Positions 1 through 64,000 of a stretch of 64,000 bases of DNA are shown here, piece by piece (positions within the stretch are counted from its first letter, which is position 1; each line of letters begins with the position of its first letter). This stretch comes from Telopea speciosissima (Eukaryota > Streptophyta > Magnoliopsida > Proteales > Proteaceae): NCBI RefSeq assembly GCF_018873765.1, contig NC_057919.1:67698984-67762983 (forward strand), in the 5' to 3' direction. The notes beneath the pieces were generated by a model that made no database searches, was not told where the DNA came from, and saw only the letters and a list, made by a program, of their open reading frames with translations. The translations under genes and the position numbers were made by a program.

Positions 1-559
1 TTACAAAATGTTGGAAAAGTCATAAATCCCCACCCATTAATTAATGCCTTGAAACTCCCATCCTCTCACAATTAGAGAATTAAGTTATGGCCAAAAGGTG
101 GCAGCGTTCGAGCACTGCTATTATAAATTAATAATAGCAGCATTCCATCAATCCGAACTGTTAAATTGTTATAATCTAATCTGAAACGTTTAATTTATTA
201 AATCACCTTATCTATTGTTTACCCACCTAGCCGGTGAACCACATTAATAATAGCAGTGCTCCGTCTCTTTCAAACATGATCCCCAAAATCTAATTTGTAC
301 CCCAAAAAAAAAAAAAAAATCTCAATAATTAAGTTCTTTACAATAAGGGTATGAAGGGTGCACAATTACGTTTTAACCATTTTTAAAAAATTAAGTTAAA
401 ATTTGTAGGTTTTTCCTATTTTCAAGCAATGAATGTGATTTTACTCAACTATCCTTACAAAATTATTTCCAACTGGGTCCTAAACTGTAGTATGAAGAGG
501 GCACTAGGTGTCTTGTTATGTTTGGATAAATAACAGACCTTTGTTACATTAATAATTTC

Positions 560-2340
560 CCAATTTTTTATTATCACTTTATTATTTATTATTATCGGTT
601 GAGTTTTTTTTTTTTGGGGGGAGAATTATTTATAGTTTTTTTCTCCAAATATCCTTAAATAGGGATACCCCTAAACTATAACGGATGCGAATCTTCAAAT
701 ATCTCCTTATGTCGGTTGCTATACCCTATAGAGATATAATCGGATCCGGATATTCCACGATCGAATATGGGTATCCCTAAACGAATACGGATCAAAACCA
801 ATGTAGTGATTTTTGAATATTTTGATTTACATCCCTGATTTGTGTAACCAAGACTTGCCTGCACCCGACAAATACAATTTACTCTCAATCCATGTCTCTC
901 AGTGGATCGAAGTCTCATAATTCTCATTTCACTATTCCTTAGATCAGATATGATTGTATCCGGATATTCCACGATCGAATATGAGTATCCCTAAACGGAT
1001 ACGGATGATAAACTAATGTAGTGATTTTCCGAATATTTTGACTTACATCCCTGATTTGTGTAATCAAGACCTGCCTCCACTCGACAAATACGATTTACTG
1101 TCAATCCATGTTTCTTAGTGGATTGAAGTCTCATAATGCTCATTTCACCATTCCTTAGATCGGATACGAATCGGGTGTGATCGCCTCATAAATCTCATTT
1201 CATCGAACCTTAGAACTAGTTGAATCATCAAAAACCCTAATGATCGCGGTCAATGATTAATTTTTTATTATCACTATATTATTGGTTGAATTTTTTTCTT
1301 TTTTCTTTTTTTTCTTCGGATTATTCATATTTTTTTCCAGATATTCTTAAATAGATAGAGATATCCCTAAACGATGACGGATGTGAATCTTTAAATATCT
1401 ACTTACGACGGTTGCTATACCATATAGAGATATAAACGGATCGAATATGATCAGATCCGAATATTCCACGATCGAATATGGGTATCCCTAAACGGATACG
1501 GATGAGAAACCAATATAGTGATTTTTTGAATATTTTGACTTACATCCCTGATTTGTGTAACCAAAACCTGCCTCCACTCGACAAATACGATTTACTATCA
1601 ATCCATGTCTCTTAGTGGATCGAAGTCTCATAATGCTCATTTCACCATTCCTTAGATCGGATACGAATCGGATGTGATCGCTTCATAAATCTCATTTCAT
1701 CGAACCTTAGAACTAGTTGAATCATCAAAAACCTTAATGATCGCGGTCAATGATTAATTTTTTATTATCACTATATTATCGGTTGAATTTTTTTGTTTTT
1801 TTTTGTTTTTTTTTTTTTGGATTATTCATATTTTTCCCCAGATATTCTTAAATAGATAGAGATATCCCTAAACGATGACGGATGCGAATCTTTAAATATC
1901 TACTTACGACGGTTGTTATACCATATAGAGATATAAACAGATCGGATATGATCGGATCCGGATATTCCACGATCGAATATGGGTATCCCTAAACGGATAC
2001 GGATGAGAAACGAATATAATGATTTTTCGAATATTTTGAGTTACATTCCTGATTTGTGTAACCAAGACCTGCCTCCACTCGACAAATACGATTTACTGTC
2101 AATCCATGTCTCTTAGTGGATCGAAGTCTCATAATGCTCATTTCACCATTCCTTAGATCGGATACGAATCGGATGTGATCGCCTCATAAATCTCATTTCA
2201 TCGAACCTTAGAACTGGTTGAATCATCAAAAACCCTAATGATCGCGGTCAATGATTAATTTTTTATTATCACTATATTATCGGTTGAATTGTTTTTTTCT
2301 TCAGATTATTCATATTTTTTCCCCGGATATCCTGGTTGAT
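560..2340. repeat. Tandem array of ~500-bp units inside the TIR element
   Basis: The marker 'gatcgcggtcaatg' recurs at 1242, 1739 and 2240, and 'tattccacgatcg' at 751, 965, 1462 and 1963. The main period is therefore 497-501 bp, with one short step of 214 bp at the left end. Units end in a variable poly-T run followed by 'ttattcatatttttt'. They contain degenerate 'cggatacggat' and 'gatcggatac' words, which also occur elsewhere in the window (about 18080-18450, 18840-18960, 35470-35720). No coding capacity is visible. Confidence 0.85.
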
Positions 2341-2960
2341 CCCGTATCAGTGGGTCGATACGGACAAGGGTAGAAATGTACAAAAAATAAATCTAATTTT
2401 TGAACAAAAAAGTGTAAACCTAATCAACAGATCGATTCATATCGGTATCGCTGAGACCACTACCAACAAGGGTATATATATATATATTAAAAAAAGTATT
2501 TTTTTTTAAGAAAATAGGGTAACCTAACGGATGCAATCTAATACATATCGATCTCCATCTCCACCGATACCGATCCAAGACGGTATTTATTGGATTGGAT
2601 CGATTAGGTTGTTCTATATTCTTCAAAAAATTAAATATTTTTTTTAAATATATTTTTACCCTTGTCTATACTGACCCTCTGATACAAGATCGACCAGAAA
2701 TCGATTTTGGACTCAGCCGATATCGATCTAAATCGATCTATCAATTAGAAATAACTCTTTTTTTTTTTTGTTAAAAACTTAGAATTTTTTTTTTCACATT
2801 TTGACCATTGTCTGTACCAACCCACCAATATGGGTTTGACTAGGAATCGATATTGGTACTTGCTAACGAATTGGAGAAAGAGAGAGAGAGATCATTTAGA
2901 ACAAAAATTCATTTGGGATTTAACTGAATGATGTTGTATATCGGATACGGATATCGGATA
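2341..2960. other. Non-coding AT-rich stretch with 'atcgatatcggt' words
   Basis: No gene seen. Degenerate 'tatcgatct', 'gatcgat' and 'ccgatacc' words alternate with poly-T and TA runs (about 2470-2490 and 2755-2800). The same word set dominates 11590-12720. It looks like decayed simple or interspersed repeat rather than a gene relic. Confidence 0.5.
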
Positions 2961-3566
2961 GTAAATACGAATGTTCGATTGACCCGTTTGGTGAAGTCTA
3001 AAATGACTTTGTTTCTCAGGTCCCATTTCATCACCTAGCTGTTCACAATCACAACTTTCAAAGTTTAAAGAGGATAACGTGGATTCTCTTGAAAATGTTC
3101 GATTAATAATAATAGGGTTCATCAATTAGGTGAATAAACAATAGATAAGATGATTTAATGAATTAAATGTTTCAGATTAGATTATAACAATTTAACGGTG
3201 CGAATTGATGGAGCGCTGCTCCCGCTCGCACTTTTAAGTTATTCATTTATTTACTTTGAAATTAGTGACCGTAAGAATCACGTAGGAGTCCAATAATTGA
3301 GGCAAGAAGATATTTTTGTACGAGCAAGTCCACAAGATTTAAACGTCATCTGACTTGCCACATGGCAAAATTAGGTTCTCATAAAAGAAAATTTGGATAT
3401 GTCAACAAGTCGTAGCTAGTTATTGGTCCTCTCTCTCAAGTCTTCACTTTTATCATCTTTGGCTCTTTTCCATCGTCGTAATCTCTTCCTATCCTCTCCA
3501 AGAATTTCAGTCAGATCTTCTTTGTCATTTGCTCTGTTTTATCTGTTCCCACTTTTCCATCTTCTC

Positions 3567-4385
3567 ATGGATATCGTTGGGCCATTTGTAACTGTTATTG
3601 ACACTTATCTGATTTCTCCCATTTCTCGAAGGATAAAGTACTTAAGAAGCTCCCAAGATAATGTAAATGACTTGCAAACTGTAGTTCAAGATCTGAAGGC
3701 AAAGAGGAACGATGAGCAAAGCAAACTAAAAGCAGAAGAAAACGATGGAGGAGTGGAGACTGAGGTAGCCAACAATTGGTTCAAGGCCATCCATGAAATC
3801 GAAATTGAAGCCGATGTCATAGAAAAGAAGTATAATCAATCAGGGACGTGTGCAGGTGGTTGGTGTGTGAACTGCTGGTCACGCTACAAATTGAGCAAGA
3901 GGTCTGCAACCCTCAAGCTAGTTGCTGATCATAGGCTAAACGAACAATTTGATCGGACAAGGTCGCCTTCTCCAAAGCCTGTGATAGAGATGTCAACCGA
4001 GCCAATAATCGCAAAACAGCCATCAACTCGACGCATACTTCAGCAGATGCTTGATTGCATAGGTGATCCTGATCCACGTTTTGGTATCATTGGAGCATAT
4101 GGTATGGGTGGAGTGGGTAAAACAACTCTCGCCAAAGAAGTAAACAATCACTTTGAAAATGATTCTTGTTTTGAGACAGTGATAATGGTCACAGTGTGTG
4201 CAACTCCAAACATACGAAGTATCCAAATCAATATCGGTAAGCGCCTCGGATTCGATAAATCAAATGATAAAGATAGTGAGGCTGATGCACGAGAGAAGTT
4301 GTTGAATGCCTTAAGAAAGAAGAAATTTCTTCTAATTTTGGATGACGTATGGCGCAAATTAAACCTCGAGGTTGTTGGAATCTGA
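3567..4385 (+). pseudogene. CC-NBS-LRR resistance gene, 5' part (CC and first half of NB-ARC)
   Basis: This is the N-terminal part of an intracellular immune receptor of the RPS5/RPS2-like CNL group. The first ATG in a good position is 3567, giving MDIVGPFVTVIDTYL. The open frame reaches further upstream only through a non-ATG codon, so 3567 is preferred. A coiled-coil region (residues about 25-75) is followed by a Trp/Cys-rich stretch with WCVNCWSRYKLSKR, typical of the RPS5 group. Next come the P-loop GMGGVGKTT, the RNBS-A region and kinase-2 FLLILDDVW. The frame stops at 4383-4385 because the first bases of an inserted LTR are TGA. The remainder of the gene resumes at 7344 in the matching frame. 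As it stands it could encode only a 272-residue CC plus partial NB protein, without RNBS-B, GLPL, MHD or LRR. Family identity is very likely; loss of function is inferred. Confidence 0.9.
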
Positions 4386-4693
4386 TACATCTCTGTATCA
4401 GAGAATTAGAAAGTAGACGAAGGAGAGAGAGGACGAAGGAGAAGAAGGAAAGAGATAGAAGAAGAAGAAGAAGAAGACGAAGAAGAGACAGAGAATTGGG
4501 TGGAGATTGAGAATTCACTATTCATGCCCTCTTACATGGGGTACTCGCCCCTATTTAACCATCTACCCCAACTTGCTTATCCATCTAGCATATTGACCCA
4601 TCTACCCCCACAAACTAACCAAATACCATAGGTTCTAACTATTTTCTGTTATACTAGATACAAGGTTTGCCACATCAGCCTATGATCGTATCA
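4383..4693 (-). repeat. LTR (3' LTR in element orientation)
   Basis: 311 bp, starting TGATACATC and ending GTATCA. It matches the other LTR throughout by eye, except for about 60 extra bases of purine-rich GAA/GAAG sequence near 4428-4492. The extra bases look like microsatellite expansion here or contraction in the other copy. The first three bases, TGA, act as the stop codon of the interrupted resistance gene. Confidence 0.95.
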
Positions 4694-4795
4694 TTGCCAA
4701 CCCCTTCGGAGAACCTTGTCCTCAAGGTTCAGTTGCATACAATGCCGCAAGTATAGCTTCCCACGATTGAACACCAAAAGTATTCTAATCGGTAG

Positions 4796-7057
4796 CTAAG
4801 TGTTTACACCTTCACAGGAGAGATCATTGTCCTTGTCCACGGAGATCTTCGTTTCTGCGTCAATAGTGAAACCGAAATGCTGGAAGGGGATTTCAGAACA
4901 CGGTGTTTCCTGTGTAAATTTATAAAGCATTTGACCTACCTCAATCACTCCACAGCAAGTGTACCTTTCAATCATTTGCACTTTCATGAAATTCCTTTTC
5001 CCTGCCTTCTTTGCCCATCGACCAAAACCACCATAGACATTTGACAGAAGCACATAATCTCCATTATAATTAGGATCAAGCATAGAGATCTGCTCCTTTA
5101 CTCGCTTCATCAATTCAAGGTTACCATGACAAGCACAAGCCCCAAGCAGAGTCCTCCAAACAACAGCATTGAGCTCAATTGCGTCCTTGTCAAACCCATT
5201 AACGGCCAAACCAAAAATCAAATAAGTCCAAGAGACAACATTCCTTCTCTCCATCTCAAAAATTACTCTATGCGCCTCTTTAATGCTCCCACATTTTGCA
5301 TAGAGGTCTACAAGGGCATTCCCATTTAAAGCAAGAATCACAGAGTTCCATGTCATGAGGGTCCCTTCAGGCATTAACCCAAACAACTTGTGTGCGCGCT
5401 CAGAAAACCCACAGGCAGCATACATGTGAACTAAAGTGTTTTGAACAAAGACCAATGCCTCACATCCATTTCTTATGGCAGTGCACTGTATCTTCTCACC
5501 CTCTATGGTGGTAAGTAGCTTTGTGCAGGCCTTGAGAATAAAAGGGTAGGTGCTGGTGTCAGGTGTAACGGAGGAAATCTGCAAAAATGGCCGGTACAAT
5601 TGAATGGCTGGTGCAGGGTTTTCACTCTCAGCATACTCCAAAATGGCCCAGTAACTCTCAAGATTCCCAATGATATCTTTAGCTCGAAACGAAGGGCTTC
5701 TGCTACCTTCCTTGACATCCATCGGCATGAGCCCAGTAAATCCAAGGATTCCCTGCTCAAGGTCATCAATGTGAGATTTCCATGGCGGCTTCGTCGTTGG
5801 CCGCACGTCGCTGCTCGACTCATTTAGGGAGTTTTCTTTAAGAGAGAAGAATAAAAATGGGAAATGAAGAAAAACAAATGGAAAATATGGGAGCGATGGA
5901 TGTGGATGAGAAAAATGGAGAAAACGGGTTAGAGATGTAAAACTAAGAAGGTCGGTGATCTGATGTAGGAAGAAGATAGAGTGAAAGTGGCTGTCGGGTT
6001 TGTAAGGTGGGTTTATGGAGAATAGAAATTGAGAAAGAAGAAATAGGAAGAAACAGAAAATGGAATCCTTGGTGTCCATATAGGCCGGACCTTCGCTGGT
6101 CCAACAGCTGAGACGCCGGCAGCTGGATATGTGCAGAGGTGGTGGAGGCTCCGGTGGCGGCCGAATAATCACATCCTCTATTTCTTGTTTCTTCATTTCC
6201 CTCCAAAGCAGAACAGGGGAGGGAGTGAGATGAATGCATTGGATGTGCTCTGCCATCATCGTGAAACGAAGAGCTAGCACTGCGCCGGTGTTCTCCAGAT
6301 CGACTTTGGGCATTCGGAAAGATACGACGGCTGGAATGAGCTCCGTTCCGGTTGGATTTTGACCGACGAAGGAAGGGAGCTGTGATGCAACGATTACTGT
6401 AGCGATCGGTTCTGGCGTTGGTTGTGTCGCCGGCTGCGTCTGGTCGATGCAATCGGTATGAAGGTGGTCATCAATCACAACGCTGGAATCCGGATCTGAT
6501 GCTACAAGAGCTGAAACCAGTGAGGTTTGGTGCAGGGCAGTAGGAGAATGATGGAAACTAGTTGTGAGAGCTTCAGTGAAGGTGGACCAGGTGGTGAACG
6601 GTGTGGAACGATGAACCTGTCGGAACCATTGGCGAGCTGGTCCATCCATGTGAACGGAAGATACAAAGAGACGCAGATCGTCGGAAGTACGATGAAAATC
6701 AAAAAACCTTTCGGCTTTGAATATCCAACCAACTGGATCGGGGCCGGCGAAGCGAGGAAACTCGAGAAGCACGGTGCGGGCCTGAATTGGCGGAGCAATG
6801 GTAAGATCACGGGCGGTGGATGATCCTGGAGTGGGTAGAATGCCAGAACGCCGATCCGGCGACGCTGGAGGTAGGCGTAAGACCTGGTCTAACTGGCCGG
6901 TGATAGCAGCGAGTTGCGCGGAGATATCAGAAATCGTAGCCTGCTGGCCAACGATTGTCGCACGCAATTCCTGGAGAATGGCACCGTGAGCGGTAGATCG
7001 CTCCTGCAGAGCTTTGACAGACTCGTCAAGTTGGCGCAAACGGGTACCCTCTGCCAT
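4796..7057 (-). CDS. Gag-PPR fusion reading frame of the retrotransposon
   Basis: One uninterrupted frame of 753 codons from the ATG at 7057 (MAEGTRLRQLDES...). Residues about 1-90 are a coiled-coil-like start followed by a Pro/Ser linker. Residues about 95-170 form a retrotransposon gag domain with EFPRFAGPDPVGWIFKAE, MDGPARQWF and TTWSTFTEAL. A middle stretch (about 275-440) is Pro-rich, then strongly hydrophobic and Phe/Leu-rich, with no recognised domain. It could be former untranslated sequence that happens to stay open. Residues about 468-725 are PPR motifs of the PLS class: FVQNTLVHMYAACG, NALVDLYAKCGSIKEA, RNVVSWTYLIFGLAVNGF and VVWRTLLGACACHGNLEL, followed by an E-domain-like end (GDYVLLSNVYGGFGRW, then a degraded CCGVIEVGQMLYKF). 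Several joins between motifs are too short, so repeats have been lost. Native PPR proteins of this class act in organelle RNA editing. Whether this fusion is translated is unknown; conserved frame length is the only hint. Confidence 0.8.
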   Translation of the reverse strand: MAEGTRLRQLDESVKALQERSTAHGAILQELRATIVGQQATISDISAQLAAITGQLDQVLRLPPASPDRRSGILPTPGSSTARDLTIAPPIQARTVLLEFPRFAGPDPVGWIFKAERFFDFHRTSDDLRLFVSSVHMDGPARQWFRQVHRSTPFTTWSTFTEALTTSFHHSPTALHQTSLVSALVASDPDSSVVIDDHLHTDCIDQTQPATQPTPEPIATVIVASQLPSFVGQNPTGTELIPAVVSFRMPKVDLENTGAVLALRFTMMAEHIQCIHLTPSPVLLWREMKKQEIEDVIIRPPPEPPPPLHISSCRRLSCWTSEGPAYMDTKDSIFCFFLFLLSQFLFSINPPYKPDSHFHSIFFLHQITDLLSFTSLTRFLHFSHPHPSLPYFPFVFLHFPFLFFSLKENSLNESSSDVRPTTKPPWKSHIDDLEQGILGFTGLMPMDVKEGSRSPSFRAKDIIGNLESYWAILEYAESENPAPAIQLYRPFLQISSVTPDTSTYPFILKACTKLLTTIEGEKIQCTAIRNGCEALVFVQNTLVHMYAACGFSERAHKLFGLMPEGTLMTWNSVILALNGNALVDLYAKCGSIKEAHRVIFEMERRNVVSWTYLIFGLAVNGFDKDAIELNAVVWRTLLGACACHGNLELMKRVKEQISMLDPNYNGDYVLLSNVYGGFGRWAKKAGKRNFMKVQMIERYTCCGVIEVGQMLYKFTQETPCSEIPFQHFGFTIDAETKISVDKDNDLSCEGVNT

Positions 7058-7087
7058 GCTGGAAGAGCCGAGAGCAGGTCGGATCAA

Positions 7088-7338
7088 TGATACATCTCTG
7101 TATCAGAGAATTAGAAAGTAGACGAAGGAGAGACAGAGAATTGGGTGGAGATTGAGAATTCACTATTCATGCCCTCTTACATGGGGTACTCGCCCCTATT
7201 TAACCATCTACCCCAACTTGCTTATCCATCTAGCATATTGACCCATCTACCCCCACAAACTAACCAAATACCATAGGTTCTAACTATTTTCTGTTATACT
7301 AGATACAAGGTTTGCCACATCAGCCTATGATCGTATCA
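7088..7338 (-). repeat. LTR (5' LTR in element orientation)
   Basis: 251 bp, the partner of 4383-4693. Apart from the 60-bp purine-rich length difference I see no substitutions between the two copies, which points to a very recent insertion. In element orientation the gag ATG lies only about 30 bases beyond this LTR. The intervening bases are not a standard initiator-tRNA-Met primer-binding site, so the primer is unclear. Confidence 0.95.
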
Positions 7339-7343
7339 GAATC

Positions 7344-9608
7344 CCAGACCCTTTAAACAACAGAGGTAGCAAGATTCTTGTGACGAGTCGAAATCAAGAT
7401 ACTTGCACTGATATGGGTGCTAGTAAAACCATAAAAGTGAGGCCATTATCAGAAGCCGAGTCGTGGGAGCTCTTTGTTAAAGTAGCTGGTGAACATGTTA
7501 CTGCCACTGACATAAAGAGCTTTGCTGAAAAAATTGTTGGAAGGTGTGATGGTCTTCCCCTTGCAATTGTAACTGTTGCTCGTGCAATGGCAAATCGACA
7601 TGAAGTCGGGTCATGGAAGAACGCCTCAAGGGAAATGGAGCTCTCAGCCACAGAGATCCGAGGTATGAAGGAAGAAGTATTTATTCCTTTAAAATTCAGT
7701 TTTGATAAATTGGAGAATGATATGCTTAGGAGTCTATTCCTTTATTGTGCTTGCTTCCCCGAAGACTATAACATAAATATAAGATATGAAATATTAGATT
7801 ATTGCGTTGGTGAGGGATTAGTAGATAGATTAGGAAGTTTAAATGCTGCTAGGGATAAAGGTGTGGATCTGATTGAGAGCTTGAAAATTGCTTGCATGTT
7901 GGAAGATGGGGAGTATGAAGACACTGTAAAGATGCATGATATGATGAGAGAGCTTGCAATTTGGGTTACTTCTTCAGAGTACTCTAGTAGTGGTATCCCC
8001 AAATTCTTGATAAGGTCTGGTAAATCAGTTAAAGAGGCACCACAGATTCATGAGTGGGTAGATGCAACAAGGATTTCACTATGTGATACCCAAATAGAAG
8101 AGTTGCCGGAGTGGGGAGAGATGTGCCCAAAACTAAACAGTTTTCTATTCTGGGCCAATAGTTACCCAACCAAGGAGGAGAAGATTCGCACTGTTATTCT
8201 CCCAACAAATTTTTTGCAACACATGGATCATCTTAGCGTACTTGATCTTTCTAAAACAATGGGATTGGAATATCTCCCAGATTCCTTGTCATGTTTGGTG
8301 AATCTTCGGGTGCTTAGGTTACAGGGGTGTTCAAGTTTAAAAGCAATGCCTGCACTAGGAATGCTCCGACAGCTCCAACTTTTAGATTTGTCTAATTGTG
8401 AAATGTTAGACCAGCAAATATTTGGAGTTGAATTTGTGGAAGGTGTAAGTAATTTAAGATACTTGAATGTGGAATGGACCAAAGTTTCTTTTCCAGTGGG
8501 GGTAATTTCTCGTTTGCACAAAGTAGAGGAGTTGAGTTTGTTTAGAGCGGATAAAATAAAATGGAGGGTAAGTGGTGGTGGTGGTGGTGGAGATGAAAAA
8601 TGGGATGGGAGTAGGTCTGTTGTTGATTGTAACAGACAAAGCAGCAGGGATGAAGATGAGGAGGAAGAGAAGAGAAGTGGGCCTACCAGTGATGACCGCA
8701 TCATTGATGTGAGGGAGTTATCACACTTGACCAATTTAACATCTCTTTCCATTTCCTTCCAAGATATCATTATTTCTGATGATCTTTGGTTCAAGCCTTT
8801 GGCCAAGAAGATGAAGAGACTGCGGTTGTGGTTGTTTCGTTGCACAATCGTAAAACAAGACACTCTACAAGCTCTCAAACAATTCCAAAATTTACGATTC
8901 TTAAGGATTGAGGATTGCCCGGGGGTGACATGTGTACCCACTGGTGTTGAAGTTGTAGGTCCTGTTGTAATAGAGAATTGTGAGGATTTTGAAGTGGTAT
9001 TTGATGGAGCGGCGGAGGAGGAGGAGGAGGAGGTCTACCACCACCACCACCACCACCAAGATTCCTTTAAGAGTTTATTCCTAGGAAGTTTGCCAAAATT
9101 GGAAAGGATATGTAGTGTTAATCTCACACCACTAAATTGCTTTGATCAACTATCGTGGATAACAATTGAGCAATGCAATAGCTTGAAGATGATCTTCACG
9201 AAGGGAATGCCAGGCGTGTTCAACAACTTGGAGGAGATTAGAGTTCTGGATTGTGAGAGAATGGAAGTGATAATTGAAGCAGATCAGGAAGAAGTACTTG
9301 GAGAGGAGTTGGAAGGGAATAGTAGTAATATTAATGGTGGTGGTGGTGGTGGTGGAGTCATGATCTCACCCTTCCCAAGACTGAAGAGGCTAGAGCTAAT
9401 AGACCTACCAGCACTACATGACGTGTGCAACAACCACATCTTGCAGTGTCCCCTTATACAAGATGTGATGGTGAGTAACTGTCCAAGGCTAAAGAAGGAT
9501 CCTCTCCCCATCCGAAATGCAGACGGGTTACTTGTCATCATTGAAAGGAATCAGTGGTGGAAAAAAGGCGATAAGGTGATGGAAGAGGAAATTCAAGCTT
9601 CTCTGTGA
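7344..9608 (+). pseudogene. CC-NBS-LRR resistance gene, 3' part (rest of NB-ARC and LRR)
   Basis: This continues the receptor exactly after the GAATC duplication, in the frame that the 5' part left. Visible motifs in order are RNBS-B (GSKILVTSR), RNBS-C (SWELFVKVAGE), GLPL (CDGLPLAIVTVARAM), RNBS-D (LFLYCACFPEDYNI) and MHD (VKMHDMMRELAIWV). About 500 residues of leucine-rich repeat follow (for example HLSVLDLSKTMGLEYLPDSL and LRVLRLQGCSSLKAMP). Three low-complexity inserts interrupt the LRR: poly-Gly near 8574-8590, Glu and His runs at 9010-9057, and poly-Gly near 9336-9357. The stop is TGA at 9606-9608. The part has no start of its own and would need read-through or splicing across the retrotransposon to be made. 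It is well preserved, with no other stops or frameshifts, in keeping with a recent disruption. Confidence 0.92.
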
Positions 9609-12600
9609 TTGTGAGCGTCAAAGGAGAGAGACCAATTCTGGGTGCATGGTGGAGTTCCACACATCTTCTTGCTTGATTCCCTGCTCTGCTCTGTTCTTCT
9701 GTGTTCTCACCTCACTCCATCTCTCTCTACTTTTACTCTTTGTTTTTGTAAATTACATTATTGGGGGTGATTTGGGTCTTGAAGTCTCCACATTTGGGTG
9801 GGAGATACATCTCATTGACATGTACTGATGAACTAAATGAACATTTGCAATTTAATCGATCCATTACATGACATATCCATCATAATGATGCCATTCATGA
9901 TGGAGGGTAGTTTAGTCATACCTCATATTACATAACTCAACTTGGAAACAGGTATATGATGCAACAATTTTTTACCTTAAATCTTCTCGATCCTCTTTCT
10001 TTAACACCTTATCCTAGAGGCCATATTGTACTTTAATAAGCTCGTTCTCTTATTTTTTTTTTTTCATTTATTGAAATAAAGGTTGAGTTTTCCTTCACTC
10101 TTTCACCATGGGATCGATAGCATTGAGAGAATAGTTTTGACCTCGTAAATAGTGGTGGAAGTGTAATCATGATCCAAGAGTCGATCTAATCCCTCACTCG
10201 GTCCTATGGAGAAGGAATTCTTCCTATTCTATGGTCGAAGGAAAAATACACGTCGTATATATTTTCAAGTATTGAAATAAACTACCAAAATGGATCGGAG
10301 AGTAAATTTAAGATTAAGAGTTGAGACTACTAAAGTTGGAATTTCTCAATCACCTCCTTGAATGGTTGTCATTAGATGTTGTAGAGCAAGCATAGTCCAC
10401 AAGTCTATGAGGTCAAAGCTTAATGTAATGCTAAACTCCAGAAAGGACTTGTCATCAGTTATTGAAAAGAAAAAAGATTATCAAAAAAGAAAGGCTTCTT
10501 ATCCTCCTCCAGAGCTCCAAGGCTCCACACTCCCAAAGTAAAACTCTACTATCAAATGTGATCGGAGGCACATCCATATTATAGTGCTTTTGGCTATTGT
10601 TTAAAAGACTTTTTTTTACCTCATCTAAATGCAAAAAAATAAATAAATAAATAGAAAGAAATACTACCATACAACATAAGGATATACATGGTTCGGTAAG
10701 GTGCCTACGTTAACGGAGAGATGAGAGCAATTTTACTAGCAATGGAGAAAAGGGTTATAAGATTTCTTTCTCACGTCTTTCTGTGTTTACAAAGAGTTCC
10801 CCGTAACCCTAATAACCCTCGTAACTCTTAACAATTAATTGTGAGGAACAAAGAGATTAAATTTTCAACAGCACCCCCATTTGAAGTGCTCAAATGGAGG
10901 ACCCTTGAGATAATTTAATAAAAATGCCAGATGAACTATATAGCTCTTCAAGGAATGTCTTATTTTAGTTGAAGTTGAGATCAGTTAATAGTTTGGCTTA
11001 AGCTTCACTCAATTTGGGCCTTGTCTCTTGTCACATGGTATTCTTTTTGCTCTTGGTCATTGTTTTTGAGTTTTGTTAAATGTCCCCCTCAAAATGCCCA
11101 TTTGTCCAAATACATCCTTACAATTTTACAATTTACACATGTCCTTTACTTTCAAAACATTGTAATACTTTAGTCCAGTCCGTTAGTCTGGGACATTAGA
11201 CGTTAGTTTTAGACTTTCAGGGAATTTAATGACCAAAATGCCCTTGTGACAAAAATCACAAAAATTAAAAAGAGTAAAGTGACCAAATTGCCCTCATCTT
11301 CCCCAAATCGTTTAGGGTCAGTTTCAAACCCTAAACGATTTGTGGACGATGAACCCTAAAATCAATGAATCTATCATGGCTCTTGCCACGTTGGTTGATG
11401 ATCTGCAACCTCCAGCGAAAAGGTTCTCTTGCCATGTTGGTTAATGACATATCATCCCCTCACATGAGAAGGGTGTGCAGAAAAAATAATGGAAGAGAGG
11501 CCCATGACCTAATTTCCCACAGATCAATACGGATCGACCATTATGGTAAGGAAATCTCTTTTTTTATTTTTTTGAAAAAAAAAATGATGTTTTGGTCTGG
11601 TATCGATCCGATATAGTCGTATCAGTATCGGTATTCATGGTTTTAGGTATAAATTTGGTATCGGTTGTATCGACATTGGCTGGTACTAATACCCATCCCT
11701 GAAACGGTACTGATGATGAATAAAAATATATTAAAAAAATCTAACATCGATTTTTTAGGGCAAAACATTCTGTATACCAATATGAGTGATACTTTGTACA
11801 ATGTCGGCATTGCCACCACCGATACTGATGCCAATACCATTATCTATATCCATGATCCAGATTCCGGAGACCACTAAGGACAGATGGTAAAGTTCTTGTT
11901 TTTGTTCTTTTTTTTTTTCGTAAAAGCACTTTATTTAGACAATGTGAAAGCTCATGGCTGAAGGATACATAAATCCAATAAACCATGGATCAGAAAGATA
12001 AGGGCATGCCAACATAATCCCACAACCATCCAACCCTACAAGGAATCACCGTTTTAGAAATTGGTATCGGATTGCTTATATCGACCAATTTGTATCAACG
12101 ACAGCTATGACCAATATTGATACTTGACTGATATGGATCGGCCGATACTATACATATGCGGGCTTCTTTTTTCTATTTCTTTTTTTGAAAAATACTATTC
12201 TAATCTGAAATAGATATATCAATATGTCCCAACTCCCAACACGGTTCATGTATATTGGTATCGATATTGACATCAACTGCGATCGATACTATGAAATCCA
12301 TTCACCAGATAATTAACTGCTACAATCATGATTTGAAGAATTGATATTGAATCAGTTGATTCGTATCAGGATAAACAGGGACCGATCCCGAGTCAATGAT
12401 CGATATTTGAATATTTGATACAGATCAAAGGTAAAATAGTATAAAAAAATCATTTTTTAATAAACTCAAGAGAAAATCAGTTCTATACAGGTCAATCCGA
12501 ATCCATATTGGCCTATACGTACCCGATACCAATTCATAAATTCCTAGCAATAATACCAAGACATCCCTAACCCCACAAAAGCCAAGAGGGTATATTGTGT

Positions 12601-13271
12601 TAAATTAAACGTTGAAAAAAAAAAAACAATAGACACCGGAGCCATGGTTTGAGGTTTCGGGTTTTACTAGTTGCCGATACCAATATTGATACCGTATCGG
12701 ATTTTAGTAGGACCAATGCAGTATCCTCATTATCCTATTAACAAATAATAAGAATGATAACTAATATTGAAATCACAAAATGAATGTTCAACAAATTTTA
12801 CAGTGATTAAAAAGGAGATTAATGGAGATACTCCAAATGAAGGGGGTAGAAGTAGAATCTCTATAAGGAGAATGGACTCCTCAATGTATAGGTCAACTTA
12901 TAACTCAATCAACTTAGCGCCTAAACTTACTAATCCATGTTTGGGATTGGGTACTTGTTATTAAATTGTTTGCGCATCATATTGCATATCATACTTCCCT
13001 TAGAGTGCCATTACATGAAATTTGAGGTTTGCTATGGGCCTAACTTCTTTCCAAATTCCCCCATGGTCTGACCCTATCTTAACTACGAACCATGGCATGC
13101 TACCGGTAGAAGAAGAAAGCTGGATCAATGTTTTACATGTTTTTTCCCACTACATTGGGGAGATGGTAATGGAGTTCTGAAAATCCAATACCTAATTTGT
13201 TGACAGAGAGGTGAGAACTTTGCCAAGAATTACAAAAAAGTATAAATCCATTTGGGGAACCCTGGAAAAAA
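9609..13271. other. Gene-poor intergenic DNA
   Basis: No gene seen. The first ~250 bases are probably the resistance gene's 3' UTR. From about 11590 to 12720 the DNA is dominated by degenerate words such as 'tatcggtatcg', 'ttgatactgat' and 'gatccatattgg' on both strands, the same vocabulary as 2341-2960. I see no termini or target duplications for this stretch. Confidence 0.5.
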
Positions 13272-14438
13272 TCATCTGGAAGAGACTGGGTTCAGGGTTC
13301 GAGCAAAACCGTTCATGGCACCATAACTCTTTGAACTAAATCCCAGACATCCCAGCAGTCCTTGCCTGTATGGCAAGAATGTTTTCTTCTTCATCTCCTC
13401 CGCCTGGGCTCTGTTTGTCGTGTAATGCAGCTCGTGAGCTGACGGAGGGATTCTGCGCTTACCAACACCGTTGGCGGGTTTTCCTGCTGCGACCGTTTTC
13501 TTAGCGGGAACCTGGGGAGTTCGTTTTGGTTTCTGAGTTTCCGTCATTGGGACCGACGGAGGTTTCTTGTCTTTGACGGCGGGAGAAAAGGAGAGGGAAT
13601 ACCAGAACTTCTCCTTACCGTTCCCTCTGCCTTCGCTTTTGCTTCGGTAGAGCAAATCCTTCAAGAAGATCCATCTCTTGGAGTTCCTCCCTGAAGATGA
13701 AGCAGACACGGAAGGCGTCGTTCCCGTCGATGGCGTTTCGTCCTGTTTACGGTCAGGATCTTCCGAATCTAGATCACACCCACTGGTCTCTTGCTCTTCT
13801 TCATCCTCGTGCCACCCAAACAGGGGATTTCTCAGGGGAGAGAGAGATCTTGTCCTCCTATGTAGAGATCTGTTGCGTAGCCTCGCATCTCTCCCTCGCA
13901 TCATCAACTCCTCGCGTTTCTCGAACTCCAGCTCTGCCGCATCTTTGCAATCCTCGTAATCTTCGTCACCTTCCAGATCCAACAAGGGAGCTAAGATTTG
14001 AGGCCTCTGCAAATGAGACGAAAGTTTCATCGGGCGGATCTGACCATTAAGAAACAATTCATCGGCAGAAATCATGGAAGCAGCAGAACTCGAAGTGTTG
14101 GAAGGAAACCTTGCGGAAAATTCAAACTCAAAGGAACCAGAAACAGAGGGATCGTTGGAAGAAAAGGTGAATGCGGAAGCAGACGTAGAAGAAGAAGAAG
14201 GCGATGTAGAGAGAACGAAGTGCAGAGGACTCGCGGGAGCGCTGAAAAAGTAGCCGTCGGGAACGCGACCTGGACTAGAAGGAGCACTCATATAAGGAGT
14301 AGAACAAGTGCTGTCGATCTCTTCACTGAGGCGGTGGTGAGTTTGGTCGGAATCGAAAGTATCGCCACCGTTAGGGCTTCCAAAGTCTGGTTCGGAGGCG
14401 TGCCTTTGCTCGCCACTGCCAGAGTTTCCGACCACCAT
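13272..14438 (-). CDS. DUF1645 family protein
   Basis: A 388-residue intronless protein. The ATG at 14438 gives MVVGNSGSGEQRHASEPDFG; the frame is open further upstream but crosses a (CT/AG)n tract (about 14441-14459) that is more likely 5' leader. Hallmarks are CSTPYMSAPSSPGR followed by GYFFSAPASPLHFVLS near residues 48-75, and the basic core KRWIFLKDLLYRSKSEGR near residue 255. Both are typical of DUF1645, plant proteins of poorly known role sometimes linked to stress response. The rest is Ser/Pro-rich and probably disordered, with an acidic stretch near residue 200. No introns or frame breaks. The stop is TGA at 13272-13274. Confidence 0.9.
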   Translation of the reverse strand: MVVGNSGSGEQRHASEPDFGSPNGGDTFDSDQTHHRLSEEIDSTCSTPYMSAPSSPGRVPDGYFFSAPASPLHFVLSTSPSSSSTSASAFTFSSNDPSVSGSFEFEFSARFPSNTSSSAASMISADELFLNGQIRPMKLSSHLQRPQILAPLLDLEGDEDYEDCKDAAELEFEKREELMMRGRDARLRNRSLHRRTRSLSPLRNPLFGWHEDEEEQETSGCDLDSEDPDRKQDETPSTGTTPSVSASSSGRNSKRWIFLKDLLYRSKSEGRGNGKEKFWYSLSFSPAVKDKKPPSVPMTETQKPKRTPQVPAKKTVAAGKPANGVGKRRIPPSAHELHYTTNRAQAEEMKKKTFLPYRQGLLGCLGFSSKSYGAMNGFARTLNPVSSR

Positions 14439-14604
14439 CTTTCTCTCTCTCTCTCTCTGGCTCTGAACGATGATAACTGCGTAGCTAGGGAAGCCTGGAA
14501 GGATAGAACAGGAGGAGATTACTATAAAATGCCCTTGCATAATTCTATATATTTCGTCAATGCCACTAACGTTTTCCTTAACTCATGTCTCGATAATATT
14601 TTAG

Positions 14605-14828
14605 AAAAATTACATGATTAGCTACTTTTGGGTTTTCATTTATAAAACTGTACATTCGAGAAGGCAATGACTGGGGTAAAATGTCTAAAAAAGTAAGTGA
14701 GGGAGGGAAAGACATTATTTTATCCAGTTTTATAAATCTTAACTTGTTTTTATCTATTTTTGTTAACTCAAACATACAGTGGATAGTTTTATAAATGAAA
14801 ACCCAAAAATAGCTAATCATGTAATTTT
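14605..14828. mobile_element. MITE with ~45-bp terminal inverted repeats
   Basis: 'aaaattacatgattagcta' followed by 'gggttttcatttataaaact' at about 14605-14649 is mirrored at 14785-14828 as the reverse complement with one or two mismatches. The total is about 224 bp with no coding capacity. The target duplication is uncertain. It lies about 170 bp upstream of the DUF1645 ATG, in its promoter. Confidence 0.8.
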
Positions 14829-15840
14829 CCCTAATATATATATATTTGGTAAGAAGTCTCGATAAGTTGTTTGTTTCCTTTTGTTTTTACACGGAATTCA
14901 TTCCATTGTGCCAAAGAAAAACATGGAATTCATTCCGAAGAGTGATCGTAATACCCTTTATCTGTTTCACTGCATATTGACCAAACTATCCTTAATCTTA
15001 TATTTTAACAATTTTTATTTTTATTTTTTGGGTAAAATTTCTTAACATTTGACACTTTCAAACTTTAAGGTCTAATGATTCAAAATGGCTCAAGTACATC
15101 TAGTTTAGTGGCCAACTAACCATTCTATTGTAAACTCTAATATATATCAACAAATTTGAAGTTTCAACAAAAATATAATTGGTCTAGTGGAATAATAAGC
15201 TTTAGAAAAACATTGCAATTTAAAAATGGGAAAAGATTAGTCACCCAGCCAAAGTGCCGATCATGTGTCTCCGTCAGTTCCTCTCTCTCCTCCTATGTTC
15301 AGCCTTGTGATTGGTGTATTCGTTAGTTTATCGAATGTTGGTAGCATACCTAACTCTCTTTCTTTAAAAATATTTATTAAAATTAAATGACTAAATTTTA
15401 CCATTGAAAATATGAATACATAAAAAAAAATTTATTGAATTTTAGCCTCAAATTTGAGTGTATGACAAATCAAACACTCCTTAATGTCTAACGGATAAAA
15501 TTACTAAGAACACTCTTCCATGTGATACAAGCCATTCTTTGATAGTGAGGCAAGATCCCATTCTCGTACGTTCGGTGGGACCACACAAGCATGGTGGATG
15601 CCATTTGGGCGGCTCACACCCTTTCTCGTACGTTCTAACCCTTTGAAAGTCATCCATTAAAGCTTTTGTGAGATGTACCCTCCAACAAAAAGTTTTTCAT
15701 TACAATATCTAATATAAATTGGTGTAGAAGTTGAAATATGAATTGATTCACTACCATTGGGCCCTTGGCATGTAAGATAGGTGATCTTTATATTTGAATA
15801 CATCCTCCAATGATAAATAAAATAAGGGAATTGAAAAAAA

Positions 15841-15975
15841 TCTCTACTTGGTGGTGTTTCCTACACCCTCTCATAGAGCACCATGAAATGACATCTTTGC
15901 ACCCTAGGTAGATACCCAGGCGTGCTCCCCCATTGGTCCAAACGCTTGTGTAGAGACCATGTGACCAAGTAGAGA
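15841..15975. mobile_element. Foldback MITE, family 'tctctacttggt' (copy 1)
   Basis: Begins 'tctctacttggt' and ends with its reverse complement 'accaagtagaga'. Internal words 'acaccctctca' and 'gatacccaggcgtgctc' recur in inverse order in the copy at about 54806-54971, which confirms a family. About 135 bp. Confidence 0.75.
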
Positions 15976-16257
15976 TATCTTGCCCATATAATAAATAGCT
16001 ATTGGAGTTTTTTTTTTTTTGAATAAAATGTTGCGTATGTCAACGCTTGGTTGTGTCTGTCTCTCTCTTCTCGTCTTATGAAATGACATAGCTTAACTCT
16101 ATTGTGGGAGGAAAGAGATAGACATAAGGAGACGTTAGTGTATGCTATGCAACCAGACAGAGAACTCAAACCCTAAAATAAAATATTATATGGTTGTTAG
16201 TTGTTTGTGGTCCCAATCCAAAGGTCTATGAAAATAAAAAAACATGGGTTTTAGATT

Positions 16258-16428
16258 GTTAAATGATCGCATTCTAGGCGTGACTCCAACACCTAGACAC
16301 AGTAAGTGCCTAATCGCTTGTACCCATGAAAAGGTGAAAATCCCATGGGACAAGATGTTCACTTCCAAGGTGGTTAGACGATAATGTGTCTAGGCCAGGG
16401 AGCCACATCTAGAGTGCGATCGGTTAAC
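16258..16428. mobile_element. Foldback element, family 'gttaaatgatcgcattctag'
   Basis: The left arm 'gttaaatgatcgcattctag...cctagacaca' and the right arm 'tgtgtctagg...ctagagtgcgatcggttaac' pair imperfectly over about 45 bp. No coding capacity. Confidence 0.7.
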
Positions 16429-17205
16429 GTTCTTTTTCCCATAAAAAAATTTGAAAAAAAGTTTATAAATGATGCGTTTGTTCACTAGTATGTCTACACG
16501 TAAATGAGTTAATGGTACAACTGTTTATCACCAAAGTGGTGAATTCAGAAGTTGTAACTTCTTTTGATTGGTCAGTTTTGTTTCCCAAAGTTATTTTAAG
16601 GCAAGGTTTATAAGGGTAATTCAATATAAATTGAAAATGACTTATCATTATGTTTTTATTGTCTTATTTATCACCAAAAAAAAAAACTATATTATTCCAA
16701 AAAAAGCAAAAAGGTAAAATTACAAATTTTTTTCACCAACTTTAATTAGACAAGATTTTTCTAAAAATGAAAAAGGGAAACCAAAACTTAAGTGAAGTTA
16801 TTTTGGGTAATTCAGAGCTTTGCTTTTGTCTATGAGATATGAAATTATGAATGGAAGAGAGAATGTCTAGGGATGGGTAAGAGCGGGAAAAATGGGGGTG
16901 ATCGAATAGGATTCAAATCATTCAACAGGAGTTTTGGCAGACGAGACGAGAAAAGACTTTCGAGACTTTCAGACATTTGAGAAAAGATGATGTCACTTCT
17001 CCGATAATATATGTAACAACAACAACTAATGATTTGGACTTTTGTGGTGGGATGAAGACGTGGTGGCACGTGTCTCTCCATCCCGAGTTCAACTACTAAG
17101 TACTTGATTAATAAAAGCAAAGTAGTAATCTTCTGGCGGTGTGGCTCAAAATACCCTCCTTCTTCCTTAATAACGTACTATTAAATTAGGAAAAAAGATC
17201 TCAGT

Positions 17206-17341
17206 CCGGGAGTGTGGCCTGCGCCAGCACTCCCATGAGTTTATCTCTTTCTTCCTCATGTGAAAAGACATCTCTGCCCCTTTATTTTAAGGAGGAGAGC
17301 GATAGACACATGGGAGTGCTGGCGTAGGCCACACTCCCGAC
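17206..17341. mobile_element. Foldback element with ~31-bp arms
   Basis: The left arm 'cgggagtgtggcctgcgcca' plus 'gcactcccatg' pairs with the right arm 'catgggagtgctggcg' plus 'taggccacactcccg' with only a couple of mismatches. The centre mentions the same 'tctctttctt...catgtgaaaagaca' words seen near 37290. Confidence 0.8.
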
Positions 17342-17609
17342 AGAAAACTGCTTCCCATTAAACTATTAATAAGATGAAAAATCCTCTCCAATTCCGTAAT
17401 AAAAATGTAGTGATGTGCAAAATTCAGGATTGAGAGCTCAACACCTGGCAAGCACAATATCTAACGGTGCCAATTCCATGATTTGTAACATAATCAAGAA
17501 AGTCTAAGGGTATTACCAACATGTGCCTAGTGCAGTTGGTGAATCGTGGTGAACTTCATATGCATGTTCACCAAGAAGAAATATACCTACTCAAATGGAT
17601 TTTTACATG

Positions 17610-17730
17610 CGAAGGAACAATTTAGCGCGTCTCTAGGGAGCCCAGCACGCCCAGGGGGCATCCAACAATTGAGCTGTGTTGCACACATCTCGATGCACTA
17701 GGCTCCCTGGAGACGATCCTAATCCGCGAA
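17610..17730. mobile_element. Foldback element, family 'ctctccagggagc' (copy 1)
   Basis: 'cgtctctagggagcccagcacgcccag...ggcatccaacaattgagctgtg' with a closing arm 'ggctccctggagacg'. The same words, better preserved, occur at 35260-35405. Confidence 0.65.
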
Positions 17731-18544
17731 GGAATTACTAGGTGTTACTTCTTTTGGTATGGGGGACCCACGTCGTTTAATGTTGTTATATCTGGATTTT
17801 GGAAATCTGACGGTAGAGAAATTCAGTTAACCAAAAAAACCAAATTTGAAATGGTGTAGGTAAGCATAACAACCAATTCAGCGTCTACTTCCCACCAACC
17901 CAACAGCGGCCCAGCCCAGCCCAGCTGCACGTCGTGATTGTGTTTTTTTTTTTTTTTTTTTTTGGAGACAGGAGGGGTATCCGACCGTGATTGTGTTTTT
18001 CTTACTTACATGGTTGCACGTTGCAGCGTGACGACTGGCACCGTCACAAAACTTTTATTAGAATATGATAAGGTAACCGTATTATAATTAGGACCATAAA
18101 TGGATAATCGAAAATTTGAATTCGATTTACATCGGTATTGGTTTAGAGATATTCGGGAAAAAAAAAATCCAATACTTTAATAAAAATTAAGTAAATAATG
18201 ATCTTGAGGGTTTTTGAGGATTCAATAGGTTCTAGAGTATGAGGAGAAGAGAATCACGATCTAAGAGATATGGATTGAAAGTGAATTGTATCTGCTAGGG
18301 GAAAGAAGGTCCAGGTTACTCTACTTATGTAGGCGGATAGTCGAAAATCCGAATTCAATCCGCATCTGAATCCGTTTAGAGGTATTCGTATTCGACCAGG
18401 GAATATCTGGATCCAATCACATCCGATTAGTATCCAATCCATTTACAAGCCTAATTATAATCCTCTTAGAAGTTATTTAGTACAATCATGGGCCCTACGA
18501 TATCTCATGGATGAGTCATTATCGTCTATGGTTTCCTGACCGGT

Positions 18545-18658
18545 GTGGTTCCCTAGTTCCTCTCACAAGAGGGGGGTGGGACCCACCCGGGCAACTGACC
18601 AAACACTCTACCCAGGTGGGGTCCACCCTCCTCTTGTGAGAGGAACTAAGGAACCGCA
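18545..18658. mobile_element. Foldback element with ~40-bp arms
   Basis: 'gtggttccctagttcctctcacaagagg' on the left pairs with 'cctcttgtgagaggaactaaggaaccgc' on the right; 'gggtgggacccacc' and 'ggtggggtccaccc' continue the pairing inward. About 114 bp, non-coding. Confidence 0.8.
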
Positions 18659-19304
18659 TAGGAAAAAAATTCCTCATGGATAGGTGAACTCTTACAACAC
18701 TGTGTGCAGTTTTGCACTTGTAATTTTTGGGATCTAGAAAAGAATCACATTATCTTACCTTACAAAATTGAATAAAGTAACTTAATCGGATAGACAAACA
18801 CAAAGATATATTTCAGACATTTTATTACTGTGGGATTGCTAAACGAATCAGATAATGATGATACGGATACTATCACATTCATACCTGATTAGTTTTCGAA
18901 TGGATTCGGACGGATACGAATGCAGATGGATTTTCCAATATCCGTTGACAAGGAACATTATCGCCTCATGGTCAGGATTTACAGGCTGCCGGCGTGGGAA
19001 GAAATCTCCCACGTCAGGACAATTTGCCTTATTGGGGACATTAAAATTTGAAAACAAATTTACCAGTTACCATAAGGAGTTTGGAAAGAGTAACAGAGCA
19101 AAAGCCCACCATACCGAAGCTTTCTGGATCTTGATTTAAAATAAGCCCATTTAAAGACGGACCAAGATCCTCTGCAGCGAATCCAGAGCATTACACAGTA
19201 ACACAGAAAACTGTGATTAAAGAATCAAAACAAGGTCCCCAACTGGGAGATACATGAAGAATACACTTACATTGGAGTTGAACGATAACCCACCCTTTGA
19301 ATAG

Positions 19305-21246
19305 TTATCCAAATATTAGGTCTGTAACAACTTCATCAACCAATGAACTTAATAACTCCCTCTCCAGCTCTACTCCCACTTCAAATGCCTCAATTTCAAA
19401 ATCAAGCCATCTTCCATACTGACTGCTCATGTCCTTGTCTACAAGTTCATCCACCATCCAATCTCCCATACTTGTCCACCCTGAGATCTCGTTGCAAACT
19501 TCCTCTGCTAACCAACCCTTCCTCCGCACCATTGCCACCCCATTTGCCCATGTTCTGTAGCCCCCACCCGCATACCGCCTACATCTTAAATCTAAACTTT
19601 CACTAACACAATCAAATACCATCTTCCGCCTCGGTGCACAACCTCTCTCTCCCTCACTTCTCAACCCAGGTTTCTCATTCTCCAATTGGTAAAAGAGATG
19701 GGGGTTTATGATCTCACGAACCCGCCCCAACGTGTAATCGCTGAACATTAATTCTACATTGCATAATATCTCCCTCACATATTCCAATTCCCATTTCTCT
19801 GATTGGGCACTGCCTGAAACACTGAATGAGGTTTTAAGTTTTACACCTCTCTTCCCAGTAGAAGTGGAGCAGGCTGAATCAGATAACTCTGCCTCAACTT
19901 CCATTGGTTGAATTTTTCCCGGATGACTCAAACCAATCACTTCATGAGCTTGAACAGAACACCGCTTGCTGCCTGGAAAAGGAAGAAAGAGGGTTATGTT
20001 ACTAGGATAATAAAATTGAGTTGCATGTAGGCAGGAAACCCAAATTAATAATAGTAGTAACAATAACGGATGGGGAGTGATCCAGAAATTAGCACATGCG
20101 TCAATGAGTTGAAAACATTCAGATACAATTCCATGTGGATTCACACCAGTATACCATAAGACTCATTTTACATGGCTCTTAGACAGCTTGTTCAGACTTA
20201 ACCATGTGCATTCTGAAATCAATTTCTAGAATAGAATTGCAGTTCTTACCAGTGCTACTCTCACTGTCCACGCTATCTGAATAACTGCAACTTTCATTTG
20301 AGAAAGACGGATCAAGAACAGAAGCTGGACTGGGATGTCGACAATCACTTTCTGTCCCAGGTTCACTGTTGCCACTGCTCCACTTGCTCATGGCTTCCCC
20401 TTCCTGAAAATGGTAAGAATTTGACCAAAATGCATCACGTTAAGCTTTTGCTTATGTATACAACTTTTTTGTTTTGGGGAGGAGGGGGAATAAATTACAA
20501 CATAATAAACATGTAAGCATTGAGCTCAGCTGGTTGAAATTACAACATAATACCATTGAGCTCATTGGCCATTAGATTTGATATTCCACCACCATGCTAT
20601 CAAATGAAAGAAAGATCTAGAGCTTGGCTCCTGGAATCTATGGTGTGGATCTTCGTCAACATATAAGTTGGTTCAGCCCCACCTCCCACTCTTTCTTTTT
20701 CCTTGGTTTAAAAATCAGCAAAGAAAAGGTGAATACTTGTGAGACGATACAGAGGTCCTTGGTTGGCATCTAAATCCATTCGTTTGACCTCTTCACTTGG
20801 GTTTACCTTCGTATCCTTAATCTTATATATTACTCTGCTCCTTGGTTGGCAACTGTAATGTCTTGCAAGTTGGTCCATGGTGCATTTGGGGGGAAGCAAA
20901 CAGCAGAATTATCCTCATGATCCTGGCTACTCACATTATCCAGGAGTAGTCAATGAAAGTCTATTTTCCACTGATCTTCTCATAGTTGTGTAGCTAGATG
21001 GGGCCCATGTAACCATCAAAACTGAGCTCTGAAGGCTGTTATTAAATAAGCTGGGACTGATAAGGATTGGCTTACTGTTAAGTAATAATTCAGGGTGAGT
21101 TAGCCAAGCACACTCTGCTGATTGAAGAATATGACTCTAAAAGTTTTCATTTGAAAAGATATATTGATGGACACTAAACATAGATGTAGAAACTAATATC
21201 ATTTTAAACAGATGTGTTTAAAAAAATATATGTAATTTCCCATTGT

Positions 21247-21286
<40 letters not shown>

Positions 21287-24200
21287 GTACAATGGGGATA
21301 AAAGGCATCAAAATGAAAGGGAATAATATGTAAAGAAAAAGGGATGTACCCAGTGCACGAGGCTCCCACCACTGCACTGGACCTAGAATAAATTCAAATT
21401 TAGAGAAGAGAGCGAGACACACACATATTGTTGGACCTAGAAGGTTCCATTTATATTTTGTGTGTTTTGGATCATAGTTGTCATGGCGTCCTAGCGCTGG
21501 AGAAGGTTGCATGGCGACCTACGCCATGGCATCCCTCTTTGATTTCTTCTTCCTGTCTTCGATTTCTTCTTCCTGTCTTTGATTTATTCTTCCCTCTTCG
21601 ATTTCTTCTTTCCCTCTTCGATTTCTTTCGATTTCTTCTTTCCCTCTTCGATTTCTTCTTCGATTTCTGAATTTTCTTCTTAAAACTTGAGAAACAATAG
21701 AGAAAAAATAAAACATGGCTTGAGTATACATCTATTAAAACATTAAAAATATAAAAAATAAAAAATAAAACATGGTCGACATGCTCGGGCGACATGTCGA
21801 TATATCGACGTGACACCCCTCCACCGACTTGGATCGCCGTGACGCCGTGACAACTATGTTTTGGATATGAAAACCATTGTGTGATGTGTGTTTGGGTGTA
21901 CTAACATGTGTACAAATGTGCTAAGAGATTGTTGATACCCAAACTACTGAAGAGGTAAAGATGAAGAAAGAACAAGGCATGTTGATTGAATGAAGAACTA
22001 GTGAAGACGGTCTTCTGCGTACAGGGAACGACCTTCCGTGACTTGAAAGATCAAGGAGTTGAAAGCAACATCAAGTTGAAGGAATCTTTCAAGGATAAAA
22101 TAAGGATTTGATTATTATTGACATATATTTGTAATACTAATGTACTTGATCAACAAGATGTAAAAAGCCTAAGATAGTGACATCGAAAGAGGGCCTAAAT
22201 AGAAAAACCAAGAAACTAGGTGGTTTGACTTAGAGAGTTGTCTAACTCCATGAACAAAGATGGACGACCGAGCTTAAATGGCAAACCAAAAATATTTTGA
22301 AGTCATAACTCATGGACAACCGAGGTTTAGAGCTCTATGTTTGTAGACAACCATTGCGGTCTTCCATGCGATCTTCTGTGAATGTCTAGGAGTGATGAGA
22401 CTAACTCTTCTCACACAGACAATCCCGCGGTCTTCCGTGACCAGCTTCTGTCTATGTTTGAGAGTGACAGTCTTTAGTCCCTACAGCCACAGCCTTCCGT
22501 AACTGTCGCACGATCTTTCGTGTGATAACATTTATTGTTGTGTGGTTATGAAGTTGAAAGGTCTTGACAAACTATTAATTAACCACTTGAACTCTAACCA
22601 CTTGACCAGAACTCTTAACATCTTCACTAATGTTTAGGAGCTCTAACAACTAGTTTTTCTTGGAAAATATAAGTTGAGTATTGGAGACTAAAATGGATTA
22701 ATACTTCCAACCATTTCGAATTACAAGTGGCTCTCCAACAGCTAGTTTCTCTTGGAAATGAAAAAGGAATTCAAATGTTCAAAGGAGAAACTGAGCTTGA
22801 CTCTAATGGCTAGTTCAACAGCTAGTTCGTTTTTCCTATAAATAAGTGGAGTCATTTGATGTCAAGTATCAATATAATCAACTAAGAAGAACAACAATCA
22901 GCTAGTGCAAGCTTCATTCTATCATCACCTTGAGAACAACTGCTGAACTTCATTGTAAACATCATCTTGAGAAGAAATTGTTGTGATTGTGCTTAGTACT
23001 ACATCAACTTGAGAAGGGCTAAGAACAGAAGCTGCAAGTTCTAAAGAAAAGCATCTTGTGTTAAAAGTCTTTACAGTATCAGGCTTGAAAGAAAAAGCCA
23101 TTTTTGTTGTAAGTTGAGCATGTATGGCTTTGAGACGAAATCCTTGCCCTGTGTTAATGTAAAGCTAGGTTAGGGTTAACCCAGCCCCAATTAACCCACA
23201 ATAAATCACAGCAGTCCACCAACAATAACCCTAACAGCAGGGCGCAAACCAGGTCCGAAAATAGGACTTAGGGTTCAGGTCAAACACAACTTTCAGCCAC
23301 TTAAAAGGAACTGTGAACAGGGCCGAATGCATGGCTGAGAATGCTCAGCAAACCCTCAAAACAGGGACTGATTTGGATGGCCAGAAACAGTAGGTCACCG
23401 AATTAGAAAGTAAAGGATTAGGTATAGAAACCAAACCAGCCAAGTGATGATCACCCAACTTAGATCGAGTGTAGAGGGTATTAAGAGGATGCTTGACTCC
23501 ATATTTCGTTCAGTTTTGATGGCCTGATGTGGAGATATCAGTAAGACACCAAAATAGAAGGTTAAGAGAAACCCGCAAAACAGTGCTGTTCTAGGACACC
23601 AACAGTAGCCAAGTGTAGGCCTAGATGATTGAAGCTTGACCTGCAAGTTTGGGTCAATATTGATGGGTAGAAGTGGAGACAGGAAGGGAAGAATGACAAT
23701 AGAAGCTCTTATGGTGCAGGCTAATCCAGCTACTGGAATGGAATGGGAGTGGGGGCGAGTGGAGTGGATGATGGGGTGGAGTTATGCTCCAAAACTCAGC
23801 AACTTTGGATGGAGGGATAAGGAGTTATGCAGCCTTGAAGGTAACAGCAGAAAACCCAGGCAGAACTTGAATCCACAGGATGGTACAGCCTCTGATTTGT
23901 CAATTCAGCAACAGCAGCAATAGCAACAATACTCAGAAGTGAAGGAGGGATCACATCAGCCTTCAAATGATGTTCTCTAGTAGCAGCAGCAGTTCAACAG
24001 AGATCGAGCAGGGTAATAAAAGAGGAGAAGATAGAGAAGAGAAGGGGGTAAGGGAATGGCTCTCTCAGCTTGGATCTCTCACCCACAGCTGTCTCAGCTG
24101 TTGAACAAGGAGGATCTCCCATAATTTGATGGCAAGCTTGGGCCAGAAAATTCTATTCTCAAAATTGTATACCTTCATTACATTGAGATGCCTATTAATA

Positions 24201-25005
24201 ACTTATGCAAGCTTACAATAGAAAATAGAAACTTCTAAATAGAAACTTAGGAGAATAGAAACTACTAAATCCTAACTAAAATAGAAGGTAACTAAATTAG
24301 AACTACTAGACTTTATAAATTCAGCCACATGCAAAGAACAAATTAGAAGAACTACTAAATATAACAACTACTGAAGTGCACCAATCCTAGTAGACTGGTC
24401 AAAGGGGGATCTTATCAAAATCGTGGGACATCTTTGGTCCCTGATTGGCTGGCTCGAGTTGGTCCTGCTGGACTGGATCGAGCTGGTCCAGTTCTGGCCC
24501 AAAAATTCGATGGGTCTTTTGCTTCTTCCTCTGGCCAGAATCTACATCATGTGTGGCCTGGGTGGAAATCCTTGACCAAGGATGGTCCGGGTGCCTAATC
24601 GGAGGACAGTGATTAAGTTGTGTAAGGGTTTGGTTCTTGCCTAGGAAAAGAATCGGATAGTGGAGAAATCCTTGGTCCGTGATCAAAGTAGTGGAAGTAG
24701 TACAATTGGTTCAAACCACTTTAAATCGTTGTGTGTGCTTGCTTATCTCTTGCTCTCTATCTCTCCCTTGCACTTAGATCACATCAAGCAACTGGTAATA
24801 TCCTCCATGACACTCTCTTTGTTTGTTTCATATTTAATTTCTGGCATATGCCATTTGTGTTGTTAGGACTTGTTTTGGGTTTAAGTTTTGTTTGTTATGT
24901 ATTGTTTAATTTGGTTACAACCCAATTCATATATATATATATCGAAATCGAGAGAGACTATATGGTTGTAAAGTGAGACATCACTCCTCCAAGCATTCAA
25001 CAACA

Positions 25006-25067
<62 letters not shown>

Positions 25068-28000
25068 AAGAAAGAGAGAGAGGGGATTGGGAATTTTGCA
25101 CAACAGTCGCTAAAGCCTATAAAATTACGGTGGGCCAAATTCATTGTGATGGCTATTGGGAGCAGCCATCATGTGAGGAACTGTGATCCAAGAAAATATG
25201 AACTACGTGTGTTTCAACTCCTAAAAAAATGAAACACAGATTTTCTATGGAACATTAGCTGAGGGTTGCAAAGCGCTCCAATTGAAGCCCAGCTACCCTT
25301 GCACCTTTTTGATTAAAAAAAAGGGCATACCCAGTGCACAAGGCTCCCGCCACTGCGGGGTCTGGAGAGGGTCATAATGTATGCAACCTTACCCCTGCTT
25401 TCGCGGAAAGGCTGTTTCCAGACTCGAACCCGTGACCACTTGGTCACAATGGAGCAACCTTACCATTGCACCAAGGGTTCTACCCTTGCACTTTTTGATT
25501 GAGTTCAGATTTTTGTTTATCTCAAGCCCTCCAATAAAACAATGCTACATCCTCAGGCAATGGCCTTCATCATAATTGATAAACCTGATAATGTAAGGCT
25601 AGATTACAAGTAATCCTAACCCCAGATATCACCCACAGACCATAGTAAAGGATAAACAGCCCCAACAATAAGGTCTTTAGTCAACACTTCACCAAAGTAG
25701 AAACTAAAGTCAGAATTAGAAGTTTAGTGGACAAATACCAAATCAGCCAGCAGATTACTTCCAGATTTGGATCGAGTGGAGAAGTTATTGGCAGGGGACT
25801 TGTACTCCAAAATTTATTGAAATCTGATGGCTTGATATGGAAATCTGAAGTTGCAACAGTAAAGACTTGGTGATCAAGTCACTCGATGCCTTCAATGAAT
25901 GAATGCTGATATCAATCAGATCTGTGATCTATAATCTTACTAATAATCGAGTGTCCTTCTTGACAGAATGAAAATAATCACCAGATCTGATGTAGAAAAC
26001 CCCTTGTATTTGCAGAGCTAATAACCTTGAAGAACCAGCAGCAGAATTAGAAGAATAGAAGATGGAGGGGATCGAGTATGATGCTGGGATGGGAGTCTCA
26101 CCCTAGGCCTCTCTACTTACCAATCTCTGGAATGACAATTGTAAAAGCAATAACTTTTCTCTTCATTCAGTCGTTGGCTCACAAGGGCTGAATACATTGT
26201 TTAAATAGCCTAATAGCTGAGACAAATAACAAAATAGAAGCTAGACTTCAACTAGGATTCCAAACAAAAATAGAAACTAGACTCTAACTAGGATTCCCAA
26301 CAAAATGAAACTAGAAATGATGTAACCCTTGTCTAGGTTGCACAAACTCGGATCGAGAGAGAATGATAACTGCAAGAGCGAAATCTCAATTCTGGGTAGA
26401 TATTCACTGTTGCAGTAAAATGGTCATAGCTTCCTAATATAATTCGGTTTAAGGTGATTCCAATTGTATATGAAAGCTAACAGATATGGCTAAAACTTTT
26501 GTTATTTGAGTTTCTGAAATTATGAATAAAAGAGGGTGATATGGGGTGGTAGGTCACTGCACAGATCCGAATCTGGGAAACTTATAGAATGAGTTCCCAA
26601 ACTTGGTGTGCAATATAGAAATGAAAGGGGGATGTTATGAGCTAGGATTTAGATTGGAAAGGATGAGATGGATGTAAAAAAAATTCATAAAATGAGAGGT
26701 AGGGATGATAGTAACTCTAAGAAAGTACTCTTCTAGGTCCTTTGGTGGAGAAAGACTTATCAACTCTTCAAGGTTGATAGGGGCAAGAATTTGAGGTTAC
26801 TAGGGAATCTTCAATTCTTCAAGATTGAAGTTGAAACTCAACTTGGTTCACAAGAGTGCTTAAAGCAACAATGGAGAATTTCATTCAAGAATAGTATGCC
26901 TTACAATCAACATAGATAGGCCTTTTATAGGCAAATAAAGAAAACCCTAAAAGCTCCCTATGATATGTCAGCCATTGATTTTTAAGGGTTGAGATTACAT
27001 GCTTAACTCCCAAGAAAATGAAAATTATAAAAAACAAAATAACTAAAAGTAGATTCCAAGATATAGGGGGTGTTCCAATGTGCCTTGATACAAGCTTCAA
27101 GGTTGAAGTGGGTGTCCCAATAGAAAAGACCTTAGAAGATGTTTGTTGCTTTGTAGTCTTCAAGGAAGACTCTTGGAAGAAGTAGTTAAAGGAGCTTGGA
27201 CAAAGAGAATCTTGGAGAGAAGGGCTGCCACATCATCTTCCACTATGGGAGTTGAAACAATCACCAAGGAGAATGCCACATCATCTTCCACTATGAAGCT
27301 TTCCACATATCAAACCCTAACATCTACTACGATATCCCAGTCGTCGATTCCAATTGAGCTTCAATGGCTGAGATTAAACATAATCATTGCATAATAAAGA
27401 CTAAGAAATATTAGTCATGGGCTTGCTTTACATTATGGACCAAGCCTAAATGCTAGGCCTTGGGCTGGACTTGAATTTGAATACGAGCCGATCTTCTAAT
27501 AATTATTTGGTGGTCCAGGTAGTCTTAGTGCGGGCCTGTATCACTTGATTGCACCATTTGGTATCAAAGCTTTGGAGAAGAGAAGATCGTTGGTTACACA
27601 ATATGTTTTATTCGGTGTGCACTATTTCTGAATAAGATTTATCGGCTCATTATCAACTCCAGCTGCAATAGAAATTTTCTTTCGGAAGAAGTAACACGAA
27701 AGTTGCAATGAGAGATGAAAAAACCTACACCATACAAAATCACATTGGTAAAAAAAGGTGTCAAGGTAATCATCTCTAAAATGTGTTTGGTTTCTTTCTC
27801 TATTGCTTCTCTATACTTCGAAGAAGTGTGGTGTAATGTGCTTCCAACGGAGGCATGTTATTTGATTCTTGGCTACCCTTGGCAGCAAGAAAGAGAGGCA
27901 ATCCATGATGGTAAAAATAATACATACTCATTTATTTATAAGGGCAAAAAACTTATTTTGGCACCTTCAAAGGAACTCCTTAGAACCCCCTTGCTTGAGG

Positions 28001-31000
28001 ATGTTTCATCTTCAATTTTGAAGACTTTGAAAAATGTCATAGATGAGAATGATATTATTTGTGAATTGTTAAACAACAACCCTCCTTCAAAGGAGGCCTC
28101 TTATGTGTCTTCAAAGAGTGACGAATTGATGGATGATAGCCCCCAATGAACAAGTTATGCTAATGCCGATGAACAAGTTGATTGGAGCTCAAGGCCAATA
28201 GTTGATGAGTATCAAGATGAAGAAGATAACAAATCAAATTTTTCTTCGAAAGTGTACTCGAAAATCTGTCCATTTTCTGATACACCGGCAACACTAAAGC
28301 TGAATAATTATGTCTCAAGTGTACTATCGGTGTTTGATGAAAACATGGAGGATGAACTCAATGCACATGATGACTTCAACCTGCTCAAACCAGAATTTGA
28401 TTTGGAAGCACCTCATGATTCTTGTATCATGCTAACCAAATCGGAATTCTCTCATGAAAAAAATGAAAACCGTGAGTTATCATTAGAAAAACCAACACAA
28501 TATGAGGTAAGTGATGATATTCTTCAAGACCCACTTGAAGAGGAGCCAATTCTCCACTTAGATGACATCATTCCACCATCATCATCATCACTTAAACTTA
28601 CAAGGCTTGTCCATCTTCCACCATCTTTGGCTAGATTCATCTTTGAAGAGACATGGAATGACAATCTAATTATCAACTTTGTTGGAGCATCGACGACACA
28701 AACTATTGGAATAATACCTTTGGTATGTATGTTGATCGGTTCTTGGAGATGCTTCATTGTCATCTCTTCAAATGTTAGTCCAAACTATTAGACTCCAAAG
28801 CGGGCACCTGCTTTGTCAATTTGCACCAGTCCACACCAACAGATCAAGGGTTGAAATGGAGTGTCATCATTCTTAACATAATAATTTCATTCCATGTCTC
28901 TAATCCCATTTATGCAGGTCGTCTCATGCATGAGGTGATCCCTCAGCTTCCATTTGACCCCGGTGGAGCTCGAATACTCCTTTGGTGGCACAAGAATTCA
29001 GGGACGAATTCTTTTGAAGAAGGGGAGAATGATGCAGGCCCGCACCAAGACCACCTGGACCACCAAATAATTGTTAGAAGATCGGCCCGTTTTCAAGCTC
29101 AAGTCCAGCCCAAGGCCTAGCACTTAGGCTTGGCCCATAATGCAAAGCAAGCCTATGACTAATACTTCTTAGTCTTTATTATGCAATGTAAAGGTTTAAT
29201 CTCAATCATTGAAGCTCAATTGGAATCGACAGCTGAGATATCGTAGGAGATGTTAGGATTTGATATGTGGAAAGCTTCATAGTGGAAGATGACGTGGCAT
29301 CTTCCTTGGTGATTGTTTCAACTCCCATAGTGGAAGATGATGTGACAGCCCTTCTCTCAAAGATTCTCTTTGTCCAAGCTCTTTTAACTATTTCTCCCAA
29401 GAGTCTTCCTTAAAGACTACAAAGCAACAAACATCTTCTAAAGTCTTTTCTATTGGAACACCTACTTCAACCTTGAAGATTGTATCAAGGCACATTGGAA
29501 CAATCCCTATGTCTTGGAATCTACTTTTAGTTATTTGTTTTCTATAATTTTCATTTTCTTGGGAATTAAGCATGTATTTCAATCCTTGAAAATCAACGGC
29601 TGAGATATCGTAGGAGCTTTTAGGTTTTTTTTTATTTGCCTATAAAAGGCCTATCTGTGTTGCTTGTAAGGCATCCTATTCTTGAATGAAATTCTCCATT
29701 GTTGTTGCAAACACTCTTGTGAACCAAGTTGAGTTCCTCTCCTTGAAACCAAACTGAGTTTCAACTTCAATCTTAAAGAATTGAAGATTCCCCAGTGACC
29801 TCGAAGTGTTGCCCCCATCAACCTTGAAGAGTTGATAAGTCTTTCTCCACCAAAGGACCTAGAAGAGTACTTTCTTAGAGTTACTATCATCCCTACCTTT
29901 TTCTCTTATTTTATGATATTTTTGTTACATCCATCTCATCCTTTCCAATCCAAATCCGAGCTCATAACATCCCTTTTTCATTTCTATATTGCACACCAAG
30001 TTTGGGAACTCATTCTATAAGTTTCTCAAATTCAAATCTGTGCAATGACCTCCACTTCATGACCCCATATCACCCTTTTTTTTATTCATAATTTCAGAAA
30101 ACTCAAATAACAGAAATTTTATCCCTATCTGTTAGCTTTCATATATAGTTGGAATCACCTTAAACTGAGTTATATAACGGAAATTATGACCATTACTGCA
30201 ACAGTGTGAATCTACCCAGAATCAAGATTTCACTATTGTAGTTATCATTCTCTCCCGTTCTGAATCTGTGCAACCTAGACAAGGGTTACATCAGAGGGGA
30301 TCAAGTATGATAATGGGATGGGAATCTCACCCTACGCCTCTCAACTTTCCAATCTCTGGAATGACAATTGCAAAAGCAATAACTTTTCTCTTCGTTCAAT
30401 CGTTGGCTCACAAGAGCTGATTACATTGTTTAAATAGCTTAATAGCTGAGACAAATAACAAAATAGAAGCCAGACTCTAACTAGGATTCCAAACAAAAAT
30501 AGAAACTAGACGTAACTAGGATTCCCAACAAAATGAAACTAGAGTCTAATTAGGATTCTCAACAAAATAGAAACTAGAGCGTAACTAGGATTCCAATTAG
30601 GATTACAACTCAAATAAAAGACTAAATAAAAGTCTAATAAAACTATCCCACAATTTATGCTGGTGTAGGGGAATCCCTACACATGAGGCTGTGTTTCTTG
30701 CTGGACAGCCGAGATACATCACCTGATCTGTTACTCTCTCTCTCTCTATTTGCCTCTGCCCTTGAGCCCAACATTCATCATCCTACCTGAAAACCAAAAC
30801 CTAGGATCCCTAACTCTACACATGCGGCTGTATTTCTTGCTGGACAGCCGAGATACATCACCTGATCTGTTACTCTCTCTCTCTCTATTTGCCTCTGCCC
30901 TTGAGCCCAACATTCATCATCCTACCTGAAAACCAAAACCTAGGATCCCTAACTCTAAGATCTTAAATCCTCAAGCTTCCCCCATAACCACCTACCCTAT

Positions 31001-34000
31001 TGGTCCCATTACATACAGGTTCAGATCCTTTCAGATTGTGATGCACATCAGTTCACCTTGTAGCAATCAGATCACTGTTAGGTTTGTGTCTTTTATCTAG
31101 ACAGGTTGGACGGGTTTGGGTCAATGGGTCTTCTAATGGGAATTGGAAGAGGCTTCCAAGAAAGTAGAAAAGAGTAGTCTTCTAAGGGAGTGGAAGAAGG
31201 TGGGGTCTCCCAAGGGAGTAGAGTCCTCCAAGAGTTGGAGTCTTCCAAGAGGTGGAGTCTCCAAGAGAATAGAAGGAGTGGAGTCTTTAAGGAGGTAGTC
31301 TTCTGAGAGAGTGGAAGAGGATGGAGTCCTCCAAGAGGTGAAGTCTTTAAGCAGGTGGAGTCTCCAAGAGAGTGGAGTCTTCCGAGGGTGGAAGAGGAAT
31401 CCTATAAAAAGAGAGAGGTGTCTACCAAAGGGGGTAATAGTGAGAAGCCAAGGTAGAGAGAATAAGAGAAGAGAGAAGGGTGTAGAAAGGGGCTTGTATT
31501 TGCAAATCAAACTGCAAGGATTGTAATATGTTTTTCTTCTCTTGACCTTAGTGAAGATTGGTTCTCACACCGTGGACGTAGGCAGTATTGCAAACCACGT
31601 AAATCTCCTGTGTATGTGCTTATTTTATTTACTGTGCTTCTAGTTTCTGCATATATGTTTTTGTGTGTCGTACACAATTCAGTGGGCGGCTGGCAGTATA
31701 CAGTTTTGTGTGTCATACACGATTGTGTGTCTTGCAATTGTTCTTGTTGTTTCAGCCCAACAATCACTTTTGAAGGTTCTAAGTGCTATACCAAGAAAAA
31801 AAAATACATGTTAGGAAAATTACACATAAAAATATGAGTTCATCACCTGCATGAATACTCCAAGAAAAAGCAATTGCCACAACTAGGCCACATTGTCTAG
31901 AGAATTGCATTTGGCCAACAGAATCTAGCTTCATAGATGTTTTCTTCAGCACCTTGTGGAATTACTAGTGTCTAAAGTAATTTCCTGTTCTATTCTAAAT
32001 TGGCTGCATTTATGTAAATGCAGACAGAATTATAAAGTTTTCAAATCAAATTGTTAGATAGTTTTACAGGTGTAAACAACACTTATAAGATTAGTTAGCC
32101 ATTACTTGATTAAAATAACCACCTCAGAACAGGGAAACCAAGTTTAAAAAGGGAAATACAAAAAGGAAACAATGACCAGGATCTAAAGTGTAATAAGCCA
32201 TACCAGCAACTTATGGTTCATTTTGAGCACCTGAATGTCAGTTGAAAAGCAGGTGGTATCACGACTGCTGCTAAATTTATCGGTGCACAGCCCAATTTGG
32301 GAACCATTGTTACATCCCCCTGGAGATGTGCTTACTGCATTGAGAGCAGACACCAAATCTTCCAGAATTGATGCAGAACTAGCAGCAGTCCCTGTTTTGA
32401 CCGAGCTATGGTAAGAAGAGCCAATTCCATATGTGAGTTCTCTCAGCTTTTGTTCCAAAAGAACACTCAAAGCATCACCTCCTATCATGTTTAGTCCTAA
32501 AGAAGATAGTTTTGCATTTTTCACATCAGCAGGAGTTTTATCACCACGAGAATCCACAGAAAATACACTACTTCTCTCCACCGTACTAGAAGACTGTGAT
32601 GCAGGAACACCTTTTATCATAGGAGAAGTGAATGTAAAAGAAACAACATCCATTCCATTTCTTTTGTTATCATCTGCCCATGTTGACTGCCCAAGTCGAT
32701 CAACATTGGACAAGATAGGCTTATCATCTTTATCAGCAGAAGCAGTAGCAACTATCCCATTTTTCTCAGAGTGAAAATCTCTATCAATTGATCGTTTCTT
32801 TCGAGGGACATTATTGGTTGAAGATGATGGGATCTTTTCAACATTTGTAGCCTCTAAGCTAGTCCTTCTGGATCCAACTTTGGAGTTCCCTGCAGCTTTG
32901 TTTAAAGTTTTATTACGGCCAATGGATGAATCCCCAGACAGAGGTTTTCTTCCTTGTTGGCGAGAAACTGAAGGCTTCGAGGATAACTTGTCTTTTTTCG
33001 TTAGACAATTCTGTTTTTGGTTATTCTGCCTGAGCACACTCGAAGGACCCTGAATGGAAGCTTTTTTCTGTGTATTCTTTTGGGCATTTGGCTGGTTCTT
33101 GAATGGCTGGTTTGCCTTAACATCAGACTTCTGGCTGACCAGATTCCCACTACTATTCAAGTCCAAGCCCTCTCTCCTCTGAACATTGACCTTTGCTTGG
33201 ATTGCAAGTGAAATGGATTTAGCCTTATTTTTCGAACCAACTGAACTACTGTCTTCTGAATCTGAAGACGCCCTTAACTGAGGTGTACCTTCTGAACCAT
33301 TCCAGCTTTTGGTTAATGACTGTCCCTTAATATACTTAGCAGAACTTGAGTCAACTAGCTTTCGAGATGCTTCGGGAAGCCTGGGTGGTCTCTGTGCAGC
33401 TTCAATCTTCTCCTTAAAATCCCTAACTTTCAAGGGAATTGAAGTAGAACCAATTGATGGCATTTTACCCTTGGTTGTAGTTTGAGGTCCTGGTTCAATT
33501 ATCTTTGCAGCTGCCTCCATTATGTGAGCTGCATTCTTGGATGGGAAGAATCCAGGGCTCTTGATTGGAGACAAAAGCTTATGATGGGTGATTGGGATAG
33601 ATTTAGCTGATTTAGGAGGCAACATTTCAGTCTGGAACCTCTCAATTGGCCGGCTCTGCATCTTATGAGGCCTACATTCTGCAAGATTTCTAGAGAAGCC
33701 CTCACATTCAGGGAGATGGTTGCTAGAATGCAAAATTTGCTGTTCATTGTGAAGCTCAGAGATTCTACTGTGGTAATTTGCATCTCGAAGGGAGCGGGAA
33801 TCGAAAAACGGGGTAGAATAGGACTCAGCAGTGTTGGAAGTTGGCAAAGAATCTAACCCCATAAGCCTGGCTACCACCCCGGGAGCCTTGGTTACCCTGG
33901 TACCGTATCCATCATCATCAGTCACTGATGAAGCACAGCTGTAATCACTGCTCCCTTTTATACTAGCCCCTCCATTCTCATCCTCCTCCATCTGGGAATA

Positions 34001-34432
34001 TGATAATAGAAAGGGAAAATAGACAAATAAGTAATCAACATATCATATCAAATGAATACAATGAGAATCCATAACAGTAACCAAATATGCACCAGTCGGA
34101 GTCTTGTCATTGGAAAATTGCCGTCCCTTTTCTTCCCTTGTTTAGATCCCTCTACATGAAAACGCAGAAGGAAGGAAATCAACAACCAACTAAAAAAGGG
34201 GGCTATGAAGAAATAAAACCAAAATAAAAAGAACTATGTACAATTTTAACCTTTTTCTTTGGGGAGGGGATCTTTGTAACCTTAACAGTGGAGAGTGGAG
34301 ACAAAAGGTACCTGGAAAATCAGATTTGTTGGAGAACAGTTTCTTACGCGACTTGCCATTCCAGTCGAACAGTTGGAGGAAGCCACCAACATAACCTCCT
34401 CCATTCTTTGAACTTTGTCTATCAAACCCCAT
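19305..34432 (-). CDS. TRM/LONGIFOLIA-type protein with DUF3741 motif and DUF4378 domain (five exons)
   Basis: Coding exons read on the minus strand are 34432-34312, 34151-34093, 33991-32204, 20403-20250 and 19972-19305. All junctions are GT-AG and the phases join (121+59 nt, then 1788 nt, then 154+668 nt), giving about 929 residues. Exon 1 starts MGFDRQSSKNGGG and holds FLQLFDWNGKSRKKLF; exon 2 adds KQGKKRDGNFPMTRLRL. Exon 3 carries the DUF3741 motif APGVVARLMGLDSLP (residues about 96-110) and a long Ser/Lys-rich, probably disordered centre. Exon 4 has HPSPASVLDPSFSNESCS. Exon 5 is the DUF4378 domain, from WELEYVREILCNVEL to the LIFG end. Proteins of this family (TON1 recruiting motif, TRM13/14/15/33-like by arrangement) associate with cortical microtubules and influence cell elongation and division plane. 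The third intron is ~11.8 kb and full of transposons. Splice sites are read by eye. Confidence 0.85.
21241..21287. repeat. (AC)n(AT)n microsatellite
   Basis: About ten CA units run directly into about eleven AT units. Compound dinucleotide repeat in the TRM intron. Confidence 0.95.
21337..21376 (-). mobile_element. Au SINE fragment (short 3' piece)
   Basis: 'gtacccagtgcacgaggctcccaccactgc' closely matches the corresponding part of the full Au SINE at 25315-25479. The tRNA-like part is missing. Confidence 0.6.
21473..21858. mobile_element. hAT-like MITE with 8-bp target duplication
   Basis: The termini CATAGTTGTCATGGCG and CGCCGTGACAACTATG are inverted repeats. They are flanked by the identical 8-mer TTTTGGAT at 21465-21472 and 21859-21866. 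The length of 386 bp and the 8-bp duplication fit a non-autonomous hAT element. The inside has a minisatellite of 'gatttcttcttccctcttc' units (about 21540-21670). Confidence 0.88.
23155..24549 (-). mobile_element. Solo LTR or LTR-only element, TAATG...CATCA family (copy 1)
   Basis: Begins 'taatgtaaagctagg' and ends 'agaatctacatca', flanked by the 5-bp target duplication TGTGT (23150-23154 and 24550-24554). Reversed, the ends read TGATG...CATTA, so minus is the likely transcription sense. No gag or pol frame is visible in its 1,395 bp. It shares its termini and 'aactactaaat'-type leader words with the elements at 25589 and 39501. It is inserted in the copia-like LTR region. Confidence 0.85.
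25001..25084. repeat. (TG)n(AG)n compound microsatellite
   Basis: A long TG run followed by a long AG run with a few AAAG interruptions. Frames crossing it are artefacts. Confidence 0.95.
25315..25479 (-). mobile_element. Au SINE, full length
   Basis: A tRNA-derived SINE read on the minus strand. Box A is TGGTGCAATGGTAA and box B GGGTTCGAGTCTGG, followed by the family-typical 'gcgggagccttgtgcactgggtatgccc' end (split here by small changes). It is flanked by a ~21-bp target duplication, 'ctacccttgcac-tttttgatt' (25293-25314 and 25480-25500), differing by one base of length. The SINE is a recent-looking insertion in the TRM intron. It is not a functional tRNA gene. Confidence 0.92.
26055..26315. 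repeat. Direct repeat flanking the nested element, left copy
   Basis: 'aggggatcgagtatgatg...caaaatgaaactaga', about 260 bp. The partner at 30294-30543 is roughly 90 percent identical by eye and in the same orientation. This is far longer than any retrotransposon target duplication. Confidence 0.85.
26318..27543 (-). repeat. LTR in reversed orientation
   Basis: 1,226 bp. Reversed, it begins TGATACAGGCCCGCAC and ends TAGACAAGGGTTACATCA. It aligns to 29030-30293 over its full length with a few percent differences by eye, including the 'ccttttataggcaaataaa' promoter-like block near 26920. Confidence 0.85.
27718..28791 (+). pseudogene. Ty3/gypsy polyprotein fragment (protease region and following)
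   Basis: The first part reads KPTPYKITLVKKGVKV, then EVWCNVLPTEACYLILGYPW and IHDGKNNTYSF, the usual sequence of the region following the aspartic protease in plant Ty3/gypsy polyproteins. A TGA ends this frame at 28147-28149. A related acidic stretch continues from 28252 (LHLDDIIPPSSSSLKLTRLVHLPPSLARF). The end near 28940-29120 (SNPIYAGRLMHEVIPQL) is degraded. No RT or integrase motifs follow. It lies inside the inverted-LTR element. Confidence 0.75.
29030..30293 (+). repeat. LTR in normal (plus) orientation
   Basis: 1,264 bp, TGATGCAGG...TTACATCA, directly after a purine tract. It contains 'tttgcctataaaaggc' at about 29636, a likely TATA box for the LTR promoter. Confidence 0.87.
30678..30955. 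repeat. 138-bp tandem duplication across an LTR end
   Basis: 30678-30815 and 30816-30955 are almost identical ('acacatg[a/c]ggctgt...aggatccctaactct'). The unit spans the last ~44 bp of the host LTR element, its CCTGA duplication and ~90 bp of flank. The duplication therefore happened after that element inserted. Confidence 0.93.
31076..31762 (+). mobile_element. Solo LTR, Ty1/copia-like, with 5-bp target duplication
   Basis: Begins TGTTAGGTTTG and ends TTTCAGCCCAACA, flanked by ATCAC at 31071-31075 and 31763-31767. It is 687 bp with no internal domain, so a solo LTR. The U3-like half (31140-31400) is a run of degenerate ~17-bp units 'gtggagtcttccaagag', ending just before a TATA box (ctataaaaagag, about 31403). 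The end has the usual copia wording 'accgtggacgtaggc'. Confidence 0.92.
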
Positions 34433-35000
34433 TTGGTCATGCACAGAAAGCCTCAGCTTGTATATAGCATTTCTCTAAAAGCGTCACTCAACAACTAAGA
34501 GAGCCCAAGTCAACCAAAACGATCTGTTATTACAAAATGCTAGCCTATGCATTGAAGAAATCCCTAAAAATGAGGGGGGAAATTATTCCTGAATCATCTC
34601 ACTCCACCTGACAGAAGAACATTATCGTAAGCCCTAATTTCGAGAGCGAAAACTTACAGGGCATTAAAAAAGAAAAAGAATTCAAATGAATGGTCCGAAA
34701 GATCTCCAACGTCTCACCCGATCAATGAAGAAAGCCCCTTGTATTGCCGTGAAGTCATCATTAAAATCAATCATAAGGCTAGAACTTAGGAAAGAAAGAA
34801 GTACAGGTAGGAGAAACAGCAAAATGGTTCCAAGGGGGAGGGGGGAGGGGAAGAAGAAGGAAGAGTTGCAGAGATTTAGAAGAGACAGAGATAGAGAGGT
34901 GAGTAGTTCGAGCAATAAATGTAGACAGTAAGAGAGACAGCACTCGCCACAAAAAGTTAAAATAATATTAACCAATTAATTTTGAATTGCATAAAAGGCT
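34433..35000 (-). promoter_or_regulatory. Upstream region of the TRM-type gene
   Basis: Immediate 5' flank and leader of the minus-strand TRM-type gene. A purine-rich stretch (about 34780-34930) reads as CT-rich leader on the minus strand, common in plant 5' UTRs. I cannot point to a certain TATA box or transcription start. Confidence 0.4.
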
Positions 35001-35259
35001 ATAACGTCTCTTTGGCGAGGAACGAGAGAACGACTCGAAGTCTTGAATGAGGAACAGATTTCAAATTACAAACTCATGCACCGATAAGAGAATGAGAGAG
35101 GTCAAAAAGAAAGTCAACCCGCGGTGAATCTATTTCCACAACCAACCAATGCAGTGGCGAGATAGAGTATCTGAGGGTAGTTTTGTCTATACGCTGTTGT
35201 CTTTAGACGGAATCTGCCCCTGATATCTGCAGAGGATGTCAATTTGAGAGATCCGGTTC

Positions 35260-35405
35260 CTCTCCAGGGAGCTCAGGGCCCAGGGCACGCCCAGGGGCAT
35301 CCAAGGATTGAGTTGTGCCGCACACATCTTGGCACACACCTAGGGATGTGTGCGGCACAGTCCAACGGTTGGATGCTCCCTAGGCGTGTTGGGTTCCCTG
35401 GAGAG
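35260..35405. mobile_element. Foldback element, family 'ctctccagggagc' (copy 2)
   Basis: The arms 'ctctccagggagctcag' and 'gggttccctggagag' close the hairpin. Inside, 'ttgtgccgcacacatc' and 'gatgtgtgcggcaca' pair perfectly around a short loop. Paired length is about 65 bp per arm. Related to 17610-17730. Confidence 0.85.
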
Positions 35406-36140
35406 GAGCTCAATGACCATACCCACTGTGAACAGTCTAGAACTGACCTTCTAAATCCCAAAATCTAGTTAGAGATCTAAACGGATCGATGTGATCGGGT
35501 CTGGATAATCCTTAACCGGATACAGATCTGAATCCAATTCAATTTATCAACTATCCCTTTATAACCCTGACTTTTGTAAGTTGGACCTTCTTCCCATGGC
35601 GATAGAGATACATCTAAACAAATAGGGATGCAAATTGAATTATTTCGAATTTTCAAATATCCATTAACATCTTTTCTATCCGATCCGTGTGCACAGCAAA
35701 TCCGATCCGTTTACATCCCTAACACTGAATATCTCCCTCTCTTTCTAGAATGCATTCCTCAACAGCTCTCTTTATATATTAATTCTTATGGGGCCTCTCT
35801 CATCATAGTCCCAGTAGGAATCTAAATGCCCACACCAAAGTCAGTCCGCATAGGACTCCTAATACAACTCAATGACCCCTTTTATTAGACCAATAATAGT
35901 TAGCATGATTTTGGGATATTAAATATTAGTCCATAATAGGGAATATTAAAATCTATTCAAAATAGAATTCTACCATTTCGAGCCTTAGGATCAATAGTGT
36001 TATTAAACACCAATAAAGAAAAAAAGAACTATAGAGAAATAGAAAAAAAAAAATAGAAAAGGACAAGAGTGGCAAAACGAAATATGGAAAGAAAGAGGTC
36101 TTTATCCATTTATATGAATAAATTCACAGAGAAAGAACAC

Positions 36141-36366
36141 TAACTGGGCACGTGCGGTGTGCTGCCCTGCGTTTAGACATAAGGGAACGTAAAATGACCA
36201 TCACACCCCATATAAAGACAAAGTTTCTCTGGAGCACTGAGGTCATTTCGCTCGCCAAGGGGAATGTGAAATGACCTTCACACCCCATATAACACATAAT
36301 TTCTCAGGGGAACTAAGGTCATTCCGCTCGCCCTTGGCGCAAGGGCAGCACACGTACCCAGGTAAC
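36141..36366. mobile_element. Foldback element with internal direct duplication
   Basis: The ends 'ctgggcacgtgcggtgtgctgccct' and 'agggcagcacacgtacccag' pair. The inside has two direct ~75-bp units, each reading 'ggaa.gt.aaatgacc.tcacaccccatata...aggtcatt.cgctcgcc'. Confidence 0.8.
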
Positions 36367-36975
36367 ATTCTCTTTCCTATAAATTCAATGCTTGTGAGCA
36401 AAATGCCTATGGACTAACATATATTTCACATTGAAAAGCAGAAAGTTTAATTCATTACAAATACATGCAAAGGGGATCTTCAAAAGTTTACTTTACCAAT
36501 CTCCATTTGTCATGCAAAGGTGAACTTTCTTGTAAGTGCAGGAGGTCAATCTCCTCCTAGCCTCTACTACTTGTGTGTGTGTGTGTTTGTTTTTTTGTAA
36601 TGACTTTATTGAAATACTCTAGAAGTTGTTGAGAAAAGGGCACAGACATCACCAATCTCCTAGTGATTTTTGCCTTCAAAAGAAAGAGAAAAGAAGGAAT
36701 AAACAAGCAGTACTATAGTTTTTGAGAAAAGGGCACAAGCATCACCAATCTCTTATGACTAATATTAAAGGGGTTTGGGAGGGGGGATTTTTATTATGGG
36801 AAAAAGAATGCTACCTAGTCATGTGGCCAGTGTGACTCCTAAACTTAGACACAATACCGCATTGCCCTCATGGAAAGACAGAAATCATGCCTAGGTTGAT
36901 GCTTGTGCATACGCTCCCATTGGCCAGCGTGCATGTGCAGGCTCTAGAGGCCCAAGCAACATTCTATCATCTTTT

Positions 36976-37016
<41 letters not shown>

Positions 37017-39500
37017 AGAAAATGTTCTTTGTGTGTGTGTGGGGGGGGGGGGGGAGGGAGGGGCGTAGGCCACACCCATACAAAGTGGGGGCAAAACAAC
37101 CGGCCCGCTCCTATGAAAGGTGAAAATTTCGCCCCCAAGATGCCAGCATGCGCATTCTCATTGGTTGCCTCGCACGCGTGGCTCCTGCACTCTCCCACAA
37201 AGAATGCTACCCTCTGAGCAAACAACATAGAGGCGTGCACCAATAAGGTGCGAGAAAATGCTATTGTAAATTAGAGGGCAACAAGATCATTTCATGTGAA
37301 GAAGAAAGAGATAGACATAGAGATGTTAGTGTATCCAACCCGAAAGGGTGCAGAGAGCCTTTTCCCATTTTTATGGCATTTTTCATCACATATTGTTTAA
37401 TTATAGGTAATTGCTATGGAAAAAGAAAACTGGTTCCACAAAATATTTAATAACAAGGTCCACTGTAAACTTATAGGGTTTGAGGTTTTCCTGTCTATGT
37501 AGACTATGTAACCTTGGTTTGCACACAATATGTAACACATGACAGATTGAAAGGAGTTGTAATTATGTTAATAAATAGATCAAAAGATTCCCTACCATCA
37601 TGACAATTTTCAGTCCAAACGAAAAAGAGTGATAAAACAATGTATTGACAAATATGAGATTCATTTCCTAATAATATAGACTTATTTTTATTTTAAAATT
37701 TTCCTCCCTTTAAGACATAGAAGACTTGTTAAGAAGAACAAAATTGAACATCTCAATATATAGAAGTTACCGCTCTCCAGTTAATGGATTAAGCTTTGGA
37801 GTTAAGTAATTCAATAAATCTAACATTTCCATGTGAAAGATTTTGCTGAAAATCTAACTTTCAGCAACATTGGTCAACTATACTGAAAAATATGGCTCCC
37901 TAGACACAGCATGGGCAAAATTACCATACCCACCTCATGAAGGATAGAAATTTTGCTTTTATTGATGCTTGCACGTACACTCTCATTGGCTCTACACTGG
38001 AGCAGGGCCATGCTCCTGGATAAAGAATGCAACTTTCACTAAGGAAAAAAAAAAAAATCTTTGACCAGTCGAATATCATGGTCAACGAATCACCAATCCA
38101 CTTATCCACCACTGTGCAACCTCATACGTGCAAATTGCGGAATATACATTGGTCATTGGGCATATTTACGAAAGCGACTTCCTTTATCGAGGCGGATTGC
38201 GGCTTCACTGTTTCCCGCTCGGACATTAGTGCAAGCAGTTGGTGTATGGCTTGTCGTGTAAGTTAAGCGAATAGGGATTACCAGGGAATCCCGGGAAGAA
38301 ACGCAGGGAGTAAGATACTGAGAGGAGAATCAGGAGACAGAGAGAGCGCTTCAGTTTGAGAATTGAGAGAGAGAGAGAGAGAGAAAGAGAGTGAAATACG
38401 TTCTGGTGACCGGAGGTGTGGTCAGTGGGCTCGGCAAAGGAGTCACCGCAAGCAGTATAGGTGTCGTCCTCAAAGCGTGTGGTCTGCGTGTCACCTCCAT
38501 CAAGATTGGTTCGTCCCCGTCCCCTCCCGGTGTCTTCCCCTTTTGCTTTTGTGTTATTGCGTGTGTTCATTCTGGTTTCAAATTGTTTCAGTGTCATTTT
38601 CGTTTTTTTTTTTTTTAAATAGATTTTAGCTCGACTTTACATTTCTGGAGTTTTACTCACTCTTTATGATCTTTGTTCTTTTGGGTTTGTAGAATTTCAA
38701 TTTAGTTGAAATTATTCATTTATTTATTTAGTTGTTGGTGTTTCTGCTGTAAGTGCAGATCCTTACTTGAATATGGATGCGGGCACTATGTCCCGTTTGA
38801 ACATGGGGAGGTTTTTGTACTCGACGATGGTGGAGAGGTTTGCTTTCCTCTTCTGCATAATATTATTATTATAAATTAAGTAAGAAATGTTTGGCGAGAA
38901 GTTTGAGTAATTTGTTTAACCATAACAATGCAATCTAGCTTTTAATATTTTTTTTTAAATGTTTGCTTTCCTTCTCGTTTGTCATCTTCTGAATGTTTTT
39001 TACTTTTTGGGTTGAGGTGGTTGAGGAAGAGGGGTTGGTAGAAATCCTGTGTCTTTTTTTATCTGCATTTTTTTATTATCTTCAACTAATTTAAGGCAAC
39101 CCATACACTCGTGTGGCCCAAAGGCACAAAACCAATTGGGAATGATAATCCAAGTAGAGCAGAATACACATAGTAAGATCTTCACTCAGAATTTATATTC
39201 CTTAAAAGTATTTCATTGTGCACTGTAATAAATAGTGGATTATGATTCCTGCAAGCCTAATATTTAGAATTGGTAATCCAACATATCTCCATTCTTTCTG
39301 GAGAAGCCTTCAACAGTAAAGCCCAAAGATCTTGCCACTTGTACATCATGTTCTCCCTCTGGGTTACCTACAAATGGCATAGGGTATACTTCTATCAACT
39401 AGATTTACTCAGACCAGGTGCATCACTATGCTAACAGCTAGCATGCAAAGACTTGGATCTTTTGCTGGTGGCTTAACGCGTTACATATTCCTTAAACAAA

Positions 39501-40677
39501 TAATGTAGTCCTAGGTAAGAGTAGTCCCACTAGGAACCAGGGTAATAGGATCACCAAACAAGGCTGGCCAATTGGGACAGCTTAGGCTAATTAGGGCAGA
39601 ATTAGGGTTAGAGTTAGGGTTTTATTTGGTAATGATGTGCAGGTTTTTATGAGTCTATTGGTGTAGGTTTGGATTGATTTGGATGAAGTTGGAAATCTAG
39701 GGTTTCAGGTTAGAGGCCTTGTAAAAATGGAGTGTTTTCAGGATCTAGGGTTTAGGGGTGGATTTTGGGAAAGGGGTTTATAGGGTATTAATGGGCAGGT
39801 CGAGGGGGTTATTTTGGTATAAAGAAGTTAGGGTTTGGATGAGTTTTGCAATTCTGCAATTTAGGGCAGAATTGGATTTAGGGTTTTGATGGACAGATTG
39901 GGCTGCAACTGAGATCGAGTGGAGGGATAAGGCTGGACAGATTTTTAGAGATGGATGGAGGGGAAGGATGCATGCACGAAACTAAAATTACTTACTGGTT
40001 TGATCTCCTTCAAAGGCAACAGCAGCAGCAGCTTGAAGAAGCTTGATTGAATAAGAAGAAGGACCTCCCGATCTACAAGATGCAAGGAGTCGATCGGAGT
40101 CCACCAATCCCTTCACCTTGATATTACCCACAAGGTAGCCTTGATATTACTCACAAGGTTCACTCAACAGAGCAGAGCAGCAGCTATGGCAGCAAACAAA
40201 AACTTTTTCATTAATTAAATTCGTATGTAATGCTGGCCTCCCTTACAAACTTATATAGAAGATTCAAAAATAGACTTAGACACTAAAAAAGAATGGCCTA
40301 ACCCTATTCCTAACATATTAGGTAACTTAAACTAACTAGGAAACTAGAATACTAAAGGAAATAGACTCAAAACATAGCTGGACTTATAGAGTCCTAATCC
40401 AGCCCAACTTACATCACATGACCACTTAACCAAGTCACATGATCACTTAAATTGAACCAATTGGATGCAACCAATTTGAACCGGTTCAATTAAAAAACAT
40501 AAAAATAAACTAAGTATTGGGCTAATCCCGTATGCAACCTATATACCCATATTTTAGGCCCATCAAAGTGGTCTATTACATTAGAAACCCATGGGATCAA
40601 AGGCCCAACATGTATGTAACCCAACCCTAGACTTATTCCCAATGAAACAAGCCCTATTTGGTGATGAATCTGCATCA
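39501..40677 (-). mobile_element. Solo LTR or LTR-only element, TAATG...CATCA family (copy 3)
   Basis: Begins 'taatgtagtcctagg' and ends 'gatgaatctgcatca', flanked by the duplication ACAAA (39496-39500 and 40678-40682). 1,177 bp, no coding capacity. Inserted in the second intron of the CTP synthase pseudogene. It contains the same 'actaggaaactagaatactaa' leader style as copies 1 and 2. Confidence 0.88.
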
Positions 40678-42206
40678 ACAAATTTCAGAAATAAATACAA
40701 ATAATAAGATAAGCAAGTGGTTATGGTGCCATATGCCAACACCTTATCCATTAGTGTATTGCCTGTAGGATCATCTGCCACACCCAGGCTTAGCACTTGG
40801 CTGCTCAATCTGACAGCAGTTGTTACTCTCTTTAGCACTTTCACTATCCGTGTTTCTGTTGAAGACTTGAAGCAAGAACCAAGTCAGAGTTTCGGGTTGT
40901 CTGTTAAATAGTTTAGTTCTCAATCAGCTCTTCAAGATGTATAACGATCATGAGTGTCAGATTGATGGTCAATTGGCCATAATTTAAGTTTCAAACCAAT
41001 TAGATTATTATATTTGTACGTTTTTCCCCTTGGAATTTGTCGAAGGAGGGAAATTTAGAAAGTATAAAAACCCACAAAGCTATAGTATGACATATGAAAC
41101 ATACAATTCCATTGTGTTACAGAATATTTGTTGTAAGAAGAAAAACATATCATTGGTACATTAAGGTATATAGTTGTCTCAATGCCCCTAAGAAAGTTTA
41201 TCTGCCAAAACTTTATCAGACGAAGTCCTCCACCAGAATGACGTGTTTCTAGATTGATATATGGCTGTAGCATTTCTGATCAGATGCATGTATTTTCATG
41301 GGGCTCTATGCTGTGAACAGCCCTGAATCTCCTTGAATGATCAAGGAAGACCACTCCATTGGTGGTAATGGTTGCAGTTCTTGTAGTTGTATGACAGATA
41401 AGAGTTCCATTATGATAGACCTGCAGTGCCTATAGGTCTAGAGTAGTACACTAACAGAATATTTCCATACTTAATGCATCATCACCCCTCCAGCATTCCC
41501 AGATTGCCAAGATCTTCCATCAGAGTTCATGGATGGGGGCAGGGATCTAGTTGTCATTTATTCTGAGGTCAACATCTTCTTGGATGGTTAGGTCTTTGTT
41601 GCGTGTGCTTGAGCTACAATATGCCTAGAGCAGGCATTCAATTAGACCTTTTTTTTCCCAGATTCAGCCGAAAATGTAGTGTTTCTCTTGAAAATGACCA
41701 TCGTTCCATTTAGTAAATGCTATCACTGTCTCACTTTTGTTTATTCCATTGTGTTGTTTGAGTCTAGATTCACAGATTTCAGCTTCGAAAATGTATTAAA
41801 TTTACTATAACCATACCATTTTTATTTTATTATTATGTCTCTATTTATATGTGCTATGCTATATGAAAAGGTTGATTTAGATCTTGGAAATTATGAACAC
41901 TTCTTGGATGTGACCCTGACAAGAGACAACAACATAACCAGGGGAAAAATTTATCAGGTGTTTATATGCATGCCATGTGATTTTCATTTTACTTTACTTT
42001 CCAGAGCCAATATGTAAGTCATCTATGAATTCTTTCAAGATAATTTATCTATTTTCCATGGTTTCAGTCTGTCCTTGAGAAGGAAAGAAGAGGCAATTAT
42101 CTAGGGAAAACTGTTCAAGTGTGTTTTATGGAGTGTTATCTATTCTCATTCTATTGCACAAAGAGCTACAACTGATTGAAATAGCCCGAGGGGTAGTCTT
42201 GTAATT

Positions 42207-42235
42207 GTTGTATTCAAATGTACCGCGGGTACATT
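42207..42235. repeat. Short near-perfect palindrome
   Basis: 'caaatgtacc' and 'ggtacatttg' are separated by 'gcg'. It lies in DNA between the last 5' exon of the CTP synthase pseudogene and the LINE. Role unknown. Confidence 0.7.
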
Positions 42236-42439
42236 TGTAAGAAATCAAAATAAAATCTAATTCTAATCTCTAAGCCTATAAAATCCTACGACTAAGATTA
42301 ATTGCAAATTAAAGCACAAAATGAAGGGAAAAAAGGAAATAAATAACTAGCCAAGGTACCCAATTCGTGGATGGGGTCCAAGGCACATGAAATCCTATAA
42401 AAAAGGAAATAAAATACATAATTCGTCCCAATGAGCTCA

Positions 42440-42446
42440 AAACTGT

Positions 42447-42492
<46 letters not shown>
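42440..42492. repeat. (CT)n microsatellite
   Basis: About 50 bp of CT with small interruptions. Confidence 0.95.
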
Positions 42493-42494
<2 letters not shown>

Positions 42495-42841
42495 CCCACA
42501 ACTTCCTATAATATATCAAGGGAAATAAAGAATGGAAGAGATCACGTTGAATATTCCTCCCAAAACTGCGACTCCTTGGATAACTCTCCAAATCCTAAAA
42601 TTTAGGAAGGGAAAGATAAAGCACTCCCCAAATCTCCCAATATTCTAGATTAAATAGGAAATTATTGATCTTATAGCACTCGGTTGAGGTCCTCAAAAAT
42701 AGGAATGTTGAGTCAGCCTTCATGGGCGTGAACAAGGGAGATTGGGCTTGAACCAGCTGCCTACTTGGTATTGGACACGGTATGCTTGTCTGAACCGATT
42801 TGAAGCTTGGTCTTGGCTCAGTTTGGCTGTTTCTACATACA

Positions 42842-44880
42842 CTAAATGCTCTGTTCATAGTCTCTATCACTAACTAGTCTGGATCCGTCTAGTGTTGATG
42901 AAGCCGGGCTCCGTGGATCGTCAGTAGCCTCCCAAGTGCTTGTGTTTTTCAAGGGAATACGACGGTTGCAAGGCAAGGGAGGACGGAACGATCTGACGGC
43001 CTTTAATGAAGGCAGATTGAAAAGGTGAAATGATGTCCGGTAGGAGAGGTTTAAGCCTATTAGCCAGTATTTTGTTAAAATTTTATAAGAAACGTCACAC
43101 GGGCTAATGCGCCTAAAAGCCTCCACACGGCAAGAGGATTGTTTTTTTGGGAATCAATGTAATGAGGGTATGGTTCACACCAAAGGGGAGAATGGTAGAG
43201 GTGAAGAATTGGGTGAAAAAATCAGTGATATCAGGTTTAATGATATCCCAGAATTGGTGATAAAAACTGGCTGAGATCCCATCCAAACCTGGAGCTTTGA
43301 AGGCTCCAATGCTGAAAATAGCATTCTTGATTTCTTCCTCAAAAGGAAAAGCAGAAAGGAGGAATTAGATTCGAGAGAGACAATTGGATCAAAAAGACGC
43401 TCAACAAAGGAGGGGTCAAGAGGTTGAGAAGTGGAAAAAACTTCATGGAAATGATTTTCAAAAAGCTGTGCTGTTCTTGGTGGTTCAGATATGAGGTTTC
43501 CTTCATTATCTTTGATGGCATTGATCCGGTGGGTTCTAGCATTTTGCTTGGTAATGGAGTGATAGAAACGGGTGTTCCTGTCGCCCTCATTAATGTACAT
43601 ATGCCGAGATTTTTGCATCCAAAATGTCTCTTCTGCATCCAAGATCATTTTAATGGAGTTTTCTGTTTCAGCCAAGAGGTTGAGGGTGTGGTCAGAATGT
43701 TTACAGGATTCAAGAAGATGGAAGTGATCCAAGAGTTGATTCTTGAGTATATCAATTCTACCAAAGACATCTTTGTTCCATTTTTTTCAATAAAAGTGAG
43801 ATGTCACTGAGTTTGATTGTGAGATTTTCGGCATTAATTCTATGCCATTTAGCTGAGATGAATGGTAGGAAATCGGGGTGGTCTGGAAGAGTTTACGATA
43901 GGAATTGTGAGGCAGTGATGAGTCAAGGAGGAAGGGGTTATGGTTTGGTGCAAAAGAAGGGAGAGTCTGAAGAGAGACCTATGACCAAAGGGATAGCCAA
44001 GCATCGGTCAAGGTGTTCTTTGACACAATTTGGAGGTTTCCTTTTGTTGTGCCAAGTGAACCAATTACCCAGGGGCTGAATTTCTTCCAATGAGAAATCA
44101 ATAATAAGGGAAGAGAGGCATTCAGCTGCGGGAATTGATGGTGTGACCGGGGATCCGCCAAATTTATAAACATTTGATAGTAGTTCGTTAAAGTTCCCTA
44201 TAATGGTAAAGGGAACAGACAGGAAATGAATAAAAACCTTCAGATTTTTCCAAAAGGCAAGTCGAAGAGATGCTTTTGGTGGGGCATAACTGCTAATAAA
44301 ACTAAGAATGCTCGAAAAATGATTCGTTATCTTGACGAATGTGATTACGAGGTTCTTTTCTTTTCTGAAGTTTCAGACCAACTGAACTTCTGTATGAACT
44401 TGTCTCTGAGTCCGACGATTCCCAATCGGACGAAGATTCTAATTTCTATTTTATGGAAAATGAGACAACGGAACCACCTCCGACATCTACTCCTCCTATT
44501 GAGATCCAACCGATTCACCCCTCTGAACTCTACACGGTCTCCCTTAGATTAAGCACCACTTTTGACCAGTTATAGGTTCAGTAATGAAAGAAGCTATAAA
44601 CCTATCTCCAAGAATCGTTTGTTTTCTCTGGGAGTGGGATCGGCTCAAAAGCCAGAGGCCTCCTCTAAAACCCCTGGCCAGAACCACTGATAAATCCAAT
44701 GGTATGGAGCTTCGTAAGAAGTTGGGGGAGAATTTGGATGTCCGGGGATACAATTTTAGTCTCACAGAGAAAAATGAAATCAGGGTTGTATTCAAAAGGA
44801 ATTTTTGAAGAAGAGTTTCAAACCCAAGGCAATTGCGTGTTGTTTCATGAGGATTCACCTAGAATCCAGAAAAGGATTTA
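42842..44880 (-). mobile_element. LINE (L1-type) ORF2 remnant, broken
   Basis: On the minus strand, 44870 to 44550 holds the start of an endonuclease domain (NPDFIFLCETKIVSPD; then, frameshifted, LGDRFIASFITEPITGQKWCLI). 44250-43990 holds its end (TIIGNFNEL; FTWHNKRKPPNCV; EHLDRCL). 43732-43330 is the linker before reverse transcriptase (WMQKSRHMYINEGDRNTRFYH), and about 43120-43000 the start of RT (RRISPCDVSYKILTKYWL). Several frames are used and the catalytic YxDD is not reached, so it is dead and 3'-incomplete. It occupies the place of the missing central CTP synthase exons. Confidence 0.82.
44256..44545 (+). other. Foreign ~290-bp insert in the LINE, with a decayed zinc-knuckle-like stretch
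   Basis: On the plus strand, opposite to the LINE, the DNA encodes a basic stretch starting KGKSKRCFWWGI. Its spacing fits a C-x2-C-x4-H-x4-C knuckle with three of the four ligands replaced. After a frame change comes an acidic Ser/Asp/Glu-rich stretch and a Pro-rich tail. Such an order occurs in gag or coat-type proteins of retroelements and of endogenous plant pararetroviruses. The piece is too short and altered to decide which, and it is not functional. Confidence 0.3.
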
Positions 44881-47513
44881 TTTGCTTGGAATCCAGTGTA
44901 ATGTTATGGCTGTGCACTTTGATGGGCTGGTCCAATGGATTTGCTTCATCTAATTTATTTTTGGGAGCAGGGGGTGTGCGATTGGGGGATTTACTTTTTT
45001 TGTCCCCTTAATAAGTTAAATGAGTTTATTCCGGAAAGCGGCTATACAGTACAGGAGCTCCAAAAATACAGCAGCGCTTTGATTTTTCTTTGCGACTCCA
45101 TTTGCTGGTTTGGTCTTGTGATGAGAAAAAGTGCCCTTTTTTCCCTTTCTATCCAGCACAAAGCAGCTTGTAAATTTTCCCGCAACTGCCTTGCTCAATT
45201 GCTCAATTTTCTATGGATTCTTTCGACTGCCTGCAAGTTTCCAAACTCCATAGCGTCCTATACCTTACCTCACAAGGAATAAGGCGGTGGATCACAAAGG
45301 TGATTCACAAGCGAAAGGGTAGTGGATTGGGAGGTGAGTATGCCTTTTTTGTTTAAGGTGATCAAAATTGTAAGGATGTGATATAGTGATGTTGACCAAG
45401 TGAGGAATTGGATCTTCAGTGATAATCCTTTAGCCCGGACTTGCTTGGAGAGAGAAGTAGAACTTAACTGTCTGTAGAAAACTTTAAACTGAGACTTCAG
45501 TGTTTGATGAGCTGAATTATGCATTGAAATGCTTACCATATTGAAGTAATTTTTGAGGTATAATATGTTTACATGATCGTCCATCCGCTGAATATAAATA
45601 TTTGTTGTGGACCATATACTAATATGTTTTATTTCTGGTCGAATTGCCTTAGGTGATATATTTTTAGAAAACTGGTTTATCCTAAATAAAACTATTATTG
45701 AAAGGATGCAAATTTGCAGAATGCAGCATGTGTCTTGGTTCCTGGTGGACTTGGAGATCGAGGTGTGCAAGGAATGATATTGGCTGCAAAATATGCCAGA
45801 GAGAATCATGTCCCCTATCTTGGGATTTGCTTGGGAATGCAGATTTCTGTCATTGAGCTTGCTAGATCTGACCGTATTCTTTTCCCTTGTTCAAGTTTTA
45901 GCATTATTTGCGACACCTTCTCATTGTCTGTAATTCTTTCCTTTTTTCCCTTCTTCCTTGGGTTTTGTACCTGGTCAGGTTTTGGATTTGAACAATGCAA
46001 ACAGCAGAGTTTGATGTCAACACACCCGATCCTGTTGTAATTTTCATGACAGAGGTATGAAATGAATAAAAATCATGCATCTTTTACGTTGACTTAGCAA
46101 TTATGGGGTGACTTTTTATGTGAACAAATTAATTTGATCTAATCGGTATCTTTTTGTGACTTCAACATCCCATGCAGGGCTCCGGGACACATATGGGAAA
46201 TACAATGAGACTAGGATCTCGAAGAACATTCTTTCAGACTCCCGACTGTATTTCTTCTGAGCGGTATGAGACAGACTTGATCACTATATTTTTCAGTTTA
46301 TAAACGCTTGCAACCACTCTACTCACTGCAAACTTGAATGCCAGTACCATCTAATTCAAGTCAAATATACTAGTTCAGTTCAGTGTTTCCATATCAATGC
46401 ATGTGGGATACACGGTCACTGTACAATCTCACAAATTGTTCATGTGGTTCCCTGTTCTCTGGAATTTTCTGCTTGCACTCTGAAGTCAGTATCCATTAAA
46501 ACAAACACATGGTGAATGTCCAGAATAGCATCTATACTGATAGCAAGGGTTGAATTGTCTCAACCTGTATCCTGGAAATCTTTCATATGAAACTTGTCTA
46601 ATCGATGGTCCAAGGTCGATTCACATATGCCACATGTATCATTATGTTGATAGACTTTTGGTTCTTGCAAATTGTTAGCATAAGCATCAATTCATGAACC
46701 GTTAGCATCCTCCAATTTGCATTCTATGCCTAAATGAGTTCCTTTTCTCTTTCCCCTTCTTGTTTGATGCGTATCTTCAGATACCATAATTCAGAGTATG
46801 TGGACGAGCGTCATTGGCATATATATGAGGTTAGTCTTTAAGTTTGACTGAGTGGAATGACATTTGAAAGACATGTGGATGTACATTAGGATGTTCATTT
46901 ACATTGCCATTAAAAGAACTTTCTGATGTAGGTAAACCCTGAGTTGACAAACTAGAAGGAGCTGGCCTAAAATTTGTAGGAAAAGATGAAAGTGGAAAAA
47001 GAATGGAGGTTGGTATTCTTATCTGGTAAATTGGAGAAACTTTATTCTGTTAACTCCATGGTATCATGGAAATGTAAAGTTTGTGTTATATTTTTGTGCA
47101 GATTCTAGAATTTTCAAGTCATCCATTCTATGTGGGAGCGCAGTTTCATCCAGAATTCAAATCATGGCCTGGGTGGCCTTCTGCTCTATTTCTAGGTATC
47201 ATTATTGCAGGATCTGGAACTTCTAATTATTTAAGCACTTAATATGTGTGTTTATGCACTACCAGAGTTCTTAACTACTCTAACCTATTACCATGTTGCA
47301 TCCATCTTCTTTGTTGGGAGGTTTATTTCTTTTTCATAAGTTTTTGTATATGTCTTCTATTCTAGTAATCTATAATGAATTTCAGGGATTCTCTATGATT
47401 TAAGTTCCAAGCACTAGTGTTACGTCTGAATGTATCAGTTTTTGCCTATTGATTATGGTTTCGTTTTAGGTCTTGTACTGGCAGCAACAGGACAGTTGGA
47501 AGCATATATTTAA

Positions 47514-48729
47514 CAAGCATCAAAATGGAAGTTAATATGGCACTTAAGCATCTCACAACGGCTGGTTCATTCTTTTGTAGAGGTATCAGTTATCATTGAA
47601 TTCTAGAAAATTCTCTTGAATATAATAATCTACACTTGCTTTATTATCTCCGTGTAGAAATAACATATAGAAGCCCTTAAGTCAAGCATATGCAGAATAA
47701 GGCTTATACAACTTGATCATAAGAGGTGGAAACTATATACTTACGGAGTTTAAATGCCGAACATTGCGTGTTACGTATTTTCTTCTCCACCTGGTCATTT
47801 TAACCCACCTTATTGTGATTCTATTTTTTGGGTTGGCGTGGATTGAAGTGCTTTTTTTTTTTATATCCCCATTTTTTGGACAGAGAACTTGTCTGAGAAA
47901 AACAATTTTGGGCTTGGTTGAAAAATACTTGTTGGAAGGGTTTTGAGTTGTATTGACAAACAATATATTACGTATGTTTACTCCTTTTTTTCTTTCTTAT
48001 ATTTTATTGATATTTCCCCCCTTGAAGTTGACTATTCTTTGGAAGTACGGGGAGTGTTTGTTAAATGTGTTTTTTAGCCCCAAAATTCCAAAAGCACATC
48101 CATGCTGAGGATGAGTATCTGGTTTGTCTGCATATGAGAACCTTTATGCAGAAGCAAAACTTATTAGGCCATCAATGATTTATATCCAGGAGGAAACAGG
48201 AAAAGAGAAGAGGAACATGAAACCATTCCTAGAGTTAGAGACCAAAACTACATAATGATCAACTTCATCGCAAGAAACTAAAAGCACCAATGAGAATGCC
48301 ACTGCAACCACAAGCCCCTAAATGCAGAATTTATTTGGTTCTCAGACATGCTTAACTCCCATCTATCTCATCTTCCTCTTCCTGATAAAGGTAATAGCCA
48401 GAGATTACTAATCTAAGTTATCTAACCCTCCTCATCAAGGGTCTCGTGATGAAACTGAACTCCCATCTATCAAATGTTGTCCTCTGCTTTCGTCATAATC
48501 CTTCAAGTATTTGCAGCAATTAACCCACGAAAGTCTTCATCTGACCTGTGAGGCTGTGAACTCAATTGCTGAACTTTGAGCAAGTGTGATCTTCGCCAAT
48601 CTACCATTGTTTCCGCTGCTCAGATAAGTTGACTATCTCAAATCCCTAAGACCACAATGCACTTTGAATTATTCCCTCTGCCAGAATTATGAAAGCAAGC
48701 TCTGGAATCCACCCAACTTCAAGCTGATC
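47514..48729. other. Intergenic DNA downstream of the CTP synthase pseudogene
   Basis: No gene seen. The first few hundred bases may be former 3' UTR. Nothing else recognised. Confidence 0.5.
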
Positions 48730-48730
48730 A

Positions 48731-49437
48731 TCAATCTTTTTTTTGGTAAATGAATGTATTACCGAACCCCAAGAGGGGGAAAGGAAGGGGGAACCAATGT
48801 ACAAGAAAAGAAAAGAAAAGAAGTAGAGAGCAGAAAAAAGGGAGGGGGAGGGGGAGGGGGGAGGGGGGGGGGGAGGCGGCCAGCCAGCCTACGCACAGGA
48901 GGGAGGCCGCAGAAGGGCAATATCAAGGGCCCAAAAAATCAAAATGTGTCAGTTTCTGAAGTTGTCCTTGCAATGTTGCTGCTGGATATAGCTAAGCTTG
49001 GAAGAAACATCGGAGGAGATGGCTTTCCAAATCGTATCGAATGATCTAGATTTGGAAGTCCATGTCCTAATATTTCTCTCCAACCAGATATGGTGAACTG
49101 CAGCGCTAAAAACAAGCTTCCCAATAGTGTCACAAATAGAGTTCTCTGGGAAATTCTTGAGCAACCAAAGCCATTCACGGTCAAAACTCCTAGCTCTTCT
49201 AGTCCGAGGCCAGATAGAAGACAAGGCCTTGTTCCAGATGGAGGAGGTGAAGGGGTAGTCAAAGAAGAGGTGAGTGGTGTCTTCTTGGCCAATCCAGCAA
49301 AGGTTACAAGACGGGGAGGGTGGGATGGAGCGGTGGATGAGGAAGGTTTGGGTAGGCAGGCAATGTTTGAGGGTTCTCCAAACAGTGAGGCTGTGGCGGG
49401 GAATGTGGCCCTTGAGCCATTAAACTGTTAAAGCCAA
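48731..49437 (-). mobile_element. 5'-truncated LINE with A-tail (zf-RVT end)
   Basis: The plus-strand T-run at 48738-48745 is the A-tail of a minus-strand LINE. Upstream of it on that strand is the C-terminal zinc-binding region of plant L1 ORF2 (about 49437-48950): HRSIPPSPSCNLCWIGQEDT, then SSIWPRTRRARS, LVFSAAVHHIWLERNIRTW. The rest of ORF2 is missing, as usual for a 5' truncation. A G/A-rich tract (48775-48900) lies between coding end and tail. A target duplication is not clear. Confidence 0.8.
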
Positions 49438-49792
49438 GATGGATGTTCATCATTTTCCGAACTCTGCTCGAGAAATTAGAATTTGAATACCATCTGGAGT
49501 TACAGAGTGAATATGGTGTGAACTGTGATTCTGTGGGCAGTATTTATTCTAGAAATTGTACTAGTGTAAACACTAAAGAGAATATAGAATGTTCTACTCT
49601 CAAATCCCAGTAGGAAGCCTCAACTCCAGTATGTATTTATAATAACTCCCTAAAGCTTGTACTGCTCCTTTCTTTTACAAAAACAATGAATTGAATGAAT
49701 CGATGAAAAGGGAATAAATCCTTAAAAAAATGAACAAACATTTTTTTGTGTACTGTATTGACTTTTTGTGTACGAGCAATCTCGATCACACC
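49438..49792. other. Short intergenic stretch
   Basis: No gene seen; probably includes the 3' UTR of the neighbouring DUF761 gene. Confidence 0.5.
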
Positions 49793-50346
49793 TCAACTTG
49801 TTCCTCTATTAAGCATGTCGTGGTATTGAATATAGGAAATCTGGCGTTGCAGCTTCATTTGCTCGTAGAACTTGGCAATGAACTCTTCCGCCTTCAGATC
49901 AATCCCTCCTCCTCCTTCTTCGTCTTCTTCTCGGCATGAGCCTATAGCAGAGCTCCTCCGGCCGTCGTCGAAATGTTTTTCTTCTTCTCTATCGTTGCCA
50001 CTGGTCAAGAAACTCTTTCTACCAAGACTGTTACCATCTGGGTTGGTGTTATAGAGGAGATCGGCTTCGAAGTCGTAGTCAAAATCGACAGAAGGGGTGT
50101 GGAGACAGGGGATGAGGAATCTCATGGAGGTCGGGCGGTTCATCTTGAAGTGGAAGACTGGGGTGTCGTCCAAGGAGAATTCGCGCTCCCTGTAATGGAT
50201 GGATTCAAGTCTATGGGTTGGGTTGGGTTGTGGCGGAGGTCCATCATCAACCTACGTTTGAAGACGCCACCCTTCCTTGCCCACAGGAGGGCTAACCGCA
50301 GCAGGTTCCATACTCTACGGCTTAAAGGCATTTTCTTCTTACCCAT
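49793..50346 (-). pseudogene. DUF761 family protein with a frameshift at a pentanucleotide repeat
   Basis: The start is MGKKKMPLSRRVWN at 50346, followed by LLRLALLWARKGGVFKRRLMMDL, a typical DUF761 opening. A second frame then gives HRLESIHYREREFSLDDTPVFH, then MRFLIPC, and ends with the C-terminal DUF761 motif (DLKAEEFIAKFYEQMKLQR). The two frames meet at (GGGTT)3 at 50215-50229 (CCAAC on the coding strand). The 554-nt span is 5 nt (one repeat unit) away from a multiple of three. A gain of one unit therefore explains the break; a sequencing error is the alternative. DUF761 proteins are plant-specific and mostly uncharacterised. No intron is apparent. Confidence 0.8.
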
Positions 50347-50788
50347 CTCTTCTCACTTTCAGAAACCCAAAACTGTTGCTACTAGTTGCAGTGCCAAGTG
50401 CCAACAACAGTAACTACTACTACTACTACTAGTAGTTGTTGTTGTTAAATGTCGTGTTATGTAGAGGAATGGAAGAAAAAAATGAAGATAGTAATTGGTA
50501 ATGAAAGATTTGTTGCAGAGGAGATTGGAATTTGGAATTTTCCTAAATTTGATTTGATGCTGCTGCGGAGGACGAGGCGTTGTTGTTGATAGGGGCTGTT
50601 AATTCCATATTATATATCTACTCAAACACATACAGGTGGAGTGTGGACTGTGGAGTACTGGAGTTGGATACGCGGTGCAAGCGAGAGACCCCAGACAGAG
50701 AGAGAATAGCTGGAAGGACACGGTTTTACGCGCTGGAATCAAGCTGCGGCGCTTTGTTTCCAGATATGCTCTTGGCATTTTTAAGTAA

Positions 50789-50919
50789 GGGAGAATGTTC
50801 TGTGTGCGCAGTGCAGGCTGCGCCCAGGCATATGGGCAATTGGGTAGCCTGTGCAAGAGGGCAGACTGGTCATTGTGCCCATCCCATGTTTCTTGGGCAC
50901 AGCACAGAGAACAGCTCCC
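50789..50919. mobile_element. Foldback element, family 'gggagaatgttctctgtg' (copy 1)
   Basis: 'gggagaatgttctgtgtgcgcagtgcaggctgcgcccagg' at the left and 'cttgggcacagcacagagaacagctccc' at the right form the arms. Two further copies lie at 54059 and 61136. Confidence 0.8.
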
Positions 50920-51075
50920 CTTTAAATAATTTGGTGTTTTGGACCTTTGACATTGGGTGGAGGAGGGGAGGAGAGGTGTGAACCAAGAGGCTAGAGCCTC
51001 TTGGTAGTAGTGGGCTTACACACACACCTCATGCTACCAAGTGCCTCACAAGGATGGCATAAAGGTTGTGTGTAT

Positions 51076-51200
51076 AGTTGTGCATGGTGCACGATTATGC
51101 ACAGCCATCATATGGAATTGAGGGAAAAGGGGGGGTGGTTGGACATAGACCTTCACTACCATCTAATGGTTCTGTGCATGATCGTGCATCATGCACAATT
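51076..51200. mobile_element. Foldback element with 'gtgcatggtgcacgat' arms
   Basis: 'tagttgtgcatggtgcacgattatgcacagccat' pairs with 'atggttctgtgcatgatcgtgcatcatgcacaatt'. About 125 bp, non-coding. Confidence 0.8.
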
Positions 51201-52647
51201 GAAGCACAAAACCTTTCCTTTTTTTTTTTCCTTTCAATGAGGGTAAAATTTATCATTTTATGTGTAATCTAAAAGTGTGCAACAAAAACAAACACAATTA
51301 TGTCAATTGTAAATAATTTTTAGCACTTTTTTTTACCCATTAACTTTTAAATAACTTTTTTGGAATTGGACAAAGGATAATCAAAAGGTATAGATATTGT
51401 CTGGCTTCAACTTCCTCCTTGGTATCAAAACTACCCCAAAGATTACACAGTTCCTTTATGTAAGTCTCCATCCTAAGCACATACAAAGATAGAAGAACTG
51501 GTAATGAATGAAGTAAAGGTGTCAATTTGGGATCAAAATTGAAACCAAAACAAGAAACCAACCCATTCAATTACTAAATCGGATGATTCTAGGACGGGTT
51601 TCTCAACAATTCCTAAAACTAAAACACAAATATGGAATCGACTGGAATGGAACCATTTAATAAACAAAAGCCCATTGCGACTAACAACCGATTAGAAACC
51701 ATCACAAAGGGTGCAAGTTTGGTCTGGCGAGCCCGAGGTAAGGTTGGGCTTGAGCTGACGCCTCAGGTTGAGCCCAGTCTAGCCTGGCCTGGCTCAACCT
51801 TAAAACAAGGCAAACACGGCTTTGCCTAATCAGGGTCCATCGTAATCGGGTTTGACTTGGTTGAGCCCGATAAGAGTGGGCCTGGGATGCAATATATCAG
51901 CCCGACCTTAGGTTAGGTTAGGGTCTAAAAAAATCATAACCCAACCCGACCCAGTTTCACCTCTACCATTAGGATTCAGGAATCACCAAAAACAACCCGA
52001 TTGATACCCTGAGAATGAAAACAACCTTCTTCCGTTTCTTCTCTTTCTCTACTCACTCCTCTCTCTTTCTCTCGCGCGCTTTCATTGTTAGAAGGTAGGG
52101 GGTGGTAAAGTGAAACGTGGAAGAACGAAGGCGACCCGTTCTTGGATCCGTTCTTTACTTGTTTCTTCCAGGAACTTCAGTTTTGCGCGACTTGCGCGTC
52201 AGCAGCTGTCGACAACCACAGTTTCTCACTCTCCCGATTTCTCTGCCCAAAGACATCGGTCCCCACGTTTTGTTCCCTCCAAACTCAAACTGATATAACT
52301 TCTTCTTTCCTCGATTTTTATTACCTTACTGCCATCCTCCAACGGAAGCTAGACCCCAACCTTTTCCCATTATGCCCTTCTTCCTTCTCTCCCATTTGGA
52401 TTTCCACCGAGGATAGTTAAGTCATTTAAACATACCATAACACCAAATAGGGAAAATGGAGAATATTCTGAAAATGTCGTTTGAGCTGTGCAGATGATGC
52501 TGGATGGCATTTTCCGTAATTTTCTTACACTCCTCTATATAGTCATGGCATCTGCTCTCTCTCTCTTCAAGGCTTTATTTGCTCGCCCTGCGTTTAACGC
52601 AGGGGAGGGAACCACCACAGAGAGATATAGAGAGAGGGACAGGAGTA

Positions 52648-53634
52648 ATGAAAGGAAAGGACACAGCAATTCAGGTGATCTCCGAGAAAAGTGAAAAAGA
52701 AAGCCTACCACCACCACCACCACCATCTCAGGCTCAGACCAACGAAACAAATGAAGTGATCCTTCTCATACAGGAAGAAGAAGAAGTTCAGGCTATCTCC
52801 GAGGAAAGCAAAAAACAAAACCCACCACCACCACCACCTCAAGCTCAGAGCGATGAAACAAAATCAAATGATGGGTTCCTTCTCGTAAAAGAAGAAGAAG
52901 AAGAAGTTCAGGCCGCCATCTCCGAGGAAAGGAAAGAACAAAACCCACCACCACCACCTCAGGCTCAGAGCGATGAAACAAAAACAAATGAAGGGGTCCT
53001 TATCATAAAGGAAGAAGCAACTCAGGAAATCTCCAAAAGTGAAGAGAAAAAACCAGCATTACAGAGCAATGTAACCAAGAAGCGCGGCGCACTTCACATG
53101 CTCAGGGTTGCATTGTTTATGCTCCGGCGCCGATCCGGCAAATCCTCAAAATCTGCTCAGGAAGAGGTTGCTTCGAAGGGTCTATGGAGGAGGGTCGTGG
53201 GTTCGATGCGCCCTTTACACCCACACGACAACCAGCCCCAAGCTGCACTGGAACCGACATCGACTCCGGCGTTGGCACCGGAATGGGCTAAGCTCCCTAA
53301 TTCCCTATCTGTACAGAATTTCCAAGAAATGCATTATTCGCCCATTTCGCCGCAGAGACCCTACTCGCCTTCCTCCTCTCCTTCCTCTTCTTCAGTGTAC
53401 AGCTCCGTCGACAGCGGTAGCCGTTATGCTTCGGCTCAGAATCTCCAAGAGCTTGGTCGAAAAGCAGGTTTAAACTGCGATGACGAGGTGGAAGAAGAGA
53501 TTCTTAAGAATGGGGATGATATGATCGACGCCAAGGCTGAAGAGTTTATCGCACATTTCTATCAGCAGATGAAGCTGCAGCGCTTGCATTCGATGAAATG
53601 CTACAACGAGATGGTTGAAAGGGGTCTCCGTTAA
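52648..53634 (+). CDS. DUF761 family protein with Pro/Glu-rich tandem repeats
   Basis: 328 residues from the first in-frame ATG at 52648 (MKGKDTAIQVISEK). Residues about 15-140 are three imperfect repeats of ~40 residues. Each has a proline run, then QAQ(S/T)(D/N)ET, then an acidic block and an ISEE-like end, and they shorten towards the third. After residue 150 comes a basic helix-forming segment (MLRVALFMLRRRSGKSS), a Ser/Pro-rich linker (YSPISPQRPYSPSSSP), and the C-terminal DUF761 motif DAKAEEFIAHFYQQMKLQR near residues 298-316. The motif is shared with the minus-strand gene 2.3 kb away, and the pair is divergently arranged. Molecular function is not established. The repeat part is unusual for the family as I know it. 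Confidence 0.87.
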   Translation: MKGKDTAIQVISEKSEKESLPPPPPPSQAQTNETNEVILLIQEEEEVQAISEESKKQNPPPPPPQAQSDETKSNDGFLLVKEEEEEVQAAISEERKEQNPPPPPQAQSDETKTNEGVLIIKEEATQEISKSEEKKPALQSNVTKKRGALHMLRVALFMLRRRSGKSSKSAQEEVASKGLWRRVVGSMRPLHPHDNQPQAALEPTSTPALAPEWAKLPNSLSVQNFQEMHYSPISPQRPYSPSSSPSSSSVYSSVDSGSRYASAQNLQELGRKAGLNCDDEVEEEILKNGDDMIDAKAEEFIAHFYQQMKLQRLHSMKCYNEMVERGLR

Positions 53635-54058
53635 AACCTTATGGTTCAATTAATTCCCTCTTTCACATTAATTTTATTTGCACCTACGTGCATGGTGTGT
53701 TGGTTTGTGCTTCTTCTGTGTTTGTGTTTCCTATCCTTCTTATTCTTTTCTCTTCATGATCTGATGTTCTCGTATTGAATAATAAATGGGTTTAGGTAGA
53801 CTTGGTAGCTAAGACTAATAAGATATGGGAAATCAAGAAAAAAACAAAAAGTTCTTAATTCAGAGGTGAGTTAGGTGGAGGATTGGTGTAACTTTTGGGA
53901 AATAAATTTTGTTGTATTATATGTTCTACTTTTATGATCTTCAAGTATTTTATAGAGGGGGATTTCTAGACGAGAAGAATAATGGTTTCTACTGCAGATT
54001 CGTCCATAACGAGGCTGAGGTCTTCTTAGCTCTTGGATTCGTGTTTACCTATAACATT

Positions 54059-54186
54059 GGGAGAATGTTCTCTGTGCTGGCTGCGCCCAGACACATGGGG
54101 GTGGGCGCAATAACCACCCTAACCCCCTGAGTGACAGGCCCATGTGTTTGGGCGCAGCCTGCGTTGCGGCACAGAGAACATGAGCC
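54059..54186. mobile_element. Foldback element, family 'gggagaatgttctctgtg' (copy 2)
   Basis: 'gggagaatgttctctgtgctggctgcgcccagacacatggg' pairs with 'cccatgtgtttgggcgcagcctgcg...gcacagagaacatgagccc'. This is the best-preserved copy. Confidence 0.85.
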
Positions 54187-54469
54187 CATTTTTATGAGTT
54201 TTTTTTTTTTTTTCCCCCCTTCAAAATGTTGAGAAATGAAGGTGGTTCTAGTTCTAATCCTATAGCTCGCATCATCCTCAAAGATGATTGAGCATTTGAG
54301 CTTATGTTGCTATATCAAACTTAGTATATAATTTACTAGCGCTGTAGGCTGGGCTTTTTAAAACCCCAGCCCAACCCTGAGTCCCCTTAGCATGGTCCAG
54401 GTCTAGCTCAACCTGACCTACTGATTGAGCTTATGTTGATGTATCAAACTTAGTATATAATTTACTAGG

Positions 54470-55180
54470 GCTGCAACAAGGTCGGGTTGGGCCGGGCTTT
54501 TTAAAACCCTAGCCCAACCATGAGTCTACTTAGCAGGGCCCAAGTCCGGCCCAACCTTGACCTGCCCTGAGGTTCAGCTCGGCCCGACCCTGATTGGCCC
54601 TAATCATGGAGTGGGGGAAGAGAGAGATGCATGGACTGGACTGAGTTGGGTTGAGTGGGGAAAAAATGATCAATGTTACATAAAATAACACTATAATAAA
54701 ATATGTTAACACTTGTTATCTTCATATGTAATATATTTTATAACAAAATATGTGTAACATTTAAAGTTTATAATATATATAGTATATCAATATATATTTT
54801 ATGGGCAAGAGATCTCTACTTGGTCACATGGTCTCTACACAAACGTTTGGGTCAATGAGTGAGCACGCTTGGGTATCTACCCAGGGGGCATAGATACCCA
54901 GGGGGCAGAGGCATCATCTCACGGTGCCCTGTGAGAGGGTGTAGGAAACAACACCAAGTAGAGATCTTTTTCTCATATTTTATAGTACAATTTAAAACAA
55001 GGTCGAACTGGGCCGGGCCGAGCTCAGCCCAAGGCGTCAATCCTAGCCCGACTCGACCTTGATTCAGGGCAAAAAATTTCCAGCCCTGACCCGCCCTCAG
55101 GGCCAGGTATCTCAGCCCAAGCCTTGTTCGAGCTGAGGGCGGTTCGGGCTAACAGGGTGAAACTTGCACCCCTATAATTT
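54470..55180. repeat. Interspersed repeat rich in 'cgggttgggc' words (copy 1)
   Basis: Starts 'gggctgcaacaaggtcgggttgggc' and continues with 'aaaccctagcccaacc', 'cctaatcatggagtggggg' and 'acataaaataacactataataaaatat'. It closes with 'ctgagggcggttcgggctaacagggtgaaacttgcacccct'. The same blocks in the same order occur at 62480-62850. A foldback MITE (54806-54971) is inserted in this copy. A truncated relative starts at 54340 and a distant one at 51710-51970. No coding capacity or clear termini. Confidence 0.8.
54806..54971. mobile_element. Foldback MITE, family 'tctctacttggt' (copy 2)
   Basis: 'agatctctacttggtcacatggtctctacac' at the left and 'gtaggaaacaacaccaagtagagatct' at the right. It is in inverse orientation to the copy at 15841-15975. 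The centre has a small tandem duplication, 'atacccagggggca' twice. Confidence 0.85.
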
Positions 55181-55607
55181 ACTATATTTGTTAGGAAACA
55201 TTTCTATTAAAAAAAAAGAAAGAACATAACTAAGAATATTCAAGAAATTTTTTTTATGTTCAATAGCTTTTCATGCATAAAAATGACCTATCTGCCTCGT
55301 GATCCTAGTTGTTTTAGCTAATCTATCAACCACACCAAAGAGTGATCTATCCTTTTTTAAAATATTTACAAACCCAATTGTGTAAGCAATGTGCTTATAT
55401 CAAACAAACATAGAAAAAATTCCCAAAGCCATCTATAATCTTCATATTGGGTTAGGGTTTGTCATTAACTCACTCCCTATTGTATGATGTTGAAAATGTC
55501 TTTCAATAATTGAAGAAATCTAGGTCTGAATTAAAAATGGATCAATGGTTAAACTCAAGTATTTGTATATTGAGGGTTGATGTCTTGTATTCTGTGAACT
55601 AGGTTGT

Positions 55608-55739
55608 GATTTGTCTTCGAAAGGTTACTAGGAATTCTTTGCAAACACAAAGAGACATGAGGGAGAGGGCATATATGATTTGTCTTCGAAAGGTTACTAG
55701 GAATTCTTTGCAAACACAAAGAGACATGAGGGAGAGGGC
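55608..55739. repeat. 69-bp tandem duplication
   Basis: 55608-55676 and 55677-55739 are identical over 'gatttgtcttcgaaaggtta...gacatgagggagagggc'. Very recent; non-coding context. Confidence 0.95.
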
Positions 55740-55980
55740 GTGTAATCTTTTATCCATTGTTAGTGAAAACTGTTCTCATCTCTCCTGTATATGTAGGCAC
55801 CTTGGGAAACCACATAAATCCTTGTTTTAGGGTTGTGATTATTTCTTTTCTATGTTTATTATATTTTCTGGATCGTGAATAAGTTTATCTCAATTTATTC
55901 TCACCAAATAAGAGTTTAGCCTCTGAAATCTACCTCGGTCTTATACATTTTAGTTCGAAATAGGGGCATATTAAGTGGAA

Positions 55981-56132
55981 TCGTTATCCCCTCCAATTCT
56001 CTGCCCCCTCCAATTCCTCACATGGGGACAAAAATGATCACCCTACCCCCTGCCTGAAAACACTGCCCAAGGTGGGGTCCATTCCCCCCTATTAGAGGAA
56101 TTGGAGGTGCTCGCGAGTTGGAGGTGATAATT
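55981..56132. mobile_element. Foldback element, family 'ttatcccctccaattc' (copy 1)
   Basis: 'atcgttatcccctccaattc' at the left and 'gagttggaggtgataattat' at the right pair imperfectly, with 'caattcctcacatgggg' and 'ggggtcca...attagaggaattg' inside. Two more copies lie at 63381 and 63684. Confidence 0.82.
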
Positions 56133-56334
56133 ATTCATATTAAGTGTAGTTCCATCCAGGAGACCAACCTTGTCTAGGCTCCTACTACTATCTACTACTA
56201 TACTAGTGTTTGCAATGGGTATGACAACTGAAACTATATATTATTTCTACTTGCATTCTTAATAAATTCTAGAAGGGTTGTTAATCCATAATTTTATTAA
56301 TTTGCATGAAACCTACATCGGAGTTTTCTTTATT

Positions 56335-56500
56335 ATTATTTTTTTTTTGCAAATGCAAATTTATTTAGATTAACATGAAAAACTTGATCATGGATATCAA
56401 ACAATGCTCTTGGATTCATCGATTGGAATTATGTCAAATTGTCGTGCATGCACCAGACCGGCCCTCTTAGTTAAGGAGTCAGCTATGTTGTTGAAACTCC
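56335..56500 (-). mobile_element. Retroelement RNase H-like tail fragment (1)
   Basis: The minus strand reads GSFNNIADSLTKRAGLVHAR followed by ~10 residues and a stop, then an A-rich tail (T-run at 56338-56349 on the plus strand). N-x-ADSL-x-K is the usual end of the RNase H-like domain found in plant non-LTR elements and their relatives. Only the tail is present. Confidence 0.55.
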
Positions 56501-58139
56501 CGAGCAAACAGAAAATTACATAAGACAAACAATGATTGCAAAACAAGAATATCCTCTAAAATAGGCTTGACTATTAATAAAGAACTACAGAATCCCAAGT
56601 AGAAGAGAATGATTAGGAGGCACTAAGGATGAAGTTTGCCTAGGTTTTCAGAACATTCTCTTATGTAGTAAGTAGAAGGATCCTTAGTGAAATGAGTTAG
56701 TAGGTTTGAGTTCGGTTCATATTGAGCAAGTACGGGGGACACATAATCTTTTTGTTTTTAAACTCTGTAATCTATCATTTTACCAAGTCCAAAAATATGT
56801 CTTGGGTTAATAATATATTATATTTGTTCAAGTATAAATTGAAAATGTTGAATGATGTTAAAATGGATTAACAAAACCATACTTCCTTATAGAAGAAATA
56901 GTTTATTTATCATGTGAGAGTGGAGAAGAAAAAAAATGGAGAAACAAAGAATAAGATAGGAAAAGAAGGAAAAGAAGGAAAAGAAGGACGGCTGAAGATG
57001 GGAATTGTTTTTTTTTTAAATCTTATAGGCATGGAAAATATGATCAATGATGTGAATTTTTTTTAAAAAATCTTAAGTAAATGTTTTTGTATTTGTATTT
57101 CATTTACTTCAGATATTATTCATAAATAAGCAAATATCCCTTATTTGAATCCAATAAAAATAGTTAAAAATCAAATTCCAAAATAAAAAAAAATCAACCC
57201 TCCAGTTCAAGAACAAAAACTAGATTTTTGGTGGTAGGTGCAATTTTCAACTTTCTAATGTTAGGGTTTTTCTCAAATCTAAAAATTCCATAAATCTTAA
57301 TATGGTAAACACTACTAAAACCCAAAAGTGAGGTAAAATATTCATTTGTTTTGATGTTCAAAAAAATATTTTCATTCAGAGCGATTTTGACAGCATTTGT
57401 GCACACCAAATTAAGTTTGACCAGTACATTACTCCTTCAATATAAACCAAATTTAAGTAATCTTGGACTTGTTGAAAAGCTGTCAAAGAAAGCTTTCTAA
57501 CAAATCCGAGATTGCTTAAATCTGATTTATACTGAAGTGTTTATGTTCCGGTCAAATCTGATTCGATACCATGTCTAAGAACAATATACAGTATCAAACT
57601 TGGATCAAAACCACAAGTATTATTTTTAGTGTTCTCTATGTGAAACTAATACATGGATTGGATTTAAAATGTCAAAAATAGGCAGCACAACAAGAATTAG
57701 GACAAAAAAAAAAAAAAACAACTTTTGGTCCTTGAAACCAAGGTTCGAGTTAGCGTGGAGAAAGTTCCAGGTTTCGATCGAGATATGATCGAAACCGAGA
57801 TGAACTTGGTTTTTGGCTAGTCGAAACCTAGTCAAAACCCGAGTTTTAGAACCTTGGTTACAAGTATCCTAAAGACAAAAATAATTCTTACCTAGTTTTT
57901 AAGAGAAAAGTCACTGAATTTGATATTTATCCAATTGAGGGGAAAAAAAAAAAAAAACTCAATTTATATTGGTTTTCAAATAGTGGTATCTCTATCTATA
58001 CCTAGACAATATTTCTTGGACCGAATTTTCCTTCAGCATAAGAGGATATCAAGAGGGTATTTTAGAGACATGCTTTATTGCTTTAATCCTATAAGGGTTT
58101 GTGGACGCTAGGATGATGGCTGAACCTTTTATTGTATGA

Positions 58140-58444
58140 TGAAGGAAAACTTAGTTAATATTTATTTATTGAGAAGAGTCATTACAAGTAGTAGCATCTG
58201 CCTTACAAAGTTGTAGAAGCCATGAAAAGGTGAGAGGCCAAACCGTCGGAGACTCAACCAAAAGGGCCAACCTAGCCAAGGAATCCGTCATAAAGTTGGA
58301 GGACCTTGGAATATTAGAAAAACTACAAGAGTTAAAAAATTTATGCAAATGAATAATAACTTGACAAATGTTATCAGTCTCGATCTCTAGATTAGACTTG
58401 GAGAATAGTTGGTTAATCAGATTAAAGCAATCTGATTCAACCAA
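58140..58444 (-). mobile_element. Retroelement RNase H-like tail fragment (2)
   Basis: The minus strand encodes VESDCFNLINQLFSKSNLEI, then IHLHKFFNSCSFSNIPRSSN and FMTDSLARLAL, ending near 58166. This is the C-terminal half of an RVT_3-type RNase H-like domain, with the VESD and PRxxN..DSLA landmarks kept. Upstream parts are missing. Confidence 0.7.
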
Positions 58445-58580
58445 AATCAGATTGAATGTGAATTCTCCCCTCTAGTGAAAAGACACAAAACTTTCTTCCA
58501 AAATAATCGCATGATGACCTAGTAAGGAAGGGAAAGGAGCTAGAGTTGCTAGTTAGTGTTAATATATATATATTTTTTTA

Positions 58581-61024
58581 GGGCAAATTTTACGGACACC
58601 CCCCCCCCCCCCCTAAGTATTTGACATGTCGCGGATTTATCAAATTTGGTCAAAATGGTATCTTTCCCCTTGACGTTAGCAGGGTACCATCCAAAGTTAA
58701 AATGTCGATTTTACCCTCTTAATAATTTTTCCTGAAATTTCTAAGATTTCATGATCTTCCATGTTCTTCCCGTAGGAGAACTCAACCACCGTGGGCGACC
58801 ATCAGCTCTGCCAGCTCCAGCTCTAGCTCGGTCAAAAATCAAGTCCGGTGATTTCTTCTCCGGTGATGTAGCGACGGGTATTTCTCCCTAGAGCTTCGCC
58901 AATTCCTCTCTGTTGCTTCTCCTCTCCATTGTATTCGTCGTTCTTGTCCTCTCCATCGTGTCAAAATAATAACCTCTCCTTCCATCTTCTTCCTCATTCT
59001 GTCTTGCTTTAACAAGAATGGAAAGTATTTCCGATTTGGGGTCGGTCATCATCAAGTCTCATATTACTCTCTATATCAGTGAATTTAAGTAGCTAGTTTT
59101 GTGGCCGGTAGATTTCTGAGCAATATTCTCTCAAAATTAAAACTAAGAAGTTGCAGAGAGACAGGATTCTACTACTGTATTCTATTCCATAGAACAATTT
59201 GAATTTGAAAAGACACCAGTTTCTTACCCGATTTCAAAAGGAAATCATATGGCAATACTGAGAATCGGACTAAACAATTGAACCAGAAGAAAAAGAAAAT
59301 GGATCTTTAACCGGAAAAAGAATCGGTTGGAGATTTACCATTGTATGAGGGTGACACCATAACTGGTGGACTTACACCAGCTGACAAATTACTTGGAGGA
59401 TGAGTGGCAGGAGGCGGTGGTGGTGCTATTTGTTGTCCAGGGGGTGGAGCTGGTGATGAACTTGGAGGAGGAGGAGCAAGACTGGGTGGGGGAGGAGAAT
59501 TGTTTGGTGGGTCTGCCGAAGGCGGGGGAGGTGGAGAGACAACAGCAGGCGGAGGCGGTGAAGGTGAAATGGCTTGCGGTGGAGGTGCCGAGGCCACCGG
59601 TGCTGGAGGAGGAGGAGGAGAACTAGTCGATGGTGTCGGTGGCGAAGCCGCCATAGCTGGCGGAGGGGTAATAGTAGGAGATGGTGGCGGTGGAGAGGAT
59701 TCAGGAGATGGGCTTGACATCGAAGCCGGAGTAGCAGGGACAGAAGGAGAGTGGATTAGTGGTCAACTCCGATGGTGGTGGACTTGCAGTAGAAGAAGCA
59801 TCTGACGGAGGAGTGGCAATGGAAGGAGGAGAATTTGAAGAAGGGTATGCCATCTTCGTCAAATTTCTCTGCAACCCCTAACAAAACTTTCCAAATCTAA
59901 CACTCATTCACCACTATATCTCCAAATTTTCCGTTTTCGAGTAAAACCGTCCATGTATCCGGAACCCCCAAAAAAACACACAAAATTAGAACTTCATTCA
60001 GAAATTATTCTTCCACACTTTGTATCAGCAGTAGAACCCCAATCTACAAGAACATCAACCAAGACTTTACAGAAAATCCTACCCTACTTCAAACATGGCA
60101 GCCAAATATTCCAAAGCAATTTGACAAAACCCTTCTTGATCAAAACCCAGATCAAAAAAATATCAAGCAAAATCACTGCCACCAGAGAATTCCAAATCCC
60201 AAAACTGATTTCACCAAATTCCAAATCTTTTCATAAACTCAGTCTCCCAAAATGCAGTATGGCCAGTTCATCAAAACTGGAAAAAAAAGTGGGGGAAAAA
60301 TAAAATAAAAATCCCAAATACTATAAATGCCGGAGTCCTACCAACTTCTTCTTCAGTGGTTGAAGTCAGAACAGAAGTTTTGGACCTCAAAGCATTCTGA
60401 AAAGGTTGGAATTGGTTTCCGTAGAAGCTTCTTCTCCATCTGAACAAACAAAAGTAACTCCAAAAAAAAAAAATAGAGCTTCTCTGTCACCTCAAAACCA
60501 ATTATTCAAACAAACGTGAGAACTTGCCGGCGTTGTTAAATCCTGCATTGTCGGCACTGGTGATATTAACGACGTTATGAAATCTTGCATCGTCGGAGAC
60601 AGAAGTGAACATAAATAGTCGTTGGAAGTGGGAGAGGGTGACATTGCAGGAGGAAGATTAATCAATCTTTTCATAAATCAGCTGCCTGGTCGGTGGTTAG
60701 AGTAGCGGAGAAGCCGTGAAAGCCGTGAACTGGGTGTTGCAAATCAGTCCCCTTCCTTGTTCTTGTTTCTTCTGCCTTCAGACCAACGAAGACGATGAAG
60801 AGAGGGGGTAATTTGGGGTTTTACCCTTAAGGGTATTATGAAAAATTCATCCTGTGATAAGGGTATTTTTATCATTATAAAAGAGTTAATAGCAGCATAA
60901 ACCTAACGGAGTGGATTAAATTGAAATAAATTCATAAAATAGAGGGTGTTGATGATATTTTGACCAAGTTTGATAAGTCCATGATATTTCAAATATTTAG
61001 AGGGAGTGTCCATGAAATTTGCCC
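58581..61024. mobile_element. TIR element carrying a proline-rich gene fragment (candidate Pack-MULE)
   Basis: The left end 'gggcaaattttacggacacccc...taagtatttgacatgtcgcgga' and the right end '...ttgataagtccatgatatttcaaatatttagagggagtgtccatgaaatttgccc' (both quoted in pieces with gaps) are inverted repeats over ~75-80 bp. The pairing continues weakly inward. The flanks 'attttttta' and 'tttttttta' are a likely 9-bp target duplication, though T-rich and so weak evidence. No transposase is present. Inside is a PERK-like proline-rich exon on the minus strand and further sequence with exon-like patches (60340-60680). Length 2,444 bp. Confidence 0.72.
59307..59853 (-). pseudogene. PERK-like proline-rich extracellular-domain fragment
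   Basis: Starts MAYPSSNSPPSIATPPSDAS at 59853. After a frame change near 59755-59770 it continues (from 59720) as SSPSPESSPPPPSPTITPPP and about 100 further residues of Pro/Ser/Ala, ending GKSPTDSFSG at 59307. A donor-like ATG|GTAAAT lies near 59333, where exon 1 of a proline-rich receptor-like kinase would be expected to end. No transmembrane segment or kinase domain follows in the next ~700 bp. The fragment matches the cell-wall-facing N-terminus of PERK kinases in composition only; other extensin-like proteins are possible. The glycine-rich frame on the opposite strand is its shadow. Confidence 0.6.
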
Positions 61025-61135
61025 TTTTTTTTACTCATGACCCTAACCAATTCATCTTAAAAATCTCCATTTCAAACCCTTCGTATATAATATTCTCTGA
61101 AATCTTAAAAAAAAAAAAAAAATGATCTTAAAATG

Positions 61136-61235
61136 ACAGGCCTGCGGTACATGAAGGTACATTCAATGACCACCCTGTCCCTGAGTGACAGGCCCATGTG
61201 CCTGACCCAACCTGCGGCACAGAGAACATTCTCCC
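61136..61235. mobile_element. Foldback element, family 'gggagaatgttctctgtg' (copy 3, truncated)
   Basis: The right arm 'cctgcggcacagagaacattctccc' and the middle 'tgagtgacaggcccatgtg' match copy 2. The left arm is only partly kept ('caggcctgcggtacatg'). Confidence 0.75.
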
Positions 61236-61574
61236 AAATCCTTATTAAATTTGTTTCTATCTCATGTGAATCACAAATTCACTCGTGATGGGAAGAATGA
61301 GAATTGAGACTAGAGCGTAGCACTAGCACACAGTAGGATAACACTTTTCATTTATCTGAGACATGAGGGTAATCTCGTCATTCCAAATTCAAATTAAGGA
61401 GAAGAAATTAAAAAAAAAAGAAAAAAGAAAAAAGAAAATATTTTATAATAATCAGAAATCAGGTTCTCCTTAGCATCGTCATCGTCGTCTTCGAATTATA
61501 AGTGGTTTCTCCTTCTATCCCTCTTCTAACTTCTACTTCCCTTCTCCTCTTGATGTTTCTCTCTCTCTCTCTCT

Positions 61575-61907
61575 CTAGAAACCATGAACGATCTGGGAGC
61601 ACTTGTTCTTGATCCAACGAATGCCTTTTCTGAAGGACTCTTTAACTTTCCCTTCGACGGCGTAAATTTTGTACCTGGCGACTCGTTTTCTCCTCTTCAT
61701 CTCGGGATCGTTAAAGCTCCACGATTTGATTGACGAAGACGAAGAAGAGCTCTTCTTGGCTCTGCTGTTACGAGGCGGAGGAGGTGGTGGATCCGGTGAG
61801 CGTGTTCTAGTGATGTAGATCTGGTTGGCGCTGAACGTCTTTCCGTGTACGACCTCCACCTTCCGGTCTCCACCGTAAGTTCGGTAAGTCGACCTGAAGT
61901 TGGCCAT
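61575..61907 (-). CDS. DUF3511 family protein
   Basis: 110 residues from the ATG at 61907 (MANFRSTYRTYGGDRKVEVV). The family core is at the C-terminus: SIKSWSFNDPEMKRRKRVAR, then YKIYAVEGKVKESFRKGIRW and IKNKCSQIVHGF. It is very basic and matches DUF3511, a small plant-specific family of unknown function. A Pro run and a Ser run (residues about 40-60) link the less conserved N-terminus. The leader has an (AG)n tract (about 61961-61981 on the plus strand), and a CT-run lies just after the stop (61560-61577). Length fits the family; no introns. Confidence 0.9.
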   Translation of the reverse strand: MANFRSTYRTYGGDRKVEVVHGKTFSANQIYITRTRSPDPPPPPPRNSRAKKSSSSSSSIKSWSFNDPEMKRRKRVARYKIYAVEGKVKESFRKGIRWIKNKCSQIVHGF

Positions 61908-62007
61908 CACCGCCTTCGATCCTAGGATACTCAGGCACCGGCAACCAGAGCTCCCAAACTGAGAAAGAGAGAGAGAGAGAGATTATAAGCTTTGCTTTTC
62001 TTTTCTT

Positions 62008-62031
62008 TTTTTTTTTTTTTTTTTTTTTAAG
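62008..62031. repeat. Poly-T tract
   Basis: About 23 T residues, in the upstream region of the DUF3511 gene. Confidence 0.95.
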
Positions 62032-62479
62032 GTTACGGGAGAGAAAGGAGGGAGGGGTTTTTAACGTCTTTTTATTATTATTAGAAGAGGAAGGAAGAAA
62101 GAGGTTGGGAAGAAGGTGGACCTGTTCTTTCATCTTCTTCTTGTTGTTTACTCGTTGGCGAACGTGAAGATAGATGAAAAAACTGCGGAAAGGTGAGAAG
62201 GCGCAGATGGAATTTTAGCTGTATTATTTCTTTTTATTTTATTTTTCTTTTCTTATAATTAATAATTTTCTTAGCTGTGTTATTTCGCATGGGTGGTTCG
62301 GCATGGTTTTAGGAATCATATTTATTGATAATTTGATATCAATACCTAACCGATACATATCGGTGATACAATGTAGATATGATTTTTTCTAGGTTAATAT
62401 TGTTGTTTTGATCTAGAATCGGATTGTTACAGCCTTCTAGACAATAAATATTAATATCGAGATTGATGATTGATGCTAG

Positions 62480-62850
62480 GACTGCAACAAGGTCGGGTTG
62501 GGCTGGGCATTTTAAAACCCCTAACTTTAGGGTTTGGAAAATCAAATCCTGACCTGCCTTCAGGGTCGGGCTGGGCTGATCCTAATTGGTCCTAATCATG
62601 GGTAGGGGAAAGGAGAAATGCATGGGTTGAGTGTGGAGAAAATTATCAATTTTACATAAAATAACACTATAATAAAATATATATTAATTAGTATAACTTT
62701 AAACATAGCTAGCCTAACCTTGACTCAGAGCTAGAAATTTCTAACTCTGACCTAACCTCCGAGCCAAGGTATGTCAACCCAGGCCCTGGTCGACTCTGGG
62801 CAGGCTAGGGTGATTTTGGGCCGACAGGGCCAAACTTGCACCCCCAACTG
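62480..62850. repeat. Interspersed repeat rich in 'cgggttgggc' words (copy 2)
   Basis: Same block order as 54470-55180 but without the inserted MITE: 'gcaacaaggtcgggttgggc', 'cctaatcatgggtagggg', 'acataaaataacactataataaaatat', 'gccaaacttgcacccc'. Confidence 0.8.
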
Positions 62851-63380
62851 ATACCATCACACATAATGTGAACTAAATCCATGGTAGTCGATGTATGTTT
62901 TGCCTAGATCTAATTATTATAAGAGAACGCTAATCGATCGTGTAGCCCTTGAATCAGCGTAGGGGTCAATAAGAGTACACAAAGAAGCATTGGTTTGAAT
63001 GGGGTTTCGATTTCACAAGGGATTGAGTGGTCTTTTCATGCGCTCATGTATCTGGGCACAAGAACCATGCGACTGGAACCATGTGACCGGTTAGCATTCT
63101 TTTTTCCCTTTCATTATTTTATATATAGAATTGAAGGGGACAGTTTTTATACACGGCTGTGTAAGCCGTGTATATGAGAGGGTGGGAGTTTCAAGGTTTT
63201 AAATAAAGGTGGGGGTTTATGACTTTTCCAACTCCTTGTGAGAGGGGACATGGTCTGTAATCTTTAGCCAAAATTGATTCTAAAAATATATAAAAAAAAT
63301 TCTCCGAGGTAGAAAATCTGTGAATGCCCTCGAATCTAGCTCTCTCTGGCTCATGAGTCCTTTTTCCTGAGTCTCTTGGA
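62851..63380. other. Intergenic stretch
   Basis: No gene seen. A small hairpin, 'acacggctgtgtaagccgtgt', lies at about 63152-63172. Confidence 0.5.
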
Positions 63381-63518
63381 ATAATTATCACCTCCAATTC
63401 CTCTAATAGGGTGGAGTGGATCCCATCTTGGGCAGTGTTTTCGGGCAGGGGGTAGGGTGGTCATTTTTGCCCCATGTGAGGAATTGGAGGGGGTAGCGAA
63501 TTGGAGGGGATAACGATT
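63381..63518. mobile_element. Foldback element, family 'ttatcccctccaattc' (copy 2)
   Basis: 'ataattatcacctccaattcc' at the left and 'gcgaattggaggggataacgat' at the right. The inner blocks 'ggcagtgttttcgggcaggggg' (two halves) and 'gtagggtggtcattttt' match copies 1 and 3. Confidence 0.87.
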
Positions 63519-63550
63519 CTCACCCTTGCTTCCAGGGTGTTGGGGACCTT

Positions 63551-63660
63551 TATCCGTGCTGTGCGCATCGTGCGGTGCAGCAATAGCCATGTGTGCACAG
63601 TGGGGCCCGCTATGCACACATGGCCGCTGCTGCACCGTACGATGCGCACAGCAGCGGATA
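63551..63660. mobile_element. Foldback element between two copies of another family
   Basis: 'tatccgtgctgtgcgcatcg' plus 'tgcggtgcagca' pairs with 'tgctgcaccgtacgatgcgca' plus 'cagcagcggata'. The inner 'catgtgtgca' and 'tgcacacatg' also pair. About 110 bp, high GC. Confidence 0.87.
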
Positions 63661-63683
63661 AAAATTCGGGTGTTGGTCTTCAA

Positions 63684-63820
63684 ATAATTATCACCTCCAA
63701 TTCCTCTAATAGGGGGGAGTGGACCCCACCTTGAGCAGTGTTTTCGAACAGGGGGTAGGGTGGTCATTTCTGCCCCCATGTGAGGAATTGGATGGGGCAG
63801 CCAATTGGAGGAAATAACGA
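63684..63820. mobile_element. Foldback element, family 'ttatcccctccaattc' (copy 3)
   Basis: 'ataattatcacctccaattcc' to 'agccaattggaggaaataacga', in the same orientation as copy 2, which begins 303 bp earlier. The internal blocks match copy 2 closely. Confidence 0.87.
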
Positions 63821-64000
63821 GTCCTGTTGTTCTCTTGGAGTCTTCTCTTCATGAATTTACATTTTATCATGAGAAGGAAAGTTTTTGTATCAGTACTCCC
63901 ACTTTTAATGATTAAAATTCGAAATGCCCTTTTCATTATTTCAAGAGTTTTATCCAAGAATAAGAACCCATAAGTGAAGAGAGAACCTGGGTGAAAGTCC

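Follow-up and report, generated by a model that had tools for sequence, protein, structure and literature searches.

In a 64,000-nt stretch of Telopea speciosissima DNA (the whole of the sequence analysed, referred to below as the window), the coding region of an NLR gene was found in two parts on the plus strand. The 5' part, at 3423..4382, matched positions 17-119 of the NB-ARC profile, and the 3' part, at 7344..9608, matched positions 133-247 and contained the LRRs. When the empty site was rejoined, 1074 codons without an internal stop were obtained; judging from the sequence, an insertion at 4383-7338 splits an otherwise open NLR gene. Sequence comparison identified a pair of LTRs with TG..CA ends at the borders of this insertion, as in LTR retrotransposons. 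The element, here called L001, lies on the minus strand, with the 5' LTR (251 nt) at 7088..7338 and the 3' LTR (311 nt) at 4383..4693, and is flanked by the target site duplication GAATC at 4378..4382 and 7339..7343. The LTRs and the 5-bp duplication proposed in a preliminary description were therefore borne out. No substitution was found between the LTRs over 251 aligned sites, a 60-nt purine-rich indel being their single difference, and L001 is a very young copy. By its position, the segment at 7077..7087 (minus strand) is a candidate primer-binding site. It reads TTGATCCGACC (TTGATCC) in L001 and L002 and TTGGTCCGACC in six of the nine copies viewed (L003, L009, L011, L015, L017, and L026), and it deviates from both in L016. 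Next to the 3' LTR, at 4694..4760 (minus strand), lies what is presumably a polypurine-like tract with a pol-like tail, the purine tract being judged by eye. As the preliminary description had it, pol is missing: a Pfam profile search gave no pol domain in the element.

A single open reading frame on the minus strand (4796..7087; 763 codons from a TTG and 753 from the ATG at 7057) spans the gag, middle (M), and PPR parts of L001 and covers 96% of its interior. After 300 dinucleotide shuffles of the interior, the longest ORF was at most 232 codons. The earlier claim of gag followed by PPR motifs in one open frame of 753 codons thus holds. The gag part (6554..7057, minus strand; residues 11-178 of the predicted protein P0001) showed 65% identity over 168 aa to the Telopea gag-protease protein P0122, in a search for gag relatives in which the 8000 candidates with the most words in common were scored. 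Its Retrotrans_gag score (3.9e-4, 21.0 bits) was slightly under the cut-off of 24.1 because this gag is truncated; the identity to P0122 supports its assignment as gag. At the DNA level, it was 95% identical to the gag of L009, L010, and L011 and 91% identical to that of L012. The M region (5845..6519, minus strand; q820-1494) was family-specific in a DNA comparison among relatives, with 40 of 74 candidates scored in one of the searches. No match was found by a Pfam profile search of the ORF middle, and none of the 1551 candidates from a protein search of the middle was a homologue at E values up to 10. In another search of the analysis, 120 of 4014 matches were listed. Toward the C terminus, PPR (1.7e-11) and E_motif (6.3e-8) matches were both above the Pfam cut-off, confirming the PPR motifs and the E-domain-like end that had been proposed. 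This combination is that of PLS-class PPR proteins; the series of motifs is, however, broken by two internal deletions. P0001 gave no Pfam match to the E+ and DYW domains, both of which are present in the Telopea PPR protein P0084.

DNA comparison traced the PPR part to two sources, a PPR gene, P1, and the E-domain end of a second one, P2, which together form a mosaic. The P1 coding sequence lies in L013, and its translation is identical to P0084; P2 was located in L022. On the minus strand of the window, the segment at 5336..5636 corresponded to P1 CDS 378-675 (88% DNA identity), that at 5171..5324 to P1 CDS 870-1023 (94.8%), and that at 4916..5158 to P2 at C10:19758017-19758259 (85%). The switch from P1 to P2 falls at 5136..5175 (minus strand; P1 CDS 1256-1295), in register and inside TGGAGGACT, which is common to both genes. 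A single PPR parent was ruled out, since the first two pieces showed 80% and 88% protein identity to P0084 and the last matched P2. The host PPR origin suggested in the preliminary description therefore stands, but the donors are two genes rather than one, with internal deletions. The possibility that the PPR part is an independent insertion was also rejected: no repeat pair brackets it, and the same junctions recur in three copies.

Copies were searched for in the T. speciosissima assembly (823 Mb). With 40 of 304 candidates scored, the copy numbers given are minimum values, and intermediate forms may have been missed. The gag-M-PPR order was found in three full-length copies, L001 to L003 (class I), all with the same junctions, the outcome by which the preliminary description would recognize a mobile fusion. 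Their target duplications on the coding strand (GATTC, CAACC, and GTCGT) were all different, and their flanks differed, without the common flanking DNA of a segmental duplication. Therefore, the fusion itself is mobile. The LTRs of the three copies had 0/251, 2/302, and 1/302 substitutions, respectively. Only L001 is open throughout; the frame is interrupted by two stop codons in L002 and by a 19-nt frameshift in L003. The LTR of the L001 family was found alone at two further places, as a solo LTR with the target duplication GTAAC (L030) and as a lone LTR at which no target duplication was seen (L029). Within 16.5 kb of each, there was neither a second LTR nor a match to P0123, a Telopea Ty3-Gypsy protein, and the RT and RNase H part of P0123, used as a query for a pol-encoding partner, matched none of the loci examined.

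The P1 sequence was also found in other elements. CDS 378-1295 of P1 occurs as a single block in L009, L010, L011, L012, and L014, at 90 to 94% identity, and class I and class II have the same P1 endpoints as these block carriers plus two inner gaps. The endpoints are common to all 10 element copies examined, and a single capture is therefore favored. At 12 aligned sites (10 by a stricter count), all 10 copies differed from P1; these sites are unpolarized, and some of the changes may have occurred in P1 itself. Separate captures in classes I and III are disfavored by the common endpoints and the common P1-P2 join. For L014 this is less certain: in an unrooted tree, P1 paired with L014 with a support of 0.78, and L014 may go back to a second capture. 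All 15 of the candidates found for the P2 piece were scored, and it was carried by three class I, two class II, and two class V copies in addition to the donor. Thus, the P1-P2 mosaic also occurs in other element families, and the earlier idea of a single capture by the L001 family did not hold. The gag-P1 family with other LTRs has four copies and is older; in class III, the spacer is 96% identical among L009 to L012. The M-bearing relatives contain further pieces. The 5' region of L016 (class II) is 95 to 97% identical to class IV, and that of L015 is 90 to 92% identical. A piece of an SR-protein kinase gene (PDB match, 2.7e-13) is present at seven places with 94 to 100% identity, of which L017 to L019 were examined as elements, and at one donor-like place with 90% identity. 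Other PPR stretches are present as well: the one in class IV matches neither P1 nor P2, and L026 has a weaker PPR_3-like piece. The gag-P1 family and the M-bearing relatives with their extra pieces suggest serial recombination, which probably took place between co-packaged RNAs.

We therefore regard L001, with good confidence, as a nonautonomous, gag-bearing, TR-GAG-like LTR retrotransposon that arose as RNAs packaged together underwent repeated template switching. We infer the order of events from the common junctions. In a first step, 918 nt of P1 would have entered an element, most simply once. A conserved PPR motif would then have been the point of an in-register join between this sequence and the E-domain end of P2, a piece that another element, class V, carries as well. 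Subsequently, class III may have lost most of the P2 end, and class I/II may have lost two P1 segments. For class I, the gag would stem from a class III-type element and the M-PPR-tail part from a class II-type one. Three or more trans-mobilizations of class I by a pol-encoding relative would have followed, including one into the NLR gene. Recombination at the DNA level between integrated copies could produce similar mosaics. P1 and P2 are unbroken ORFs where compared, and there is therefore no lost intron to prove an RNA step; the kinase piece, used as an intron test, had a donor-like match that was contiguous over 250 nt and gave no intron signal. A contribution of assembly errors to the copies and their breaks was also considered. 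Single-nucleotide deletions fell at the middle base of CWG in 14 of 23 cases in L012 and 6 of 13 in L015, versus a background of 3 to 3.5%, which is where, in our interpretation, long-read base callers would be expected to err on methylated CHG. However, there was no clear excess in L016 (2/14; P = 0.07), none of the three deletions in L010 was of this kind, L003 has no 1-nt deletion at all, and L001 to L003 differ in flanks and target duplications. We thus consider it very unlikely that the copies and breaks are in part an assembly artifact.

Is the open frame of these elements selected? The fused frame may be a by-product, in which pieces were captured in frame by chance and decayed after insertion without selection or a useful protein, and we lean somewhat toward this explanation. 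The breaks in L002 and L003 fit it, as do three stops in the P1 block of L014 and the replacement of PPR residues on the stems, but in-frame M indels and long ORFs across divergent relatives are harder to accommodate. Sense ORFs of 611, 606, 571, 538, and 428 codons were found in L017, L026, L018, L009, and L025, respectively, whereas 300 shuffles of each of 16 elements gave no ORF longer than 311 codons. Outside class II, all 10 distinct M indels were multiples of three, a composite totaling 18 (1+3+13+1) and another divided as 1+2 each being taken as a single indel. Moreover, gag and P1 share a frame across two spacers without a mutual BLAST match, namely M in class I and, in L009 and L011, a spacer of 764 nt. 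The changes in P1 on the stems comprised 15 synonymous, 25 nonsynonymous, and 0 stop changes, versus neutral expectations of about 25%, 72%, and 3.4%; the one "stop" assigned to the class I stem derives from a frame-broken background copy used in the count. The gag comparisons leave out the rows of L002 and L003 against copies other than each other. Elements with long sense ORFs could be copied better, because their RNA is stable and evades nonsense-mediated decay or because the gag fusion protein is useful, and such selection is possible but, in our view, somewhat doubtful. The longest ORF covered less than 50% of the interior in 7 of 16 elements, and the captured coding pieces were already open at the start. 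In L025, which lies outside the M indel count, M has lost 1 nt and, nearby, gained 4 nt. The dN/dS of M (0.42 to 1.50) overlapped that of control frames (0.29 to 1.70), and that of class I (0.5 to 0.75) is based on 14 and 25 changes. One stop was observed in M versus 4.2 expected over four pairs with L017 for class IV, which is not decisive, and L018 or L019 in its place adds one; the absence of stops in M was therefore set aside as evidence. Selection on the fusion protein is unproven.

It seems improbable that a plant retrotransposon family is obliged to keep one nearly full-length sense ORF, arranged as gag or another N-terminal module, the family-specific M, and host gene pieces, and captured PPR repeats repeatedly (P1, P2, the class IV stretch, and the weaker PPR_3-like piece of L026) since the element's RNA or particle would benefit from an RNA-binding tail; the elements were collected with a PPR-containing query, which biases the apparent PPR excess. 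Host use of the chimeric protein as a new organelle RNA-binding protein is very unlikely. For the PPR part (284 aa), AlphaFold predicted a largely helical stretch from residue 1 to 225, with block pLDDT values of 54 to 90 over residues 1-210, but the mean pLDDT was 68.8 and the pTM was 0.39; in addition, two of the three full-length copies are broken, and L001 is situated in the coding region of the NLR gene. That the protein binds RNA in organelles or on gag particles is speculation.

Exon shuffling by retrotransposons can be traced in these elements, since a single assembly contains both donors, the common junctions, the related families, and a copy of very recent origin. Two questions become testable: whether such elements carry gene pieces as mere passengers or experience selection for an intact fused frame, and whether fusions of gag and host proteins are produced. 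It is already known that LTR elements capture genes, and the gag-PPR fusion is new in its exact domain pair. The closest precedent is maize Bs1, an LTR element with a chimeric gene made of pieces of three host genes, reported to be transcribed and translated in the part of the source consulted (PMC13317346). As in Bs1, host gene pieces with located donors lie between the LTRs of L001 in a chimeric gene, but the Bs1 donors are an ATPase, a xylan endohydrolase, and a glucanase, whereas here they are PPR genes, and here several families with different LTRs have pieces in common. The PPR domain (PF01535) is among the top 10 captured domains in LTR-captured genes of rice and sorghum and yet is underrepresented; the section of that report on these domains describes neither a gag fusion nor a PPR-PPR mosaic (PMC3726574). 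The preliminary view that L001 is not of a described type is therefore justified for the exact gag-PPR pair only, since Bs1 and these captured PPR sequences precede it. TR-GAG elements are defined, in the portion consulted, by terminal repeats and a gag domain without pol (PMC6022998); L001 likewise has gag and no pol, but its gag is truncated and joined to host gene pieces. Two Telopea Ty3-Gypsy proteins, P0122 and P0123, resemble L001 in gag, with 65% and 50% identity over the matched part and the start MAEGTRLR in common; P0123 carries protease, RT, and RNase H domains, which L001 lacks. We assume that both belong to the Reina lineage, and the likeness of L001 to them is limited to gag. Finally, Veju and BARE-2 are described, in the text consulted, as new element types that arose by switching between co-packaged RNAs (PMC13317346); there, element is joined to element or to unknown sequence, whereas in the Telopea elements host genes are joined as well.

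L001, the LTR retrotransposon at 4383-7338 of the window that carries a gag-PPR fusion on the minus strand, has LTRs of 251 and 311 nt according to repeat comparison and the target duplication GAATC (window strand). No substitution was found between the two LTRs over 251 aligned sites, and their sole difference was a 60-nt purine-rich indel. One minus-strand ORF of 763 codons, 753 from the ATG (4796-7087), filled 96% of the interior; the longest ORF in 300 shuffled interiors was at most 232 codons. The ORF starts with gag (up to residue 178, as judged from protein homology), followed by M (a family-specific stretch on the minus strand, q820-1494), PPR pieces from a host gene, P1, an E-domain piece from a second host gene, P2, and a tail. 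A protein search returned three gag homologues, two from Telopea speciosissima and one from Macadamia. At the putative primer-binding-site position (window 7077-7087), TTGATCC was present in L001 and L002, and TTGGTCC in six of the nine copies compared.

L001 inserted very recently and split an NLR gene. The halves of this CC-NB-LRR-like gene lie at window 3423-4382 and 7344-9608, with the breakpoint between the kinase-2 and RNBS-B motifs. When the flanks were rejoined with a single copy of the duplication, 1074 NLR codons were obtained with no internal stop; with L001 in place, the NLR frame stops at once.

The assembly (823 Mb, 1287 contigs, with the window on contig C4) was searched with L001. 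At least 80 matches were found, a lower bound because 40 of the 304 candidates were scored. Two were further full-length copies, L002 (97%) and L003 (96%), which together with L001 make up class I. The coding-strand target duplications differed (GATTC, CAACC and GTCGT for L001, L002 and L003, respectively), and the LTR pairs had 0/251, 2/302 and 1/302 substitutions. The fusion element is thus mobile; the preliminary description had proposed several copies with the same junction as the sign of this. Only L001 retained an uninterrupted ORF: stop codons were found at residues 68 and 719 in L002, whereas L003 has 19 extra nucleotides inserted at the PPR join. Relative to L001, the dN/dS of the ORF was 0.75 for L002 (4 synonymous and 10 nonsynonymous changes) and 0.53 for L003 (9 and 16), values compatible with weak constraint and neutrality alike.

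The parent PPR gene, which the preliminary description suggested looking for, proved to be two genes. P1 (locus L013, contig C2 near 77.308 Mb) accounts for the PPR pieces; its CDS translation is identical to the Telopea protein P0084, annotated in the source as At4g21065 PPR protein. P2 (L022) is matched by the E-domain end, which was present in three class I, two class II and two class V copies (L043 and L044) in addition to the donor (15 of 15 candidates scored). P1 CDS 378-1295 formed a single block at 90-94% in class III (L009-L012) and in the gag-less L014; class I and class II (L015 and L016) had the same endpoints with two inner segments missing. Where all 10 copies could be aligned, 12 sites differed from P1 in every copy, an unpolarised count that may in part reflect changes in P1, 15 were changed only in classes I and II, and 10 only in class III. 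The common endpoints and P1-P2 join are a stronger sign than these 12 sites, and suggest that P1 was captured once. The P1 block of L014 may stem from a separate capture, since L014 paired with P1 in an unrooted tree with modest support (0.78). A long poly-G tract beside this element (486-1855, coding orientation) is possibly an assembly artefact. The switch from P1 to P2 is located inside TGGAGGACT, common to both genes, and in class III a short remnant resembling P2 precedes the tail junction peculiar to that class; most simply, therefore, the join would predate the divergence of the families. L014, L020 and L021 showed no LTR pair within the stretches examined.

Related families carried other pieces. 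Class IV (L017-L019) had M and a 5' region in common with class II, a piece of an SR-protein kinase (PDB match, 2.7e-13) and an additional PPR stretch (Pfam PPR_2, 2.1e-15), only part of which matched P1 (CDS 1039-1263) and no part P2. The kinase piece adjoins the PPR pieces, and long sense ORFs were present, with 611 codons in the L017 interior; a donor-like place for the kinase lies at C4:8046201-8046450. In L026 (2556-5505, coding orientation) the two LTRs, 266 nt each, did not differ, and an ORF of 606 codons included M together with a weaker PPR-like piece (PPR_3, 3.5e-4, below the cut-off). Searching with M and this piece gave at least 62 matches (40 of 74 candidates scored), and C2:4479486-4479847 (82%) is a possible donor-like place. 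Class V contained two P2 stretches with different sequence in between; the repeat comparison brought out a pair in L043 and listed none for L044. The long open sequence between these stretches in L043 and L044 is perhaps another captured gene.

Selection could have kept the frame of the family open. Several relatives of L001 have long sense ORFs, gag and PPR share one frame across two spacers lacking any BLAST match to each other, and, in the copies compared, all 10 distinct indels in M outside class II were divisible by three (manual count, two being composites). However, stops in M were only mildly fewer than expected (1 versus 4.2, with L017 taken for class IV), a single stop is present in M of both L018 and L019, and in M of L025 one nucleotide is deleted and four are inserted. 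The dN/dS of M (0.42-1.50) overlapped that of control frames (0.29-1.70), the longest ORF covered less than half of the interior in 7 of 16 elements, and the frame is disrupted in two of the three class I copies. Of the single-base deletions, 14 of 23 in L012 and 6 of 13 in L015 removed the central base of CWG, with no clear excess in L016 (2/14). In L012 and L015 this probably reflects miscalled bases at methylated CHG, an assembly artefact, so the frame breaks of these two elements are untrustworthy. The PPR part was modeled from a 23-sequence alignment as 284 aa with 14 helices (mean pLDDT, 68.8; pTM, 0.39; confidence low starting at about residue 221). A short solenoid is a possible fold, which has no bearing on use.

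As to its origin, the mosaic most likely arose by template switching on mRNA with pol supplied in trans. Host mRNA would have been copied into cDNA by template switching inside the particle, with more switching afterwards between element RNAs and the enzymes provided by a pol-encoding relative. Such copying of host mRNA is described for LTR elements in passages of PMC5408686 and PMC13317346. The reverse transcriptase and RNase H part of P0123, a Telopea gag homologue, had no match in the loci examined. The L001 LTR also occurs at L030, as a solo LTR flanked by the target duplication GTAAC, and at L029, a lone LTR; within 16.5 kb around each, neither a second LTR nor a P0123 match was found.

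The preliminary description had considered an open gag-PPR fusion probably not a described type. No gag-PPR fusion was found in the titles and abstract openings listed, or in the passages covered, of open-licence PMC papers, and PPR, pentatricopeptide and gag are all absent from the main text of a 2026 review of plant gene capture. The view stands for this pair of domains alone: PPR gene capture by LTR elements has already been published (PMC3726574), and Bs1 of maize is the same kind of element as L001. Hence, within this literature, the gag-PPR fusion itself is new, as a variant of a known phenomenon, the capture of genes, PPR genes included, by LTR elements.
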